DNA of 64,000 nucleotides, taken from positions 4,323,501-4,387,500 of the forward strand of contig NZ_CP051167.1 of NCBI RefSeq assembly GCF_012295525.1, read 5' to 3'. The notes beneath the pieces were generated by a model that saw only the letters and a list, made by a program, of their open reading frames with translations, was not told the DNA's origin and did not search any database. Numbering within the stretch: position 1 is the first letter of the stretch; each line of letters opens with the position of its first letter. Both the position numbers and the translations under genes were made by a program. Of the stretch, positions 1 to 64,000 are shown one piece after another. Source of the DNA: Oxynema aestuarii AP17 (lineage in GTDB: Bacteria; Cyanobacteriota; Cyanobacteriia; Cyanobacteriales; Laspinemataceae).

Positions 1-2
1 GG

Positions 3-518
3 GGAACCGCGCAAGTGAAGAACGAGACCACGGAAATGACGGCCCAGAGTCCGACGGCGGCGGAACTGGAGACATCGGAAACCGAGGCGATGGCGATCGA
101 GGAGTCGGCGGCGATGACGGAAGCCGCCCCCACCGCGCAGACGCCGGAAAGTGCCGCAGAAGCGCCGAGTGCCATGAGTGCGGATGCGCCGGAAACGAGC
201 GAAGTAGCGACGATCGCCGACGAAGCGACGATCGCGGCTTTACAACAGCAGCTTTACGACCAAATTGACCAAAACTGGCAAACCGTGCCGACCTTTGACA
301 TGGATTTGGTCTATGAAGTCAATCTGAGTGAAGACGGCGCGATCGTCGCTTACAAACCCGTTAACGAAACGGCGGAAAGCTTTATCGGTGAAACCCCCCT
401 GCCGAACTTACTCGACGGGGCAGCAGAAGCAGCAACAGTCAGCCCGGTTGCCAAGTTCGTTGTGGTGATGACCCCAAACGGACAACTGCAGGTCAGTCCT
501 TGGATCGATTCTAACTAG
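3..518 (+). CDS. Hypothetical protein, 5' end outside window
   Basis: The frame is open to the left edge of the window; a GTG at 15 is a possible start but the gene probably begins upstream. The first 80 or so visible residues are low complexity, rich in Ala, Glu, Thr and Ser, like a flexible linker. The C-terminal 90 residues look folded: a helix around LYDQIDQNWQ, then beta-rich segments containing VYEVNLSEDGAIVAYKPVN and a last strand near VVVMTPNGQLQVSPW. That shape is loosely reminiscent of TonB C-terminal-like domains, but I do not recognise a named family. It sits upstream of nrtP-narB on the same strand, separated by 354 bp, so membership of a nitrate-assimilation gene set is possible but unproven. 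Confidence 0.6.
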   Translation, partial: GTAQVKNETTEMTAQSPTAAELETSETEAMAIEESAAMTEAAPTAQTPESAAEAPSAMSADAPETSEVATIADEATIAALQQQLYDQIDQNWQTVPTFDMDLVYEVNLSEDGAIVAYKPVNETAESFIGETPLPNLLDGAAEAATVSPVAKFVVVMTPNGQLQVSPWIDSN

Positions 519-560
519 GTTTGCCCGAGTTATACCCTTCTTCCATCTTGCCTGCGATCG

Positions 561-598
561 GTTTCTTCCCTCTCCCGGCCTTCCGGAGAGGGGGAAAC
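561..598. terminator. Long hairpin between the first gene and nrtP
   Basis: CCCTCTCC (568-575) pairs with GGAGAGGG (585-592), and the outer bases GTTTC/GAAAC (561-565 and 594-598) extend the stem past a small bulge. It is followed by an A-rich rather than a T-rich run on the plus strand, so it may be a processing or attenuation hairpin instead of a classic terminator. In the rest of 519-872 I see no convincing gene and no GTA-N8-TAC NtcA box. Confidence 0.4.
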
Positions 599-872
599 CC
601 CAAAAAACAACCCTGAAGACGCCTCCCTGCTTGCCTCCGAGCCCCTGCCGCCCGTCACAGAAAATGCCGTGCAGGATCGCCCGTGAAGGGAACCGTCCCG
701 TTACAAGTTTCACCGTCATTCTCGATTAAGTGGATTTCCCGTTCGATGCCCCGTCCGGCGATCGCCGTGCGACGGGGGGCGATCGGCGATCGCGGACCCC
801 TGGATTGCCGATCCGCGACGACCCCGACCGATTTGAGCTCACCCCAAACTATCAATCATTGCCATAATTGCC

Positions 873-2402
873 ATGCTTGCAGAACTCTGGTCCTTTAGAG
901 GACGCTACAAAATCCTACACCTGACCTGGTTTGCCTTCTTCCTCTCTTTTGTCGTTTGGTTCAACTTCGCTCCATTTGCCACTGCCGTTCAAGAATCGAT
1001 GGGACTCGAACCGTCCCAAGTCCGAACCTTGGCCATTTGTAACGTCGCCCTCACCGTTCCGGCCCGGGTGATTATCGGCATGGTCTTGGACAAATACGGA
1101 CCGCGCATTACCTATTCCCTCCTGTTGATGTATGCGGCGATCCCCTGTTTGGCATTTGCCTTCGCCCAGAACTTCTCCCAGTTGGTGGTCTCGCGTCTGG
1201 CCCTATCGATTGTCGGGGCTGGCTTCGTGATCGGCATCCGCATGGTCGCGGAGTGGTTCCCGCCGAAAGAAATCGGCTTGGCTGAAGGGATTTATGGCGG
1301 TTGGGGCAACTTCGGATCTGCCGGGGCGGCGTTTACCTTACCGACGATCGCCACCATTGCCGCCGTGATGTCCGCCGGGCAAATTAACTGGCGCTTCGCG
1401 ATCGCCCTGACCGGAGTAATCGCCGCCGTTTACGGTGCCATTTACTTCTTTAACGTCCAAGATACGCCCCCGGGCAAAACCTATCACCAGCCGAAACGCC
1501 ACGGCGGTTTGGAAGTCACCACCCGTCGCGACTTCTGGTTGTTGATGCTGATGAACGTTCCCCTGTCCGGAATTCTGGCCGTTCTCGCTTGGCGCTTGAG
1601 TAAAGTAGGTTTTTTCAACACCCCCCAATTGATCCTCGCCTGGCTTGCTTTACTCGGTTTGTACGCCTTCCAAGGGTTCAAATGCTGGGGAGTGAATAAA
1701 GAACTGGTTCTCGGTCAGAAGCGCTATCCCTTAGAAGACCGTTACGAGTTCACTCAAGTGGCGTTACTCGAATTAACTTATATCGTCAATTTCGGTTCCG
1801 AACTGGCGGTGGTGTCGATGCTGCCGACCTTCTTCGAGAATACCTTCGGTTTGAGTAAAGTGTTAGCCGGAGCGATCGCCGCCAGCTATGCCTTTATGAA
1901 CTTAGCGGCCCGTCCCGGTGGGGGCTTGATTTCCGACAAACTCGGCAGCCGCAAACTGACGATGACCGTTCTGACCGGATGTATGGGGATCGGCTACTTC
2001 CTGATGAGTGGGGTGAACGGCAATTGGTGGCTTCCCGGGGCGATCTTGCTGACGATGTGCTGCTCGTTTTTCGTCCAAGCGGGAGAAGGTTCGACCTTCG
2101 CGATCGTGCCGTTAATCAAACGCCGGGTCACCGGACAAGTCGCCGGAAATGTCGGCGCTTACGGCAATGTCGGCGCCGTCGCCTACCTGACCCTGTACAG
2201 CTTGCTGCCCGAAGGCGATCTCGGCAATCAAATTTTCTTCCAAGTCCTCGGCGTCACCTCAATTATTGTCACCTTCCTGTGCGCTTTCTATCTCAAAGAA
2301 CCGAAAGGATCCTTCGCCGCCCACCACGAGGGGGAAGAACTCCATCCTCACGCCGTTAACGAATCCGTCGCCGCCTTCGCCAGCGATCGCCCGGACGCCT
2401 AA
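873..2402 (+). CDS. nrtP: Nitrate/nitrite MFS transporter (NrtP/NarK type)
   Basis: A 509-residue major facilitator protein that imports nitrate and nitrite across the plasma membrane. The first transmembrane segment carries FVVWFNFAPF. The nitrate-signature region follows as EWFPPKEIGLAEGIYGGWGN near residues 128-150, and a second nitrate signature, GNVGAYGNVGAVAY, lies in the C-terminal half, the arrangement of the NNP family. A long hydrophilic loop lies between helices 6 and 7, as in cyanobacterial NrtP. The start is the ATG at 873; no clear Shine-Dalgarno is visible. narB begins 31 bp downstream, so the two are almost certainly co-transcribed. In Synechococcus PCC 7002 this permease replaces the NrtABCD ABC transporter. 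Assignment is firm; nitrate versus nitrite preference cannot be read from sequence. Confidence 0.95.
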   Translation: MLAELWSFRGRYKILHLTWFAFFLSFVVWFNFAPFATAVQESMGLEPSQVRTLAICNVALTVPARVIIGMVLDKYGPRITYSLLLMYAAIPCLAFAFAQNFSQLVVSRLALSIVGAGFVIGIRMVAEWFPPKEIGLAEGIYGGWGNFGSAGAAFTLPTIATIAAVMSAGQINWRFAIALTGVIAAVYGAIYFFNVQDTPPGKTYHQPKRHGGLEVTTRRDFWLLMLMNVPLSGILAVLAWRLSKVGFFNTPQLILAWLALLGLYAFQGFKCWGVNKELVLGQKRYPLEDRYEFTQVALLELTYIVNFGSELAVVSMLPTFFENTFGLSKVLAGAIAASYAFMNLAARPGGGLISDKLGSRKLTMTVLTGCMGIGYFLMSGVNGNWWLPGAILLTMCCSFFVQAGEGSTFAIVPLIKRRVTGQVAGNVGAYGNVGAVAYLTLYSLLPEGDLGNQIFFQVLGVTSIIVTFLCAFYLKEPKGSFAAHHEGEELHPHAVNESVAAFASDRPDA

Positions 2403-2433
2403 ACATCCCTGAAACCCCATCAACCCCTCGATC

Positions 2434-4641
2434 ATGTCTGAATCCACCAAAACTCTGTGTCCCTACTGCGGTGTCGGTTGTGGATTGGAAGTCTCGCCGC
2501 CCGCCGCCCGAGGACAAGCGACCCATCGAGATTCCCAAGGGACTCCCATCTGGAAGGTGAAGGGCGATCGCGCCCATCCCTCCAGCGAGGGCATGGTGTG
2601 CGTCAAAGGTGCCACCGTCAGCGAATCTCTCAGTAAAAATCGACTCAAAGCGCCGATGATGCGCGAGTCCCTCGATCGCCCCTTCCGGCGGGTCAGTTGG
2701 GACGAAGCCCTCGACGCGATCGTGCGACGCCTGCAAACGGTGCGCTTTACCCAAGGCCCCGAAGCCATCTGCATGTACGGTTCCGGTCAATTCCAAACCG
2801 AGGACTACTACATCGCCCAAAAACTCCTCAAAGGTTGTCTGGGAACCAACAACTTCGACGCCAACTCGCGCCTGTGCATGTCCTCGGCGGTCGCGGGCTA
2901 CATTCAAAGCTTCGGGTCCGACGGTCCGCCGCCGTGCTACGACGATTTAGAGAAAACCGATTGCGCCTTTCTGATCGGCACCAATACCGCCGAATGCCAC
3001 CCGATCGTCTTCAACCGCTTACGCAAGCATCACAAGCGCAACAAGCACGTCAAGCTGATCGTCGTCGATCCCCGGCGCACCAGTACCGCCGAAGTCGCCG
3101 ACTTGCACCTGGCGATTAAACCGGGAACCGATATCGACCTGCTCAACGGGATCGCCCATCTGTTATTAAAAGCAGGGGATCTCAACACTCTCTTTATCGA
3201 CGAATGTACTTCCGGCTTTGCCCAATACGCCCAAATTCTGGAGCATTATCCCCCGGATGCGGTTGCCGATCGCTGCGGAATTTCCATCGAAGATTTAGAA
3301 ACCGCCGCCCGCTACTGGGGCGAGTCCGATCGCGTTTTGTCCCTGTGGTCGATGGGAATGAACCAATCGAGTGAAGGGACGGCGAAAGTTCGCACCCTGA
3401 TTAATTTGCACCTGATGACGGCTCAAATCGGACGTCCGGGGGCCGGACCGTTCTCCCTGACGGGTCAGCCCAATGCGATGGGGGGTCGCGAAGCCGGGGG
3501 CTTGGCGAATTTACTCCCCGGTTATCGGTTGGTGAAAAATGCCGAACACCGCCGGGAAATCGAACAGTTCTGGGAGGTGCCCCCCGGTCGCATTGCTCCC
3601 GAGGTCGGGCGCACGGCGTGGGAGATGATAACGGGTTTGGAAACGGGAGAGGTCGGCGTTTTGTGGATTGCGGCGACCAATCCGGCGGTGAGTATGCCGG
3701 ATCTGGAACGGACGAAAGCGGCGTTGAGGCGATCGCCGTTCACGATTTATCAAGATGCCTACTATCCCACGGAAACCGCCGAATTCGCCCACGTGATTTT
3801 ACCGGCGGCCCAGTGGAGCGAAAAAACTGGGGTGATGACCAATTCCGAACGCACGGTCACTTTATGTCCCGCTTTTCGCCGTCCCCCGGGACAAGCGCGC
3901 CCAGATTGGGAGATTTTTGCGGAGGTCGGGCGGCGTTTGGGCTTTCGCGAACAGTTCGCGTTTGCCAATTCGGCGGAGGTTTACGCTGAATTTGTGCGCG
4001 TCACCCGCGATCGCGTCTGCGACATGACGGGAATCAGCCACGCCCGCTTACTCGAACAAGGACCGATCCAGTGGCCCTGTCCCCTGGAAGAGACCGAAAT
4101 CGCCAATCCGCCGAATCTCAAGCGGCTTTATAGCGATTGGCGCTTTCCCACCCCCGACGGTCGCGCCCGCTTTGCGGCTTACCATTCTAAAGGACTCGCC
4201 GAACCGCCGAACCCCGATTATCCTTTTGTGTTGACCACCGGGCGCCTGTACGGTCACTGGCACACCCAAACCCGTACCGGACGGATCGAGAAAACGACCA
4301 AGATGCATCCCAATCCTTTTATTGAAATTCACCCGCGCCATGCGACTCAGTTGGGGATTGCGGATGGGGAGATGGTGGAGGTGCGATCGCGTCGCGGTCA
4401 CGCCCGTTTTCCTGCTAAAATTACTCGGGCGATCGCCCCCGGAACCGTCTTCGTCCCCATGCACTGGGGCGCCCTGTGGGCCGACAACGCCGAAGCCAAC
4501 GCCCTCACCCACCCTCACGCCTGTCCTGACTCGGGTCAACCGGAATTAAAAGCTTGCGCCGTCGCCTTAGCCAAAGTCACTGACGCTAACCAAACTGTCG
4601 CCACGGAAGTGACCCTTCCCGTTCCGGCTCTGACGTCGTAA
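2434..4641 (+). CDS. narB: Ferredoxin-nitrate reductase
   Basis: A 735-residue molybdopterin oxidoreductase that reduces nitrate to nitrite with ferredoxin in the cytoplasm. The N-terminus has the 4Fe-4S motif [12 protein letters not shown] (Cys9, Cys12, Cys16) with the fourth ligand in MVCVKGA (Cys56). The central molybdopterin segments include [10 protein letters not shown] and [20 protein letters not shown], and the C-terminal molydopterin-dinucleotide-binding domain contains [18 protein letters not shown]. Length matches cyanobacterial NarB (about 710-740). It follows nrtP by 31 bp on the same strand, and the maturation factor narM lies 0.7 kb downstream, which supports assimilatory nitrate reductase rather than formate dehydrogenase. 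Confidence 0.96.
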
Positions 4642-4657
4642 CAATTCTTAAAATACG

Positions 4658-4707
4658 AGAGACGAGACAGCCCGTAGATTACGAAATAACTGCTGTCATT
4701 CGTCTCT
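4658..4707 (+). terminator. Hairpin after narB
   Basis: AGAGACGA (4658-4665) pairs with TCGTCTCT (4700-4707), and GACAG (4666-4670) pairs with CTGTC (4693-4697), giving a 13-bp interrupted stem between narB and the PsiE-like gene. No strong T-run follows, so it could be an mRNA-stability element or partial terminator. Confidence 0.45.
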
Positions 4708-4722
4708 TGCGATTACATCTCC

Positions 4723-5190
4723 ATGCGGAAATTGCGAAAGTTCTTAAATAGCCTCGAATTTTTGGTTGACGATTCGACTTTTCTGCACGTTATCGAAAAC
4801 ATTCAAAATATCGTCGCTAAAATTCTATCGCTCGTCATGATCGTAGTAATTTTAGTTGCCGTTTTCGATTTAATTATTTTTCTCGGCAATATGCTGTTTT
4901 TTTCCCGAACAGAATTTATCGAAAAACAGTTATTTGAAATCTTCGGGTTGTTTTTGAATTTGCTTATTTCCATTGAGATCTTAGAGAACATCACGGCTTA
5001 CTTAAAAAAACACACCCTTCAAGTCGAGTTAGTGATTGTCACCTCTCTCATTGCCGTCGCCCGTAAGATTATTATCTTCAGCTTTGAAAAGTATTCGGGA
5101 ACGGACTTACTCGGATTGGGAATAGCTATTTTTGCCCTCTCAATCGGTTACTGGATTATCCGTCAAATGAATAGCAAGCGTGAGGCTTGA
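4723..5190 (+). CDS. PsiE-like membrane protein
   Basis: A 155-residue integral membrane protein with about four hydrophobic helices (near residues 32-55, 65-90, 98-118 and 125-145). The charged ILENITAYLKKH segment and VARKIIIF motif between helices are typical of the phosphate-starvation-inducible PsiE family. The molecular function of that family is unknown. Base composition is more AT-rich than the flanking nar genes, which may mean an independent history. It lies 81 bp after narB, beyond a hairpin, and before narM; whether it belongs to the nitrate operon is uncertain. Confidence 0.75.
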   Translation: MRKLRKFLNSLEFLVDDSTFLHVIENIQNIVAKILSLVMIVVILVAVFDLIIFLGNMLFFSRTEFIEKQLFEIFGLFLNLLISIEILENITAYLKKHTLQVELVIVTSLIAVARKIIIFSFEKYSGTDLLGLGIAIFALSIGYWIIRQMNSKREA

Positions 5191-5244
5191 GGGAAAAAGG
5201 CAACAGGCAAAATTCAAGGCAAATCAACAATAGAAATCAGTAGT

Positions 5245-5261
5245 GCAGGCATCTTGCCTGC
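5245..5261. repeat. Dispersed palindrome, copy 1
   Basis: GCAGGCA-TCT-TGCCTGC is a perfect 7-bp inverted repeat with a 3-nt centre. Related palindromes (GCGGGCA-AGA-TGCCCGC type) occur at 26240, 30544 and 42492, all intergenic. Confidence 0.75.
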
Positions 5262-5289
5262 TTCTTGGATCTCCCAAATGCTCTCAATT

Positions 5290-5349
5290 TAAACTCTAAA
5301 ATCTAAAACTCTAAAATCTAAAACTCTAAAATCTGAAATTCTAAGATCT
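5290..5349. repeat. 15-bp short tandem repeat ahead of narM
   Basis: Four near-identical units of the type AAAACTCTAAAATCT (5290-5304, 5305-5319, 5320-5334, and a diverged 5335-5349) end about 10 bp before the narM ATG. Similar CTAAAATCTAAA tracts precede the ATG at 30622, and their complements or relatives sit in other intergenic spaces. They resemble the short tandemly repeated repetitive sequences of filamentous cyanobacteria. Confidence 0.85.
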
Positions 5350-5359
5350 AAAATTTTCC

Positions 5360-5827
5360 ATGTCTGAATTTTTTCAATTTGAATCGGATTTTGTAGAATC
5401 TCTACGCTGTATTCCCATGCAAGTTCGCTACAAACTCGATACTTGTGGCGTTAAACTTAAATTGGCTCACTGGCATCAATTCCCCGAAAGCGTGCGTCAA
5501 GATTTAGTCGATCGCCCCTGCCAGAATGCGGGGGAAATTGATGCCTATCGTCACGAATTACAACAACAAGTTTTACAGTACAACGATCGCCCCGCCAAAG
5601 ATTTAGACGTCGATCCGAATCCACCGTGGTTGAATCCTGCCGAAGTTCCCGAAGCCGTGGGAGAAAAAGCCCGGGAATTTAACGTTAACTTAACGGTGAA
5701 ACAGTGGCAAACTCTCACCCCCCTACAGCGTTTTGCCTTAATTAAACTCAGTCGGTCGGGACATGAAAACCGTAACTTTCTGCCCGCCTTACGCGAGTTC
5801 GGCCTCGCCAATTCCGTGCAAGATTAA
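5360..5827 (+). CDS. narM: Nitrate reductase-associated protein NarM
   Basis: A 155-residue soluble protein of the cyanobacterial nitrate-reductase-associated family. NarM is required for active NarB in Synechococcus elongatus, probably acting in maturation or cofactor insertion (known for the family). Recognisable conserved blocks are FQFESDFVESLRCIPMQVRY at the N-terminus, GVKLKLAHWHQ, WLNPAEVPEAV and LTPLQRFALIKLSRSGHENR. The start is the ATG at 5360, directly after the 15-bp tandem repeats. It follows narB with one gene between, on the same strand, consistent with its role. The gene ends 27 bp from the convergent methyl-accepting protein. Confidence 0.85.
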   Translation: MSEFFQFESDFVESLRCIPMQVRYKLDTCGVKLKLAHWHQFPESVRQDLVDRPCQNAGEIDAYRHELQQQVLQYNDRPAKDLDVDPNPPWLNPAEVPEAVGEKAREFNVNLTVKQWQTLTPLQRFALIKLSRSGHENRNFLPALREFGLANSVQD

Positions 5828-5854
5828 CACAATTTTTTATAGAAAATAACTCGA

Positions 5855-7213
5855 TTAGACCATAGTTTTTAAGTCGATTGCGACTTGATTGAGCTGTTGC
5901 ACGCCTTCTTTAATTTGACCGATACCTTGCACGTTTTCTACCGTGGTGCGATCGATGGCATTCATGGCTTCAAAGAGTTGTTGAATGGCGATCGCCTGTT
6001 GTTCGGCCCGTTGCGAAATCGTCTGGCTGCTGTGGAGGACCCGGGCGATCGCGCGATCCACCTCTTCAAAGGAGGCGATCGTATGGTCGAGAACGGTGAG
6101 GGCCTCGTCGAGGGTTTGACGGCCCTCATTCATCGCCATTTCCGTTGTCGCAGTCGCCTGTCGGATTTCGTCGGCAATTGTCCGAATTTGTTGGGTCGAA
6201 CGATGACTCTCGTCAGCGAGTTTGCGAATTTCGCTGGCGACAATCCCGAACCCTTGCCCTCCTTGAGTCACGCGACTGGCTTCGATGGACGCATTGAGCG
6301 CCAGTAAGTGGGTTTGAGTGGCAAAATGACTGACGGTTTGAGAGATTTGATGAATATTTGCAGTGCGATCGCTCAATTGGGCAATCTGGATGGCAATTTC
6401 GCCGACCCGAGTCTTGAGTTCTCTCATTTGCATGAGAGTTTGTGGAATTTGCTCGATTTGACTGGCGACCAAGTCCGTGACTTCCGATGCTGCCTCTTGA
6501 GTTCGTTCCGCTTCTTTGGCACAAGAAATAGAGGTGCTACTTAATTCACTGGCGGTGGTGGTTGTTTGTTTGACCGAACTCGCTTGCAAGCTGGCGATCT
6601 CGTCATATTCGGTCAAACTCGAAGCAATTTCTGTGGAGGAACTGGCGATCGTACTAATATTATTTTTTAGCTGAATCTGAAGGACTCTAACGAGTAGGTA
6701 AATTCCGATTAAGACGAGTAAGTTTAACCCAAATAAAATTAATTGGCTGTTTTTGGAAACTCTCACTTTTTCTTGAGCGAATTCTTCAGCCGCATGAGTG
6801 GCTGCATCAGTTAATTTGAAAAAAACTTCACTTTCTTCTAACAAGGCTTGACGCCATTGCGGATTTTCCCTCGCCCTGGCGATCGTCGTTTTTAAAAGCT
6901 GCCATTCTCGTTCGACTCGTTGCATTTTTTCTAAAAAGTGGGGGTCTTGAGGCTCGGGAAGTCCTAAATCTGGATCGGATCGAATCAAACCATTGATAAT
7001 GCGATCGAGTTCGTCGATTAAACCGGGTTGCGGTAAATTTACTAGTTCTAGTTTGACGAGACGCTGGGTTCCTCCGCGAACAATCCCGGTATAATTAACT
7101 ACGCGACCGTCATCGGTCATGCGATCGACGAGGGAGTAAATTGCAATGACATTGACGATCGCAAAACTGAGAAGAATTAAGGCAGAGTCTCGCAATCTTT
7201 TCGTGATTTTCAT
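5855..7213 (-). CDS. Methyl-accepting chemotaxis-like transducer
   Basis: About 452 residues from the ATG at 7213 (MKITKRLRDS); the frame is open further upstream, but the extra residues are not hydrophobic and the transmembrane helix ILLSFAIVNVIAIYSL directly follows this start. A periplasmic four-helix-like sensor region with GIVRGGTQRLVKLEL recalls type IV pili-type (PilJ) sensor domains. A second helix (LILFGLNLLVLIGIYLLV) leads into a cytoplasmic signalling domain without an obvious HAMP. The hairpin tip HLLALNASIEASR and GFGIVASEIRKLADES are canonical. It probably signals to a CheA/CheW system for pilus motility or phototaxis encoded elsewhere. It is convergent with narM. Confidence 0.9.
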   Translation of the reverse strand: MKITKRLRDSALILLSFAIVNVIAIYSLVDRMTDDGRVVNYTGIVRGGTQRLVKLELVNLPQPGLIDELDRIINGLIRSDPDLGLPEPQDPHFLEKMQRVEREWQLLKTTIARARENPQWRQALLEESEVFFKLTDAATHAAEEFAQEKVRVSKNSQLILFGLNLLVLIGIYLLVRVLQIQLKNNISTIASSSTEIASSLTEYDEIASLQASSVKQTTTTASELSSTSISCAKEAERTQEAASEVTDLVASQIEQIPQTLMQMRELKTRVGEIAIQIAQLSDRTANIHQISQTVSHFATQTHLLALNASIEASRVTQGGQGFGIVASEIRKLADESHRSTQQIRTIADEIRQATATTEMAMNEGRQTLDEALTVLDHTIASFEEVDRAIARVLHSSQTISQRAEQQAIAIQQLFEAMNAIDRTTVENVQGIGQIKEGVQQLNQVAIDLKTMV

Positions 7214-7453
7214 GGCCGAAGCACAGAGCAGTTTTTTTAGTTTACAGCTTTTATCTTTTTTGCTGTTAATAGATCGTGAAATGTCGGGAAATGGTAACTG
7301 TTTATTTTTTAAAGAGATTGAGGGGGATTGAGAGCCAGCGATCGCCGATGGAGCGATCGACATGATTCTCTTGTGGAAAAAAGCGACGATCGCCGATTGC
7401 GATCGATAAGAACTGAGGGCAGGTTTAAAGCTATTAATTGAAGACAAGTGTGT

Positions 7454-7483
7454 CCCGGTCTTTTCGAGTCACCGGGTCTTTTT
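7454..7483 (+). terminator. Orphan intrinsic terminator
   Basis: CCCGGT (7454-7459) pairs with ACCGGG (7471-7476) and is followed by TCTTTTT, a good plus-strand terminator. No plus-strand gene ends here; the upstream sequence is antisense to the 5' region of the methyl-accepting gene. It may end a small RNA. Confidence 0.45.
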
Positions 7484-8850
7484 ACTTAGGCAGAACCCCG
7501 ATCGCCGCGCCGGGTGCGATCGCGTGCCGAGAGCGTGGTACTCCCCTGCTTCCCTAGATGGATCTCACTGAAATTCGCTGCAATGCACCCGGCTTATGAG
7601 TTTTTTTGGTACTTTTCCTCACTTTTCGGAGATCGATGCATCTCATTTCGATCGATGGGGCGGGCGATCGCGGGTCCGTTTGAAGGGAGTTTTATATAGA
7701 TTGAAGCACTCTTGAGGAGAGTAAAAAATTCACGGAATCATCGTTTTCAGTATTCTTGGCGAGTCGGTTTGTGCGTTGGCAATGGGGGGTATGGAGAAAC
7801 ACGGAGCGCCACCTCCGCAATAACCGAGGGGCGATCGAGTCTCTCGAAAATCCCTTACTGAGATCCGCGTTCGTCACGTCGCCGCTTCTAAGTGAGTGGC
7901 GATCGCCCGTGTCGATTTGATTTAAACAAGCTGACTTAAGTCACACATGGCTCCGATCGAAAGCAAAAACTGACCCGCACGGAGCCGATCTTCAATGTCT
8001 TAGAAAATGGTAAGGTCGGTTTCGACGGACACCTCAGCAGGGGAAGAATAAGGAGCTTCTAGGGATAAACAAATCCCGTTTGACGGCGATGAGTTCCTTG
8101 GAATAGGGTAGGAAGTTATCGCATTAGAGAGGCGATCGCCAAACAGCGATCCCTAGGTATTGTCTGTCCTGGAGATCGAAAAAGCAACTCGATGTTTACC
8201 CGGCTCGAAAGCGCGGGATTGAGGGGAGCGAGCCATCGTTAGGAACAGTTGTATCCAGGGTTGTAGAAGGGACTCGAAGCGCGAGACAGCAAGGGGAAGA
8301 GGGCGATCGTGCGATCGCGAACCCCCGAAAGCATCGCGCTCAAGAAAGGAGAACTTTTGACAACGAGACGAACTATCGAAAAGGTAAGCCCTTGTCAATT
8401 TGTTGCCAAGAAGAGTTAGAATATTTAGTCTACTGAGTGCAATCAGATCGCGCGACGGGAATTGAAGCCGACGAGGACGAAGGGTGCGATGTTTGCGAAG
8501 CGATTCGTCAATATATTCAAAATCAAAAAGCAAAATCAAAAAGCTCTCGCTCTTTTGAAGTCCTTGGAGCGTTCCCCAGGTTGCCGATTGTCACTTGCAC
8601 CTCGATCGGAAGTCACGGTAGTGGCTTCTCTCTCAGATGATTAGAAATTCGCTGCTTTTGGGAGATGGCGAGAGCAATGAGTGAAAAATTGGTTTGCGCC
8701 ATCAAAGTATCTTCGGCACGAGAGAAGCGATGATTTTCTCTTTCGATCTCCTCTAGCCTATAATGGCGAAATCATCTACTTGTCTGAGATGATAGGAAAG
8801 CGCAAGTGACTCTATAGGTGTAAAGTTTTGTGGCAGGGAAATCTCACCCG
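7484..8850. other. Long intergenic stretch, no convincing gene
   Basis: About 1.4 kb between the methyl-accepting gene and the STAND protein. Open frames here are short, overlap on both strands and have no family features or good ribosome-binding sites. HIP1 sites are frequent. A TATAAT at 8759-8764 lacks a good -35 element. I see no RNA gene I can name. Confidence 0.55.
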
Positions 8851-8879
8851 TTCACAAACCCCTAGAAACAGAGTATACT
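8851..8879 (+). promoter_or_regulatory. Sigma-70-type promoter for the STAND gene
   Basis: TTCACA (8851-8856), a 17-bp spacer and TATACT (8874-8879) form a near-consensus promoter. Transcription would start near 8886, leaving a leader of about 35 nt before the TTG start at 8921, which is preceded by the purine-rich AAAGGCGGG. Confidence 0.6.
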
Positions 8880-8920
8880 GGACTCAGTAGTTTATCTTTT
8901 GTAAAGGCGGGACAAAAACC

Positions 8921-10549
8921 TTGACGAACCAAATTCCTCCTGATTTTCTTAGAGATGTAGCCAAAAAGCGGGGCGTCTCCGATGCCGAACTCGAAACGGT
9001 GATCATGGCATTAGACGGAAACTCGACCGCCGCGATCGCCAGTATGCTGGAAATCAGCAACATTGCCGTCCGCAAACGTCTCGGCGAAGTCTATAGAAAA
9101 TTCAACATCTACGGTCGCGGCCCTGGCAAATTAGCCGAACTGCGCCATCAACTTTACTATCAGTATCAATCCAACGAAGGAGAACCGAGCAGCAGCGAAC
9201 CGGAATCAACCGGACCGGCGCCGATTGTCTTGGGAAGTCGCCATCAAGATTGGGGCGAAGCGCCCGACGTGTCCGACTTTTACGGACGTTCCGAAGAACT
9301 GCAAATTTTGGAAGAGTTAGTCTCGGAAGATCGGTGCCGTTTGGTGGTCTTGCTGGGAATGGCGGGCATCGGTAAAACAGTTCTGTCCGTGCAACTGGCG
9401 AAACAACTCGAAAGTGACTTCGATTATGTCGTCTGGCGATCGCTGGCCGGATCTCCGGCGCCGGAAGAGGTCATCGGCGACTTGTTGCAGTTCCTTTCCG
9501 GTCAAAAACGCCCCGACATGCCCAACGATCTCAACGGACGCATTTCGCGACTGTTAGATTACTTGCGCGAACGCCGATGCTTAATTGTCTTCGACGATTT
9601 CGAGACCCTGCTGCGCGGTGGCGAACTCGCCGGGAACTATCGCAGTGGCTACGAAGGCTACCGCAAGCTGATCGAACGCTTGGGCGAAACCCCCCACGAA
9701 AGCTGCTTGCTGATAGCCACGGCAGAAGAACCCGCAGAAATTGCCTTACTCAAAGGCGAAAAAGTCCGATCCGTTCAACCGATGGACTCCGACGAAATCG
9801 CCCGCGAACTGTTTGACGAAAAAGGCGTAGTCGCGACGGATAAAGAATGGCAAGAACTGGCCAAACGCTACGGCGATAACCTGCTGGCGTACAAAATTGT
9901 CGCCGCGACGATTAAGGAATTTTTCAACGGCAACGTTTCGAGCTTCCTCAAAGCGACGGAACTGTTCGTAGAAGATACCCTCAACGAGCTGTTAGAGCAG
10001 CAATTCAATCGTTTGTCGCCGTCGGAAGAAGAAATTATGTACTGGCTGGCGATCGAACGCACCCCAGTCTCGCTGTCGCGCTTGCGCGAAGATTTGCTCC
10101 TTCCGGTGTCTTTATCGGAACTGCTCAAAAATCTCGAATCCCTGGCGCGGCGATCGCTCATTGAAAAACAAGATTCCACGGGCGAAACCTCCTTTACCTT
10201 ACAGCCGTTAATCATGAAATTCGTCACCAACAAATTGGTGGCCAATAGCTGTATGGAAATTCAAGAATACGCCCGCACCAAGAAAATTGATAACATCCGC
10301 ATTTGGATGAGTCACAATCTCGGTAAAGAATCCGCCGCTCCTAAAAAAACCAGCAAATCCGAGCGCATTTCTTCGATCCTGATGTTGGTGAAAAACCAAT
10401 TGCAATTCCTGTTCATGCGAACGGGCAGCTACGAGGAAACGATCGAACTGCTCAAGCAAATGTCATCGGTACTCGAAGACAAATCGCAGCTCGAAGTCGG
10501 TTACGCCCAAGAAAACCTGCGGCAGTTACTCGCAGCGATGGCCGCCTAA
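8921..10549 (+). CDS. HTH-NB-ARC STAND ATPase
   Basis: A 542-residue signal-transduction ATPase. The N-terminal 80 residues hold a LuxR-like helix-turn-helix (TAAIASMLEISNIAVRKRLG, ending in the KFNIYGRGPGKLAEL segment). An acidic linker leads to an NB-ARC domain with P-loop GMAGIGKT (146-153) and Walker B CLIVFDDF (220-227), then winged-helix-like segments with LQPLIMKFV. Many cyanobacterial relatives continue into WD40 or TPR sensor repeats; this one ends after about 100 helical residues and has no visible repeat domain. The TTG start is favoured by the promoter and purine tract just upstream. Likely a nucleotide-switched regulator of stress or immunity; its ligand and targets are unknown. 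Confidence 0.85.
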   Translation: MTNQIPPDFLRDVAKKRGVSDAELETVIMALDGNSTAAIASMLEISNIAVRKRLGEVYRKFNIYGRGPGKLAELRHQLYYQYQSNEGEPSSSEPESTGPAPIVLGSRHQDWGEAPDVSDFYGRSEELQILEELVSEDRCRLVVLLGMAGIGKTVLSVQLAKQLESDFDYVVWRSLAGSPAPEEVIGDLLQFLSGQKRPDMPNDLNGRISRLLDYLRERRCLIVFDDFETLLRGGELAGNYRSGYEGYRKLIERLGETPHESCLLIATAEEPAEIALLKGEKVRSVQPMDSDEIARELFDEKGVVATDKEWQELAKRYGDNLLAYKIVAATIKEFFNGNVSSFLKATELFVEDTLNELLEQQFNRLSPSEEEIMYWLAIERTPVSLSRLREDLLLPVSLSELLKNLESLARRSLIEKQDSTGETSFTLQPLIMKFVTNKLVANSCMEIQEYARTKKIDNIRIWMSHNLGKESAAPKKTSKSERISSILMLVKNQLQFLFMRTGSYEETIELLKQMSSVLEDKSQLEVGYAQENLRQLLAAMAA

Positions 10550-10577
10550 ATCAGCCGCCCTCGGCGCCCTGGCGAGC

Positions 10578-10617
10578 GGACAATAGCGAATCCCCGCTTC
10601 GGGATTGGCTATTGTCC
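10578..10617 (+). terminator. Hairpin after the STAND gene
   Basis: GGACAATAGC (10578-10587) pairs perfectly with GCTATTGTCC (10608-10617), with an inner AATCCC/GGGATT stem. The T-run is poor (CGTTATGT follows), so termination may be inefficient or factor-dependent. Confidence 0.55.
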
Positions 10618-10765
10618 CGTTATGTCGCTAATTGTCGCTCGTCTAAAACTGTAGTAGGAGCGATCGCCCGGCCATTATGCACGCCCTCCGGTTCGTACTG
10701 CCGAGGCGATCGCCTCCGCTCCCTGCCCATGTTCGCCGTCAACGCTCTGGTCAACGTCCTTACCC

Positions 10766-12502
10766 GTGTCGATCGCCACGCCAACCCCCACCAAAGTGAG
10801 TTACTGCATTAATCCTCACTGTTCCCACCGGGAAAATCCTGATGGCGCAACTCACTGTCAGAGTTGTGGGACGAGCTTGCTCGTTGACGATCGCTATCAA
10901 ATACTGCGCCCCTTGCGTCCCCCCAATCCCGCCGCCATGACCGACGTATACGAAGTCAAAGATTGGGGAACGAATCAACTCAATTGGGGCGAAATCAAAG
11001 TTTTAAAAATCTTCAAATTCACCCACAATCCCAAATTAGTGCGCCTGTTTCGACGAGAAGCACGGGTTTTGATGTGGCTGAGACATCCCGGCATTCCCAA
11101 AGTCGAACCGGACGGCTATTTCACCGTGACCTTGCCCCGTAACAAAATCGTTCACGGTTTGGTCATGGAAAAAATCGAAGGGGAAAACTTAGAACAATGG
11201 CTGTCCGAGAACGGCGCGATCTCGACAGACCGAGCCCTCGATTGGCTGCAACAGTTAACCGAACTGCTCCACGTCATCCATCAACACAATCTCGGCCATC
11301 GAGACCTCAAACCGTCCAATCTGATTTTGCGTCCCAACGGCGAACTCGCCCTCGTCGACTTTGGTACCGTCGCCGAATTCGGCGCCGACAGCCAAACCCG
11401 GGTGGGAACCAGTGGTTATGCCGCTCCCGAACAACTCGAAGGGAAAGCAACCCGACAGTCGGACTTTTTTGCCCTGGGGCGCACCTTCGTTCACTTACTC
11501 TCGGGCTTGTCGCCGATGGAATTTCCCGAAACGGACAAAGGGGAATTACAGTGGCGCGATCGCGTTGCCGACCTAGAGCGACCGTTAGCCGACGCGATCG
11601 ACGAACTGATGGCGCCCGATTGGAAAGCGCGAGCGCAACATACCAAAATCATTTTGCAGCGTTTGGAGCAGATCCGAGCGCAATTAAAATCGAGCCAGGA
11701 GCGCCCGGGGTCGGGGCGATCGCTCCTCTGGAAAGCGGCCCTACCCTGGGTCGGGATCGCGGGCGTAGTCGGGGTGGGATGGCGAGTGCTCAGCCCGGCA
11801 GTACAACTGTACTGGAATCACGCGATCGCACCGAACATTTCCCAACAGTTCAACGAGCTGACCGTGACCAATTTTCAAGATAAAAACTTTGAAAAAGCCC
11901 TTCTATTCGGCCAACTCGCCTTGAACTTCGATCGCGACAACAGCTATGCGTCTTACAACTTGGCGATGGTCTACGAAGAAAAAGAAGATTACCGACGCGC
12001 CACAGAATATTACGAACGGGCGATCGCCGACGGCGAACCGAGAACCCAATTGCGCGCCACCAATAACTTAGCGCGCTTGCAAATTTGGAGAGCGGGAGAT
12101 ACCCAAGGGGCGATCGCCCGCCTGAGCGACGCCTTAGAACGGGCGCGACATTACGAAAAGATCGACCCGCAAACCCTCTCAGACCTGTACAAAAACCTGG
12201 GATGGGCGTATTTTCAAGAAAACCGCAATCGCGAAGCCGAACGCCAGTTGCGAGAGGCGATCGCCCTCGACGATCGCAATATCGCCGCCTACTGCCTGTT
12301 GGCCCAAACCCTCGAACGAACCCCCGACGACGACCGGGGCGGGAACGCCCCTCCCCCCTTACTGCCCTGGAAACAGTGCGCCCGAGATAGCGATCTCGTT
12401 ATCAATCCCGAAACGCGGGTTTGGCAGATGATGGCTCGCCAGCGCTTGGACGAACCGCACGCCGCCTCGCGATCGCTGCCTACCCCGTCAACTTCCCCGT
12501 GA
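10766..12502 (+). CDS. Zinc-ribbon Ser/Thr kinase with TPR tail
   Basis: A 578-residue eukaryotic-type protein kinase. An N-terminal ribbon (Cys14, Cys19, Cys31, Cys34) precedes DDRYQIL, the usual start of cyanobacterial kinase domains. Lys78 or Lys81 in EIKVLKIF is the likely ATP lysine; the catalytic loop HRDLKPSN (178-185), DFG (198-200) and APEQ (220-223) are intact, so the enzyme should be active. A single transmembrane segment (PWVGIAGVVGVGW, about residue 325) is followed by TPR-like repeats (ASYNLAMVYEEKEDYRRA; NNLARLQIWRAGDTQGAI; LYKNLGWAYFQENRNREAE). The start is a GTG at 10766. Its stop overlaps the start of the HEAT-repeat gene by one base, so translation is coupled. Confidence 0.92.
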   Translation: MSIATPTPTKVSYCINPHCSHRENPDGATHCQSCGTSLLVDDRYQILRPLRPPNPAAMTDVYEVKDWGTNQLNWGEIKVLKIFKFTHNPKLVRLFRREARVLMWLRHPGIPKVEPDGYFTVTLPRNKIVHGLVMEKIEGENLEQWLSENGAISTDRALDWLQQLTELLHVIHQHNLGHRDLKPSNLILRPNGELALVDFGTVAEFGADSQTRVGTSGYAAPEQLEGKATRQSDFFALGRTFVHLLSGLSPMEFPETDKGELQWRDRVADLERPLADAIDELMAPDWKARAQHTKIILQRLEQIRAQLKSSQERPGSGRSLLWKAALPWVGIAGVVGVGWRVLSPAVQLYWNHAIAPNISQQFNELTVTNFQDKNFEKALLFGQLALNFDRDNSYASYNLAMVYEEKEDYRRATEYYERAIADGEPRTQLRATNNLARLQIWRAGDTQGAIARLSDALERARHYEKIDPQTLSDLYKNLGWAYFQENRNREAERQLREAIALDDRNIAAYCLLAQTLERTPDDDRGGNAPPPLLPWKQCARDSDLVINPETRVWQMMARQRLDEPHAASRSLPTPSTSP

Positions 12503-13887
12503 TGTCTCCCTCTAGCGCCGACCTATTAGCGCGAGCCAACGCCGCCTCCGCCGGGGGCAATTGGTCGCAAGTGCTCGACTGTCTGCAACAATTACTGGCC
12601 AGAGACGACGAGGCGCCCGGCGATCGCCACGGCGGAACGACCGCAGCGATCGCCCTCCAATTAACCCTCGACAGTTTGGCCAACGGAGATTTTCGACAAC
12701 GGTGGGAGGCGACCAAACTGCTGCCTTACTTTGGAGAAGCGGCGATCGCCCCCTTGCTGGTCTGGATCGGCGATCGGGCCGTCGATGGGGAATTGCGCTG
12801 GTTTGCAGTGCGCGCCGCGACCGACCTGCTGCGCCACCCGGTCAGTTCGCAAACGCGCACGACGACGATCGCCGCCCTGGCGAACCTGTTGGCTGCCGAA
12901 GAAGACGACGACCTCCGCGACGCCGCCACCAGCGCCCTCGCCGAACTGGGAGAAGGGGCGATCGACATCCTCGCCGAGTTGATGCAAGAGCCGCAATCCC
13001 GGCGGCTTGCGGTGCGAGCGATCGCCCAGATCCAGCACCCTCGGGTTGTCGAACCCTTACTCGCGGCGATCGCCGATCCGGACGTGGAAGTGCGCGCGAT
13101 CGCCTGGGAAGCGGCGATCGCCCTCGACGATCCGCGCCTGCCTTCCCTGCTCTTGAAAGCGTTGGACGACCCCTCCGCCCGGGTGCGCCGTCAAGGGGCG
13201 ATCGGTCTGGGCTTGTGGGCGGCGCGCGGTTCCCTGGACGATCGCTTACCCGAATGCGATCTCGTCCGACGGCTGCGCGATCGCCTCTGGGATTTGAATC
13301 TTGAAGTTTGCCAGCAGGCGGCGATCGCCCTGGGACGGCTCGACAGCCCCGCCGCCGCCGCCGCCTTGTCGGAACTCTTCGCGGCTGAGACGACCCCGAT
13401 GCCGTTAAAACTCGCGGCAGTTCGCGCCCTCGGCTGGATGAGCGTTCCGGAAGCGGTGGATGCCTTGCAGGGCGCGATCCAACTTTGCTGTCGCGGCGGG
13501 AACGAGGGAGAGAAACTCCCGGCGGCCTTCGCGGCTGAAATTGCGGCGGTTCTGGGACGACAAAGCGAGAGCCCCTTGCGCGAGCGCGCGGCAGAGGTAC
13601 TCGTCGCCCTGCTCGACGCGGATCCCCGGACGCGACCGGAGTCGGCTGAAGTGAAGAAGGCGATCGTCTTGGGGTTGGGAGAGTTGGGGGATTCCCGGGC
13701 GATCGAACCGTCGATCCGGTTGTTGGCCGATCCCGATGCCAGCGTGCGCCTCCACGCGATCGCCGCCCTCAAACGGCTCGATCCGGAACGGACTTACCAG
13801 CGCCTGCAAGAACGGGCCGCCGATCCGACGATCGCCCCGGACCTGCGCGAGGGCATCGCGATCGCCTTACAGGAATGGCACCGTTAA
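12502..13887 (+). CDS. HEAT-repeat protein coupled to the kinase
   Basis: A 461-residue protein made almost entirely of HEAT / PBS-lyase-like helical repeats, for example HPRVVEPLLAAIADPDVEVR, DDPRLPSLLLKALDDPSARV and SRAIEPSIRLLADPDASVR. Such repeats form a curved scaffold for protein binding; some relatives are phycobilin lyases, but no lyase signature is evident. I chose the ATG at 12502 because it overlaps the kinase stop codon (TGATG), a typical coupled junction; the frame is open upstream inside the kinase gene. The obvious inference is that it is a partner, substrate or adaptor of the kinase. Confidence 0.88.
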   Translation: MSPSSADLLARANAASAGGNWSQVLDCLQQLLARDDEAPGDRHGGTTAAIALQLTLDSLANGDFRQRWEATKLLPYFGEAAIAPLLVWIGDRAVDGELRWFAVRAATDLLRHPVSSQTRTTTIAALANLLAAEEDDDLRDAATSALAELGEGAIDILAELMQEPQSRRLAVRAIAQIQHPRVVEPLLAAIADPDVEVRAIAWEAAIALDDPRLPSLLLKALDDPSARVRRQGAIGLGLWAARGSLDDRLPECDLVRRLRDRLWDLNLEVCQQAAIALGRLDSPAAAAALSELFAAETTPMPLKLAAVRALGWMSVPEAVDALQGAIQLCCRGGNEGEKLPAAFAAEIAAVLGRQSESPLRERAAEVLVALLDADPRTRPESAEVKKAIVLGLGELGDSRAIEPSIRLLADPDASVRLHAIAALKRLDPERTYQRLQERAADPTIAPDLREGIAIALQEWHR

Positions 13888-13987
13888 CTCATGGGGAATT
13901 TCCCATCGCCGCAAGTTGCGGCAGAATAAAGAATAATAAAGAAATGTAAATATCGTTAATTTTTTGGTTTGTAAGCTCGACCGAACA

Positions 13988-15241
13988 ATGCCGCAACCTT
14001 CCCTATCTTCCCCCGCCGTGCCATCGACCCCCAGCGAGCCGACCGCCACCTGCGACGTGGCGATCGTCGGCGCGGGGGTCACCGGGATGACGATCGCCTG
14101 CGCCCTCAAAGATTCTGGGTTGCGGGTGATCTCGATCGACGCCGCCGAGCGAGAAGCGGCGGCAGCTCGAACCCAAGTTTACGCCCTGACCTTACTCACC
14201 GGGCAGATTTTCGACGGAATCGGGGTCTGGGAGAGGATTTTACCGAAGATCTGCACGTTCAAACAGATCCATCTGTCCGATCGCGGACGGTTGGGGGTGC
14301 AGTTTCAAACCGGGGATTTAGGCACCGAACAGCTCGGTTACGTGGCGGAACATTCAGTGTTGCTGTCTGCCTTACACGAGTTTGCCGACGATCGCTGTTC
14401 CCAACTGACTTGGATCTGTCCGGCGCAAGTGCAAGGGGTGGAATACGACAGCGAGGGAGTTAACCTGCACGTGGAGGCGGACGGGCGTTCGCGAACCATC
14501 CGCGCTCGGGTGCTACTGGCTGCCGATGGTAAGCACTCCCGGATTCGGGGATTGGCGGGTATTGGCACCCGGGGCTGGAAGTATTGGCAATCGTGCATTA
14601 CGACAAAAGTCCGACCGCAGAAAGGTCACGGGAATATTGCTTACGAGCGCTTTTGGCCGAGCGGTCCGTTTGCGATTTTGCCCTTGCCGGGGAATCGCTG
14701 CAACGTGGTTTGGACGGCTCCCCACGCCGAAGCGAAAGCCCTGGCGGCGTTGGACGACGAACAGTTTTTAGTGGAATTGAAAAAACGCTACGGCGAAGCG
14801 ATGGGAGAGATCGAGCCGATCGGCGAGCGATTTGTGTTTCCAGTGCAGTTAATGCAGAGCGATCGCTACGTACTGCCGCGTCTGGCTTTAGTCGGCGATG
14901 CCGCCCACTGCTGTCATCCCGTGGGCGGCCAAGGTTTGAATTTGGGCATTCGGGATGCGGCGGCGATCGCGCAAATCCTGCAAGAGGCTCACAAAAACGG
15001 AGAAGATCTCGGTTCCCTCAAGGTCTTGAAGCGTTACGAACGATGGCGCAAGGGGGAAAATTTAACAATATTGGGATTTACCGACTTCCTCGATCGCCTC
15101 TTTTCCAATCGCTGGCTGCCCTCGGTGATGCTGCGACAAGTAGGACTGTGGGGATTGCGTCACGTCTCGCCCCTGCGACGCTTGGCGTTGCGGTTAATGA
15201 CCGGACAGTTAGGACGACATCCCCAGCTCGTGCGCCGTTAA
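13988..15241 (+). CDS. UbiH/Coq6-type FAD-dependent hydroxylase
   Basis: About 417 residues from the ATG at 13988; a TTG eight codons upstream is less likely. It is a class A flavin monooxygenase: the dinucleotide-binding motif VAIVGAGVTGMTIA near the N-terminus, the central LLAADGKHSRIR (DG motif), and the C-terminal LVGDAAHCCHPVGGQGLN (GD motif) that binds the FAD ribityl chain. Homologues hydroxylate quinone rings; cyanobacteria lack ubiquinone, so a role in plastoquinone or another prenyl-quinone pathway is plausible but unproven. It is preceded by an AT-rich 100 bp and followed by a convergent gene. Confidence 0.88.
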   Translation: MPQPSLSSPAVPSTPSEPTATCDVAIVGAGVTGMTIACALKDSGLRVISIDAAEREAAAARTQVYALTLLTGQIFDGIGVWERILPKICTFKQIHLSDRGRLGVQFQTGDLGTEQLGYVAEHSVLLSALHEFADDRCSQLTWICPAQVQGVEYDSEGVNLHVEADGRSRTIRARVLLAADGKHSRIRGLAGIGTRGWKYWQSCITTKVRPQKGHGNIAYERFWPSGPFAILPLPGNRCNVVWTAPHAEAKALAALDDEQFLVELKKRYGEAMGEIEPIGERFVFPVQLMQSDRYVLPRLALVGDAAHCCHPVGGQGLNLGIRDAAAIAQILQEAHKNGEDLGSLKVLKRYERWRKGENLTILGFTDFLDRLFSNRWLPSVMLRQVGLWGLRHVSPLRRLALRLMTGQLGRHPQLVRR

Positions 15242-15342
15242 CTCATCGGGGGGTTCGGGTCTGGCGATCCGCACGACGAGCAAAGCAAGGTGTAGGGATT
15301 GCGGATGCCCAGACCGGAGGGGGCGAACGGCGCGCGGCACGG

Positions 15343-17247
15343 CTACGGTTGCGCCTGACCGACGACGGCATCAATTTGGAACTGACGGCGATCGCCGGGA
15401 AGATAGGCTAACGGATCGACCGCATCTTCGCCGGGGGGATGGATCTCGAAGTGTAAGTGAACTCCGGTACTGTTCCCCGTAGTGCCCATTTGAGCGATCA
15501 ATTGTCCTTGTTCGACGGATTGACCCTCGCGCACTAAAATCCGATAGTTGTGGGCGTAGCGGGTAAAGCTGCCGTCGGCATGTTGGATTTCGACCAAGTT
15601 GCCGTAACCGCCTGCATTCCAAGCCGCATAAGTGACGACCCCTGCCGAAGCGGCCAGAATCGGCGTGCCCAACGGTCCGGCGATGTCGATGCCTTTGTGC
15701 ATCCGTCCCCAACGCCAGCCGTAACCGGAGGTGAGGATCCCGCGCGCGGGCCAGATGTAGCCGTCAAAAATTGGGGTGGGGTCGGGGAGGTAGGTCCCGG
15801 CGGCGGCTAAGGGGGGTAAGGGCATGTCGGGGATGCGGGTTGCACCGATGCGCTCTTGCAAGATTTGCAACCGGGAGATGGTGCGGGTGGCGACGACGTC
15901 GGCTTCCGGTTGGTAAGAGCGAGGTTCCGGGTCGCGGGTGCCTTTGGCGCCCCACGCCGTGACGCTTTCCGGGGCGATCGCACCAGAGCGATCTTGGCGG
16001 TAGGCGATCGCCTTGGCGGTTTCCGCATTCGCTTCGCCGTAACTCTCCGGGGAATTCTCCTGGAGAGACCCGACAGGAACGCTTGCGGATGGCGCGCCAT
16101 TCCAGGACAGGTTGCCCCCCGGTTCCACCCAAGGAATTGGTTCCGTAATTTTCCGGATCGATCTGGGGTCTGGAGTATTGGGTTTTATCTCCGTGGATCT
16201 CGGCTCCGTAGCACTGGACGCGCCTGCAGTGACTGAGGGATTGGGGGTCGAGATGGAGTTGACGGCGATGGCGCGTTCCGTAGAAATGGCGAGAGCTTCG
16301 TAGATTAGAGCCGCCACTTCGGCGCGGGTAGCATTGCCGTTCGGTTGGTTCAACCAGTCCTCGGGTATCGAGACGCCCATCTGACGGGCGCGTTGTTGGA
16401 GTTGTTCGGTCAGGCGCCGGGAGGCGGCCCAACTCGGTTGGGTGTAGTCGGGAATGGTGCTCGGGTCGATCGCGGCGGAGAACTCCGAGGCGGCGTCGGT
16501 AGGGGTTAAGTTCAAGCCGCGTACGAGGGCGACGAGAACTTGCAGGCGGGCGATCGGACGGTCGGGAGCGAATTCCTGGTTGGGAAAACCCGTCAGGAAT
16601 CCCATATCTGCCGCCGCTTCGATCGCGTTTTGGGCCCAAGAGCGATCGGAGACATCTCGAAAGGGGCGATCGGAACCGTGTTGGGCCTTCGTAGACTGGG
16701 GGCGGAGATCGGGTCGCGACTGCAGAGGAGAATTGCGGAAAGCTCGCTCGACGACGGCGGCAAATTGGGCGCGGGTCATCGGGGCGTTCGGTCGGAAACT
16801 ACCGTCGGGAAAGCCTCGAATTACGCCGTCGGCTTGGAGGGCTTCGATAAACGGTTTGGCCCAGTGTCCGCCGAGATCGGTTAACTGGTTTCGGCGTGCG
16901 AGACGGTCGCCAAACTCCCCGCCGATGGTCCGAGCTTCGGAATCGGTCGCGATCGGTTCGCAACCGTCATGAGATCTAGATTTATCCCCGCATTCAGGAA
17001 CCGGATTCTCCCGATCGCGGTCAGTATCGATGTCGGGTGCTTCGCTGGAGAGGCAACCTGGCATCGCTGTTGACGCTTCTTGAGGCGATTCCCCTTCGCC
17101 TGAATTCACTTTCGATGGCGTGCCAGCAACCCAATCGCAGGTCGGTTGCAGGGGTGTATGGTTGTTGGCACTGACGTTGACTTCTTGGGTCAACTCGGCA
17201 GTCGCAAGGGCGGCTAGAGTTCCGATTGCAACTTTATGGACGATCAT
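15343..17247 (-). CDS. SLH-domain M23 metallopeptidase
   Basis: A 634-residue envelope protein. The start at 17247 is set by an excellent Shine-Dalgarno (GAGGAGG about 8 nt upstream on the minus strand) and leads straight into a signal-like sequence (MIVHKVAIGTLAALATA). Three SLH-like domains follow: LGGHWAKPFIEAL...GFPDGSFRPNAPMTRAQFA (about 123-165), a second containing GFPNQEFAPDRPIARLQ, and a weaker third with NGNATRAEVAALIYEAL. After a Pro/Ser-rich linker comes a C-terminal LytM/M23 peptidase with zinc-binding HKGIDIA and HLHFE. SLH domains usually anchor proteins to cell-wall polymers, so this is probably a peptidoglycan endopeptidase or an EnvC/NlpD-like amidase activator used in division or filament morphogenesis. 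Confidence 0.92.
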   Translation of the reverse strand: MIVHKVAIGTLAALATAELTQEVNVSANNHTPLQPTCDWVAGTPSKVNSGEGESPQEASTAMPGCLSSEAPDIDTDRDRENPVPECGDKSRSHDGCEPIATDSEARTIGGEFGDRLARRNQLTDLGGHWAKPFIEALQADGVIRGFPDGSFRPNAPMTRAQFAAVVERAFRNSPLQSRPDLRPQSTKAQHGSDRPFRDVSDRSWAQNAIEAAADMGFLTGFPNQEFAPDRPIARLQVLVALVRGLNLTPTDAASEFSAAIDPSTIPDYTQPSWAASRRLTEQLQQRARQMGVSIPEDWLNQPNGNATRAEVAALIYEALAISTERAIAVNSISTPNPSVTAGASSATEPRSTEIKPNTPDPRSIRKITEPIPWVEPGGNLSWNGAPSASVPVGSLQENSPESYGEANAETAKAIAYRQDRSGAIAPESVTAWGAKGTRDPEPRSYQPEADVVATRTISRLQILQERIGATRIPDMPLPPLAAAGTYLPDPTPIFDGYIWPARGILTSGYGWRWGRMHKGIDIAGPLGTPILAASAGVVTYAAWNAGGYGNLVEIQHADGSFTRYAHNYRILVREGQSVEQGQLIAQMGTTGNSTGVHLHFEIHPPGEDAVDPLAYLPGDRRQFQIDAVVGQAQP

Positions 17248-18743
17248 CAACGTTAGCCTCCTCAACTGGGCAGAAACGGATAGCCCCATAGGGCAGCGCT
17301 GCGCGAGCGATCGCGCTCGAACCCCCGGCACTCGGGCGATCGCCAAGTGCTGCGGTTCCCCGGTGGGAAACCCAGGGCAGGTGTAACCATTGCGTCAGCA
17401 AATCCTCGTCACCACGATTTTGACCCCCGATCGCCCGTCACATCGGAACGAGCGATTCGATCTGTAACGGGGTCTCAGTTTGACCTGGGACGATCTCGGA
17501 CTCGCTTCGGTTAGGTTCTCTGGCCCGATGGCCGCCGACCCACTCCTGACGCCGAGATCTGCCCTTGGCGCACCTCTGGTTGAATGCTTACAGAACTTTA
17601 CAGGTCGCCGACAGAACCGACCGCCTAAAACCCAGGGGGTCGCGATCGATTTCCCTCGGTTCGTGCTTGCTTTATACCCCCCAGCATTCCCCCGATCCGC
17701 AAACTTATATCGGGGATTTTTTGTGGAGTGGGTTGGCTCAAGCTGGAATAAGCCGCTTACAGGCGTCAATTTCAGAGATATTTTATTTTAGAATTGCATG
17801 ATTCCTCAGCCGTTGGATCCGGTATTCAGCCCACCATAAAATTCGATACTGACACTCAATTGGATCTGAAATGCGCTTTAGATTCATCACTCGGCTGTTG
17901 TGATTCCCTCTTTCCCCTCGGTTGTGCTGAGCAGACCGACGGCTTTACATCTTTATATATAATTGCATTTTTTTTACAAAAGAAAATTTTATAAGCGGGA
18001 TTTTTGAAATTTTAAATTCACTGAGAAAATTAAATTAATATTTTCTTTTGAAAGATATTAAAGGCGGCGATCGCCGATAAGATAGAATGTCTGTTTGTCG
18101 CTTTTTTATGATTTTTATATTGACCACAATAAAAAAGTCAATACCTTGAATTTTTAGTTATTTTTTATAGCAATAGATTAATTTCGATTCGATTTCTGTT
18201 TTTTTCGAGAATCCAACATTTCAAGCAATTTAAAAGCATTTTTTGTTGTTTTATATCGATTTGTAAACTTTTTGCGGAATTAATATTTTACTAAAAACCG
18301 GAAACTTTGCAGGATTTAACTTGCTGTCTGTCGCTTATTTTGAGAGATCGAGTGGTCAAATTTCTTTACCCATATTTTTACCGAGCATGAACCGAGCATG
18401 AAAAAATACTATTAAAAATACTCGACGCGATCGCCTCCCAACCCCGGTCACGGGATCTTTAAAATATCTTTTTTTATTTAGTGAAAATGAATCCGGATCG
18501 TCCCGGCATTTTGTGAAAGTAACGCCTTTAATAACTCGGCGTCCGGATCCGGTGGCGAAGGCGCGGCGAGGGGCAGATTCGTCACGATCGCAGATCGAAG
18601 TTGCCCGTGGCAAGAGTACCTCCTCTCCCCTGCTAGAGGTTGCCAAGCCATCGATCTAACCTTCTCTTTCGGTAAACTGATGAGAATCAGTAGGGTGTAG
18701 CCCACTTGCCGCTCGTTCGCTCTCCATCAGATCTAGATCGAAT
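17248..18743. other. Intergenic stretch with an AT-rich island
   Basis: About 1.5 kb between divergent genes (M23 peptidase and MscS). No open frame here looks real. From about 17940 to 18410 the sequence becomes strikingly AT-rich with long T runs, unlike its surroundings. It may hold promoters for both neighbours or be the scar of a lost insertion. No named RNA or repeat was recognised. Confidence 0.55.
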
Positions 18744-20495
18744 ATGATTTCTACGCGCCGTGAGGCAGACTCGAACGATTCAGGAGTTCTCGACGCGATC
18801 GCGCGCCATGGCTCAAAAACATGGAGTGTGACTCGGATCGCGATCGCCGCGTTCCTCGCCTTTTCAATCGCGATCGCCAGTCACATTCCCAGCGCTGTTT
18901 CCTCTCCCAGCGCCGTCGCCCAGGAAACCCCCCCCATGTTAGAGGCGCCCGGTGCCGTGGCTCCCGTCCCTCTGGAGTGGATGAAGTCGGAAATCAAAAA
19001 AGCCAAAGCGCCCGTCATTTTAGACGGTCGGCCCTTGTTTCTCGTCAGTCGGGTTCGGGAATATCGCGCCGACTTTCGGGCCAATCTGATTAACGACCAA
19101 CTCCAAAAAATCGCCGATTCGGGGGCGCCGATTGACGTGCAAGTGGTCGAATCGAACCAACTGCCGACGATCGTAGTCAACAACCGCCAACTGCTCACGG
19201 TCACCGAAGCGGATGCTCCGGACGGCTTGACCTTAGAACAACAAGCCGATCTGTGGGCGCAACAACTCGAAAAAGCGCTCCAGGAAGCGAGAAAAGAACG
19301 CAGCAGCCGTTTTATCTGGCGATCGCTGATTGTCTCCATCGCCATTTTCGCCTTGAGTTTAGTCCTGCACTCCGGTTTGGGGAAACTCTGGAATCGCTAC
19401 CGCCAACCCCTAACGCAATTGCTCTCGTCGGAGAGTACGGAAGACGGGGAAGAGAGTTCCCAAGGCGTCCAATTTTTCCTCAGTTTCAGTTTGGCGATCG
19501 CCCGCGCTTTCGTTTGGCTCGGCGCCGCCTTCTATATCACCAATTCCTTTCCCCTCACCCGCCAGTGGAGTTACCGGATCCTAGAGGCCCTGCGGACCGC
19601 CTTTGCCTCGCCGATTCTAACCTTGGGGTCGCGACCCTATTCCTTAATTGACATCCTCATCCTCACGGGGATGTTGTTGGGTTTGGTCGCCGTCGCCTCC
19701 AAAACCACCCAACTGCTCAAATCCCGAATTTTAAAGATCGCGGGGATGAACCGGGGCGCCCAAGAAGCGGTGGCGATCGTCACTAAATACGGCTTGATCT
19801 TCATCGGAACCTTAGTCTTACTGCAAGTTTGGGGACTCGATATCAGTTCCCTGACGATCGTCGTCAGTGCGTTGAGTGTGGCGATCGGTTTCGGCTTGCA
19901 GGATATCGCCAAAAACTTCGGCAGTGGCTTAGTCTTATTATTCGAGCGTCCGATTCAAGTGGGGGATTTTGTCGAAGTCGGCGAATATAGCGGCACTGTC
20001 GAACGGATAGGCAGTCGCAGTACGGTAATTCGCACCCTCGATCGCGTCTCGATCATCGTACCGAATTCGCGCTTTCTCGAAAACGAGGTGATTAACTGGA
20101 GCCACGATAACCCCGTGTCTCGCTTGCACTTACCCGTCGGCGTCGCCTACGGTTCCGATATTCAAGGGGTAGAAGCCGCCTTATTAGATGCGGCCAAAGG
20201 CCATCCGGATGTCTTACTCGTCCCGCCACCGAACGTTCTGTTTCTCGGCTTTGGGGACAGTTCCCTCGATTTCGAGTTGCTGGTGTGGAGTGCGGAACCG
20301 AGCAAGCAATATTATCTCAAAAGCGAATTGTATTTTCGCATTTATGCCTTACTCGAACAACGGGAAATCGAGATTCCCTTTCCGCAACGGGACTTACACG
20401 TGCGTTCGGGAAGTTTGCCCCTCGATGTCCCTCCCGGGGTTCGCGAAGCCTTGGTGCAATGGCTCGATCGCCTCGACACCAATGGCAAGCACTAG
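18744..20495 (+). CDS. MscS-family mechanosensitive channel
   Basis: A 583-residue membrane protein that should open under membrane tension to release solutes. A signal or first hydrophobic stretch (IAAFLAFSIAIASHIPSAVS) precedes a 120-residue soluble N-terminal region with VILDGRPLFLVSRVREY, typical of larger cyanobacterial MscS homologues. Several transmembrane helices follow, then the pore helix and beta domain: SALSVAIGFGLQDIAKNFGS, LLFERPIQVGDFVEV, VPNSRFLENEVINWS. The C-terminal cage ends with EIPFPQRDLHVRS, the usual MscS ending. The start is the ATG at 18744. Probably involved in osmotic-downshock survival. Confidence 0.93.
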   Translation: MISTRREADSNDSGVLDAIARHGSKTWSVTRIAIAAFLAFSIAIASHIPSAVSSPSAVAQETPPMLEAPGAVAPVPLEWMKSEIKKAKAPVILDGRPLFLVSRVREYRADFRANLINDQLQKIADSGAPIDVQVVESNQLPTIVVNNRQLLTVTEADAPDGLTLEQQADLWAQQLEKALQEARKERSSRFIWRSLIVSIAIFALSLVLHSGLGKLWNRYRQPLTQLLSSESTEDGEESSQGVQFFLSFSLAIARAFVWLGAAFYITNSFPLTRQWSYRILEALRTAFASPILTLGSRPYSLIDILILTGMLLGLVAVASKTTQLLKSRILKIAGMNRGAQEAVAIVTKYGLIFIGTLVLLQVWGLDISSLTIVVSALSVAIGFGLQDIAKNFGSGLVLLFERPIQVGDFVEVGEYSGTVERIGSRSTVIRTLDRVSIIVPNSRFLENEVINWSHDNPVSRLHLPVGVAYGSDIQGVEAALLDAAKGHPDVLLVPPPNVLFLGFGDSSLDFELLVWSAEPSKQYYLKSELYFRIYALLEQREIEIPFPQRDLHVRSGSLPLDVPPGVREALVQWLDRLDTNGKH

Positions 20496-20572
20496 GATCG
20501 ATCGGTGTTTCGATCCCGTGGTAGCCGTGCAAATCGCCCCTCTCTGAGATCTCTAAAATATCTATATTCACA

Positions 20573-21523
20573 ATGAATGTTTTTAATTCGTTCGGGCGAT
20601 CGCCTCGGGAGTCGCAAGGGGCAAAGTTTGAGCGCGATCGCCAACCGCCAAAGCGCGCGTTAGTATTGAGTAACCGTCATGCTCGTCAGGGAAAATCTCA
20701 GGCCGTCGAGCGCGCGATCGCCCATTTGACGGCTTTCGGACTCGAAATCGTGCGAGAATGCCCCGAAGATCCGCGCGATCTACCCGATGTTATCCGAAAG
20801 TACCGCAATTGTGTCGATCTCGTCGTGATTGGCGGCGGCGACGGCACCTTGAATGCGGCAGTCGAAGGCTTGGTCGAGGTTCAACTTCCCCTCGGAATTC
20901 TACCTCTGGGTACGGCCAACGACCTCGCCCGTACTTTAAAGATTCCCAATGCGATCGAGGCCGCGTGCGAGACGATCGCCCGAGGTCGGGTACGCTACAT
21001 CGATTTGGGGTGGGTCAATGGCAAATATTTCTTTAATGTAGCCAGTTTGGGGTTGAGTGTCGAAATTACTCAAAAATTGACCAAAGAGGCCAAAAGCCGT
21101 TGGGGAGTTTTGGCTTATGCAGCGACGGCATTTAAAGTCTTGTGGAAAGCACGTCCCTTTCGAGCACAAATCATCGCCAACGGTCAATGTATTCGGGTGA
21201 AAACGATTCAAATTGCCGTTGGCAACGGTCGCTATTATGGTGGAGGCATGACCGTCATTCACGATGCGACCATCGACGATCGCCGCTTGGACTTATATAG
21301 TTTGGAAGTCAAACATTGGTGGGAAATTATTTATTTATTTCCCGCCTTGTGGCAAGGCAGACACCATCGAATGCGCGGGGTTCGGACCTTGGAAGGTCAG
21401 GACATTCGGATCGAAACTCGCAAATACTGCGAAATTAATACCGATGGGGAGTTGACGACTCAAACCCCGGCACATTTTCGCGTGATTCCCCAGATTTTAC
21501 CCGTCCTCGTTCCTTACAGTTGA
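20573..21523 (+). CDS. Diacylglycerol/sphingosine kinase-type lipid kinase
   Basis: A 316-residue member of the DAGK catalytic family (YegS/BmrU-like). The nucleotide-binding motif VVIGGGDGTLNAAVEGL and LGILPLGTANDLARTL are intact, followed by YFFNVASLGLSVEIT and GNGRYYGGGM in the C-terminal beta-sandwich, and DGE (INTDGEL) near the end. Such enzymes phosphorylate diacylglycerol or related lipids at the cytoplasmic face; the exact substrate cannot be read here. It starts 77 bp after the MscS gene on the same strand, so co-transcription is possible, which would link membrane-lipid turnover to membrane tension. Confidence 0.9.
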   Translation: MNVFNSFGRSPRESQGAKFERDRQPPKRALVLSNRHARQGKSQAVERAIAHLTAFGLEIVRECPEDPRDLPDVIRKYRNCVDLVVIGGGDGTLNAAVEGLVEVQLPLGILPLGTANDLARTLKIPNAIEAACETIARGRVRYIDLGWVNGKYFFNVASLGLSVEITQKLTKEAKSRWGVLAYAATAFKVLWKARPFRAQIIANGQCIRVKTIQIAVGNGRYYGGGMTVIHDATIDDRRLDLYSLEVKHWWEIIYLFPALWQGRHHRMRGVRTLEGQDIRIETRKYCEINTDGELTTQTPAHFRVIPQILPVLVPYS

Positions 21524-21985
21524 TTCATTTAAAAACTTAAAAACATAGCTTGATTTTATAGAAAAAACAAAAGTAAAAAGAAAGAATAGATACAGATTTC
21601 TAAATCAATTGCAACTCGAAGAGAAGAGAAATCAAACCTGATTCGATTGTCGTTTAAGTCCGATTGCAGTAGCTAGATTCCAGTAGAAACGGGAATGAAC
21701 GGGGAAAGAGTTAGATTGAGAACGTCCACTTTACAGGATCTCCTCGTTCTCAATAAATTGCGCGATTCAGATAGGGTCGCTATAGATTTGCTATAGTATA
21801 GCGGTTCTTGCTCGTCATGACTGGCGACGATGCCAGGAGCGATTCTCGTTGAAACTGTCATTGACCGCGACAGGAATGGAACTGAATCGATTCAGAAAAC
21901 TTATCCCAGAAACAAATAAAAGCAAAAGCCTTTCCGGCGATCGATTGGCGATCGCCCCTTGAAGTTCTCGATTAAAAACGCACTT
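21524..21985. other. Intergenic region before the antiporter
   Basis: About 460 bp, AT-rich in its first half. Two closely spaced CTATAG-type hexamers near 21779-21800 could be -10 elements for the antiporter gene, but no convincing -35 accompanies them. No gene seen. Confidence 0.4.
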
Positions 21986-24076
21986 ATGGAACAACTCCTT
22001 CAAAACTTACCCGACAGTCCGATCCTTGAATTTACCATCTTGCTGTTGGTCATTTTGACCGTCCCGCCGATTTTTGAAAAATTGAAGTTACCGGGATTAG
22101 TCGGTTTACTCGTCGCCGGGGTGTTGCTCGGTCCCCACGGGGCAACTTTGCTCAATCCCGAGGGAGAAACGATCGCCTTGCTCTCGGATATCGGCAAAAT
22201 TTATTTAATGTTTGTTGCCGGATTAGAAATCGATCTCGAACAGTTTCGTAAAACCAAAGATCGCTCGATGATCTTCGGTGCGGCGACTTTTTTCGTACCG
22301 TTAATTGTCGGTACGGCGATCGGGCGTTTTTTTGGTTTTGATTGGAATGCTTCGATTTTAATCGGGTCGCTGCTCGCCTCCCATACCCTGTTAGGCTATC
22401 CGATTGTCAATCGTCTCGGAGTCGTCGGTAACGAAGCCGTTACAGTGACCATTGGTGCGACCATTTTCACCGATATTGCGGCCTTACTCGTTTTAGCAAT
22501 TTGTGTTTCAATTAATGCGGGCAATTTTACCCCCGAAACCTTAGTGATTCAGTTAGCCGCCTTGGGAATTTATGCGGTAGCCGTTTTATTTGGTTTAGAC
22601 TGGGCCGGAAAAGAGTTTTTTCGGCGCACGGGTGACGAAGAAGGCAATCAATTTTTATTCGTTCTCCTCGCGGTTTTTTTAGCGTCGGTAGGGGCGCAAA
22701 TTATCAACGTCGATAAAATTGTCGGGGCATTCCTCGCGGGTTTGGCGGTGAATGATGCGGTGGGGAACGGTCCGGTTAAGGAAAAAGTGGAATTTGTCGG
22801 CAGCGTCATGTTTATTCCCTTTTTCTTTGTGGGGATGGGGTTGCTGTTGAATATTCCGGCATTTGCAAAGACCCTCACCTCTTCGTTGGGGATGACCTTG
22901 GCAATTTCAATCGGGTTACTGACGGCGAAATTCGTGGCGGCGTTGGTGGCGAAAGTGCTCTATCGCTATCAGTGGGTCGAGACGTTAACGATGTGGTCTT
23001 TATCGGTTCCCCAGGTGGCGGCGACCTTGGCGGCGGCGTTGGTGGGGGTGCAACAGGGAATTATTACCGATGAAGTGTTTAATACGATTGTCGTGTTGAT
23101 GTTGTTGACGTCGATTCTCGGACCATTGATGACGGCGCAGTTTGCGAGTCGCTTACCATTAACGCAAGCCCAAATTGACGCTCAAGAACGGTTGATTTGG
23201 TGGGAACAGCACGAACAACAGGAAACCGGGAAAGTCAGCCAGAGAGAACCGAGTTCGTCGCCGTTTACGGTGGTGGTACCGATTTACAATCCTCTGACGG
23301 AACGTTATTTGATTGAAATGGCGGCGTTGTTGGCGCGTCACGAACAAGGGCATATCGTGCCGTTATCGGTGGCGATGGGTCACGTTCACATGGACGATCC
23401 GGAATTAGACGGGGCGATCGCCCAAAGCGAACGATTGTTATCGCGATCGCTCGATATTGCCCGAGAATTCGAGGTCGAGGCGCAGCCGGAGTTACGGATT
23501 GACGACGATGTGGCGCGCGGAATCAGTCGGGTGGCCCGGGAAAAACAAGCGGGGTTGATCGTGATGGGGTGGAGTCCGACGACGAGTTTGCGGGCGCGGT
23601 TGTTCGGAAATGTGATTAATGATGTATTTTGGGCGTCTCACTGTCCGGTGGCGGTGACGCGGTTGATGGACGAACCGATGAACATGCACCGGATTTTAGT
23701 TCCGGTGAAGGATTTGAGTCCTCAATCGTTGCGGACGGTGTGGTTCGCGCAGTTATTTGCGGATGCGAATGAGGCGCAGATCGAGTTACTGCACGTGTGC
23801 GATCGCCGGACGCCGCCGGAACAGATCGATCGCTTCGAGATGGAGTTATCGAAGGTGCTCGGTGACAGTCCGCTATCGGTGTCCAGTCATATTAAGACGA
23901 TCGCCCACGATGACGTGACTAAGGTGATTCTCAGGGCGGCGCGATCGGCAGATTTGGTGATTCTGCGATCGGTTCGCCGTCGGACTGCCGGAGGTTTGGC
24001 GATTAGCAATGTCACCACTCAGGTGATCCAAGATTTAGCCTGTTCGGTGGTGTTGTTTGGCGAACCGCATTCGTAA
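21986..24076 (+). CDS. CPA2-type cation/proton antiporter with USP domains
   Basis: About 696 residues from the ATG at 21986; a TTG at 21959 would add nine polar residues. The first 390 residues form about 12 transmembrane helices typical of KefB/NapA-like antiporters (LPGLVGLLVAGVLLGPHG; IYLMFVAGLEIDLEQF; SLLASHTLLGYPIV). The cytoplasmic tail has two universal-stress-protein-like domains: SPFTVVVPIYNPLTERYL onward, including GLIVMGWSPTTSLRARLFG, and MHRILVPVKDLSPQSLRT onward. The tail probably senses a nucleotide and gates transport of Na+ or K+ against H+. It is convergent with purQ. Confidence 0.9.
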   Translation: MEQLLQNLPDSPILEFTILLLVILTVPPIFEKLKLPGLVGLLVAGVLLGPHGATLLNPEGETIALLSDIGKIYLMFVAGLEIDLEQFRKTKDRSMIFGAATFFVPLIVGTAIGRFFGFDWNASILIGSLLASHTLLGYPIVNRLGVVGNEAVTVTIGATIFTDIAALLVLAICVSINAGNFTPETLVIQLAALGIYAVAVLFGLDWAGKEFFRRTGDEEGNQFLFVLLAVFLASVGAQIINVDKIVGAFLAGLAVNDAVGNGPVKEKVEFVGSVMFIPFFFVGMGLLLNIPAFAKTLTSSLGMTLAISIGLLTAKFVAALVAKVLYRYQWVETLTMWSLSVPQVAATLAAALVGVQQGIITDEVFNTIVVLMLLTSILGPLMTAQFASRLPLTQAQIDAQERLIWWEQHEQQETGKVSQREPSSSPFTVVVPIYNPLTERYLIEMAALLARHEQGHIVPLSVAMGHVHMDDPELDGAIAQSERLLSRSLDIAREFEVEAQPELRIDDDVARGISRVAREKQAGLIVMGWSPTTSLRARLFGNVINDVFWASHCPVAVTRLMDEPMNMHRILVPVKDLSPQSLRTVWFAQLFADANEAQIELLHVCDRRTPPEQIDRFEMELSKVLGDSPLSVSSHIKTIAHDDVTKVILRAARSADLVILRSVRRRTAGGLAISNVTTQVIQDLACSVVLFGEPHS

Positions 24077-24163
24077 GAAGTGTTGCAAGTCCGGAGTCGG
24101 GAGATCTCCTCAGCAGTGGGTCAGATCGCCGCCCTGGGGACTCCTGACTCCGAAGCTCGTCAT

Positions 24164-24862
24164 CTAAACGGCGGCGACGGCGGCGCCTAAGAGACTTTCA
24201 AACAGTTTGATGCCGTCGGTGGCGCCGAGAACGGGGTCCGAGGCGCGTTCGGGGTGGGGCATCAAGCCGAGGACGTTGCCGTTGCGATTGCAGATTCCGG
24301 CAATATTATTTAAGGATCCGTTGGGATTGCCTGCGGCGTCGATCGCCCCGTCCGGGGTGCAGTAGCGAAATACGACTTGGTTGTTGGTTTCGAGTTCGTC
24401 GAGGGTGTCGGCGTCGGCGTAGTAGCGACCTTCCCCGTGGGCGATGGGAAGGGTGATGACTTGACCGGGATCGTAGGTGCTCGTCCAGGGTAAGCGGGTG
24501 TTTTCGACTTTGACCGGGACGCGATCGCAGATAAAATGCAGGTCGCGATTGCGGATTAAGGCCCCGGGTAATAAGCCCGATTCGGTGAGGACTTGGAAGC
24601 CGTTACAAATACCGATGACGAATTTGCCGCGTTCTGCGTGTTTGACCACTTCGGGCATCACTCGGGAAAAACGGGCGATCGCACCGCAACGCAAGTAATC
24701 GCCGTAACTGAAGCCGCCGGGAAGGACGATAACATCGAGGTCGGCGATGTCGGTGTCTTGATGCCAAACGAGGCGAGTGGGTTGGTCGAGTAAGCCTTCG
24801 GTGACCCAGACCAGATCGCGATCGCAGTTGGAACCGGGAAATACAATGACTCCAAATTTCAC
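24164..24862 (-). CDS. purQ: Phosphoribosylformylglycinamidine synthase, glutaminase subunit
   Basis: A 232-residue class I glutamine amidotransferase that supplies ammonia for FGAM formation in purine synthesis. The N-terminus [15 protein letters not shown], oxyanion-region [17 protein letters not shown], nucleophile Cys86 in GICNGFQVL, and the His203/Glu205 pair in MPHPERA complete the catalytic triad. The start codon is GTG at 24862, overlapping the purS stop codon by four bases (GTGA), which fixes the start and shows translational coupling. PurL must be encoded elsewhere. Confidence 0.97.
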
Positions 24863-25149
24863 GAGTTGACCTCCGCTTTTTGAACCGTGGCGACTTCGGT
24901 TAACTCGAAGCGATAGTTTTCAATGACGGGATTGGCTAACAGTTCGTCGCAGATGCGATCGAGTTGGTTGCGGGCCTGTTGTTCGTCGCTGGCGCAGATC
25001 GACAGTTCGACATATTTGCCGATTCTTATCCCGGTAACGTTGTCGTAGCCCATATTTTTCAGCCCGGACTCGACCGCCGTTCCTGCCGGATCTAAAACCG
25101 AACGGCGCAGAGTAACATAGATGTGAGCCTGGTATTGTCTTTGAGTCAT
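24859..25149 (-). CDS. purS: Phosphoribosylformylglycinamidine synthase subunit PurS
   Basis: A 96-residue small subunit that bridges PurQ and PurL in the FGAM synthase complex. I start it at the ATG at 25149 ([15 protein letters not shown]), which matches the family's usual length; the frame is open upstream but that sequence is basic and not family-like. Conserved blocks are [30 protein letters not shown] and [13 protein letters not shown]. It is translationally coupled to purQ. It is divergent from the Zur-like gene across 359 bp, which contain no other convincing gene. Confidence 0.95.
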
Positions 25150-25508
25150 CAGCTTTGCCCGTAGATTCTTGAGATCGTGCCTTTGAGGTCGCGGCTTTCT
25201 CATTTTAAGGCGAGACCCGGACACTTCGACTGCGCCCGTCGCGGCGAAGGGCATCGATTTTTCGAGGCGATCGCCCCCAATCACCAACTATTTTACCCCG
25301 TGCTTTGTCGATCTTCCCGAAACATCACCGTGCGGGTTTATCGTAAAATATTAGTAAAATATTATTAGGTTTTGTGACAATCGAGATCGTTTGGGATTGC
25401 GCGATCGCGATCGACCCTGCCAATCTTTCCCGAACCCCCTGTTATCTTCAATCCTCCGACGGTCTCGATCTTCCCAACTCTCTAAATCTAAACTCTAAAA
25501 AAATCCCT

Positions 25509-25904
25509 ATGAAAGGCAAGCGCACCCGTTCTCAAGACCGCATTCTCAATTTTCTCAAAACCAAGAAAGAAGCCCTTTCCGCACAGGATATTTATATCGA
25601 ACTGCGCCATCGCAATCAGGGAGTCGGTCTGGCAACGGTGTATCGAGCCTTAGAAGGCTTAAAACTCGAAGGAGTCGTTCAAGTCCGCACCTTAGCCAAT
25701 GGCGAATCTCTCTATAGCAGCCTCCAACAAGACCGCCATCACTTAACCTGTTTGCAATGCGGTCAGTCTATCCCTCTAGATGAATGCCCAGTTCACGACC
25801 TCGAACGAAAACTCGAACAATCCCATCATTTTAAAGTGTTTTATCATACTTTAGAGTTTTTCGGATTGTGCGATCGGTGCAGTCTCGCCCAAGAACGGGG
25901 TTGA
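25509..25904 (+). CDS. zur: Fur-family regulator, probably Zur
   Basis: A 131-residue metalloregulator. The start at 25509 (MKGKRTRSQDRIL) gives the usual length; upstream codons are AT-rich repeat-derived sequence. The winged helix contains GLATVYRALEGLKLEG (recognition helix). The dimerisation domain has HH (77-78), a structural zinc site of CLQC (81, 84) and CDRC (121, 124), and the extra Cys93 in DECPVHDLE. The short N-terminus and this cysteine pattern resemble cyanobacterial FurB/Zur rather than FurA or PerR. It would repress zinc-uptake genes when zinc is ample. I found no palindromic Zur box in the 360 bp upstream, so autoregulation is not evident. Confidence 0.75.
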   Translation: MKGKRTRSQDRILNFLKTKKEALSAQDIYIELRHRNQGVGLATVYRALEGLKLEGVVQVRTLANGESLYSSLQQDRHHLTCLQCGQSIPLDECPVHDLERKLEQSHHFKVFYHTLEFFGLCDRCSLAQERG

Positions 25905-26239
25905 GTTTTGGAAAGAAATTAATAGATCGATTGCAGGCCAGAACCAAGAGGCAAAGAAAACTCGGAACTTTGGGGAATTGAAAAAATTCTGTTGAGTTAA
26001 CTATTTTTGCTTTAAATATTAGTTAGAATTCTATTGTCATCCTCAATACATTTTAAAGTTTATTGATAACCAATACTCCCGTAACTCTTACGATCTCAAT
26101 CCAGCAATCTAACCTGTCATTCCCGCTCGAGGGGGAACCCATCAAGAGACTTCGGCCTTGACCAACTTGAGAATCGGGTTCAAATTCTATCCCCTTATTA
26201 TTCCTACGGATTGAGGATTTCGATAGTCGTCCGGAGAAG

Positions 26240-26256
26240 GCGGGCAAGATGCCCGC
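26240..26256. repeat. Dispersed palindrome, copy 2
   Basis: GCGGGCA-AGA-TGCCCGC, a perfect inverted repeat in the 380-bp gap 25905-26284 between zur and the SPFH gene. Nothing else recognisable lies in that gap. Confidence 0.8.
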
Positions 26257-26284
26257 ACCACAACTTTAAAATTTCCTAAAACTC

Positions 26285-27253
26285 CTACGTTTCCGAATTA
26301 GGTAAATTAGAATTGCCCACAATCGAACGCAATCCCTCAAAGGTTGCCGGAATATTGCGCGGGTCCATAAACATGACTTTACTGCTGTCACTGCTGCCGA
26401 TGGTCAGACCCATGCGCAAATATTCTTGCGCCAATAGGAACTGGAGTGCTTCTCGGGCGGTGGGATCGGCCTTCAGCGTTTTTGTGATAATCTGCAAGGC
26501 TTCAGAAGTCGCTTGCGCTTTGAGAACCTGTTCTTGACGTTCGGCTTGCGCCTTCAAGACGATCGTCTTTTGCTGCGCTTCCGCATCCAAAATCGCCGCC
26601 TTTTGGCGGGATTCCGCTTCGAGCACTTGCGCCTCGGCGCGACCTCGGGCGCTGTTGACCGCCGATTCTCGTTCCCCTTCCGAGGTTAAAATTGCCGCCC
26701 GTTTTTTCCGTTCGGCGGACATTTGCAGTTCCATCGAATCTTGCACGGCTTTCGAGGGAACGATATCGCGCAGTTCCACTCGGGTCACTTTCACGCCCCA
26801 CGGGTCCGTGGAAATATCCAATTCGCGCAAGAGCACTTCGTTAATTTCGCTGCGGGCGGTAAAGGTTTGATCCAGTTCTAACTTGCCCATTTCCGAGCGA
26901 ATTTGAGTTAGAACGAGGTTAATCATCGCATCTTTGAGATTTTCGACTTTGTAATAGGCTTTTTCCATATCGACAATCCGCCAATAGACGACCGCATCGA
27001 CGGAAATCGACACGTTATCCCGGGTGATGCACTGTTGCGGCGGGATATCGATGACTTTTTCCCGGGTGGTTTCTTTATAAACGACGTTATCGACAAACGG
27101 AACGATAAAATTAACGCCGGGTTTTAATTTTTTGCCGTTGTAACGCCCGAGACTTTCGACGAGGGCTTCATTCCCTTGATTGACGATTTTGACCATTCCG
27201 GCGAGGGCGGAACCCCCTAACGCCAAGCCAATCAGTACAAAAAATCCTTCCAT
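26285..27253 (-). CDS. SPFH/stomatin-like membrane scaffold protein
   Basis: A 322-residue paraslipin-type protein. A short N-terminal membrane segment ([17 protein letters not shown]) is followed by the SPFH/Band 7 domain: [61 protein letters not shown] long Ala/Glu/Gln-rich coiled coil ([20 protein letters not shown]) drives oligomerisation. Such proteins organise membrane microdomains and restrain membrane proteases. An NfeD-family gene lies 107 bp upstream on the same strand, the usual partner. Confidence 0.93.
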
Positions 27254-27360
27254 TTACTGAGTCCTCTATAGCTGTTCTAAAAGTGTTCTAATTGTTTTAA
27301 ACCGATCGAATTTGTTGCCAATCTGGACTGAAACCGATCGCCGTCCCGGTTCACCCCATT

Positions 27361-27867
27361 TCAGTGCAAGAGTTTTTCGGGAACGACTAATAAGGTGTTG
27401 CCTTTGCGTCCGACGACCAAAACTTTTTGATTGGGCCCGATGGCATTATCGGGGTCTTCACATAAGGCGCGCCAGGAGTTGCCTTCATAGAGGACGCGAC
27501 CCGCTTCGCCGGGACGGATTTCGGTGAGGGTTTCGGCTTCGTCGGCATCTTCTAAGGTGGAGACTTTACGCTTGGGTAGGAGTTGGCGGGAGAGAAAGAG
27601 GCCGAGGGCGGATAAAATCATCCACAATAAAACTTGTAAACTCGGTTGGGGGAGGATGAGGGAAATTCCGGCGACGATAAACGCACTCAGCCCCATCGTG
27701 AATTCGACGAGGGCGGTGGGGACGAACAGTTCCATCAAACATAAGATCGATCCGGCTAACAGCCACGCCATTGTGGGGTTGAACAGGATCTGAACGAGGG
27801 TAGGGGTGGAGGCTAAGACTAGCCCGAAGTTGTGGGAAGTTGCAGCAATGACCATCACATCACGCAT
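27361..27867 (-). CDS. NfeD-like membrane protein
   Basis: A 168-residue short NfeD protein: transmembrane helices near PTMAWLLAGSILCLMELFVP, LSAFIVAGISLIL and LQVLLWMILSALGLFL, then a C-terminal soluble OB-fold-like domain with GEAGRVLYEGNSWRALCED and QKVLVVGRKGNTLLVVP. These partner SPFH proteins in membrane quality control. It lies upstream of the SPFH gene on the same strand and is probably co-transcribed with it. An internal start near Met33 cannot be excluded. Confidence 0.9.
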   Translation of the reverse strand: MRDVMVIAATSHNFGLVLASTPTLVQILFNPTMAWLLAGSILCLMELFVPTALVEFTMGLSAFIVAGISLILPQPSLQVLLWMILSALGLFLSRQLLPKRKVSTLEDADEAETLTEIRPGEAGRVLYEGNSWRALCEDPDNAIGPNQKVLVVGRKGNTLLVVPEKLLH

Positions 27868-27932
27868 CCAATTGAGTTTGGGAAAGACGATCTCAAAAAT
27901 CGGGGAACGATTGACACGGGGGAAAGGATAGA

Positions 27933-28115
27933 ATGAGTTTTGGATTCGCTCGGGATCGAATTATCGACCAGCTTAACCCGTGGTTGAAATTGCGGAAGTT
28001 TTTACACGCGGTTAAGATGGGCGTCGCCCCTCGGGCGCTAACGGCTGCGAGCGAAGGGTTTCGCGATCGCCAATTATTCTGGCTGACCCTGTTGTTGATT
28101 TCTATTGTGCCGTAA
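27933..28115 (+). CDS. Possible 60-residue upstream ORF
   Basis: An ATG with a good Shine-Dalgarno (GGAAAGGA) opens a 60-codon frame with a hydrophobic C-terminus (LFWLTLLLISIVP) that stops 12 bp before the PP2C start. The position is suggestive of a leader peptide or a small membrane protein. I do not recognise it and the frame could be fortuitous. Confidence 0.3.
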   Translation: MSFGFARDRIIDQLNPWLKLRKFLHAVKMGVAPRALTAASEGFRDRQLFWLTLLLISIVP

Positions 28116-28127
28116 CCGATCCAGTTC

Positions 28128-30041
28128 ATGAGCAGTTCCGAACCCTCTCTCTACTGTCCAAATACCGCTTGTGCCAATCCTGCCAATCCTTTGGGGAATC
28201 AGCAGTGCGACTCGTGCCAAACGCCGCTTACCTATCGGTATTTGTGGGGCGTGGGGGCGGCGGCGATGGGACTGGAAATGGGCGAGACGATCGCCGATCG
28301 CTATTACGTGGTTGCCCCTCAAATTTTCCTGGATACGCAACCCTCGCAATTACCGTTAATTCCTAACGAGATTCCCGAGGAATTACTCCCGTATTTACAA
28401 TTGTATCCCCAGCGCCTCCACGTCCCCCAGATTTACGGGTTCTGTACGGTGGGTCAAGGGCCGCAAGGGCGCAATTTCTTGCTGCTGGAAAATGTTCCGG
28501 TGGATCCGAATACGGCGAATTTGTACCCGTCGCTGTTGGAAGCGTGGGGAGAAGCGCCTCCTGTCCGTCAGGTGTATTGGTTGTGGCAAATTCTGCAATT
28601 GTGGCGCCCTTTGCTCGATTTGGGGGTGGCGTCGAGTTTGCTCAAGGCGGAGAATATTCGGGTGCAGGGGTGGCGGGTCTGGTTGCGCGAACTCTACAGC
28701 GATGCGACGTTGGTGACGAAGCCGGACGCCCAGGATTTGGGCTATAACTGGTTGACTTGGACGGGTCAGAAACAAGGGGTGGTGGGCGATCGCCTCCAGG
28801 AGATCGGCAAGCAAATGCGCCGTCCGGATGCGGATCTCGCCAGCATCGAAACTCAGGTGAATCAACTGTTACTCGAACTCGCCGGACAGTTACCGTTACG
28901 GGTGCGGGTGGCGGGAGGAAGCGACCCGGGACCGCAACGCACCCACAATGAGGATTGTTGTTTTCCGACGACGGAGGATTTACCGGAACCGGGAACGAAA
29001 AACCGCGATCGCCTCTTGGGTCATTTGGCGATCGTCTGCGATGGCGTCGGCGGTCACGAAGGCGGCGAGGTCGCCAGTCAAATGGCGGTGCAATCGCTCA
29101 AACTGCCGATCCGCGCGTTTATGGAAGAAGTCCTCAACGAAACGGAGTTGAGTCCGCCGACGTCAATTTCCGACCAGTTGCGGGCGATCGCCCGGGTGGT
29201 CAACAATACGATCGCCGCCCAAAACGACCAACAAGGACGGGCCTTGCGCCAGCGCATGGGAACCACCTTGATGATGGCCCTCCAACTCCCCCAAACCGTG
29301 GCGACGGAAACGGGCGCCCGCCTCGCCAACAGTCACGAACTCTATCTCGTCTCCCTCGGCGACAGTCGCGCTTACTGGATTACCCCTCACTACTGCCAGC
29401 AGTTGAGTGTCGATGACGATTTGGTCACCCGCGAAGTCCGCATGGGCCGCAGTTTCTACCGCGATGTCCTCAAACGCCGGGAGGCGGGGGCTCTGACTCA
29501 AGCGTTGGGAACCCGGGAGGGAGATTTACTCCATCCCAATGTTTCTCGCTTTATCGTCGAGGAAGATGGCTTATTATTATTGTGTTCGGACGGGTTGAGC
29601 GATAACGATCGCGTCGAGCAGTTTTGGCATCAGTTTTGTCCCCATATTTTTAACGGCGACCTGTCCGTAGAACAAGCGGTGCAACGCTGGATCGATTTGG
29701 CGAACGACAAAAACGGTCACGATAACACGTCGGTAGTTCTCACGTACTATCGCCTATCTCCGGAAAAATTGGTGCTATTCGATCCGACTCGGTTACCGAG
29801 TGAGGGCATTTTAGACGATGAATTTGCCGAGTCCTCTCGCGCCTTACTCGACGAGGAAGAGACCCCCGATGGGGGCGATCGCTCCCGCCGAAGCCGCCGC
29901 CCCCTCTCGCCGAAACAGGTGCGCGTCCGCTTGCTGCTGGTCGGTTTGCTGGCGGCGATCGTCGGGTTTGTCGGCTGGTGGCAACTCGACGAATCCGGGG
30001 CGATCGATCGCCTGCGCGAGCAAATTTTCCGGCAAGAATAA
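28128..30041 (+). CDS. PP2C phosphatase with zinc ribbon and kinase-like N-domain
   Basis: A 637-residue metal-dependent Ser/Thr phosphatase. The N-terminus has a ribbon (Cys10, Cys15, Cys27, Cys30) followed by IADRYYV, as in the kinase at 10766. Residues about 85-250 (LLEAWGEAPPVRQVYWLWQI and LLDLGVASSLLKAENIRVQG) recall the C-lobe of a protein kinase in which the HRD catalytic motif is missing, so a pseudokinase is likely. The PP2C domain has the metal motifs RTHNED (271-276), DGVGGHEGG (305-313), CSDGLSDND and GHDNTSVVL, so it should be active. A C-terminal transmembrane helix (VRLLLVGLLAAIVGFVGWW) anchors it. It probably reverses phosphorylation by one of the cell's Ser/Thr kinases. Confidence 0.92.
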   Translation: MSSSEPSLYCPNTACANPANPLGNQQCDSCQTPLTYRYLWGVGAAAMGLEMGETIADRYYVVAPQIFLDTQPSQLPLIPNEIPEELLPYLQLYPQRLHVPQIYGFCTVGQGPQGRNFLLLENVPVDPNTANLYPSLLEAWGEAPPVRQVYWLWQILQLWRPLLDLGVASSLLKAENIRVQGWRVWLRELYSDATLVTKPDAQDLGYNWLTWTGQKQGVVGDRLQEIGKQMRRPDADLASIETQVNQLLLELAGQLPLRVRVAGGSDPGPQRTHNEDCCFPTTEDLPEPGTKNRDRLLGHLAIVCDGVGGHEGGEVASQMAVQSLKLPIRAFMEEVLNETELSPPTSISDQLRAIARVVNNTIAAQNDQQGRALRQRMGTTLMMALQLPQTVATETGARLANSHELYLVSLGDSRAYWITPHYCQQLSVDDDLVTREVRMGRSFYRDVLKRREAGALTQALGTREGDLLHPNVSRFIVEEDGLLLLCSDGLSDNDRVEQFWHQFCPHIFNGDLSVEQAVQRWIDLANDKNGHDNTSVVLTYYRLSPEKLVLFDPTRLPSEGILDDEFAESSRALLDEEETPDGGDRSRRSRRPLSPKQVRVRLLLVGLLAAIVGFVGWWQLDESGAIDRLREQIFRQE

Positions 30042-30138
30042 GGTGGATCGGGGAAGCCATTTTTAAAGGATTCTTGCAAGGATAGGGCGATCGCAACCCC
30101 CGTGATACCCTCAAGATCGATGCTAGGGTGGAAAGCTC

Positions 30139-30507
30139 ATGAATCAGGCTAAAAATGTGTTGGGGACGACGTTAAAACTGTGCGGTACCTCGCCGACGAC
30201 CGGGTTTTACCGCGATGGCTGTTGCCACACCGGACCGGACGATCGCGGGGTTCATACGGTTTGCGCGCAAGTGAGCGCGGAATTTTTAGAGTTTACCAAG
30301 GCCCAAGGGAACGATCTGAGTACGCCGATGCCGATGTTTGGGTTTCCGGGGCTGAAACCGGGCGATCGCTGGTGTTTGTGTGCCAGTCGCTGGAAAGAAG
30401 CCCTCGATTCCGGATTTGCACCGCCGATCGTCTTGGAAGCCACTCACGAGGCGACGTTAAACTATATTCCTATCGATGTTCTTAAGGAACACGCCATCGA
30501 TCTTTGA
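30139..30507 (+). CDS. DUF2237 family protein
   Basis: A 122-residue soluble protein with the conserved motifs of DUF2237: GTTLKLCGTSPTTGFYRDG, CCHTGPDDRGVHTVCAQV, PGLKPGDRWCLCASRWKEAL and PPIVLEATHEATL. The family is widespread in bacteria and plants, has clustered cysteines and histidines suggestive of metal binding, and has no established activity. The start is the ATG at 30139. No operon partner is evident. Confidence 0.9.
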   Translation: MNQAKNVLGTTLKLCGTSPTTGFYRDGCCHTGPDDRGVHTVCAQVSAEFLEFTKAQGNDLSTPMPMFGFPGLKPGDRWCLCASRWKEALDSGFAPPIVLEATHEATLNYIPIDVLKEHAIDL

Positions 30508-30543
30508 TGTTATATAAAACTTAAAACAACTGCTATGATTTCG

Positions 30544-30560
30544 GCGGGCAAGATGCCCGC
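30544..30560. repeat. Dispersed palindrome, copy 3
   Basis: GCGGGCA-AGA-TGCCCGC, identical in core to the copy at 26240. It is followed at 30606-30621 by a CTAAAATCTAAA tract that abuts the ATG of the next gene. Confidence 0.8.
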
Positions 30561-30621
30561 CCCACGGACTACCAAGTTTAAAAGTCTATCAAAGGTCTAT
30601 CTATCAAATCTAAAATCTAAA

Positions 30622-31218
30622 ATGGCTCGTTTCTCACCTCATCCCCAATACAGCGATCGCTACGATCGCGCCGTGCAGTTTGCCCTAGAGGCCCATCGTT
30701 ACCAGCAACGCAAATATAGCGGAAAACCCTATATCCTCCATTTACAGGCGGTTTCGAGTTACGTTTGGCTCGATGGCGGCAACGAAAATGAGGCGATCGC
30801 CGCTTGGTTGCACGATTATGCAGAAGATATCGCCCCCGAACGAGGGATGACGATCCCCGAAGGGGTGGAGGCGATCGCACGGGAGTTCGGACCGGAGATC
30901 GCGGCGATCGTGCGCGGGTGTACCGAGTGCGATCGCTCCGGAACCTGGCGCGATCGCAAGCAACTCTATATCGACCAAGTGGCGGCGAGTTCCGATTCCG
31001 TGGTTCTCGTCAGTCTCGCGGACAAGTACGACAATTACAGCAACGGCTACTTTCACGAAATCGGCCAAAAATCGGCACAACCATCGCGAAAACGTCCGGA
31101 AATTATTTGGTTTGGCGAAACCTTAGCGGAAATTTATCGCCGACGCTTACCCCATAGTTTGTTAGTCCCGCAGTTTTTCCAAGTTCTCGAACACCTCAAA
31201 CCCTTTCACCTGGAATAA
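30622..31218 (+). CDS. HD-domain phosphohydrolase-like protein
   Basis: A 198-residue protein. The start at 30622 (MARFSPHPQYSDRY) is preferred; the frame extends upstream through repeat sequence. It resembles the RelA/SpoT-type hydrolase fold: FALEAHRYQQRKYSGKPYILHL (a YxxHL-type segment), AIAAWLHDYAEDI (HD metal site, with a Tyr replacing the usual second-shell residue) and VSLADKYDNYSN (the distal Asp). Such proteins hydrolyse nucleotides including (p)ppGpp; substrate is not predictable here. It follows DUF2237 after a 114-bp gap with a palindrome. Confidence 0.8.
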   Translation: MARFSPHPQYSDRYDRAVQFALEAHRYQQRKYSGKPYILHLQAVSSYVWLDGGNENEAIAAWLHDYAEDIAPERGMTIPEGVEAIAREFGPEIAAIVRGCTECDRSGTWRDRKQLYIDQVAASSDSVVLVSLADKYDNYSNGYFHEIGQKSAQPSRKRPEIIWFGETLAEIYRRRLPHSLLVPQFFQVLEHLKPFHLE

Positions 31219-31413
31219 TTTCACCTCAAATCACCGGATCGACTGAGATAGAGCGCGATCGCGACCACTCCCGGGATCGTCCACTCCAACGGACGGCGCG
31301 ATCGCCTTTTTATAGTGCCGATCTCCGACCAGTTCGAAGACTGACACAATTCGCTCAAACCCAGATGTCAACAGGCTTAGAGTGAAAACGAACTGGAACG
31401 GAGAAGCACGCCG

Positions 31414-31548
31414 ATGGAATTGTGGAGTTACACCCAACTGCAGTTGACAGCGACCCCTCGCCGCCAACCCTCGCCACCGAACACGCCGACGGCAACGCCC
31501 CCAAGCTGGCAAATGGTCGCCGTTGCCTTGTTTAACCGAGTCGCGTGA
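31414..31548 (+). CDS. Possible 44-residue small ORF
   Basis: ATG at 31414 with an upstream GGAACGGAG and a TGA at 31546-31548 encode MELWSYTQLQLTA followed by a Pro/Thr/Arg-rich stretch and a hydrophobic end. It lies in the 420-bp gap between the HD gene and the next hypothetical. I do not recognise it; only conservation would establish it. Confidence 0.25.
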   Translation: MELWSYTQLQLTATPRRQPSPPNTPTATPPSWQMVAVALFNRVA

Positions 31549-31640
31549 GATACTAATTGGTTTTTTGTTTTTATTGATTTTTCTCTCACAACATTTTGTA
31601 GATTTTTTGTTCTAACTGCTAACTTTTGGAGAACGACATC

Positions 31641-31994
31641 GTGGATACAGTCACCTTTTTTCCCCGCGCCATTCGTCCCTTAATGCTCTATTCTGCGAAC
31701 GCTCAAGAGGCTGTATTTCCCATCCTCGGCAACGGCGCGCCGCTCTCGTACTACAGCGCCCGATCGCTCGCCAAGGCCGCTCTGATTTGTAGCGATCGCG
31801 ACCCGATCGAAACGCAATTTGGTGACGGCATGAGAGAAGTGAGAATCATGCACCTGTGCAATCGACTCGAAATCGATCCTTGTCTGGTCGCCACTCTATC
31901 TCAAGTGAGCTTACCCGCTCGTGCTGATTGGATCGGTCTGGCCCATTGGTTGCTCGATTTAGCCGATTTACGCTTCCAACAACTCTCGAATTAG
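31641..31994 (+). CDS. Hypothetical protein
   Basis: A 117-residue protein from a GTG at 31641 with GGAG 9 nt upstream; a TTG at 31626 lies within that ribosome site and is less likely. The sequence (MDTVTFFPRAIRPLM, then APLSYYSARSLAKAALICSD and the C-terminal LAHWLLDLADLRFQQL) looks like a small soluble alpha/beta or helical protein without membrane segments. I recognise no family. It is convergent with the PAP2 gene. Confidence 0.6.
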   Translation: MDTVTFFPRAIRPLMLYSANAQEAVFPILGNGAPLSYYSARSLAKAALICSDRDPIETQFGDGMREVRIMHLCNRLEIDPCLVATLSQVSLPARADWIGLAHWLLDLADLRFQQLSN

Positions 31995-32122
31995 CCTGCA
32001 ATGGTGAAGGGCGAGCGATCGTTTTCCAACGCCTGCAGGCGATCGCCATCACCCGAAGTTTTGCAATAGTTTACCATCAGGTTGGATCTTCTTTCATCGT
32101 CATTTTGACAGGGATTGGTTCT

Positions 32123-32965
32123 CTAAGGGCGATCGCCCGAAATCGGAGAACATTGACCGATTTTTAGCATCAAACGCGGCCAAAGTTCGGTAGCGACTAA
32201 GACTAAACCGAGAAACCGAAAATAATCGAGCCAGGGATAGAGGTCGAGGCGATCGAACAGCAATTGCGATCCCTTATAAATCCCGAAAATAAGGATTAAG
32301 CCAACCCCTGCAAACAACAACTGTTTTATCCGAGTTTGGGGCGGGATAAATTGCGGTCGGGTTAGAAAGAAAGCGGCAAAAACGCCACAGGCGCGTCCTA
32401 AAGAGGGCAAGATAATCGATAGAAAAAAGCTAAAGCCGACGATCGCCATCTTGACGGAGCGATCGCGCACTTCCGGAAAGGGGCGACGTTCCCAAATCCA
32501 GGCGAATAAGGTGCCGAATAAGACGCCCCCAAGTACGTCTAAAAAATAGTGAACGCCTAGATAAATGCGAGAAAGGGCGATCGCGGCAATCAGAAGCACT
32601 GCAACAATCCACAGCCAAGGTCTCTGGTAAGATCGGGCGAGATAAACCCAAAATGTTGCCGCCCCTTGGGCGTGTCCGCTTGGAAAAGAAGCATCATCAA
32701 TATCGGCGGTGACTTCGGGAAAAGCAAGGTCCGGACGGTCTACAAACGGACGCGGTGCATCGACCCAGGTTTTCAGTCCCGTATTGACTCCATAACTGAC
32801 ACCGAGAAGCATTCCTAATTGGCGGGCGCGATCGGGATCGAATAACCAATAATATAAGGTTAAAAAAACAATATACGCCGATTCCGACCCCAAAGCACTA
32901 ATGGCAATAAAAATTGGCAGCGATCGCGCGGTAAAAAAGGCTCTAACCCATGTAATAATATCCAT
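32123..32965 (-). CDS. PAP2-family membrane phosphatase
   Basis: A 280-residue integral membrane phosphatase. The three PAP2 motifs are in order: KTWVDAPRP, PSGHAQGA, and SRIYLGVHYFLDVLGG, supplying the lysine/arginine, catalytic histidines and aspartate. At least six hydrophobic helices surround them, and two or three more follow at the C-terminus. Substrates in the family include phosphatidic acid, undecaprenyl diphosphate and sphingosine phosphates. It could supply the diacylglycerol used by the lipid kinase, but this is speculative. Confidence 0.92.
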   Translation of the reverse strand: MDIITWVRAFFTARSLPIFIAISALGSESAYIVFLTLYYWLFDPDRARQLGMLLGVSYGVNTGLKTWVDAPRPFVDRPDLAFPEVTADIDDASFPSGHAQGAATFWVYLARSYQRPWLWIVAVLLIAAIALSRIYLGVHYFLDVLGGVLFGTLFAWIWERRPFPEVRDRSVKMAIVGFSFFLSIILPSLGRACGVFAAFFLTRPQFIPPQTRIKQLLFAGVGLILIFGIYKGSQLLFDRLDLYPWLDYFRFLGLVLVATELWPRLMLKIGQCSPISGDRP

Positions 32966-33043
32966 AATGGCTCAACAATGACCCTTGCGATCGCCATTAT
33001 CGACCAAAGCCGCCCCAGTGCAACCCCGATCGAGCAGTTCCCC

Positions 33044-33976
33044 TCATTTTTTCTCGCTCAAATGAAATAAATCTTCGGCAAATTTAATCATTAATGCTTG
33101 TAAACTAAGGCGCGATCGCCATTCGCGAGGAATTCCGGTTTCGCCATAAAAAGCCCCGGCAATTTGTCCGTAAACCGCCCCGGTCGTGTCCGCATCGTCG
33201 CCTAAATTGACCGCCAACAAACAGCCCTCTTTAAACGATGCGCTGTTATAAAATGCCCACAATGCCGCCTCTAAAGACTTGACCACGTAACCAGTTCCTT
33301 GAATTTGGGGCGGTTGACGCTCTTTAAACGATCCCGCCGCAATTTCCGCGATTTCTGCTGAAATTAACGGGGATTGCTGCCAATATCCCGGAATCGGACT
33401 GTAGGAGGGTGCGAGTAATTCCGCCTTGCTGACGCCGTTGAGGGCGCCGACCAGCAACGCCGCCATATAGCGACAAGCATCGATACAGGTTCGGGCGCCG
33501 TGGGTCGTTCGGGAACTGTCCGCAGCGCGGGCGATCGCCTCCTCCGGTCGATTAGCATAAAATAGCACGAGAGGTGTCAGGCGCATAATCGAACCATTCC
33601 CCGCCCGTCGGGGGTCCGCAGACCCGCAGTAGGCTTCTGAGGTTTTCTGAAATCGGGATAAAGCTTGAGAAACCGTATGACCGATATCGAAACAGCGTCC
33701 GGTACTGCTCAAATGACCCGTTTCCAACCATTGCAGGTAACGCGAAAGTTGGTCTACAGGGTCGAAATCTTGACATTCGATCAAACTTTCTGCCAAACAC
33801 AGGGCCATTGAGGTATCGTCCGTCCACTGTCCCGGTTCCAAGTCGAACGGTCCGCCACCGATGAGGTCGTCAATCGGCGTGAAGCTTCCCGGCGATTTAA
33901 ATTCGAGGGTCGTTCCGAGGGCGTCTCCCGTCGCCAAACCGAGTAAAGATCCGCGATAGCGCTCTATTTTATCCAT
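33044..33976 (-). CDS. ADP-ribosylglycohydrolase (DraG-like)
   Basis: A 310-residue member of the ADP-ribosyl-hydrolase family, which removes ADP-ribose from proteins or small molecules using two Mg ions. Metal-binding motifs are intact: [13 protein letters not shown] near the N-terminus, [16 protein letters not shown], and the C-terminal [33 protein letters not shown] is the usual central block. Target is unknown; in diazotrophs DraG reactivates dinitrogenase reductase, but nothing nearby suggests nitrogen fixation. Confidence 0.93.
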
Positions 33977-34153
33977 CGATTTTGTGAAGTTATTTTTTTT
34001 ATTTTATGGGACGCAACAATGTCACAAGATCGAAGCAGTGGGAGTATCTTGCTCGCTATTCTCTCGGAAAGGTGCTCGCACTCCCCAAAATGCTATACAG
34101 CATTTTCCTCTGCTATGCAAGACATTTAGATCCCCCTAAATCGCCCTCGCCAG

Positions 34154-34228
34154 GTAGGGGTTTGGTAACCAAACCCCTACTTTGCTCGTTCCCCCGGAAA
34201 TCCCCCCAACCCCCCTTTGAAAGGGGGG
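34154..34228. repeat. REP-like dispersed palindromes
   Basis: A perfect 13-bp inverted repeat with a single-base centre (arms GTAGGGGTTTGGT, 34154-34166, and its complement, 34168-34180), then CCCCCCTT-TGA-AAGGGGGG (34210-34228). Similar elements lie near 49738-49783 and 52203-52230. The gap 33977-34294 holds nothing else recognisable. Confidence 0.8.
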
Positions 34229-34294
34229 CGAAGGGGGGATAGAGGGATCGGCCCTGTACCTCATCAGATCGTGAAGTGTTATATTCAATTGAAC

Positions 34295-35758
34295 TTACAG
34301 ATCGAGATCCCGCAAGAAGTAAAAGCGATCGCCTTGCCAGGTTTCCCCTTTTTTACGCCCTAAATATCCGGTGAGAGGGGAAGACAGTTCGATTAAAATT
34401 TCGTGCAGTTCGTTCAAACTTCCAAGCAATTTAGGCGGGTTTGAGGCATCGTAAGCGCCGTTGAGATATTCGATTCCAACGTCGCGGTTGGCATTTTTTA
34501 CCAATTTAATTAAATGCGATCGCACCTGCAAATCTTGCCAGAGGCGATCGATATAACGATTCACTTTTCCATCGGCTTCTTGTCCGTGGGGTTCTTGTTC
34601 TAAATGAGGTTTGAGGTCGAGTAAATCGATCGCCCCGGGATGGCGGGATTTGAGATCGACTAATCGCTGTAAGGTTTCTGGACGGATGACATTCATTTCA
34701 TTTCCACTCGCCGTTAGTTCCGCATCTTCGGTCAATTCTCCGGCAGCCATAATTATTTTAATACAACGATTGTATTGCCGTTGTAAATGTTTGTAGCCGA
34801 GTTTGACCAGTTGGGCTGGGGTTCCGTCGGGGACTTTTTCACCTTGGGTCGCTTTGCATTCGCCAACGACGGGATAGGGGTTTTCACAATAAAAATCTAA
34901 GCCCCCCGCGCCTCCGGTACTGTCGGGGTGTAAACTGGTTTTCGGATTTGTATTCCGGTTAGAAAAGCCGAGTTTAATTAAACTTTTTCTGACTAATTTT
35001 TCAAAAGTATCGCCATCGCTGGAGTTGCCGACTGTTGCGATCGCCTCGATCCAGTCGCGATCGCGATCGTCTTGGGTTGTTGTTGTCGATTCACCCCAGC
35101 CTAAAAATACTTGTAAATCGAGATCGAAGCCTTGGGCGTTAGCATTTTCCGGCAATATTTCGGCGATCGCGCTTTGTAATAATTCTAATTCGGGATGGTC
35201 GGGAGGTTGTCGTTTTTCGAGTTGTTCCCGACGGCGATAAAAGAGGCGATCGCTCAAGACAGGTTGAGATTCATCGCCGTTAAAATTCTGGGGAATACCG
35301 ATAAATTTACCGGGAACAAGATTAGAGTCTTCTCGCTGACAGACGATCGCTTGTGGTAACTTATAAACGCGAAGACAAGTTAAAAAATAATTATTTTTTC
35401 CCTCAACAATTTCGCCCAATCCTGCACTCGTCCAAATCGTTTGACTCCCTAAAAATTCTAGAAAAGATTCTAGATCTTCCAACCCATTTAAGGATTGACA
35501 AAACTCGCATTTTGCCCATAGTCGAATCCATGCTGTTTCGGGATCTTCTGCGTCCCACTGCGATCGCGCCGTCGGGATAAACCCCGAACGGTAATAGTTT
35601 TCGAGAGGAATTTCTACCGGTAAAGCCTTGAGGGGATAAAGTGCAAAGACTCGATTGGTTTGTAAAAACTGGCGCGATAAAACCGCGATCGCCCGTCCCC
35701 GCATCAGTGCTTCTATTTCCGGCGACGGGACGCATAAAGCGCTAGCAATAAAACTCAT
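34295..35758 (-). CDS. DUF1802-like protein fused to a PD-(D/E)XK nuclease domain
   Basis: About 487 residues from the ATG at 35758. The N-terminal 150 residues (PEIEALMRGRAIAVLSRQFL, RVFALYPLKALPVEIPL, LWAKCEFCQSL, FLTCLRVYKLPQAIV) resemble the cyanobacterial DUF1802 family. A linker leads to a nuclease-like core: FEKLVRKSLIKLGF, then GGLDFYCENPYPVVGECKAT, where Asp288, Glu300 and Lys302 match the D...ExK catalytic pattern, and a final strand CIKIIMAAG. The C-terminal 120 residues are not recognised. It is the third gene of a minus-strand unit after a winged-helix gene and an ATPase gene (72-bp gap). The likely role is DNA cleavage controlled by the ATPase; that is inference. Confidence 0.7.
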   Translation of the reverse strand: MSFIASALCVPSPEIEALMRGRAIAVLSRQFLQTNRVFALYPLKALPVEIPLENYYRSGFIPTARSQWDAEDPETAWIRLWAKCEFCQSLNGLEDLESFLEFLGSQTIWTSAGLGEIVEGKNNYFLTCLRVYKLPQAIVCQREDSNLVPGKFIGIPQNFNGDESQPVLSDRLFYRRREQLEKRQPPDHPELELLQSAIAEILPENANAQGFDLDLQVFLGWGESTTTTQDDRDRDWIEAIATVGNSSDGDTFEKLVRKSLIKLGFSNRNTNPKTSLHPDSTGGAGGLDFYCENPYPVVGECKATQGEKVPDGTPAQLVKLGYKHLQRQYNRCIKIIMAAGELTEDAELTASGNEMNVIRPETLQRLVDLKSRHPGAIDLLDLKPHLEQEPHGQEADGKVNRYIDRLWQDLQVRSHLIKLVKNANRDVGIEYLNGAYDASNPPKLLGSLNELHEILIELSSPLTGYLGRKKGETWQGDRFYFLRDLDL

Positions 35759-35830
35759 TATTTTTATTTTTAACAATCAAAAACCATGTTAAAAAACTCC
35801 CATTTTACAAGAATTTAGACCGGAGTTTTT

Positions 35831-37630
35831 TTAATTGTCTTCTTCGACATCATCGGGGATTTGTCCGGAGGGGTCGCTTAAAATTTCGAGAATCAAAGGA
35901 TTAGTTTCAACGAATTTAGTTTCGGCGATATAATCGAATATTTGAGTATCGCTTAATCCATAATCCTCGCGACCGTCGTACACTTCGGCGATCGCGACTA
36001 AGGGTTTAATTTCTTCAAACTTTAATGTCACCCATTCGCCGCCTTGTTCTTGCAATAAGCGGTTTAAATATTCTCTTGCTCTTCGCGCATTAGGACTGAC
36101 TTCTTTCGAGCGAACTAAACAGCCTCGGGTCAGATCGTATTTTTGATAATTTCCTAAATGAGATAATCCGGCGGTGACGGTCGTTCCGCCAGAAGCTTGC
36201 AGAACGGCAATGCCAATTTTGACCATTTGACCGTTTTCTTCCCCGACGATTTTAAAATCGACATATTTATTCGGAGGGTTAACTTTTTCGATCTCTTTGA
36301 TGGTGACATTTTCCAAGTAAAATCCCACCAATCTCTCGAAACAAAATCGCAGTGATTTGGCGATTTTTGCTTCGTTATCTAGCAAGGAATCGGCTTCTAC
36401 TTGTTCGATTTCGTTATTGAGTGCCGATTCAACGGGATTTTGTTGAGGTTCTCGATCTTGCGATCCGGAATCGGCATTCGGTAAACTCCAGTTATCGCGA
36501 CACCATTTTAAAATATTTCTGGCGATCGCCTTCTGTTTGCCGAGTTCTATCAGCCGATCGCGATCGAACGGATAGACCGGATGGGGTGGCGTTAAATTCT
36601 TTTGTTGGTAGAATTCTGATAAATAAGTGCCGATTAAATTAAAAGCACTATCACCATCTAAAACGTCGAGATCGATTTTGCGTTCGGCAATTCGATCTTC
36701 AATGGCTTTAGGATTTGTCATCGCTTTGAGTTGGGTTATCCAAATCTCGGGATAGACGGCAGTAATCAGTACCCCTTTTTTAAGTTTGTCATATAAGTCC
36801 ATACAGAAATCAGCAACCACTTGCAATCGGGTATAACCCGCATCATTGACTTCTTGTGAATCGAAGCGATCGAAACAAATGACGAGGGGATTGTAGTAAC
36901 TGACTAAATCAAGAATTTGACAACTCATCTCGAAGATTTCATTTTCCCGTTGTTCTTCACTGGGATTGGCTAACTGCATTTGCTCGGCTCGATTTTGTGC
37001 CAAACTTCTGCCGGAGAGCCAGTTGATCGCATAATGTTTATTCTTCGATAGAGTCCAGAGAATCGCTTTAACTAAATCGGGGTTCTCGATATCCGGATGT
37101 AGATCTAAAATACAGTCGGTTAAAGCCTCAATATATGCTGCTGGATTTTCTAAACTTTGCACCTTTTCAACAATTTCTTCGGGCCGATCTTGCTCGGCTT
37201 CAGCATGGTTCACTAAATTAGCGGCTAATTCCTGCCACTGCATCACATTTTTACTGCCCGTTTTTTTGAGGCTGGTTGCGAGGGTTTTGAGGAATTCTAG
37301 GGAAATTTGGTTGAGGTTGGCGTATTGGTCCATGTAAATAAACCAAGCTCCCCCATTGGCTTGCAGGCGATGGCGGATGCGACTGATGAGGTGAGTTTTT
37401 CCGCCTCCGGGGTCGGCGAGAAGGGTAATTCCCATGACTTGACGCGAACCCGATCGCACATTTTCGATCGCCTCAAAGACGGCATCGGAAGCATGAGCGT
37501 TAATCGAGGGAACGTCGGGAAATCCGGTTCCCCAGACTTCTTGTTGTCGGACAGTCAATTCGCGACGGAAGGGATTGTGCGTTTGAATAACTTCGTGAAT
37601 TTGTTCGAGGGGGGAGTGGTCTGGACTCAT
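35831..37630 (-). CDS. AAA/STAND-like ATPase, accessory locus copy 1
   Basis: A 599-residue P-loop ATPase. Walker A is ADPGGGKTHL (residues 72-81) and Walker B LVICFDRFD (249-257); the region between includes KNVMQWQELA and PDLVKAILWTL. A sensor/lid region follows (VLITAVYPEIWITQLKAM; FNLIGTYLSEFY; RNILKWCRDNWSLP), giving an ORC/Cdc6 or STAND flavour. The C-terminal 200 residues contain a beta-rich domain (VKIGIAVLQASGGTTV; QKYDLTRGCLVRSKEV) that resembles a degenerate restriction-endonuclease fold, and an acidic tail. It lies 60 bp after the winged-helix gene and 72 bp before the nuclease gene. A diverged paralogue is at 40274-42202. No named system was recognised. Confidence 0.75.
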   Translation of the reverse strand: MSPDHSPLEQIHEVIQTHNPFRRELTVRQQEVWGTGFPDVPSINAHASDAVFEAIENVRSGSRQVMGITLLADPGGGKTHLISRIRHRLQANGGAWFIYMDQYANLNQISLEFLKTLATSLKKTGSKNVMQWQELAANLVNHAEAEQDRPEEIVEKVQSLENPAAYIEALTDCILDLHPDIENPDLVKAILWTLSKNKHYAINWLSGRSLAQNRAEQMQLANPSEEQRENEIFEMSCQILDLVSYYNPLVICFDRFDSQEVNDAGYTRLQVVADFCMDLYDKLKKGVLITAVYPEIWITQLKAMTNPKAIEDRIAERKIDLDVLDGDSAFNLIGTYLSEFYQQKNLTPPHPVYPFDRDRLIELGKQKAIARNILKWCRDNWSLPNADSGSQDREPQQNPVESALNNEIEQVEADSLLDNEAKIAKSLRFCFERLVGFYLENVTIKEIEKVNPPNKYVDFKIVGEENGQMVKIGIAVLQASGGTTVTAGLSHLGNYQKYDLTRGCLVRSKEVSPNARRAREYLNRLLQEQGGEWVTLKFEEIKPLVAIAEVYDGREDYGLSDTQIFDYIAETKFVETNPLILEILSDPSGQIPDDVEEDN

Positions 37631-37690
37631 AATCTAGTGGTGAGGAGGAGAATTCAACAATTCGGGAAAAAAGCGAGTGGAAATCGGGAT

Positions 37691-38401
37691 TTAAGCGTTA
37701 ATGCGTTTGATATAACAACGCAAACCGCTCAGTTCGGTGGTAATCGAGTCTTCAATTTTGCTCGGGTCGTTATCCGGTAGGCTGCTCCCTTGCAAGCGGA
37801 TTTTGTCGTTGGTTTGCATTTCCAACAGCCACTGGTTGAACTCGGACCGAGAGATGCGATCGCCGATTTCGCGACGAAGCCGATAAATCGGAACCAGGCG
37901 ATCGAAATTGTAATCCCGGTTGAGTTGCTCGTAGAGATCGAGGGTGACCCGCTCGAAATCGGCGTAAGAAGATATCCCGGCGCCGGGTACATGACCGTCT
38001 CCGTCGCCGAGAACATCCGGCGCCACCCCTGCCGATCGTGCGGCGCCGGGGTACCTTTGGCGAAGCCAATCGAGTAAAGCGTTGCCGAGTTTGCTGCTCA
38101 CTTGCTGTGCGTCGAACTCGAATTCGGGGTCTCTCAACCCGGCGTCGAGGGCGTCAAAACCGACGGGTTCGAGTAACGTCACCTTGTTTTTGGCAATGGC
38201 GATCGCCCCTTGCGCAATTAATTCTTCGAGAATGGGCGAGTAATCTTTAGCGCGCTCGTTGGTGCGGACGATCCTGTTGTTTAATTGGCCTTTTTTGACC
38301 GATTCTCGGTGAGCTTTCATATCCCAGAGGGTCAGCAAGACGCGAACTTTAGCCTGTTGAGGGGTTCCTCTCAGTCCTTTTTGAGTTTTGCTGGCAGCCA
38401 T
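37691..38401 (-). CDS. Two-domain winged-helix protein
   Basis: A 236-residue protein from the ATG at 38401, preceded on the minus strand by AAGGGGT. The N-terminal half (AKVRVLLTLWDMKAHRESVK, then YSPILEELIAQGAIAIAKNK) and the C-terminal half (LVPIYRLRREIGDRISRSEF, NQWLLEMQTNDKIRL, ITTELSGLRCYIKRI) both look like winged helices. They are joined by a Gly/Pro/Ala/Asp-rich linker (RYPGAARSAGVAPDVLGDGD). The linker DNA carries two partial copies of the GGCGCCGGGGTA motif also found in the direct repeats upstream. It is the first gene of the three-gene unit, and probably binds DNA as a regulator or as the recognition subunit of the system. Confidence 0.7.
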   Translation of the reverse strand: MAASKTQKGLRGTPQQAKVRVLLTLWDMKAHRESVKKGQLNNRIVRTNERAKDYSPILEELIAQGAIAIAKNKVTLLEPVGFDALDAGLRDPEFEFDAQQVSSKLGNALLDWLRQRYPGAARSAGVAPDVLGDGDGHVPGAGISSYADFERVTLDLYEQLNRDYNFDRLVPIYRLRREIGDRISRSEFNQWLLEMQTNDKIRLQGSSLPDNDPSKIEDSITTELSGLRCYIKRINA

Positions 38402-38438
38402 TTTACTTATACCCCTTAGTTGAAGCATTACTGTTTAT

Positions 38439-38466
38439 CGTATAACGCATCTTATCTTGTTTTCAA
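38439..38466 (-). promoter_or_regulatory. Promoter of the winged-helix/ATPase/nuclease unit
   Basis: On the minus strand TTGAAA (38466-38461), a 16-bp spacer and TATACG (38444-38439) lie about 40 bp upstream of the winged-helix ATG. The -35 is strong, the -10 moderate. Confidence 0.45.
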
Positions 38467-38496
38467 AGTTCTCAAACACTTTTCTAACTCACTTGA

Positions 38497-38590
38497 AGTT
38501 CGGAGGGCGCCGGGGTATTTAGTTCGGGGGGCGCCGGGGTATTTAGTTGGGGGCGCCGGGGTATTTAGTTCGGGGGGCGCCGGGGTATTT
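38497..38590. repeat. Four direct 24-bp repeats upstream of the unit
   Basis: Four head-to-tail units, AGTTCGGGGGGCGCC followed by GGGGTATTT, at 38497-38520, 38521-38544, 38545-38566 (22 bp, one short G run) and 38567-38590. They end about 30 bp upstream of the predicted -35. The regular 24-bp spacing and internal palindrome GGCGCC suggest a protein-binding array; a simple replication-slippage repeat is the alternative. Confidence 0.85.
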
Positions 38591-39403
38591 AGGCGAGAAC
38601 TACCGCATTTTCAAAGCAAAAATGGGGGTTTTGCTTCTCCGTAGCAGAAACGTGCGCTCGCCAACGTTTTTGTTATGTTTGTAATATACATTTGATTCAC
38701 AGTGCGTAGGAACTGATAAAAGATACAAAATTTCCGTTGGCGGTCAATGCTGAATTGAAAATGATGGATTCCAGAGTTAAAATAGCCACGATCGCGCGTT
38801 AAAATGAATGGAAAGGCGATTGCGGCGGTTCCTACGGTCGAAATAGCTGGAAATCTCTATATTTTTGTATTTTTGGCTATTTTCCACGCCAAACAGGCGA
38901 TCGCGCCGACGGCGATCGTCGCTCGGTCTTAAAAGTTGGTGAAATTTACAAAATCTGGCTCAAAAGACAGCCTCGATCCTCCCCGGATATCTTTTGAGGA
39001 TTGCCAATCTATGACTTCAAACTTGCGAAAATCCCCGGTTTTAGCGATATCTGGGTCGAGCATTGAGTGAAAGAGCGCGGATCTCTACAATAACTCCCGC
39101 ACTCAGCTCGGCCCTCAAGTGTTCTTGTGCTTCTTCCTGTGAGTTCTGGCTCTTTGACAAAGGGTTTTGGCGATCGCCTCCGAAGGTTCTGTTAGATCGT
39201 GGTCTGCGATTAGTGAGTCTAACGGACCGTCGCACCGACGAAGGCTTTGTCTAAGTCAAACTCGATTCCAGTTTCGATCGCGTCCCAACTTATTGGAGGG
39301 AAAATTTTCAAAAATTTTTGGAGAATTTTTCAACTCAATAAGTATTGATACTGGTCGAGTCCATTGACAAGTTAAATGAGCATTTTTACTGACTCACTTC
39401 GAC
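38591..39403. other. Intergenic stretch within the accessory locus
   Basis: About 810 bp with mixed composition and no convincing gene; short open frames lack ribosome sites. An AT-rich zone with TTTTT/AAAAA runs lies near 39300-39330. Confidence 0.5.
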
Positions 39404-39586
39404 TTACTCAGGTAAAGCGCGATAGGTGGCAATCACGAGGACCAATAACACGGCGGTCCAAGTCCAATCTGGCATTCCGGTAAAAAGAAAGGAAAAGCCA
39501 CTAAAAATGACGCCAAATAGCTCTAAGAAATAGGCAATGGCAATGGTGGCGATCGCCAGAACAATGACTGGAAATATCTGAGACAT
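39404..39586 (-). CDS. Small two-helix membrane protein A
   Basis: A 60-residue protein from the ATG at 39586, with AGAGGA 8 nt upstream on the minus strand. It is nearly all hydrophobic: IFPVIVLAIATIAIAYFLEL forms helix 1, and WTWTAVLLVLVIATYRA forms helix 2, with a short FTGMPDW loop. No family recognised. It lies between the winged-helix unit and ATPase copy 2, same strand. Confidence 0.65.
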   Translation of the reverse strand: MSQIFPVIVLAIATIAIAYFLELFGVIFSGFSFLFTGMPDWTWTAVLLVLVIATYRALPE

Positions 39587-39713
39587 AACCCAATCCTCTT
39601 GGTTTCGATGGGGCTGGGGTTCGATCCCCGCGCCCTTCATTTTGTTTGTAGATTACAATGTAACAGACTATAAAGCAAACCTTACAAATACCATCAGTTT
39701 ATTTGAATAAAAG

Positions 39714-39935
39714 TTAAGCATGGGTCGCGTCCTCAACGGCGAAAACTTTTGATAGTCCGACCAACAAACAAACGAGTAGAAGCTGAATCTGCCAAGCGAC
39801 GAGGAAAATAACTACGACCGAACTGACGGCGGCGATCGTGCCGGACAAAATGGCAATCATTTCATCTCGGGTTCCGAGGCAAATCGACCCGGCGACGAGG
39901 GCAAAAATCAGGGAAATGGCCAAAGACATACACAT
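39714..39935 (-). CDS. Small two-helix membrane protein B
   Basis: A 73-residue protein from the ATG at 39935, with AAAGAGG 9 nt upstream on the minus strand. Helices MSLAISLIFALVAGSICLG and two later segments (ILSGTIAAVSSVVVIFLVAW; LLLVCLLVGLS) suggest two or three membrane passes, ending in a short acidic tail. It is not obviously homologous to protein A. It lies 127 bp upstream of protein A on the same strand. Function unknown. The following gap to 40273 (about 340 bp) has no other gene I can support. Confidence 0.6.
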   Translation of the reverse strand: MCMSLAISLIFALVAGSICLGTRDEMIAILSGTIAAVSSVVVIFLVAWQIQLLLVCLLVGLSKVFAVEDATHA

Positions 39936-40273
39936 GAGAAATAGCCTCTTTATCAAAAGGGCAAAATTCGATCGCTCAGATGAAGAAATTCTGCTACCTA
40001 CTAGCCTAGTTTTGAGGCACCCGATAAGGCTTGTAGAAGGGACGGGTTTCGATCTGGCCTACGCTAAAAACACGATCGCCGCCATCCGTAATCTTCGAGC
40101 CGGATAAACAGAACTGACGAGTTGAACTCCGATGGGGTTTCCCTATACGAGTCATTATTCCCGTCTGCAGCTCTAAAGCATCAGGACATTTTACAATTGG
40201 CGATCGCGACGAACTTGTTATTTTTTGAATAAGTATAAATCCCTAACCCCTGCTCCAGGGAGGCGGACGCCCG

Positions 40274-42202
40274 TTACGGCGAGTCATTACTCTCGTCAAT
40301 TTTGAGTAAATTGCGATCGTTTCCGGTGGGATTCGATCGCCTATCGGGAGGGAAATAAGGACGATCGCCGTCCCCCTCCACCGCCTGGGGTAAAGGAGCG
40401 ATCGCCGTAGAGAGGATGGCTGAGATCGTAGGATTTTCCGCGAGGAACTGGTGCTGTCGGACAAACTCGACAATCTCGCGATCGCCCAATTGCCATTGCT
40501 GGCGCTCTCGATGGAGCCACCAAAGGGCCAATAAGGGGGTGAGGGCGTCTCGATCTAAAGGAATATAGCTACAGCGATCGCCCCGGATAAAGCGCGCCAA
40601 CCCTTGACGACACTGCCAGTGAGCGGGAATTTGCGGAGCCAGCAGACAGGCGCCGTCGAGACCGAGGCGATCGCGATCGAGCAGGCGAGCGAAGGTCGCC
40701 CGCAATTCGGACGCATTCAAGCGAGGGACGATCGCCAGACCGATCGCGTGAGATCCGGCATCGGTGCGGACGATCGCCCGTAAGGGAACGTAACGGCGAT
40801 CGTGCAGATCCCTCGCCTCCATCGATTCCACCGCTTCTAAGGTGACTCCGGCGATCGACCGATCTAAAAGCATCTGTAAAGCCAATTGCAGCGCCGCGAC
40901 GAGCGATCGGCGATCGGCGTGCAGTTGGCGTTCCTCCACGGTCTGCTTGGCGCGATCCAAGGCAATTTGCACCGCTTCCCACGGGTCTACCTCCACCGGG
41001 CGAAAATTTTCCGCGCACCATTCCAACAACTCGCGGACGTTGAGTTCCTCGCGCGCCAAGGCATCGAGTTGGTCGCTATCGAAGGGATAGAGCGATCGCG
41101 GCGGGATTAAATGACAGCGATCGTAAAATTGCTGCAAGAATAACCCCACCAGTTCGCGCATTCCCCGAACATCGATCGCCTGCAAACGAATCGGAGCGAC
41201 AGATTTCGACAGATAGGCGACAATTCCCGACGGGAGGGACTGAATTTTTTCATACCAGGTCTGCGGCGTGGCGGCGATCGCCAAAACCACGCCATAGTTG
41301 AGACGGGCGATCGGCAACGTTTCCCAAATCCGCTTGACCAAACTCGCCACGACCCGTTCCCGCTTCAATCCCGTATCGCTATTTTCCGGCGAGTCGAGTT
41401 GGTCGAAGGCGATAACGACCGGGTAGAACTGAGTGGCGAGACTGAAAATTTCCAGAACAATTTCCCACCCTTGGGCGTCGCGGTAATCGCGGCTGCGGTT
41501 GGGTAATCCCAGTTCCTCCGCCTTCGCCGACGCCAACACTTGGCCCGCCAACCACTTGATTGCATAGGGAGCTTGGGCGTGACACAAAGTCCACAACAGT
41601 GCACGCACCAGATCCGGATCGCCGAGAGTCGGTCGAATTTTGAAAAAAGCCTCGCTGAGTTGGGCGATCCAGGTTTGATTTTTGGAGAGGGTTTGACGGT
41701 TGAGCTTGTTGACCAGAGAGTCCACCGAAAAGCGATCGCGCTCCGGATAAATGGATTGAAAGGCTTCGAGGGCGATCGCCGTCGCCAAATCCTGCCACTG
41801 CATGAAGTTGGCAGAACCCGGATGGCGGAAGCTATCGACTACGGTTTGTAAAAACTGGTAGCGAATGAGATTGACATCGCTAAATTGACCCGCATTGACG
41901 TAAACGAGCAACCCGCGACGGTCGCGTTGAAGTTGTTGGCGGACGCAGGCGATCGCGTGGGTTTTCCCCGTTCCTGTCTCGCCGAGGATCGCCAACGAAG
42001 ATAGAGGCTCGATCCGCTTGCGCGCGCGTTCCACCGCATCGAGAACGGCGGCGATCGCCTCCGGGTTCAACCCTTCTAAATTCGGCGGCGTCGCCCACCA
42101 AATTTCCCGTTCCGTGACCCGGGTCGCGCGCTCGAACGGATTGGCGGCGGCGATCGCGGCATTGAGATGGACAATCGCAGAACTGACCGAAGTACAAGAC
42201 AT
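40274..42202 (-). CDS. AAA/STAND-like ATPase, accessory locus copy 2
   Basis: About 642 residues from the ATG at 42202. It is a clear, diverged homologue of the ATPase at 35831-37630. Shared landmarks are NPF near residue 21, Walker A ILGETGTGKTH (72-82), the FMQWQDLATAI block, DPDLVRALLWTL, YAIKWLAGQVLA, and Walker B PVVIAFDQLD (261-270). The C-terminal half again has a beta-rich region (SHAIGLAIVPRLNASELRAT) and a Pro/Asp-rich tail. Its codons are more GC- and HIP1-rich than copy 1, suggesting different ages in this genome. No nuclease or winged-helix partner lies next to it, so it may share those of copy 1. Confidence 0.72.
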   Translation of the reverse strand: MSCTSVSSAIVHLNAAIAAANPFERATRVTEREIWWATPPNLEGLNPEAIAAVLDAVERARKRIEPLSSLAILGETGTGKTHAIACVRQQLQRDRRGLLVYVNAGQFSDVNLIRYQFLQTVVDSFRHPGSANFMQWQDLATAIALEAFQSIYPERDRFSVDSLVNKLNRQTLSKNQTWIAQLSEAFFKIRPTLGDPDLVRALLWTLCHAQAPYAIKWLAGQVLASAKAEELGLPNRSRDYRDAQGWEIVLEIFSLATQFYPVVIAFDQLDSPENSDTGLKRERVVASLVKRIWETLPIARLNYGVVLAIAATPQTWYEKIQSLPSGIVAYLSKSVAPIRLQAIDVRGMRELVGLFLQQFYDRCHLIPPRSLYPFDSDQLDALAREELNVRELLEWCAENFRPVEVDPWEAVQIALDRAKQTVEERQLHADRRSLVAALQLALQMLLDRSIAGVTLEAVESMEARDLHDRRYVPLRAIVRTDAGSHAIGLAIVPRLNASELRATFARLLDRDRLGLDGACLLAPQIPAHWQCRQGLARFIRGDRCSYIPLDRDALTPLLALWWLHRERQQWQLGDREIVEFVRQHQFLAENPTISAILSTAIAPLPQAVEGDGDRPYFPPDRRSNPTGNDRNLLKIDESNDSP

Positions 42203-42647
42203 GGGAGGGAAAGGCTTATCCTTACATAAAATCGCGAGAAAACAACTCAGGACAGCCGATCTAGACGTTCTCAGGGTTTGAGGGGGAGTGACGTTGGGTC
42301 TCGCCATACGAGACGAGTTTTCCGATCGCAAAGCAAGAGGTAACTAGTTCTCTTTATTTAGTGTGCCTCGAAATTCGCCGCGATCGAAGGGATTGGGAAT
42401 ATTTGATTTGAGATTTTAGGTTTTAGATTTTAGATGGAGGGACTCGGGACGCTTGAAAACTCCCGGTCAGTCGTCCCTTGTCAATGGCTGTCGGGCAAGA
42501 TGCCCGTTCTACCAGACTCAGCGAGTGGTGACTTCGTCAATTTCCCTATCTTGCCCACCTTTAATGAAAATATGCCACCGTGCTACCCTGTGAAGAATCG
42601 TTCAACTGCTGGTCAACTCCTGTCCGACGTTCCGTTGTTAAGTTCGC
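42203..42647. other. Intergenic region between ATPase copy 2 and smc
   Basis: About 445 bp between divergent genes. It contains an AGATTTTAG-rich tract (about 42411-42433), the complement of the repeats upstream of narM, and the palindrome at 42492. No gene seen. Confidence 0.5.
42492..42506. repeat. Dispersed palindrome, copy 4
   Basis: CGGGCA-AGA-TGCCCG, a shorter copy of the family seen at 5245, 26240 and 30544. Confidence 0.75.
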
Positions 42648-45600
42648 ATGGTTCATATTAATCGCCTAGAACTGACAAACTTTAAATCTTTTGGCGGTAC
42701 CACGAGCATCCCCGTGTTACCGGGATTTACGGTGGTCACCGGACCGAACGGTTCGGGCAAATCGAATATTTTAGATGCGTTGCTCTTTTGTTTGGGGATT
42801 TCTACCTCGAAGGGGATGCGCGCCGAACGGTTGCCGGATTTGGTCAATCATAACCTCGCGCGCAGTCGGACCACCGTCGAGGCGAGTGTGACGGTGACTT
42901 TCGATCTCGAAGGCGAAGGGTTGCCGACCGAAGAGGATTACTTGCAAGAGGCGCAGGCGATCGCCGATCCGGGCCCGGCCCAAGTGCAGCCGAGTGAAGA
43001 ACCGCAAGAGCAAAATGGGACCTTAGCGAGTCCAGGGAATGAGGCGGCGATCGCCGAATCGGATCCGCAAGCGGTTCGAGAATCGGATCCGAGTAATGAA
43101 TGGAGTATTACGCGGCGCTTGCGGGTGACGAAAGCGGGGACGTATACTTCTACGTACTATATTAACGGTCAAGCTTGTACCTTGAGTGAGCTGCACGAGC
43201 AGATGAACCGGATGCGAATTTATCCGGAAGGGTACAATGTAGTCTTACAAGGGGACGTCACCGCGATTATCTCGATGAACGCGCGGGAACGGCGCACGAT
43301 TATTGACGAGCTGGCGGGGGTGGCGGCGTTCGATCGCAAGATCGCCCAAGCGAAGGATAAGTTAGATGAGGTGAAAGAGCGCGAGGATCGCTGTCGGATT
43401 GTGGAACAAGAGTTGATTTCCCAGCGCGATCGCCTCGCCAAGGATCGGGATAAAGCGCAGAAATATCAAGCCCTGCGCGCCCAGGTCCAAGAGAAAGAAC
43501 TGCTCGAAGCGGTGCTACAGTGGCACCAGCTCAACCAACAGGAATGGAAGTTGCGCGAGCAAATCGAAGCGGGCGATCGCGAAGCGGCCCAATTGCGCGA
43601 TCGCGTCGCCACCGCCAGTGGCGAGATTCAACAAGCCAACGAACGACTCGAAGAACTCAACGCCCGGGTGAAAGCCCTGGGAGAGGAAGAACTGCTGGCG
43701 AAACAGTCCGTACTCGCCCAACGGGAAGCGGAAAAAGAGCAGCAAGGGCAGCGCTTGCACGAACTCCAAGAAAGCCAACAGCAGCAACAGCGAGACATTG
43801 CCGAAGCCGAGCGGGAAATCGGCCATTACCAGCAGAAATTAGAGCAAGTCGCCCAAGAACGCCAGGAAAGTGACGCTCAATTGAAATCGGCGCGGCAGTT
43901 GAGCGACGAACTGCAACAAGACCTCGATCGCCGCCGGGAACGGGCCAGCGCGATCGCCGCCGCCTCGGAAGAGTGGGTGCAGCAACAAACCGCCTTACAC
44001 CGCCAGATCGAAACCTTGCAGAAAAGCTTGGATCCGCAACGGACCGAACAGGCGCGCCTCGGGGAACGGGTGCGATCGCTCGATCGCGCGATCGCGGAAC
44101 AACACGAAACCCTGCAAGACTTCGGCGCCCGACTCGCCGAAAAAAAGGTGAATTTGGGCGAAGTGGACCTGCGCCACCAGGCGGCGATCGATCGCGTACA
44201 ATCCTTAGCCGGGGGGTTGGCGGCGGCGGAGAACGACTTAAAAACCCAACAAGACACGGAAAAGCGGCTGCTCGACGAACAACGGGAGAAACAGCGCCGT
44301 CTCGACAAACTCGAAGCCCAAACCCAAGCCCTGCGCGAAGCCAGTGGGACCGGGGCCAGTCAAGTAATCGTCCAGGCGGGATTGCAGGGGGTGTGCGGTT
44401 TGGTCGCCGAATTGGGGCGCGTCGATCCGCATTACCAATTAGCCTTGGAAACCGCCGCCGGAGGACGGTTGGCGTATTTGGTGGTCGAAGATGATGCCGT
44501 GGCGGCGTCGGCGATCCAACTGCTCAAGCAAAAACGGGCCGGACGGGCGACCTTTTTGCCGTTGAATAAGATTCGACCGCCCCGATTTTCGCCGATCGCC
44601 GAACTGCGACAGGCGCGCGGATTCGTCGATTATGCGGTGAATTTGATCGAGTGCGATCGCCCCTACTTGCAAGTGTTTGCCTACGTTTTCGGCAATACGG
44701 TGGTGTTCGAGACCCTGGATGCGGCGCGATCGCACATGGGGAAAACCCGGATCGTCACCCTCGACGGCGAACTGCTCGAAACCTCCGGCGCCATGACCGG
44801 GGGGAGCAGTTCCCACCGTTCTAGTTTGCACTTCGGGACCGGGGGGGATACGGAATCGGCGGAAGTGACCGAGTTAAAAGAGCGGTTGGAGCAGATCGAG
44901 CAGATTTTACAACGGTGTGGGGAGGCGATCGCCCAAGCCGCCGAACAGGTCAAGGGGCGATCGCAGGAGTTAATCGACGCCAAACAGCAGCAACGGGAAC
45001 TCCAGCTCAAAACCGAGCAGTTACAAGGAGAAATCGATAGCCTGAGCGCCCAACAGCAGCAAGTTCGCCAGCAGTTGGCCGACAATACCCAAGAATTGAC
45101 CGCCGCGCGCGATCGCCTCCAAGTCCTCGACGGCGAAATCCCCAGCCAAGAAGCCCGCTTGCAGCAATGGCGCCACGAACTGAGCGCCCTCGAAGAATCG
45201 GGGACGAACAGCGAATGGCAGGGGATCCAGGCTCAAGTGCGCCAACTCGAAAGCGAATTACAAGACGCCTCGGCGTCCTTGCGCGCCGCCCAAAGTCGCC
45301 GCCAGGACCTCGACAACCAGCAACAACGGCTCGACGAAAAACGCCAAGAAACCCGGCGACGATTGGAAGACCTGAACCACGCCCAAATCAACCTCGACAG
45401 TCGCATCGAACAAACCCGAGCCAAATTAGGGGAAATTGACGAAAACATCGCCCAAAATCGGCGCGAACTGGCTGAAATTGAAGCCAAATTAGGGGAAGAC
45501 AAACAAGCGCGCGATCGCGCCGAGGAAGCCTTAAGACAACTGCACCTCGCCCGCCAACAAATCGAATGGCAGGGGCAAAAACTGCAAGAAAGCCAGGACG

Positions 45601-46373
45601 CCCGCCGGGAACAACTCGGAGCCTTACGGGAGCAAATCGCCGCCGGACGCGCCGAACTGCCCGACCCGGTGCCCCCCGTCCCCGAAGAGAGTAAAAATCG
45701 CCTGGTGACGGCCCTGCAAGAGTTGCAAAAAGAGGTGCGATCGTTGCAAAAACAACTCAAAGCGATGGAACCCGTCAACATGCTCGCCCTCGAAGAATAC
45801 GATCGCACCCAAACCCGTTTGGAAGAATTACAATCCAAACTCGCCACCCTCGAAGGCGAACGCACCGAACTGCTCCTGCGAATTGAAAACTTTACTACCT
45901 TAAGACTGCGGGCTTTTAAAGAAGCCTTCGACGCCGTCAATGAAAACTTTCAAACCATCTTCGCCGACCTCTCCGAAGGGGACGGTTACCTTCAACTCGA
46001 CGACCCAGAAGATCCGTTTTCCAGTGGCTTAAATCTCGTCGCCCACCCGAAAGGGAAACCCGTTCAACGCCTCGCCGCCATGTCCGGCGGTGAAAAATCG
46101 ATGACCGCCCTCAGTTTTATTTTTGCCCTCCAACGCTACCGTCCTTCACCGTTCTACGCTTTTGACGAAGTCGATATGTTTTTGGACGGGGCAAATGTAG
46201 AGCGATTAGCTAAAATGATTAAACAACAGGTCCAACGCGCCCAGTTTATTGTGGTCAGCCACAAAACTCCGATGATCAAAGCAGCAGAGCGGGTTATTGG
46301 CGTTACTCAAGCCAGAGGCGCTCACACCCAAGTGGTCGGCTTAAATCTAGAGTCGAACAGCGCGCCTGTTTAA
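42648..46373 (+). CDS. smc: Chromosome segregation protein SMC
   Basis: A 1241-residue SMC ATPase that compacts and segregates the chromosome with ScpA/ScpB. The N-terminal head has MVHINRLELTNFKSF and Walker A GPNGSGKSN (32-40). It is followed by a long Glu/Gln/Arg coiled coil, the hinge (VIVQAGLQGVCGLVAELG, LETAAGGRLAYLVVEDD), a returning coiled coil, and a C-terminal head with signature LAAMSGGEKSMTA and Walker B FYAFDEVDMFLD. An acidic, variable insert near residues 85-135 interrupts the first head; it is Pro/Glu/Ala-rich and probably a loop. Length is typical of cyanobacterial SMC (about 1200). It stands alone, so it is the housekeeping SMC and not a Wadjet JetC. Confidence 0.96.
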   Translation: MVHINRLELTNFKSFGGTTSIPVLPGFTVVTGPNGSGKSNILDALLFCLGISTSKGMRAERLPDLVNHNLARSRTTVEASVTVTFDLEGEGLPTEEDYLQEAQAIADPGPAQVQPSEEPQEQNGTLASPGNEAAIAESDPQAVRESDPSNEWSITRRLRVTKAGTYTSTYYINGQACTLSELHEQMNRMRIYPEGYNVVLQGDVTAIISMNARERRTIIDELAGVAAFDRKIAQAKDKLDEVKEREDRCRIVEQELISQRDRLAKDRDKAQKYQALRAQVQEKELLEAVLQWHQLNQQEWKLREQIEAGDREAAQLRDRVATASGEIQQANERLEELNARVKALGEEELLAKQSVLAQREAEKEQQGQRLHELQESQQQQQRDIAEAEREIGHYQQKLEQVAQERQESDAQLKSARQLSDELQQDLDRRRERASAIAAASEEWVQQQTALHRQIETLQKSLDPQRTEQARLGERVRSLDRAIAEQHETLQDFGARLAEKKVNLGEVDLRHQAAIDRVQSLAGGLAAAENDLKTQQDTEKRLLDEQREKQRRLDKLEAQTQALREASGTGASQVIVQAGLQGVCGLVAELGRVDPHYQLALETAAGGRLAYLVVEDDAVAASAIQLLKQKRAGRATFLPLNKIRPPRFSPIAELRQARGFVDYAVNLIECDRPYLQVFAYVFGNTVVFETLDAARSHMGKTRIVTLDGELLETSGAMTGGSSSHRSSLHFGTGGDTESAEVTELKERLEQIEQILQRCGEAIAQAAEQVKGRSQELIDAKQQQRELQLKTEQLQGEIDSLSAQQQQVRQQLADNTQELTAARDRLQVLDGEIPSQEARLQQWRHELSALEESGTNSEWQGIQAQVRQLESELQDASASLRAAQSRRQDLDNQQQRLDEKRQETRRRLEDLNHAQINLDSRIEQTRAKLGEIDENIAQNRRELAEIEAKLGEDKQARDRAEEALRQLHLARQQIEWQGQKLQESQDARREQLGALREQIAAGRAELPDPVPPVPEESKNRLVTALQELQKEVRSLQKQLKAMEPVNMLALEEYDRTQTRLEELQSKLATLEGERTELLLRIENFTTLRLRAFKEAFDAVNENFQTIFADLSEGDGYLQLDDPEDPFSSGLNLVAHPKGKPVQRLAAMSGGEKSMTALSFIFALQRYRPSPFYAFDEVDMFLDGANVERLAKMIKQQVQRAQFIVVSHKTPMIKAAERVIGVTQARGAHTQVVGLNLESNSAPV

Positions 46374-46398
46374 CTTTTGAGGGGTTCGGGGCACTATA

Positions 46399-46442
46399 AG
46401 TCCCGCGCTTTATGCGAAGCATCGGCGTCGGGATACATGGAC
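46399..46442 (+). repeat. Possible relic of an IS200/IS605 right end
   Basis: AAGTCCCGCGCTTTATG...GGCGTCGGGATACATGGAC closely follows the layout of the TnpB element's right end at 47799-47841 (CCCGCGCT, a short hairpin, then CGGGAGGATGTCAC), with changes in the terminal GGATGTCAC. It lies 25 bp after smc and upstream of tnpB. Confidence 0.4.
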
Positions 46443-46546
46443 TCCTCTCGAACAGTCGATTCCCCACCCTACGGGAAAGGTCAAGCCCTGCGATGGGGAT
46501 GAGACCAGCATTTACCAGTAGTTATAGCCTGTGGTAAATTATAGTC

Positions 46547-47812
46547 ATGCTGACCATGAACTACACTTACCGAATCTATCCAAATGTCGTACAGCAGACT
46601 GAACTGCTGTCGTGGCTTGAGACGTGCAGAGGCGTATATAACTACGCTTTGCGCGAACTCAAGGATTGGATTGCTTCGCGTAAGTGTTCGGTAGACCGAT
46701 GCTCGCTGGAAAAGGAATACATCATTCCCGCCGATGAGCCATTTCCGTCCTACCACCGTCAGCAGAACAACCTGCCCAAAGCGAAGAAGCAATTCCCGCA
46801 CTTGGGTAAGGTGCATTCTCAGGTGTTGCAGAACACAATTCGTAGACTGCACGATACCTGGGAAGCCTTTAAGAAACGGGGACATGGATTCCCGCGTTTC
46901 AAAAAGTTCGGTCAATTCAAATCCTTTCTATTTCCCCAATTCAAGCACAATCCCATCAATGGCTTCACAATCAAGTTGCCAAAGTTAGGGGAAATACCCA
47001 TGAACCTGCATCGTCCCATCCCTGACGGGTTCAAGGTAAAACAGGTAAGGGTACTGTCCAGGGTACGGGGTACACAATGGTATGTTGTCGTCACGATTGA
47101 ATCGGATATATCGGTTCCCGATGTCCCGGTTCACGGTCGGGCGATCGGGATTGATCTGGGATTGCAGCGATTCTTGACCGCTTCCGATGGCTCTTTCCAA
47201 GAGCGACCCAAGTTTTTCAAGTCGATGCAACGCAAGCTGAAATTGCTGCAACGCAGAGCGGCACGAAAACAGAAGGGTTCTCAAAACTGGGAGAAGGCGC
47301 AAATCGAAGTGGCTAGAATGCACCATCGCATTGCCAATCGTCGTAAAGATTTCCATCTGAAAACGGCTCATCAGCTTTGCGATCGGGCGCAAACTATCTT
47401 TGCAGAAGATCTCAACGTCACGGGGTTGACGAGAGGAATGCTGCGAAAAGATTGTGTAGATGCCGCCTTCGGACAATTTCTGTCTCTGACAGAATGGGTG
47501 TGCTGGAAACGGGGAGTGTACTTTGCCAAAGTCAATCCCAACGGCACCAGTCAAACCTGTCCATCCTGCCTTGCTACGGTGAGCAAGGGGTTGGAAGTCA
47601 GAGAGCATCATTGTCCTGAGTGTGGGTATCGGACTCATCGCGACCATGCCGCCGCAGAGATGGTTTTGGATCGTGGACTAGAGAATGTAGTAGCCCAGGG
47701 ACTCTGGGGAACGGAAACAGCCTGTCAAGTCGGTCTGTCGGGGGTCTATGACCTAGATAAGTGGCGTGGGGCAGGAATACCCAATCGTGAGGCTGGGAAG
47801 CCCGCGCTGTAA
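46547..47812 (+). CDS. tnpB: TnpB, RNA-guided nuclease of an IS200/IS605 element
   Basis: A 421-residue TnpB. The N-terminal wedge/REC-like part begins YTYRIYPNVVQQTELLSWLE. The RuvC-like site is intact: Asp203 in AIGIDLGLQ, Glu287 in FAEDLNV, Asp366 in HRDHAAAEMV. A zinc finger lies between the last two (CPSC 338-341, CPEC 356-359). The protein is therefore probably active as an omega-RNA-guided DNA nuclease that promotes element retention. The ATG at 46547 is used; an internal Met4 is possible. Its 3' end overlaps the element's right end, where the guide RNA is expected. Confidence 0.95.
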   Translation: MLTMNYTYRIYPNVVQQTELLSWLETCRGVYNYALRELKDWIASRKCSVDRCSLEKEYIIPADEPFPSYHRQQNNLPKAKKQFPHLGKVHSQVLQNTIRRLHDTWEAFKKRGHGFPRFKKFGQFKSFLFPQFKHNPINGFTIKLPKLGEIPMNLHRPIPDGFKVKQVRVLSRVRGTQWYVVVTIESDISVPDVPVHGRAIGIDLGLQRFLTASDGSFQERPKFFKSMQRKLKLLQRRAARKQKGSQNWEKAQIEVARMHHRIANRRKDFHLKTAHQLCDRAQTIFAEDLNVTGLTRGMLRKDCVDAAFGQFLSLTEWVCWKRGVYFAKVNPNGTSQTCPSCLATVSKGLEVREHHCPECGYRTHRDHAAAEMVLDRGLENVVAQGLWGTETACQVGLSGVYDLDKWRGAGIPNREAGKPAL

Positions 47813-47841
47813 TCTTTGATTCAGCATCGGGAGGATGTCAC
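47690..47841 (+). ncRNA. Candidate omega RNA (reRNA)
   Basis: In IS200/IS605 elements the guide RNA is made from the 3' part of tnpB through the right end, and the guide is the flanking DNA just beyond it. Here the scaffold would end at GGGAGGATGTCAC (47841), and the guide would be read from the ACTTACC... flank. The 5' limit is a guess. Confidence 0.4.
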
Positions 47842-47899
47842 ACTTACCTTTAGACTTACTAAATCTTAAACAGAATTCTAGATCGGGATTCGACAAAGA

Positions 47900-48892
47900 A
47901 TGACATCTGATAAAATCCGCCAACGCTCCGACCTCTTAAATACTCAAGTCATTACCCGCAACACGGGCAAGCGCCTCGGCGTGGTAAAAGAGTTATTGGT
48001 AGACATCGATCGGCGGGAAGTCGTGGCTCTCGGCTTGAGAGACAACCTACTCGCGATCGCCGGAATGCCGCGCTTTATGCTGCTCGACAGCATCCAGCAA
48101 ATAGGGGACGTCATCCTCGTCGAAGACGAAAATGTCATCGAAGATGTTGACGTAGAATCTTATAGCAGTCTCATTAACAGCGAAGTCATTACTGAAAACG
48201 GCGAACTGCTCGGTAAAGTTAGAGGCTTCAAGTTTAACGTCGAAACCGGGGAAGTGGTTTCGATCGTGATCGCCGCCTTGGGACTGCCGCAAATTCCCGA
48301 CCAGGCGATCAGTACTTACGAGTTACCCGTCGAGGAAGTCGTCAGTAGCGGCCCCAATCGCCTGATCGTCTTTGAAGGCGCCGAAGACCGCATCACTCAG
48401 CTCACCGTGGGGGTGTTGGAACGCCTCGGAATCGGCGAACCCCCCTGGGCGAGAGAAGCGGAAGACGAATATTTGATGCCCACCGCCAGTCCGGAAAACC
48501 GCCTGGGAACGGGGGCTCGAACCCCCGCCCCGGAACCCGTACGATCGCCCGCCCGGGTGGTCGAGGAGGTCTGGGACGAAGACCAAGCCTGGGAACAACC
48601 CGCCCCGGAACCCCTGCGCCAACCGGAACCGGAACCGATTTATTACGAGGATGAAGTCGCCGAGGAAAATTGGAGTGAAGCGACGAAGGACGATCGCTAT
48701 TACGACGAACCCTATGGCGAACCTGTCTATGGCGAGGCTTACGAAGAAGTCGAATATGACGAGGATTACGACGAAGATGTAGAAGGGGACGCCTGGGCCG
48801 ACGAAGGGGCGGATAAGCCCTACACGCCCCCTCGGGTGAATATCCCCGAAAAAACGAAAACGACTCAGTACGAGGAAGAACCGGGCTATTAA
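47900..48892 (+). CDS. PRC-barrel protein with acidic tail
   Basis: A 330-residue protein with two PRC-barrel domains: RQRSDLLNTQVITRNTGKRL to about residue 75, and YSSLINSEVITENGELLGKV to about residue 150. PRC barrels bind protein partners or RNA in photosynthetic and ribosome-maturation proteins. The C-terminal 150 residues are low-complexity, rich in Pro, Glu, Asp and Tyr, with YDEDYDED, so they are disordered and highly acidic. Orthologues with this layout are common in cyanobacteria; the function is not established. It starts 59 bp after the TnpB right end, so the element inserted close to its promoter. Confidence 0.88.
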   Translation: MTSDKIRQRSDLLNTQVITRNTGKRLGVVKELLVDIDRREVVALGLRDNLLAIAGMPRFMLLDSIQQIGDVILVEDENVIEDVDVESYSSLINSEVITENGELLGKVRGFKFNVETGEVVSIVIAALGLPQIPDQAISTYELPVEEVVSSGPNRLIVFEGAEDRITQLTVGVLERLGIGEPPWAREAEDEYLMPTASPENRLGTGARTPAPEPVRSPARVVEEVWDEDQAWEQPAPEPLRQPEPEPIYYEDEVAEENWSEATKDDRYYDEPYGEPVYGEAYEEVEYDEDYDEDVEGDAWADEGADKPYTPPRVNIPEKTKTTQYEEEPGY

Positions 48893-49036
48893 TCGGTGCT
48901 GAGATAATCCTCGCTTCCCCTGCCGTTGCCGCGCGAATGTCGCAGTACAATAAGGAGACATTCGGGAGATGACGGCCTTTTTATGCGCCTCGGTCTTCCC
49001 CGGATCTCAAATGCAATTATTTCGTTGATGAGGCAA

Positions 49037-49264
49037 ATGTTGGATTCCACTCTGTTCGTTTTATTGTTATATGCCGGACTTGGCGGGGCTTACTTGCTCG
49101 TGATTCCGGGATTGACTTATTTTTACCTGCAACGGCGCTGGTACGTGGTTAGTTCGGTGGAACGGGTCTTTATGTACCTGTTGGTGTTTTTATTCTTCCC
49201 GGGAATGTTGTTGCTCTCTCCCTTTTTGAATTTTCGACCGAAGCGCCGCGAAATTGGCGCCTAA
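49037..49264 (+). CDS. ndhL: NAD(P)H-quinone oxidoreductase subunit L
   Basis: A 75-residue thylakoid membrane subunit of the NDH-1 complex, which carries cyclic electron flow, respiration and CO2 uptake. The start at 49037 ([15 protein letters not shown]) gives the usual NdhL length; the frame opens further upstream from 48926, but those residues are not family-like. ATG at 49028 is an alternative. The family core is clear: [22 protein letters not shown], then [20 protein letters not shown] and the C-terminal [17 protein letters not shown]3007 and trpA follow on the same strand, the usual cyanobacterial order. Confidence 0.93.
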
Positions 49265-49282
49265 ATTGACGGGAAAAGTAAG

Positions 49283-49319
49283 GCGGCGATCGCCAAAAAG
49301 GGACTCGCCGCTATTGTTT
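49283..49319 (+). terminator. Terminator after ndhL
   Basis: GCGGCGA (49283-49289) pairs with TCGCCGC (49305-49311) and is followed by TATTGTTTT. A HIP1 site lies at the base of the stem. Confidence 0.5.
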
Positions 49320-49359
49320 TGTCAATTTTTACCTGGAACGATCTAGTCAGTGGGGTGTC

Positions 49360-49659
49360 ATGCGACGGATTGATGCAATCGGAATTGGTTTGGGGATTTT
49401 CATCGCCGGGGGATTGGCGTATACGCTCCTGCAAGGGGCCGGATTCGATGCCACTTCTGCGGGAATTTGGAGCCAGTTACTTTTAGTTGGCGGATTGCTC
49501 GGTTGGTTGGCGAGTTACCTGTGGCGCGCGGTAAGCGGTAACATGACCTATCACCAGCAAGTGAAGGATTATGAGGAAGCGGTTTTAAATAAGCGCTTGG
49601 AGGAAATGTCCCCGGAAGAACTCGAACGCCTCCAGGCAGAAATCGAAGCCCAAGAGTAG
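49360..49659 (+). CDS. DUF3007 family membrane protein
   Basis: A 99-residue protein with two transmembrane helices (AIGIGLGIFIAGGLAYTLL; WSQLLLVGGLLGWLASYLWR) and a C-terminal charged helix containing GNMTYHQQVKDYEEAVLNKR and EEMSPEELERLQAEIE. This is the DUF3007 family of cyanobacteria and plastids, which sits next to ndhL in many genomes. A role in NDH-1 assembly has been suggested by that association, but I cannot confirm it from sequence. Confidence 0.9.
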   Translation: MRRIDAIGIGLGIFIAGGLAYTLLQGAGFDATSAGIWSQLLLVGGLLGWLASYLWRAVSGNMTYHQQVKDYEEAVLNKRLEEMSPEELERLQAEIEAQE

Positions 49660-49737
49660 GGAGTTTAGAGTTTAGAGCAGTTTTCACTGTTGGGCGGTAC
49701 ATTTCGATCCCCCTAAATCCGCTAAATCCCCCTAAAT

Positions 49738-49783
49738 CCCCCTTAAAAAGGGGGACTTTCACTGCCCCCCTTTTTAAGGGGGG
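49738..49783. repeat. REP-like double hairpin
   Basis: CCCCCTT-AAA-AAGGGGG (49738-49754) followed by CCCCCCTTTTTAAGGGGGG (49765-49783), within a GATCCCCCTAAATCC-rich segment. It is related to the element near 34200 and lies between DUF3007 and trpA, where TTTAGAGTTTAGAG-like tracts also occur. Confidence 0.8.
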
Positions 49784-49903
49784 TTGGGGGGATAACGGGG
49801 TTGGGGGGATCTTTGCCTCTTGTACCTCATGACAGTGCGAATTGCTGTAGAGTTGAAAGTTTAGAGTTGAAATGTTTAAAGTTTAGAATTTAAGTCTACA
49901 GGC

Positions 49904-50698
49904 ATGAAATCGGTTTCCCAGTGTTTTGAATCCCTCCGCCAACAACAGCAGTGTGCTTTGATTCCTTTTATTACGGCTGGCGATCCCGATTTGGAGACCA
50001 CCGCCAAAGCGTTAAAACTGCTCGATGACAAAGGCGCCGACGCGATCGAACTCGGCGTGCCCTATTCCGACCCCCTGGCGGACGGTCCGGTGATTCAAGC
50101 GGCGGCGACACGGGCTTTGCGGCGTGGGACGCGCTTGGAGCAGGTCTTGGCGATGCTCGAACGGGTGACCCCGACGTTGCGGGCGCCGATTATTTTGTTT
50201 ACTTATTACAATCCGATTCTTTATCGCGGTATTGAGAGTTTTCTCAAAAGTGCGGCCCAAGCGGGGGTGAAAGGCTTGGTGGTTCCGGATTTGCCGTTAG
50301 AAGAGTCCGATGAGGTGCTCTCTCGGGCGGCGGAATGCGGGATTGAGGTGATTTTGTTGGTGGCGCCGACGAGTTCGGCGGACCGGATCGAGGCGATCGC
50401 CCATCAATCACAAGGGTTTATCTATTTGGTCAGCGTGACTGGGGTGACCGGAATGCGCGAACAAGTTCAGGCGCGGGTTCCAGATTTACTCGACCGGATT
50501 CGTTCCTATACGGACAAACCGATTGGGGTGGGTTTCGGCATTTCGGCGCCGGAACAAGCCCGTCAGGTGAAGGAATGGGGGGCCGATGCGGTGATCGTCG
50601 GCAGTGCGTTCGTCAAGCGCCTGGACGACCCCTCGCCGGAGGCGGGATTGGCGGCGGTGGGCGAGTTTTGCGCCAGTCTGAAGGCGGCGATCGCCTGA
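49904..50698 (+). CDS. trpA: Tryptophan synthase alpha chain
   Basis: A 264-residue TIM-barrel enzyme that cleaves indole-3-glycerol phosphate to indole and glyceraldehyde 3-phosphate and channels indole to TrpB. The catalytic residues Glu49 ([18 protein letters not shown]) and Asp60 fall at the classical numbers. Substrate and phosphate-binding segments are intact: [33 protein letters not shown], and [14 protein letters not shown] at 49904. As usual in cyanobacteria it is not next to trpB and lies by ndhL-DUF3007. Confidence 0.98.
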
Positions 50699-50724
50699 CC
50701 CGGACCCGCACCCCGCGCCAATAA

Positions 50725-50756
50725 CCTCCCCGACGTGAAGCGATGGCGTGGGGAGG
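50725..50756 (+). terminator. Hairpin after trpA
   Basis: CCTCCCC (50725-50731) pairs with GGGGAGG (50750-50756). No T-run follows; it lies between the convergent trpA and DUF760 genes and could serve both. Confidence 0.45.
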
Positions 50757-50811
50757 CGATCCAATGGCGGGAACGGTGGGGATTCTCCAGGGAGATCCTT
50801 GGGGGTCGCCG

Positions 50812-51156
50812 TTAGTCTTCTGCGGAATCGCTGGCGATCGAGCCGATCCCTCCGAGGTTTTCGTCGAGGTGCATCCGTTGTTCCATTTTGTGCAGGAAGT
50901 AGCCTGTCATCATGGCGGAGGCGAGCAATCCGGCCAAATTTTCCCGGTTTGTGGTAATTTGGACGTCGAAGTTTTCCGACGGCAGGACGCCGACAAGCCC
51001 TTGCACGTTCTGAGAAATGATTTCTTTGATTTCCGGGCTGACGGTCTTGGCGACCCGCGCCAACACTTCCGGGGGTTGATCTTGTAAATATCTCAGGAGT
51101 GGGTTGACTTGCTCATCTTCAGAGTTGGAATACATAAAGTCCGGTTGATAAACCAT
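50812..51156 (-). CDS. DUF760 family protein
   Basis: A 114-residue soluble protein typical of cyanobacteria and plastids. The family blocks are VNPLLRYLQDQPPEVLARVA, SPEIKEIISQNVQGLVG, LPSENFDVQITTNRENLAGL and LASAMMTGYFLHKMEQRM. The last block in this family is often LLASAMMTGYFL, as here. An internal ATG (Met8, MYSNSEDEQ) is a possible alternative start. Plant homologues are linked to chloroplast protein turnover; bacterial function is not established. Confidence 0.88.
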   Translation of the reverse strand: MVYQPDFMYSNSEDEQVNPLLRYLQDQPPEVLARVAKTVSPEIKEIISQNVQGLVGVLPSENFDVQITTNRENLAGLLASAMMTGYFLHKMEQRMHLDENLGGIGSIASDSAED

Positions 51157-51752
51157 GAGACCCCTAAGTCTTTGACTTGCTTGCTGTCTACTGTAAACGA
51201 TCCTGGGAGTTTGGCAGGGTTGCCCTCATCCTCGGCGGCACGTTTTTCTCGTTACGTTGCGTTCAAGTTGCATTAACTACATAAAGATTAACAAATTGCC
51301 CGGCGATCGAGCAACCTGGGACAATTCCCTTGCAAGGGTCATATCCCGTTGAAAGAGAAATATTTTTGCAGATTAGTTGCAGCGACCCAGCGATCGCCGC
51401 CATACCTTAAAGACTGTAAAGGCAGGGGTTACGCCCCTTCGGTCGGTGGGGGAAATGGACAGTCTAAAATCAAAAAGGGTAAGGCCCGCCCGGGCGATCG
51501 CCGCCAGGGGGCCGCACGATCTTGGCAAAACTCGCCGAATCTTTGCCAAATTTTTACAAATGCAGGGGCGATCGCCCTCCCGGTAACTCCCCCGAGAAAG
51601 TGGTTGACTTTTCCCGGGCGATCGCCCATAATGAGGATCGCTTTGTCCGGACGACTGTGGCTGACTCAGTTAAAGAGCGCGGCAACAGGCGTAATGACAA
51701 AGTCAGGACGACACCCAGATCGACTGCTCCTATAGACGGAAGGCGATCGTTC
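51157..51752. other. Intergenic region before tRNA-Leu
   Basis: About 600 bp, HIP1-rich, with short overlapping open frames on both strands that show no family features. No promoter stands out; a TATAGA near 51731 is a weak -10 candidate for the tRNA. Confidence 0.45.
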
Positions 51753-52066
51753 GGGGGCGTGGCGGAATGGTAGACGCTACGGACTTAGAAAACTGAGCCT
51801 TAGTGGAGAAATCCATTAAGTGACCGCTCTCAAATTCAGGGAAACCTAACTCTGGCAACAGACAAGGCAATCCTGAGCCAAGCCGAGAGATGTAAGATGC
51901 TTGAGGAAGGTGCAGAGACTCGACGGGAGCTACCCTAACGTTAAGCCGAGGGTAAAGGGAGAGTCCAATTCTCAAAACCCCCTGGCGGGGCAGTAGCGAA
52001 AGCTGCGGGAGAATGAAAATCCGTTGGCTGGTGACAGCCGTGAGGGTTCAAGTCCCTCCGCCCCCA
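51753..52066 (+). tRNA. trnL-UAA: tRNA-Leu(UAA) with group I intron
   Basis: The 5' exon is 51753-51786 and the 3' exon 52016-52066. Acceptor arms GGGGGCG and CGCCCCC pair perfectly, with discriminator A; CCA is not encoded. The anticodon stem is ACGGA/TCCGT with loop CTTAAAA, and the anticodon UAA is split after the U. A long variable arm (GGCTG...CAGCC) and T arm GAGGGTTCAAGTCCCTC are typical of tRNA-Leu. This is the ancient intron position shared by cyanobacteria and plastids. Confidence 0.95.
51787..52015 (+). ncRNA. Group I intron in trnL(UAA)
   Basis: A 229-nt intron without an ORF. Conserved core elements are visible: P-element CAGGGAAACCTAA (51837-51849), GACAAGGCAATCCTGAGCC (P4/P6), GGTGCAGAGACTCGACGGG (the R/S-like core, P7 and P3), and the terminal G at 52015. 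The 5' splice site follows the U of the P1 helix. It should self-splice. Confidence 0.93.
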
Positions 52067-52092
52067 TATATCGTATAAAGATCGACAGATTG

Positions 52093-52124
52093 AAGCCCAC
52101 CGAAGTTTTTCGGTGGGCTTTCCC
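52093..52124 (+). terminator. Terminator of the tRNA-Leu gene
   Basis: AAGCCCACCG (52093-52102) pairs with CGGTGGGCTT (52111-52120) around AAGTTTTT, followed by TCCC. Confidence 0.65.
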
Positions 52125-52142
52125 GTCGCCAATTTCCGGTAG

Positions 52143-52163
52143 GGACACGGCATTGCCGTGTCC
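52143..52163. repeat. GGACACGGCA-type palindrome
   Basis: GGACACGGCA-T-TGCCGTGTCC is a perfect inverted repeat. About 40 bp further on, a partial copy of the GTAGGGGTTTGGT element seen at 34154 occurs. Confidence 0.75.
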
Positions 52164-52253
52164 TTCCCCAAAAACTGTTCGTCGAGAAAATCTCAAAAAA
52201 CCTGTAGGGGTTTGGTAAGCAAACCCTCGACACCATAGAAACAATGAGAGTCT

Positions 52254-55200
52254 GGTAGGGTGTGTTAGGCGGCGATGATTTGTGATTTCCCAGGGTTAAT
52301 TTATCTGTCCGCCATAACGCACCATTTTCTAATTCTTTCGCTAATTCTAAGAATTGGTGCGTTACGCGGGAATGTAATTTACTGGACTTTCCCCGGATGT
52401 TTTTGCCCGCTAACGCACCCTACCAAAACTTCATGGATACCCTCTTTAGTCTGGTAGGGTGTGTTAGGCGGCGATGATTTGTGATTTCCCAGGATTAATT
52501 TATCTGTCCGCCATAACGCACCATTTTCTAATTCTTTCGCTAATTCTAAGAATTGGTGCGTTACGCGGGAATGTAATTTACTGGACTTTCCCCGGATATT
52601 TTTGCCCGCTAACGCACCCTACCGAAACTTCATGGATACCCTCTTTAGTCTGGTAGGGTGTGTTAGGCGGCGATGATTTGTGATTTCCCAGGATTAATTT
52701 ATCTGTCCGCCATAACGCACCATTTTCTAATTCTAAGAATTGGTGCGTTACGCGGGAATGTAATTTACTGGACTTTCCCCGGATGTTTTTGCCCGCTAAC
52801 GCACCCTACCGAAACTTCATGGATACCCTCTTTAGTCTGGTAGGGTGTGTTAGGCGGCGATGATTTGTGATTTCCCAGGGTTAATTTATCTGTCCGCCAT
52901 AACGCACCATTTTCTAATTCTAAGAATTGGTGGGTTACGCGGGAATGTAATTTACTGGACTTTCCCCGGATGTTTTTGCCCACTAACGCACCCTACCGAA
53001 ACTTCATGGATACCCTCTTTAGTCTGGTAGGGTGTGTTAGGCGGCGATGATTTGTGATTTCCCAGGGTTAATTTATCTGTCCGCCATAACGCACCATTTT
53101 TTAATTCTTTCGCTAATTCTAAGAATTGGTGCGTTACGCGGGAATGTAATTTACTGGACTTTCCCCGGATGTTTTTGCCCGCTAACGCACCCTACCAAAA
53201 CTTCATGGATACCCTCTTTAGTCTGGTAGGGTGTGTTAGGCGGCGATGATTTGTGATTTCCCAGGGTTAATTTATCTGTCCGCCATAACGCACCATTTTT
53301 TAATTCTTTCCCCGGATGTTTTTGCCCGCTAACGCACCCTACCAAAACTTCATGGATACCCTCTTTAGTCTGGTAGGGTGTGTTAGGCGGCGATGATTTG
53401 TGATTTCCCAGGGTTAATTTATCTGTCCGCCATAACGCACCATTTTCTAATTCTAAGAATTGGTGGGTTACGCGGGAATGTAATTTACTGGACTTTCCCC
53501 GGATGTTTTTGCCCACTAACGCACCCTACCGAAACTTCATGGATACCCTCTTTAGTCTGGTAGGGTGTGTTAGGCGGCGATGATTTGTGATTTCCCAGGG
53601 TTAATTTATCTGTCCGCCATAACGCACCATTTTTTAATTCTTTCGCTAATTCTAAGAATTGGTGCGTTACGCGGGAATGTAATTTACTGGACTTTCCCCG
53701 GATGTTTTTGCCCGCTAACGCACCCTACCAAAACTTCATGGATACCCTCTTTAGTCTGGTAGGGTGTGTTAGGCGGCGATGATTTGTGATTTCCCAGGGT
53801 TAATTTATCTGTCCGCCATAACGCACCATTTTTTAATTCTTTCCCCGGATGTTTTTGCCCGCTAACGCACCCTACCAAAACTTCATGGATACCCTCTTTA
53901 GTCTGGTAGGGTGTGTTAGGCGGCGATGATTTGTGATTTCCCAGGGTTAATTTATCTGTCCGCCATAACGCACCATTTTCTAATTCTTTCGCTAATTCTA
54001 AGAATTGGTGCGTTACGCGGGAATGTAATTTACTGGACTTTCCCCGGATGTTTTTGCCCGCTAACGCACCCTACCAAAACTTCATGGATACCCTCTTTAG
54101 TCTGGTAGGGTGTGTTAGGCGGCGATGATTTGTGATTTCCCAGGGTTAATTTATCTGTCCGCCATAACGCACCATTTTTTAATTCTTTCGCTAATTCTAA
54201 GAATTGGTGCGTTACGCGGGAATGTAATTTACTGGACTTTCCCCGGATGTTTTTGCCCGCTAACGCACCCTACCAAAACTTCATGGATACCCTCTTTAGT
54301 CTGGTAGGGTGTGTTAGGCGGCGATGATTTGTGATTTCCCAGGGTTAATTTATCTGTCCGCCATAACGCACCATTTTCTAATTCTTTCGCTAATTCTAAG
54401 AATTGGTGCGTTACGCGGGAATGTAATTTACTGGACTTTCCCCGGATGTTTTTGCCCGCTAACGCACCCTACCAAAACTTCATGGATACCCTCTTTAGTC
54501 TGGTAGGGTGTGTTAGGCGGCGATGATTTGTGATTTCCCAGGGTTAATTTATCTGTCCGCCATAACGCACCATTTTTTAATTCTTTCGCTAATTCTAAGA
54601 ATTGGTGCGTTACGCGGGAATGTAATTTACTGGACTTTCCCCGGATGTTTTTGCCCGCTAACGCACCCTACCAAAACTTCATGGATACCCTCTTTAGTCT
54701 GGTAGGGTGTGTTAGGCGGCGATGATTTGTGATTTCCCAGGGTCAATTTATCTGTCCGCCATAACGCACCATTTTTTAATTCTTTCGCTAATTCTAAGAA
54801 TTGGTGCGTTACGCGGGAATGTAATTTACTGGACTTTCCCCGGATATTTTTGCCCGCTAACGCACCCTACCGAAACTTCATGGATACCCTCTTTAGTCTG
54901 GTAGGGTGTGTTAGGCGGCGATGATTTGTGATTTCCCAGGGTTAATTTATCTGTCCGCCATAACGCACCATTTTCTAATTCTTTCGCTAATTCTAAGAAT
55001 TGGTGCGTTACGCGGGAATGTAATTTACTGGACTTTCCCCGGATATTTTTGCCCGCTAACGCACCCTACCGAAACTTCATGGATACCCTCTTTAGTCTGG
55101 TAGGGTGTGTTAGGCGGCGATGATTTGTGATTTCCCAGGGTTAATTTATCTGTCCGCCATAACGCACCATTTTTTAATTCTTTCGCTAATTCTAAGAATT

Positions 55201-56036
55201 GGTGCGTTACGCGGGAATGTAATTTACTGGACTTTCCCCGGATGTTTTTGCCCGCTAACGCACCCTACCAAAACTTCATGGATACCCTCTTTAGTCTGGT
55301 AGGGTGTGTTAGGCGGCGATGATTTGTGATTTCCCAGGGTCAATTTATCTGTCCGCCATAACGCACCATTTTTTAATTCTTTCGCTAATTCTAAGAATTG
55401 GTGCGTTACGCGGGAATGTAATTTACTGGACTTTCCCCGGATATTTTTGCCCGCTAACGCACCCTACCGAAACTTCATGGATACCCTCTTTAGTCTGGTA
55501 GGGTGTGTTAGGCGGCGATGATTTGTGATTTCCCAGGGTTAATTTATCTGTCCGCCATAACGCACCATTTTTTAATTCTTTCGCTAATTCTAAGAATTGG
55601 TGCGTTACGCGGGAATGTAATTTACTGGACTTTCCCCGGATGTTTTTGCCCGCTAACGCACCCTACCAAAACTTCATGGATACCCTCTTTAGTCTGGTAG
55701 GGTGTGTTAGGCGGCGATGATTTGTGATTTCCCAGGGTTAATTTATCTGTCCGCCATAACGCACCATTTTTTAATTCTTTCGCTAATTCTAAGAATTGGT
55801 GCGTTACGCGGGAATGTAATTTACTGGACTTTCCCCGGATGTTTTTGCCCACTAACGCACCCTACCGAAACTTCATGGATACCCTCTTTAGTCTGGTAGG
55901 GTGTGTTAGGCGGCGATGATTTGTGATTTCCCAGGGTTAATTTATCTGTCCGCCATAACGCACCATTTTCTAATTCTAAGAATTGGTGGGTTACTGGACT
56001 TTCGCCGGATGTTTTTGCCCGCTAACGCACCCTACC
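52254..56036. repeat. Tandem array of 20 TIR-bounded units
   Basis: Each full unit is 199 bp: a 171-bp element bounded by GGTAGGGTGTGTTAG and CTAACGCACCCTACC, plus a 28-bp linker ending TTTAGTCT. Units start at 52254, 52453, 52652, 52839, 53026, 53225, 53372, 53559, 53758, 53905, 54104, and then every 199 bp to 55895. Units 3, 4 and 7 are 187 bp (12-bp deletion); units 6 and 9 are 147 bp (52-bp deletion); the last is cut short internally. Each also contains an inner TAACGCACCA/TGGTGCGTTA inverted pair, so each RNA would fold into nested hairpins. It looks like a MITE that expanded in tandem. The last unit runs straight into a truncated CRISPR repeat. Confidence 0.95.
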
Positions 56037-56040
56037 GAAA

Positions 56041-56995
56041 CTTGCGGGGAGTTGGGCATAAGTGACCCCTCTTCGACGATAAACTGTCTACCTTGTGTCT
56101 TGAGTTTCAATCCCCTTGCGGGGAGTTGGGCATAAGTGACGGTGATGGAGGAGGTGGTCAACTGAACCTCTACGCGGAGTTTCAATCCCCTTGCGGGGAG
56201 TTGGGCATAAGTGACTGGAAGCTTAAAGCTAAGGAAGTGGCAAAAGGTTACGATGAATTGTTTCAATCCCCTTGCGGGGAGTTGGGCATAAGTGACGGCT
56301 TGTACTTCTCGACAAGTAACCCCTGTGCGCGTCGTTTCAATCCCCTTGCGGGGAGTTGGGCATAAGTGACAAGTCGGCGTGGTAAGAACCGGGCTGACTA
56401 TCGTAACCGTGAGGGTTTCAATCCCCTTGCGGGGAGTTGGGCATAAGTGACGCCTTATCGGTAAAGCTGAGAGTGCGACCCAAGCACGGGTTGTTTCAAT
56501 CCCCTTGCGGGGAGTTGGGCATAAGTGACCTTGAGGTCAAGTTGTACCCCACCCCTTGTGGTGGCTACAGTTTGGCTGTTTCAATCCCCTTGCGGGGAGT
56601 TGGGCATAAGTGACCCGTATATCCGAAGGATTCTCTCTAGTAAAGGCGAGAACAGTTTCAATCCCCTTGCGGGGAGTTGGGCATAAGTGACCAGTGAAAG
56701 GGTTCGCGCGGCGGACTGGAGAGATATTTAGTTTCAATCCCCTTGCGGGGAGTTGGGCATAAGTGACTGGTAGAGATGGAAGATTTAGTCGTCCTCAGTA
56801 ACGGGTTTCAATCCCCTTGCGGGGAGTTGGGCATAAGTGACTGGAGACCAATGGGATAACGTTATTCCGACGGTGGACGGGTTTCAATCCCCTTGCGGGG
56901 AGTTGGGCATAAGTGACTTCCTCTGCTCAAGCTCCGGTCATTCGTGTACCTGCTGAGAGTTTCAATCCCCTTGCGGGGAGTTGGGCATAAGTGAC
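56041..56995 (-). CRISPR. CRISPR array, 12 intact repeats plus one truncated
   Basis: Repeats are 37 bp and, on the plus strand, begin GTTTCAATCCCCTTGCGGGG and end GGGCATAAGTGAC. They start at 56104, 56179, 56260, 56334, 56415, 56493, 56578, 56655, 56731, 56805, 56881 and 56959. A 26-bp truncated repeat lies at 56041-56066. The twelve spacers are 37, 38, 44, 37, 44, 41, 48, 40, 39, 37, 39 and 41 bp, all different. Read on the minus strand the repeat ends in ATTGAAAC, the usual 5' tag of type I and III crRNAs, so transcription should run from the cas side (right) to left. That places the degenerate repeat at the old, leader-distal end. The repeat core TCCCC-TTGC-GGGGA forms a small hairpin. 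Confidence 0.97.
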
Positions 56996-57261
56996 CCTAT
57001 GCCATTGAAACTCTCGCTGTATTTGGCTTTCAAGGTGCGTTTGCGCCGGAGTACGGAGGAGCAGCTTTACAAAAGTTAAACTGCTGTTGGGGCGCTGAAA
57101 TTGCGGTTGTTTTTTAACCACGAAACCACTATAACCGAAATCCTCAGAAAGAAAAAGGCGGAAAATACTATTTTTACTCTCTCTGAAAACGTCAATCTCT
57201 ATTTTTCTCTATTTTACTCGTTCCGTCGCAGTTTCGGCAATTGTTACATTTAGAAACAACA
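56996..57261 (-). promoter_or_regulatory. CRISPR leader
   Basis: The AT-rich stretch between the array and the cas2 terminator, upstream of the array on the minus strand. A weak promoter candidate on that strand is TTGACG with TAGTAT 19 bp on (about 57203-57173). The first 20 bp next to the array (56996-57015) contain an inverted, shortened copy of the repeat ends (see findings). Confidence 0.65.
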
Positions 57262-57293
57262 CCTGGAATCCCGCGTCAAATGGAGATTCCAGG
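57262..57293 (-). terminator. Terminator after cas2
   Basis: CCTGGAATC (57262-57270) pairs with GATTCCAGG (57285-57293); read on the minus strand it is followed by TGTTGTTT. It separates cas2 from the leader. Confidence 0.6.
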
Positions 57294-57326
57294 TAGGCAC
57301 GATCGCGCTACGCCCCTAGCGGGACG

Positions 57327-57611
57327 TTACAAAATCAAATAATCCGGCGGTTCGTACAGGGGCGGACTGCCGTAGATCTTGGCTTGCTTTTTCGCGGTAC
57401 CGGAGAGCGGATAGGCGCGCAAACTGTCTTCCGACAGCTTCAGGACCTTCAACCAACGCCGTTCGATCAGTTCGCAGAGAATTTCCCCTTCCACGGGACA
57501 TTCAAACACCGAATATTGGACGCGCTGACAGCGTTGTTCGATCAGTTTGGCGAGTTTGTTGCGGCGTTTGTCGTCGCGGACGTCGTAGCAGACGAGCCAG
57601 AAATCAGTCAT
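57327..57611 (-). CDS. cas2: CRISPR-associated endonuclease Cas2
   Basis: A 94-residue Cas2. The N-terminal strand LVCYDVRDDKRRNKLAKLIE carries the conserved Asp of the metal site; QRVQYSVFECPVEG is the usual second strand, and SLRAYPLSG lies in the core. Cas2 dimers bridge two Cas1 dimers in the spacer-integration complex. It follows cas1 by 90 bp on the same strand and lies next to the leader. Confidence 0.96.
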   Translation of the reverse strand: MTDFWLVCYDVRDDKRRNKLAKLIEQRCQRVQYSVFECPVEGEILCELIERRWLKVLKLSEDSLRAYPLSGTAKKQAKIYGSPPLYEPPDYLIL

Positions 57612-57701
57612 GAGTTTTTGTTTCGATGATGGTTTGATGGTTTGTCAGTCTTTGCTGGGTAAGCAACCCCCAAAATTGGGAGAAATTAGGAAAAACATCG
57701 A

Positions 57702-58712
57702 TTATTTGAGCAAAAACGGCTCGTAATCGAGGTTGGATTCGCACAAACATCGGCCCAGACTGCGGGCTTGTTCTAGGAGAATCTGGGCGAGGGTCAGACG
57801 ACGATTTTGGGGAGAATAGAGAACGCGGCTGCTAAATTGGCGTTGTAACTGCCCCAGAAACAACTTTTTCGCCGTTTGTCCCAACCAAATCCCGGCGCCA
57901 TCGGGAGAAGGCTCGAAGTCCAGGGGATCGAGCAGTTCCGCCTTGACGATCGCGATCGCCGCCCGGTCTACAATGACGGGGCGAAATTCTTCCATCAAAT
58001 CGAGCACCAAATTGGGTCGATAGGGTTCGATCGCGTGGAAAAAGCCCAGATAGGGATCCAACCCCGCTTGTACGGCGGCGGCGAACACCCGGGCGAGGAG
58101 AACCCCGTATCCCCAACTGAGCAGGGCATTAATCGGGTCTAAGGGCGGGCGGCGGTTGCGTCCGCTAAAGTTCCACTGGGTCGGGAACCAGTGACGCAGG
58201 GCCTGGTAGTAGTTTTTGGCGCAGATCCCCTCAATTCCCATCAGTTCGTCCCGAGTCAGAGGGGTGGCGAGCTGCTGGAGACGACTGCTGTAGGAGGCGA
58301 TCGCGTCGATCGCTTCGCTCAATTCGCCGATCCGCCCTTGGGTAGCGCGATTGCGCTGTTGTAACAAAGTGCGCTGGTTGCGGATTTTGCCGGAGACCAG
58401 TTTCTGGGCTAGGGCCAAGCCAAAGGTGGTTTCCACACAGCGATATTGCGCCAGTCGGATGCTGGGATTGCTGTGAAAGTGCCCTTGCAGTCGCCCGCGA
58501 AAACGCCCGTCTTGCCGCAAAAACAGGGTTTCGATGCCGCGATCGAGCAGTTGGGCGATCGCGCCGTCAGTCAGTTGTACCCCGGGCAGAACCACGACTA
58601 GATCCAGTTCGCTCAACCGACAGGTGTGGTGTCGGTCTTCTTTTTTGATGTCCAAGGTGTGGTTGCGGTAGCGAACGTAGGTTCCCGGTTCGGTTAAATA
58701 GAGGGTCGTCAT
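57702..58712 (-). CDS. cas1: CRISPR-associated integrase Cas1
   Basis: A 336-residue Cas1, the integrase of spacer acquisition. The ATG at 58712 (MTTLYLTEPG) is preferred over a TTG three codons upstream. The N-terminal beta domain runs to about residue 90; the helical domain holds the metal residues: Glu in LMGIEGICAKNYYQAL, His in GFFHAIEPYRPNLVLDLMEE, and the last acidic residues in that same block. It is not fused to a reverse transcriptase or Cas4. No interference-complex gene occurs in the remaining window. Confidence 0.97.
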   Translation of the reverse strand: MTTLYLTEPGTYVRYRNHTLDIKKEDRHHTCRLSELDLVVVLPGVQLTDGAIAQLLDRGIETLFLRQDGRFRGRLQGHFHSNPSIRLAQYRCVETTFGLALAQKLVSGKIRNQRTLLQQRNRATQGRIGELSEAIDAIASYSSRLQQLATPLTRDELMGIEGICAKNYYQALRHWFPTQWNFSGRNRRPPLDPINALLSWGYGVLLARVFAAAVQAGLDPYLGFFHAIEPYRPNLVLDLMEEFRPVIVDRAAIAIVKAELLDPLDFEPSPDGAGIWLGQTAKKLFLGQLQRQFSSRVLYSPQNRRLTLAQILLEQARSLGRCLCESNLDYEPFLLK

Positions 58713-58817
58713 CGGTTGCAAACCTAGAAAGACTCGTATTATAACGGCGTTTTAGAAGACCCCTATTCCAAGTTGTCGTTATAATGAGACTGTATTTTGC
58801 TTTGAAAGGATAAAGCG

Positions 58818-59141
58818 ATGTCCAAAGTGATGACCCGACAACTCGTTCGTTACCGCTCGATCTTCGTGGCGATCGCCAATGCGGCGGTGACCTGGGTGAT
58901 TCTGATTATTGCCCCGTTGGGACTGTTTTCGGTGATTACCTGCACCGCCTTGGTGTTCGTGGCGAGTTTGCTCAATGGCTGGATGGGAGACCGCGCCTTG
59001 CTGTCGCTGCTGGCGGCGAGCGATCGCGATGCGGTAGTCTCCACGAGCCAGGGAACGCCCTTATCCGCTCCGGATTCGCCGTCCGTGGGCGATCGCGCGA
59101 TCGGCGAACCGGAACGCAACAAGGAATTACCGAGAGAGTGA
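58818..59141 (+). CDS. Csx18-like small membrane protein
   Basis: A 107-residue protein with two hydrophobic helices (VTWVILIIAPLGLFSVITCTA and VFVASLLNGWM) after a basic N-terminus, and a Ser/Pro/Asp-rich tail. The pattern R..I..A.ANAAVTWVILIIAPLG matches what I recall of Csx18, a cyanobacterial CRISPR-associated membrane protein of unknown function. It is divergent from cas1 with 105 bp between the genes, consistent with that. The ATG at 58818 has AAAGGA 8 nt upstream; a TATAAT lies at 58780-58785 without a clear -35. Confidence 0.62.
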   Translation: MSKVMTRQLVRYRSIFVAIANAAVTWVILIIAPLGLFSVITCTALVFVASLLNGWMGDRALLSLLAASDRDAVVSTSQGTPLSAPDSPSVGDRAIGEPERNKELPRE

Positions 59142-59252
59142 GCTTAGAACTTACTCGTAATATCTCATTATTTACCACACTCACTTAGTGATACGAGCGA
59201 ACGGGCGATCGCGACTCCTTCAACCGACGAGAAACCACCAAGGACAATCGAG

Positions 59253-59864
59253 ATGGAACTGATTATTTTGCTGGTGATTTTGGTATGGATTGCCGTAGAG
59301 ACGGGAATTTGGGAAAGATTTTGGCAAAATAAGCGACTGTTGCGCCAACAAACGCGAGAAGAAGCTGTTTTTCAAGAGCTGGTCAAACAATTGGAACGAG
59401 AAAACGGCGATCGCACTAATGCGACCCACTTAGAAGGGGTGGGCACCTTCAAAATTGCCGCCGGAAATTACCGGGAAGGAATCGCCGATCTGACCCGGGC
59501 GATCGCCCTCAATCCCGCCAAAGCGAGCTTATACTGCAACCGAGCACAGGCATTTTACCTGTTGGAAGACTGGGGGCAAGCCGTGCGGGACTATCGCAAA
59601 ACCATCGAACTCGATGCCGAAGAGATCGGGGCTTACATCGGGTTGGCGCGGGTATTTTTGCAAATTGGCGACTATCGAGAGGCGATCGCCACCTGTAATG
59701 GGGCCGTGCTTCTCGACGAGAACGAGGCGATCGTCTATACCTTGCGCGCCCGTGCTTATCGGAGGTTAGGCGATCGCGATCGCGCCCGGCGGGACTGCGA
59801 TCGGGCCGAAATTTGCGATCCGAATCACGTAGAAGTGCAGCACTTGCGAACCGAGCTGAACTAA
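59253..59864 (+). CDS. Membrane-anchored TPR protein
   Basis: A 203-residue protein with an N-terminal signal anchor (LIILLVILVWIAVETGIW), a basic coiled segment and four TPR units, for example GVGTFKIAAGNYREGIADLT, NRAQAFYLLEDWGQAVRDYR, GLARVFLQIGDYREAIATC and LRARAYRRLGDRDRARRDC. TPRs form a groove for partner peptides. No partner is apparent; it is convergent with the large GGDEF/EAL gene. Confidence 0.88.
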   Translation: MELIILLVILVWIAVETGIWERFWQNKRLLRQQTREEAVFQELVKQLERENGDRTNATHLEGVGTFKIAAGNYREGIADLTRAIALNPAKASLYCNRAQAFYLLEDWGQAVRDYRKTIELDAEEIGAYIGLARVFLQIGDYREAIATCNGAVLLDENEAIVYTLRARAYRRLGDRDRARRDCDRAEICDPNHVEVQHLRTELN

Positions 59865-59901
59865 CTGCAACGGTAACCGAGATCGGCGATCGCCGCCCCC
59901 C

Positions 59902-62900
59902 TCACGTCGCCAGAGTGCAGCGATCGCGCCCGTGTTCCTTCGCCCGATATAACGCCTCGTCCGCCGCCTGAATCAAGGCTTCCGGGGACAGTCCCGCCGT
60001 AGGAACCAACACCGCCACCCCCAACGACAACGTAACCCGGTGATGTTCCGATTTCGAGTGAGGGATCTGGAGATCGCGCACCCGCATCCGCATTTCCTCC
60101 GCCACTCGTAACGCCCCCGAGGCGGGAGTGTTGGGCAAAATAGCCGCAAATTCCTCGCCGCCGTAACGGGCCACCAAATCCGCCGGACGCTTCACGGCCC
60201 CTTGCAACCCCCGGGCGACTTCCTGCAAGCAGATATCCCCGGCTTGGTGACCGTAAGTGTCGTTATATAACTTGAAGCGATCGACGTCGCACAAAACCAG
60301 GGCGAGGGGCGCTTGCTCCCGTTTGAGGCGCTGCCATTCCCGTTCTAAATGGAGGTCGAACAGGCGGCGATTGGCGATTTGGGTCAAGCCGTCGCGAGAG
60401 GACAGTTCTTGTAACTCGCGGTTGGTGCTTTCCAACTGGCTGTATAATTCCCCTTGGTGGATGGCGATCGCCACCTGAGTAGCCAACTGACTCAACAGAG
60501 AAATCTCGTGCTGGCGCCATTGGCGGGTATCGTGACATTGGTGGGCGATCAGCAAACCCCACAAGGTATCGCCGTTGACCACGGGAACGACTAAATTCGC
60601 CTTGACCCGATAGCGATCGAGTAATTGGAGGTGACAGGAATTCAAACCCGCCTCGAAAATATTCTCGATCGCCCGAATCCGACCCTGACGGTAATATTTG
60701 ACGTAATTATTGCGAAAACACGGATCGTCGATCGTCTCGCCCAAAATCGACAGACAGCCCGGGGCGACGGATTCGACCACCACTTCCCCGGTCCAGTTGG
60801 GATGGAAACGATACAAGATCGTGCGATCGGCTTGTAAAAAGTGGCGAACCTCGGTGACGGTCTTATTCAAAATTTCGCTTAAAGTGAGAGAACGGCGAAT
60901 TTTTTGGGCAATTTCGCCGACCAATTGTTCCCGGCGCGCCTGCTGCTTCAACTCCTCTTTGAGTTGCTCGTATTCGACGATCTTCGCCGCCAATTCTTGG
61001 CGATTTTCCTGGGTTTCCGGGGAAGGGCGATCGTCCCCGGAACCGTCGGCGACGGCGCCATTGCCCGAGTCAAGGGTCGCCACGGGTCTGTTATCCGTCT
61101 CTTGACTCCGGTGGTGCGCTTGTTGGGTCAATGTCGCAGCGACTGCCGTCACGGCGCTCTCACTTTTGCGCAAACAGGACAGACGCCCGGCGACTAACAT
61201 CGCTACGGCGGCATCGGCGGCGAGGGGTTCGCCAATTAAATAGCCTTGGACGCGATCGCAGCCGACGGACTGCAACACCTCCAACTGCGGCCAGCTTTCC
61301 ACCCCTTCGGCGATCGTTTCCAGATGCAAGCCGCGCCCGAGGGCGACGATCGCCCGCACGATCGCCGTATCGCTTTCTTCCATGCCCAAATCTCGCACAA
61401 ACGACTTGTCAATTTTGACACTATCGATCGGCAAATGTTTGAGGGCGCTTAACGACGAATAGCCCATGCCGAAATCGTCGATCGCCACTCGGATCCCCAC
61501 CTGTTTGAACTGTTGCAGAACGGCGATCGTAAATTCCAGATCGTCGATCGCCGTATTTTCGGTAATTTCCAACTCCAATAACTGGGGATCGACCTGAGTT
61601 TGCAGCAAAATCTCGCGGACCTTCTCGACCAAATTTTCCTCGCGGAACTGGCGGGCCGAGAGGTTGACCGCCATGCGGACCGACGGCAACCCCGCCAACT
61701 GCCACGCCCGGTGTTGGGTACAAGCTTTATACAATACCCACTCGCCGATCGCCGCGATCTGGCCCAACTCTTCCGCCAAGGGAATGAACTGTTCCGGGGG
61801 AACGAAACCCAAACGCGGGTGTTGCCAGCGTAACAACGCTTCCATCCCGACGATGCGCCCGGTGCCCAACTCCACTTGGGGCTGATAGTACAAAACGAAT
61901 TCGTCCCGTTCCAAGGCTTTACGCAAGTCTACTTCTAACATCAACCGTTCCAGATCGCGGGTATTCATCTGGGGTGCATACAGTTGATAGCTATTTTGTC
62001 CCTGTTGCTTGGCTTGATACATTGCCGCTTCGGCATGTTTGAGCAAGATCGGCGCCGTTTCGCCGTCGTAAGGGGCTAAGGCGATGCCGAGACAGGCGCT
62101 GAGATAGAGTTCACGCCCTTGGAAATAGAACGGCTGTTGCAAGCTGTCGAGCAGTTCGCGACCGATATCGATGATATCTTCGGCATAAGTGATGTTGGGT
62201 AACATCAAGACGAACTCGTCCCCATGCCAGCGTCCCAAGAGAGATCCGCGATCTTGGAAGCGATCGCGGTAGGTTTCCAAACATCTTTGCAGGCGCCGGG
62301 TGACGTCGGTCAAGACGTAATCGCCCCCCGCGTGGGAAAAAGTTTCGTTAATAGTTTGGAAGCGATCGAGGTCTAAGATCGCCACGGCGAGCATTTCGCC
62401 CTGTTCGCGCAAGTGTAGCAAAGCTAAAGATAGCTGCCGCTCGAACAAGACGGAATTGGGCAATTGCGTGAGAGTATCGTAAGAAGCCTGACTGTGAGTT
62501 AAGCGCGTCACCCGGTGTTGGGTGAGGGCGGCGTAGAGATGGAGTCCCAAGCGTTGGGCGAGTTGGAGGTCTTCCGGAGACCAGTTCGGGGTCAGGCGCT
62601 CGATCGCGCACCACTCGGCAAAGGACTGTCTCGGCATTTGATTGCGCGGGTCCGAATTGTGGCGACCTGCCCAGCGCTTTTCGATGTCGCGGGCGTGCCG
62701 AAATAGCACTAAAGAACCGACCCATTGATTGCAATAGCGCAGGGGAACGATCAGTAAGGATTGGATCGGCGTAGGGGCGAAGAGGGCGGCGAGATCTTGC
62801 CAGTGGGGGTCTGCGTCGAGTTGGGCGACGGTGTAGGGAAACGCCCCTTGGGGAGGATCGGCGATCGCCGCCGCCGGGTCTTGGCGATCGCGCGATTTCG

Positions 62901-63765
62901 ACCCGCCATATTTGGTCAGTTGTTGCCAGAGGGCGTAACTTTCGAGATCTTCGCGGGCGGGTTGTTCGCCGCAGATAAAGCACTGGGAGGGTTCTCCGGT
63001 TAAATCGGCGCCCACGTACAGCCGACCGCCATCGGCGTTGAGTGCCGTCACGCACTCATTCAGGGCCGTTTGCCAGAGGCGATCTCGATCGCCGCCGCCG
63101 TCGAGTTGTCGGCTTAAGCGGGCGACAATCTGTTCCTGACGCACTTGTTCTTGAGCTTTAGCAATCAAACTGGTTTGGGCGATCGCGATCGAGATTTGAT
63201 GGGCTAACAGATCGATCGTTTGTAATTCCGTTTCGCTGTAGCGGCGCGGTTCGCTGTGGTGTGCTACCAGTAGGCCCCACAATTGGGCGCGATATCCTTC
63301 CGGCGTCGCCCCGCGATCGAAAATCGGAACCGCCAGAGACGAGAGCACCCCCATCGCCAACAAATATTGAAGGTGACACGGATCGACCGGGGCGTAATTG
63401 GGACCTGCGGTTTCCCCGTCCGACTCCTGCGGTCCCAAGCGATTGAGAATTTTGCGCTTCGACGCCACATCGACGATCGTGCGCAGGTGTCCTTTCGCAA
63501 AGCGATCGCGGGCGTAAGCGGGAATGTCCGTGGCGGGAAAATGCAAGCCGAGTAAGGAAGGCAGGCGATCGCCCCCAATGGCTTCGGCGATCACTTCGCC
63601 ACTCCCGTCGGCAGCGAATTGGTAAATTTTGACGCGATCGACCGCCAGAAATTCGCGAATTTGGCTGACAATTCCCGCTAAAATTTCTTGCAGATCGAAA
63701 GAATCGTGAATGCAATTGACGATTTGATAGAGTAATTGCTCTTGAAGGCGGAGGGGTTTAAACAT
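59902..63765 (-). CDS. GAF-GAF-GGDEF-EAL-GAF-GGDEF cyclic-di-GMP protein
   Basis: A 1287-residue cytoplasmic signalling enzyme. Domain 1 (about 15-200) is a phytochrome-like GAF with FPATDIPAYAR (76-86) and DPCHLQYL, Cys130 being a candidate bilin attachment site. A second GAF (about 220-415) has no such cysteine. A GGDEF domain follows whose active site reads WHGDEF (513-518), so its cyclase activity may be lost. The EAL domain (about 610-860) has EALLRW (642), LEITEN, DDFGMGYSS (763) and EGVE, and should hydrolyse c-di-GMP. After a Gln/Glu coiled coil a cyanobacteriochrome-like GAF (about 955-1105) carries SCHLQLLDRYRVKANL with Cys1044. The last GGDEF reads GGEEF (1202-1206) and should be active. 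It probably couples light to c-di-GMP. Confidence 0.9.
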   Translation of the reverse strand: MFKPLRLQEQLLYQIVNCIHDSFDLQEILAGIVSQIREFLAVDRVKIYQFAADGSGEVIAEAIGGDRLPSLLGLHFPATDIPAYARDRFAKGHLRTIVDVASKRKILNRLGPQESDGETAGPNYAPVDPCHLQYLLAMGVLSSLAVPIFDRGATPEGYRAQLWGLLVAHHSEPRRYSETELQTIDLLAHQISIAIAQTSLIAKAQEQVRQEQIVARLSRQLDGGGDRDRLWQTALNECVTALNADGGRLYVGADLTGEPSQCFICGEQPAREDLESYALWQQLTKYGGSKSRDRQDPAAAIADPPQGAFPYTVAQLDADPHWQDLAALFAPTPIQSLLIVPLRYCNQWVGSLVLFRHARDIEKRWAGRHNSDPRNQMPRQSFAEWCAIERLTPNWSPEDLQLAQRLGLHLYAALTQHRVTRLTHSQASYDTLTQLPNSVLFERQLSLALLHLREQGEMLAVAILDLDRFQTINETFSHAGGDYVLTDVTRRLQRCLETYRDRFQDRGSLLGRWHGDEFVLMLPNITYAEDIIDIGRELLDSLQQPFYFQGRELYLSACLGIALAPYDGETAPILLKHAEAAMYQAKQQGQNSYQLYAPQMNTRDLERLMLEVDLRKALERDEFVLYYQPQVELGTGRIVGMEALLRWQHPRLGFVPPEQFIPLAEELGQIAAIGEWVLYKACTQHRAWQLAGLPSVRMAVNLSARQFREENLVEKVREILLQTQVDPQLLELEITENTAIDDLEFTIAVLQQFKQVGIRVAIDDFGMGYSSLSALKHLPIDSVKIDKSFVRDLGMEESDTAIVRAIVALGRGLHLETIAEGVESWPQLEVLQSVGCDRVQGYLIGEPLAADAAVAMLVAGRLSCLRKSESAVTAVAATLTQQAHHRSQETDNRPVATLDSGNGAVADGSGDDRPSPETQENRQELAAKIVEYEQLKEELKQQARREQLVGEIAQKIRRSLTLSEILNKTVTEVRHFLQADRTILYRFHPNWTGEVVVESVAPGCLSILGETIDDPCFRNNYVKYYRQGRIRAIENIFEAGLNSCHLQLLDRYRVKANLVVPVVNGDTLWGLLIAHQCHDTRQWRQHEISLLSQLATQVAIAIHQGELYSQLESTNRELQELSSRDGLTQIANRRLFDLHLEREWQRLKREQAPLALVLCDVDRFKLYNDTYGHQAGDICLQEVARGLQGAVKRPADLVARYGGEEFAAILPNTPASGALRVAEEMRMRVRDLQIPHSKSEHHRVTLSLGVAVLVPTAGLSPEALIQAADEALYRAKEHGRDRCTLAT

Positions 63766-64000
63766 ACTGGCTGGCGTTCTCCAGACGAGCTGAGGAAAGC
63801 AAAAATGATTTTAACTTTAGGGTGACATAAACCCAGGATTGAATAACAAGAATTTAAAAAAAATTATTCAACTGTAATATCGCGAAAATTAAAACAATTT
63901 ATGTAAGAATTTATGTAAGAATGAAATGTTATCGCGATCGCCACCGATCGCCACCGATCGCCCCCGCCAACCAACAGGGATCGCCCGCGCTCGCGCCATT
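63766..64000. other. Upstream region of the c-di-GMP gene
   Basis: 235 bp to the right edge, AT-rich near the gene and with HIP1-like GATCGCCACC repeats at the edge. No gene seen. Confidence 0.4.

What the first reader, a model, noticed from the sequence alone, without database searches (positions are those of the whole stretch)
34295..38401. Candidate undescribed system: winged helix, ATPase, DUF1802-nuclease
Three consecutive minus-strand genes with 60- and 72-bp gaps encode a two-domain winged-helix protein, an AAA/STAND-like ATPase with clear Walker motifs, and a DUF1802-like protein with a D...ExK nuclease core. Sequence recognition, a molecular switch and a nuclease in one unit is the logic of many prokaryotic defence or plasmid-control systems. 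I do not recognise it as a named one. The functional reading is inference.
Basis: partly seen in the sequence, partly recalled or inferred. Interest (0 to 1): 0.8.

Follow-up and report, generated by a model that had tools for sequence, protein, structure and literature searches.

The report
Three-gene cyanobacterial defence operon, swappable nuclease
Three neighbouring genes in a filamentous cyanobacterium most likely form a DNA-cutting immune complex against invading DNA, and in related genomes the cutting part has been exchanged repeatedly between two versions while the rest of the complex changes independently of it.

Summary
Three co-directed genes (window 34295-38401, minus strand) encode a winged-helix-type protein (P3), an ORC/Cdc6-like AAA+ ATPase (P2) and a DUF1802 protein with a PD-(D/E)XK nuclease (P1). 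They are a real unit: 56 of 61 fetched loci carry all three in this order. In 386 cyanobacterial genomes, 54 of 55 with the long P1 also have P2, and those 54 all have P3. The system is not wholly undescribed: one clause of PMC10853773 names operons of an Orc/Cdc6 ATPase, an ASCH-REase fusion and a wHTH protein, which fits.

I found no description of its evolution in my searches. The nuclease core (P1 residues ~233-419, a FokI/BspD6I-like domain) exists in two types that are shuffled almost at random against the rest of the operon. One pair is 87-100% identical in P2/P1 DNA outside a ~560-bp nuclease segment at 48-67%. The unit sits in fixed chromosomal slots. There it can be cleanly absent, reduced to its two ends, or replaced between those ends by a BnzB-like gene pair. 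I read it as an anti-invader restriction complex; the function is inferred and no activity was tested.

The parts
37691..38401 (-). P3, winged-helix-type protein (236 aa from ATG 38401; ORF opens at 38428). N half approx 38024-38371, C half approx 37694-37981
   Evidence: mainly the C half matches the wHTH partner of cousin ATPases by hhalign, prob 96.6; N and C halves evolve apart
35831..37630 (-). P2, ORC/Cdc6-like AAA+ ATPase, 599 aa; AAA+ approx residues 40-318; C-terminal a/b domain (approx 400-560) with the strand/helix order of an REase-like fold
34295..35758 (-). P1, DUF1802-nuclease (487 aa from ATG 35758; residue numbers in this report count from the TTG at 35776, six codons earlier)
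35222..35740 (-). DUF1802 domain of P1 (residues 13-185), ASCH/PUA-like by predicted fold
   Evidence: PF08819 E 5e-21; VIA CXorf40A Z 9.8, ZmASCH 7.6, TRIP4 ASCH 6.9; no sequence-profile support for ASCH
34547..35059 (-). Exchangeable PD-(D/E)XK nuclease cassette of P1 (residues 240-410, type I here; DNA-level break points in one pair of relatives map to residues 233 and 419); catalytic E259, D294, E306, K308
34298..34534 (-). C-terminal tip of P1 (residues 415-493), not tied to the nuclease type; parts of it kept as a scar in two decayed loci

Best explanation
An anti-invader DNA restriction complex. P2, an ORC/Cdc6-like AAA+ ATPase, assembles on DNA together with P3, whose C-terminal domain docks on P2 and whose N-terminal winged helix contacts DNA (inferred). 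P1 docks on P2/P3 through its DUF1802 (ASCH/PUA-like) domain, which may also inspect DNA bases (inferred). ATP-driven recognition of foreign DNA licenses the FokI-like PD-(D/E)XK domain to cut it (inferred; the fold is predicted, the catalytic residues are shown). The operon lives in fixed chromosomal slots. Recombination swaps the nuclease core between two types and can replace everything between P3's N-terminus and P1's C-terminus, also with other defence cargo (pattern shown; mechanism and selective cause inferred: escape from phage inhibitors).
For: Unit: 56 of 61 loci full trio, all 56 on one strand, median gaps 46 and 5.5 bp; long P1 in 55, P2 in 56, both in 54 of 386 genomes, and P3 in all 54. 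Active sites kept. Folds: P1 N.BspD6I Z 13.7, FokI 11.7; DUF1802 part CXorf40A 9.8, ZmASCH 7.6; P2 ORC Z 13.6, TnsC 13.4, RdrA (RADAR) 12.0, BrxC 11.3. Cousin ATPase and wHTH proteins (hhalign 99.8 and 96.6) sit, in L113 and L114, with an exonuclease/PD-(D/E)XK/FtsK gene, a class that PMC10853773 assigns to anti-invader systems. Slot behaviour: clean empty sites in G066 and G298; BnzB-like gene pair between P3 and P1 scars in G245; scars of both ends in G284; a NACHT protein in the slot's neighbourhood in G101, though not in the exact spot. Nuclease exchange.
Against: No phage or cutting assay exists. P1-P3 match no PADLOC family and no NCBIfam family near its cut-off. Foldseek gave no match at E <= 0.001 for either model; the fold calls rest on VIA re-alignment of Foldseek's own candidates, several of the ASCH rows lie under Z 8, and the P1 model is weak (pLDDT 65.5, with the stretch around D294 largely below 50). 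In many genomes the operon sits among housekeeping genes, not in a recognised defence island. No match was found for P1 in viral contigs, phage or plasmid records or for P2 in plasmids (P2 and P3 were not searched in phages), so mobility between distant hosts is not shown.
Confidence: 0.7

Rival explanations
1. A modification-dependent (type IV) restriction system in the narrow sense: DUF1802 reads a modified base, as EVE/ASCH/SRA domains do in McrB-, VcaM4I- or MspJI-type enzymes, and licenses the fused nuclease.
For: ASCH/PUA-like fold of the DUF1802 part, with a weak VIA match to VcaM4I (Z 5.2) and of the nuclease to MspJI (6.3) and AspBHI (6.1); passages of PMC7641849 tie ASCH/EVE domains to modified bases in restriction systems; PMC10853773 calls ASCH a modified-DNA-binding domain. 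No gene neighbours the trio at all of its sites, which leaves no obvious cognate methylase, but neighbours were not scanned for methylases.
Against: The DUF1802 part co-evolves with P2 and P3C (r 0.75-0.79), which looks more like a docking domain than a fast-changing reader; no profile-level similarity to ASCH; a short stand-alone DUF1802 protein is present in many of these genomes, whose role is unknown.
Confidence: 0.35
2. A host DNA-metabolism complex (replication, segregation, repair or competence filter) that happens to contain an ORC-like ATPase and a nuclease.
For: ORC/Cdc6 likeness; chromosomal location between mutM/mdh and pgi in many genomes; no match in plasmid (P1, P2) or phage (P1) records.
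Against: Patchy within a genus (present in G002, G207; absent from the site in G066, G298); interior replaced by a BnzB-like pair in G245; exchange of the nuclease core.
Confidence: 0.15
3. The mosaic is ordinary homologous recombination at a diverse locus; the nuclease types are neutral variants and the exchange says nothing about conflict.
For: P2, P3 and P1 ends also recombine; P1C is nearly as loose as the nuclease (P2-P1C r 0.21, P3C-P1C 0.18); P3N is mosaic too; all loci come from one phylum.
Against: Housekeeping neighbours stay coherent (pgi-mutM r 0.91) and chassis parts stay coherent with each other (P2-P3C 0.85), while the nuclease core falls to r 0.13-0.22 with every other part and alone shows two deep, sharply bounded types.
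Confidence: 0.25

Closest known systems
Orc/Cdc6 + (ASCH-REase) + DndG-like triple-wHTH operons (PMC10853773, section 22)
   Same: Same three kinds of component as one clause of that section lists; ATPase kin to those of its HerA/FtsK class
   Different: DUF1802 is not found in that paper's text by the library search; 'cyanobacteri', 'swap', Nostoc and Anabaena do not occur in its main text. Whether its supplement lists these very proteins could not be checked (no supplement look-ups allowed)
HerA/FtsK anti-invader capture systems
   Same: Homologous ORC-like ATPase and wHTH protein
   Different: No FtsK/HerA gene in the trio; effector is a DUF1802-FokI-like nuclease
FokI / R.BspD6I type IIS endonucleases
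   Same: Predicted nuclease fold, model residues 228-410 = P1 residues 234-416
   Different: An ASCH-like domain and a separate AAA+ ATPase in place of a fused sequence-specific DNA-binding part (that FokI has one is stated in PMC10853773 section 19)
BREX (BrxC), RADAR (RdrA), Tn7 (TnsC)
   Same: AAA+ fold of P2
   Different: P1 and P3 are not their partner proteins by PADLOC (empty) or Pfam; the neighbours of the 61 loci were not scanned for those partners

Membership tests
Orc/Cdc6 + ASCH-REase + wHTH operon class of PMC10853773 | ORC/Cdc6-type AAA+ ATPase with intact Walker motifs | tested here: met
   (ORC Z 13.6, rmsd 2.9, 155 aligned; TnsC 13.4 is tied)
Orc/Cdc6 + ASCH-REase + wHTH operon class of PMC10853773 | inactive REase-like domain between AAA+ and C-terminal wHTH (stated there for the HerA/FtsK-linked ATPases) | tested here: inconclusive
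   Residues 400-580 confident (block pLDDT 79-94) with helix-3 strands-helix-strand-helix-strand order; Foldseek PaqCI prob 0.98 but E 0.03 and aligned range not shown; VIA barely tested this part
Orc/Cdc6 + ASCH-REase + wHTH operon class of PMC10853773 | REase fused to an ASCH domain | tested here: inconclusive
   Fold supports ASCH-like (CXorf40A Z 9.8, ZmASCH 7.6; that CXorf40A is an ASCH protein is recalled); profile comparison with cyanobacterial ASCH proteins gave none (prob 0.3, shallow alignments)
Orc/Cdc6 + ASCH-REase + wHTH operon class of PMC10853773 | DndG-like triple wHTH partner | tested here: inconclusive
PD-(D/E)XK nuclease superfamily | D...ExK catalytic core in the right fold | tested here: met
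   D294/E306/K308 each in 58 of 59; N.BspD6I/FokI fold Z 13.7/11.7, though the model is weak around D294; Mrr_cat listed for 41 of 59 at E <= 1
DUF1802 (PF08819) | score over Pfam's cut-off | tested here: met
   75.7 bits against 25; all 59 P1 rows match at E <= 1, best E 6e-38
HerA/FtsK capture system | HerA/FtsK translocase in the operon | tested here: not met
   No FtsK/HerA family for P1, P2 or P3 nor in ten neighbouring window proteins scanned; the trio's neighbours differ from site to site
McrBC type IV restriction | GTP-specific McrB AAA+ motif and McrC | not tested
   No McrB/McrC family was shown in the Pfam scans (lists capped at 25 families for the last two), but no dedicated test was made

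The most novel reading that the evidence does not exclude
The operon is a replaceable-cartridge defence locus. Its two outer ends (P3 N-terminus, P1 C-terminus) serve as recombination arms. Between them whole defence cargos are exchanged, and inside the cargo the catalytic nuclease core is itself a cassette that alternates between two FokI-like types on a chassis of its own history. It would be an immune system that diversifies its blade rather than its target reader.
Probability: 0.42. Interest if true: 0.8.

Novelty: new variant of a known kind. Interest (0 to 1): 0.6.

Why it matters
In restriction systems diversity is usually sought in the target-recognition part (general knowledge). Here the catalytic core is what is exchanged, with sharp boundaries that coincide with the predicted domain. 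If confirmed, this makes a question testable: do phages inhibit nucleases specifically enough to select for swapping them? It also gives DUF1802 a likely fold and context, and marks a slot in filamentous cyanobacteria from which further systems (such as the BnzB-like pair) can be read.

Tried and rejected
SMC link: the window's paralogous ATPase P0004 (40274-42331) lies beside smc, which suggested a segregation role. tblastn of the window's SMC against nine loci (eight with P0004-like ATPases, and L049) found none, so it was dropped. P0004 as a fourth subunit: P0004-like genes stand without P1 or P3 in L077, L081-L083 and L138-L141. L049 has a second ATPase gene next to its trio, but that one is closer to P2 than to P0004.

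NACHT in the trio's slot: on checking again, the slot of G101 (between c16 and the retropepsin-like gene) is empty and the NACHT gene lies two genes away, between mdh and c24; I dropped it as a replacement. G127's two FAD oxidases between pgi and mdh are likewise not counted as a replacement, because its P3 remnant lies elsewhere.

Upstream repeats as a conserved operator: of 57 loci tested, only the window has the 24-bp array (38497-38592); nine others have different arrays.

DUF1802 = ASCH by sequence: not supported. Phage or plasmid carriage: nothing found. Solved relatives by sequence: none convincing. Regions with no VIA match (P1 beyond ~420, P2 400-599) were not predicted alone, so nothing is claimed from absence. 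Literature on effector exchange: searches (3 listed; 12 of 305 listed) gave nothing on this operon by their listings.

Limits of the counts: the 61 loci were chosen by P2 hits; P2-like places in G155, G233 and G298, and the weak one in G133, were not fetched for that set. Only searches are independent counts. Nuclease types were assigned by a motif inside the cassette, so the first windows are partly circular; the difference extends about 150 residues further, and the tree of residues 238-360 separates the types with one change. Dropped rows: the second P1 copy of L005 (type analysis), the split P2 frames of L069, L080, L090, L091 (A2), and the extra ATPase of L049 (correlations and trees). 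Minus-strand rows of A1-A3 lack their first codon through my coordinate choice. Trees were 'quick' LG+G4 trees.
Full report
WHAT IS THERE. Three minus-strand genes at 34295-38401 are confirmed. The window is part of a 6.36-Mb single-contig genome, G000:C1:4323501-4387500; named relatives are cyanobacteria. P3 (236 aa) has weak winged-helix matches only. P2 (599 aa) is a P-loop ATPase (AAA_16 listed for 59 of 60 rows at E <= 1). P1 (487-493 aa) is DUF1802 (E 5e-21) followed by a Mrr-like nuclease. PADLOC found nothing, and NCBIfam nothing near its cut-offs.

IT IS ONE UNIT. I fetched 61 loci around P2 relatives: six from genome contigs and 55 by place; a few P2-like places were left out (G155, G233, G298, G133). 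56 of the 61 carry P3-P2-P1 in this order on one strand, with median gaps of 46 bp (-4 to 128) and 5.5 bp (-95 to 320). The five others: in L001 P2 is interrupted and P3 lies with the first part of P2 on another contig (L134); L077, L081, L082 and L083 hold solitary P0004-like ATPases. Because the loci were chosen by P2, I counted P1 and P3 independently in the same 386 genomes. DUF1802 proteins with a frame over 400 aa are in 55 and P2 at E <= 1e-26 in 56; 54 have both (Fisher p 2e-62). G153 has P1 but no P2; its P1 and P3 lie at contig edges. G066 and G298 have P2 only; in G066 it is P0004-like, in G298 I infer the same from a near-identical score. By my reading, P3 at E <= 1e-60 is in 56 genomes: all 54, plus G153 and G129. 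G133, below these cut-offs, has a divergent P2-P3 pair at a contig edge. The weak P2 matches (20-27% identity, frames ~640-740 aa in most) are a cousin family, not the trio. In the window's own family, of 14 genomes seen the trio is in G000, in G390 and G392 and, interrupted, in G386; the other ten show nothing beyond P0004-like or cousin matches, of which I looked at the loci of G388 and G396 and at one cousin locus of G229.

FOLDS. P1 model: mean pLDDT 65.5, eight sequences; model numbers are six lower than P1 numbers. Foldseek had no hit at E <= 0.001. VIA re-alignment gave N.BspD6I Z 13.7 (172 residues, 3.0 A), FokI 11.7 and HindIII 9.4 for model residues ~228-410 (P1 234-416); and CXorf40A 9.8 (147 residues, 3.8 A), TTHA0113 8.0, ZmASCH 7.6, TRIP4 ASCH 6.9 for the DUF1802 part. 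So DUF1802 is ASCH/PUA-like by fold, with the caution that rows under Z 8 may show only a common arrangement; sequence profiles did not show it. The stretch around D294 is among the least confident of the model. P2 model: pLDDT 77.0; Foldseek again no hit at E <= 0.001; VIA: ORC Z 13.6, TnsC 13.4, RdrA 12.0, BrxC 11.3 over residues ~40-318. The confident C-terminal domain (about 400-560) has the strand/helix order of an REase-like fold; I take it as a probable inactive REase, not as shown. Catalytic residues of P1 are each kept in 58 of 59 rows; the single exception is a duplicate in L005 that sits beside an intact copy and has A, E, K and Q at the four places.

THE NUCLEASE CORE IS A CASSETTE. 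P1 nuclease cores fall into two types (26 and 32 of 58 loci). In 40-residue windows, within-type minus between-type identity is 0.13-0.23 from residue 221 to 421 (0 of 200 label shuffles reach it), 0.04 at 401-441 (also 0 of 200), and at most 0.02 elsewhere; two windows in DUF1802 (121-181) are small but reached by only 4 and 1 of 200. Mapping the type on trees needs 15 changes on the P2 tree (54 rows; shuffled mean 18.0; 110 of 1000 shuffles as low), 19 on P3 (57 rows; 18.8; 624), 18 on P1's N-part (58 rows; 19.3; 327) and 1 on the nuclease tree (58 rows; 19.3; 0). Pairwise-identity correlations: P2-P3C 0.85, P2-P1N 0.75, P3C-P1N 0.79, but P2-nuclease 0.13, P3C-nuclease 0.13, P1N-nuclease 0.21 and P3N-nuclease 0.22; these are small but not zero (3, 4, 0 and 0 of 2000 permutations reach them). 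As a control, the housekeeping neighbours pgi and mutM correlate at 0.91 (13 loci), and the nuclease with them at 0.12 (19) and 0.04 (17). The clearest pair, L003/L047, is 87-100% identical per 100 columns through P2 and the first part of P1, 48-67% over ~560 bp (L003 10458-11014), then 98% and 90% to the end of P1; the break points map to P1 residues 233 and 419, which fits the FokI-like domain at 234-416. Protein identity is 0.95 for P1N, P1C and P2, and 0.48 for the nuclease. The rest is not a rigid block: P1C correlates with P2 at only 0.21, and P3's N half with P2 at 0.33. P3N follows the housekeeping neighbours (mutM 0.81, pgi 0.58) better than P2 does (0.38, 0.28); P3C (0.63, 0.53) and P1N (0.67, 0.56) lie between (17 and 19 loci).

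FIXED SLOTS, WITH LOSS AND REPLACEMENT. In 14 of 56 trios both flanks are the mutM/psaE/mdh side and the pgi/livM side, in 13 one flank, in 29 neither; the 14 hold seven of each nuclease type. One of the 14, L088, has a P2 only 28% identical to the window's, so divergent trios share the slot. In another genus the trio of G002 and G207 is absent from the site in G066 and G298: homology of G066 to G002 stops at L046 7573 and resumes at 12094, about 4.5 kb, with 31 bp in its place (22 bp in G298). I fetched the pgi region of nine genomes without a complete trio. G024 shows pgi and mdh close together without the trio. In G101 the spot between c16 and the retropepsin-like gene is empty, and a 1060-aa NACHT protein lies between mdh and c24. 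G127 has two FAD oxidases between pgi and mdh. In G334 the region is rearranged. In the other five (G191, G385, G174, G245, G153) mdh is not in the stretch. In G284 (L143) P3 residues 6-96 and P1 residues 426-486 remain (numbers of the query proteins), with a stop in P3. In G245 (L144) P3 1-93 and P1 430-461 flank a gene matching PADLOC BnzB (E 1e-61) and a second gene with a weak PADLOC match (PDC-M09A), with the same neighbours (c5, retropepsin-like, c16, c21, c3) as intact trios of its genus. In G127 (L145) a P3 remnant stands beside such a pair and c5/retropepsin pieces; no P1 remnant was found there. That BnzB belongs to the Bunzi defence system is recalled; one search gave listings only. 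In G129 an intact P3 stands before a PLD-SNF2 helicase protein.

HOW IT PROBABLY WORKS. Shown: unit, conserved active sites, co-evolving P3C-P2-P1N, exchangeable core, slot behaviour; folds are predicted. Inferred: P3C-P2-P1N form the complex; P2 loads on DNA; recognition (P3N, perhaps DUF1802) licenses the nuclease; the target is foreign DNA; selection by phage counter-measures drives the exchange.

WHAT IS KNOWN. 'DUF1802' occurs in one paper of the library, a forest-soil network study by its listing. PMC10853773 (sections 19 and 22 read whole; [quoted passage not shown] My cousin loci match its HerA/FtsK class: ATPases beside a wHTH-type protein in L112-L114 and, in L113 and L114, an exonuclease/PD-(D/E)XK/FtsK protein. 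PMC12839542 (passages and section 36), PMC7641849 (passages) and PMC7159879 (passages) give context. My searches of the library (the lists of 93 and 121 were capped) showed no account of nuclease exchange in this operon; supplements could not be read. I therefore call it a new variant of a known, so far (to my knowledge) only predicted, kind.

Noticed in passing
window 40274-42331 (-): P0004, a paralogous ATPase (28% identical to P2) with intact-looking Walker motifs, 1.9 kb upstream; relatives stand without P1 and P3 in several genomes.
   Followed up: partly
window 38497-38592 and 38042-38053: A 24-bp x 4 tandem array just upstream of P3; its core TACCCCGGCGCC occurs 8 times in the genome, 5 of them here, one inside the P3 gene between its two halves. 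No other locus tested has this array.
   Followed up: partly
L001 near 7984-8010; L134 end: In the Oscillatoria SIO1A7 assembly P2 is interrupted just after the P-loop; the two broken ends share a 12-bp direct repeat and inverted ends matching at 15 of 16 bases, as an inserted element would leave.
   Followed up: partly
L112 3136-8475 (own genome), L113, L114: Cousin module: ~680-715-aa ORC-like ATPases (two or three per locus in L112 and L113) with a wHTH-type protein and, in L113 and L114, a DEDD-exonuclease/PD-(D/E)XK/FtsK protein.
   Followed up: partly
L142 7657-11876: Intact P3 followed by a 1097-aa PLD-SNF2 helicase instead of P2 and P1.
   Followed up: no
L144 4630-6957; L145 4425-6544: BnzB-like gene and a second gene lodged beside a P3 remnant (between P3 and P1 remnants in L144).
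   Followed up: partly
L100 10163-13345: NACHT protein (PF05729 E 1e-13) with an FGE-sulfatase-like part between mdh and c24, two genes from the empty trio slot.
   Followed up: no
L005 11434-12876: Second, tandem P1 copy with all four catalytic positions changed while the first copy is intact.
   Followed up: no
L069, L080, L090, L091: P2 is split into two frames in these four loci; decay or sequencing error not told apart.
   Followed up: no
L002 1362-2345, L003 5705-6685, L047 6250-7224: An extra ~326-aa gene upstream of the trio with a P3-like stretch (35% identity; N-terminal part in L047).
   Followed up: no
L066 11989-12665 and relatives: A small gene pair (120 aa, retropepsin-like by my own reading, and 105 aa), in some genomes tandemly repeated, borders the slot.
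   Followed up: no
window 46547-47812 (+): OrfB_IS605/TnpB-like transposase with a Cas12f1-like TNB domain beside smc.
   Followed up: no
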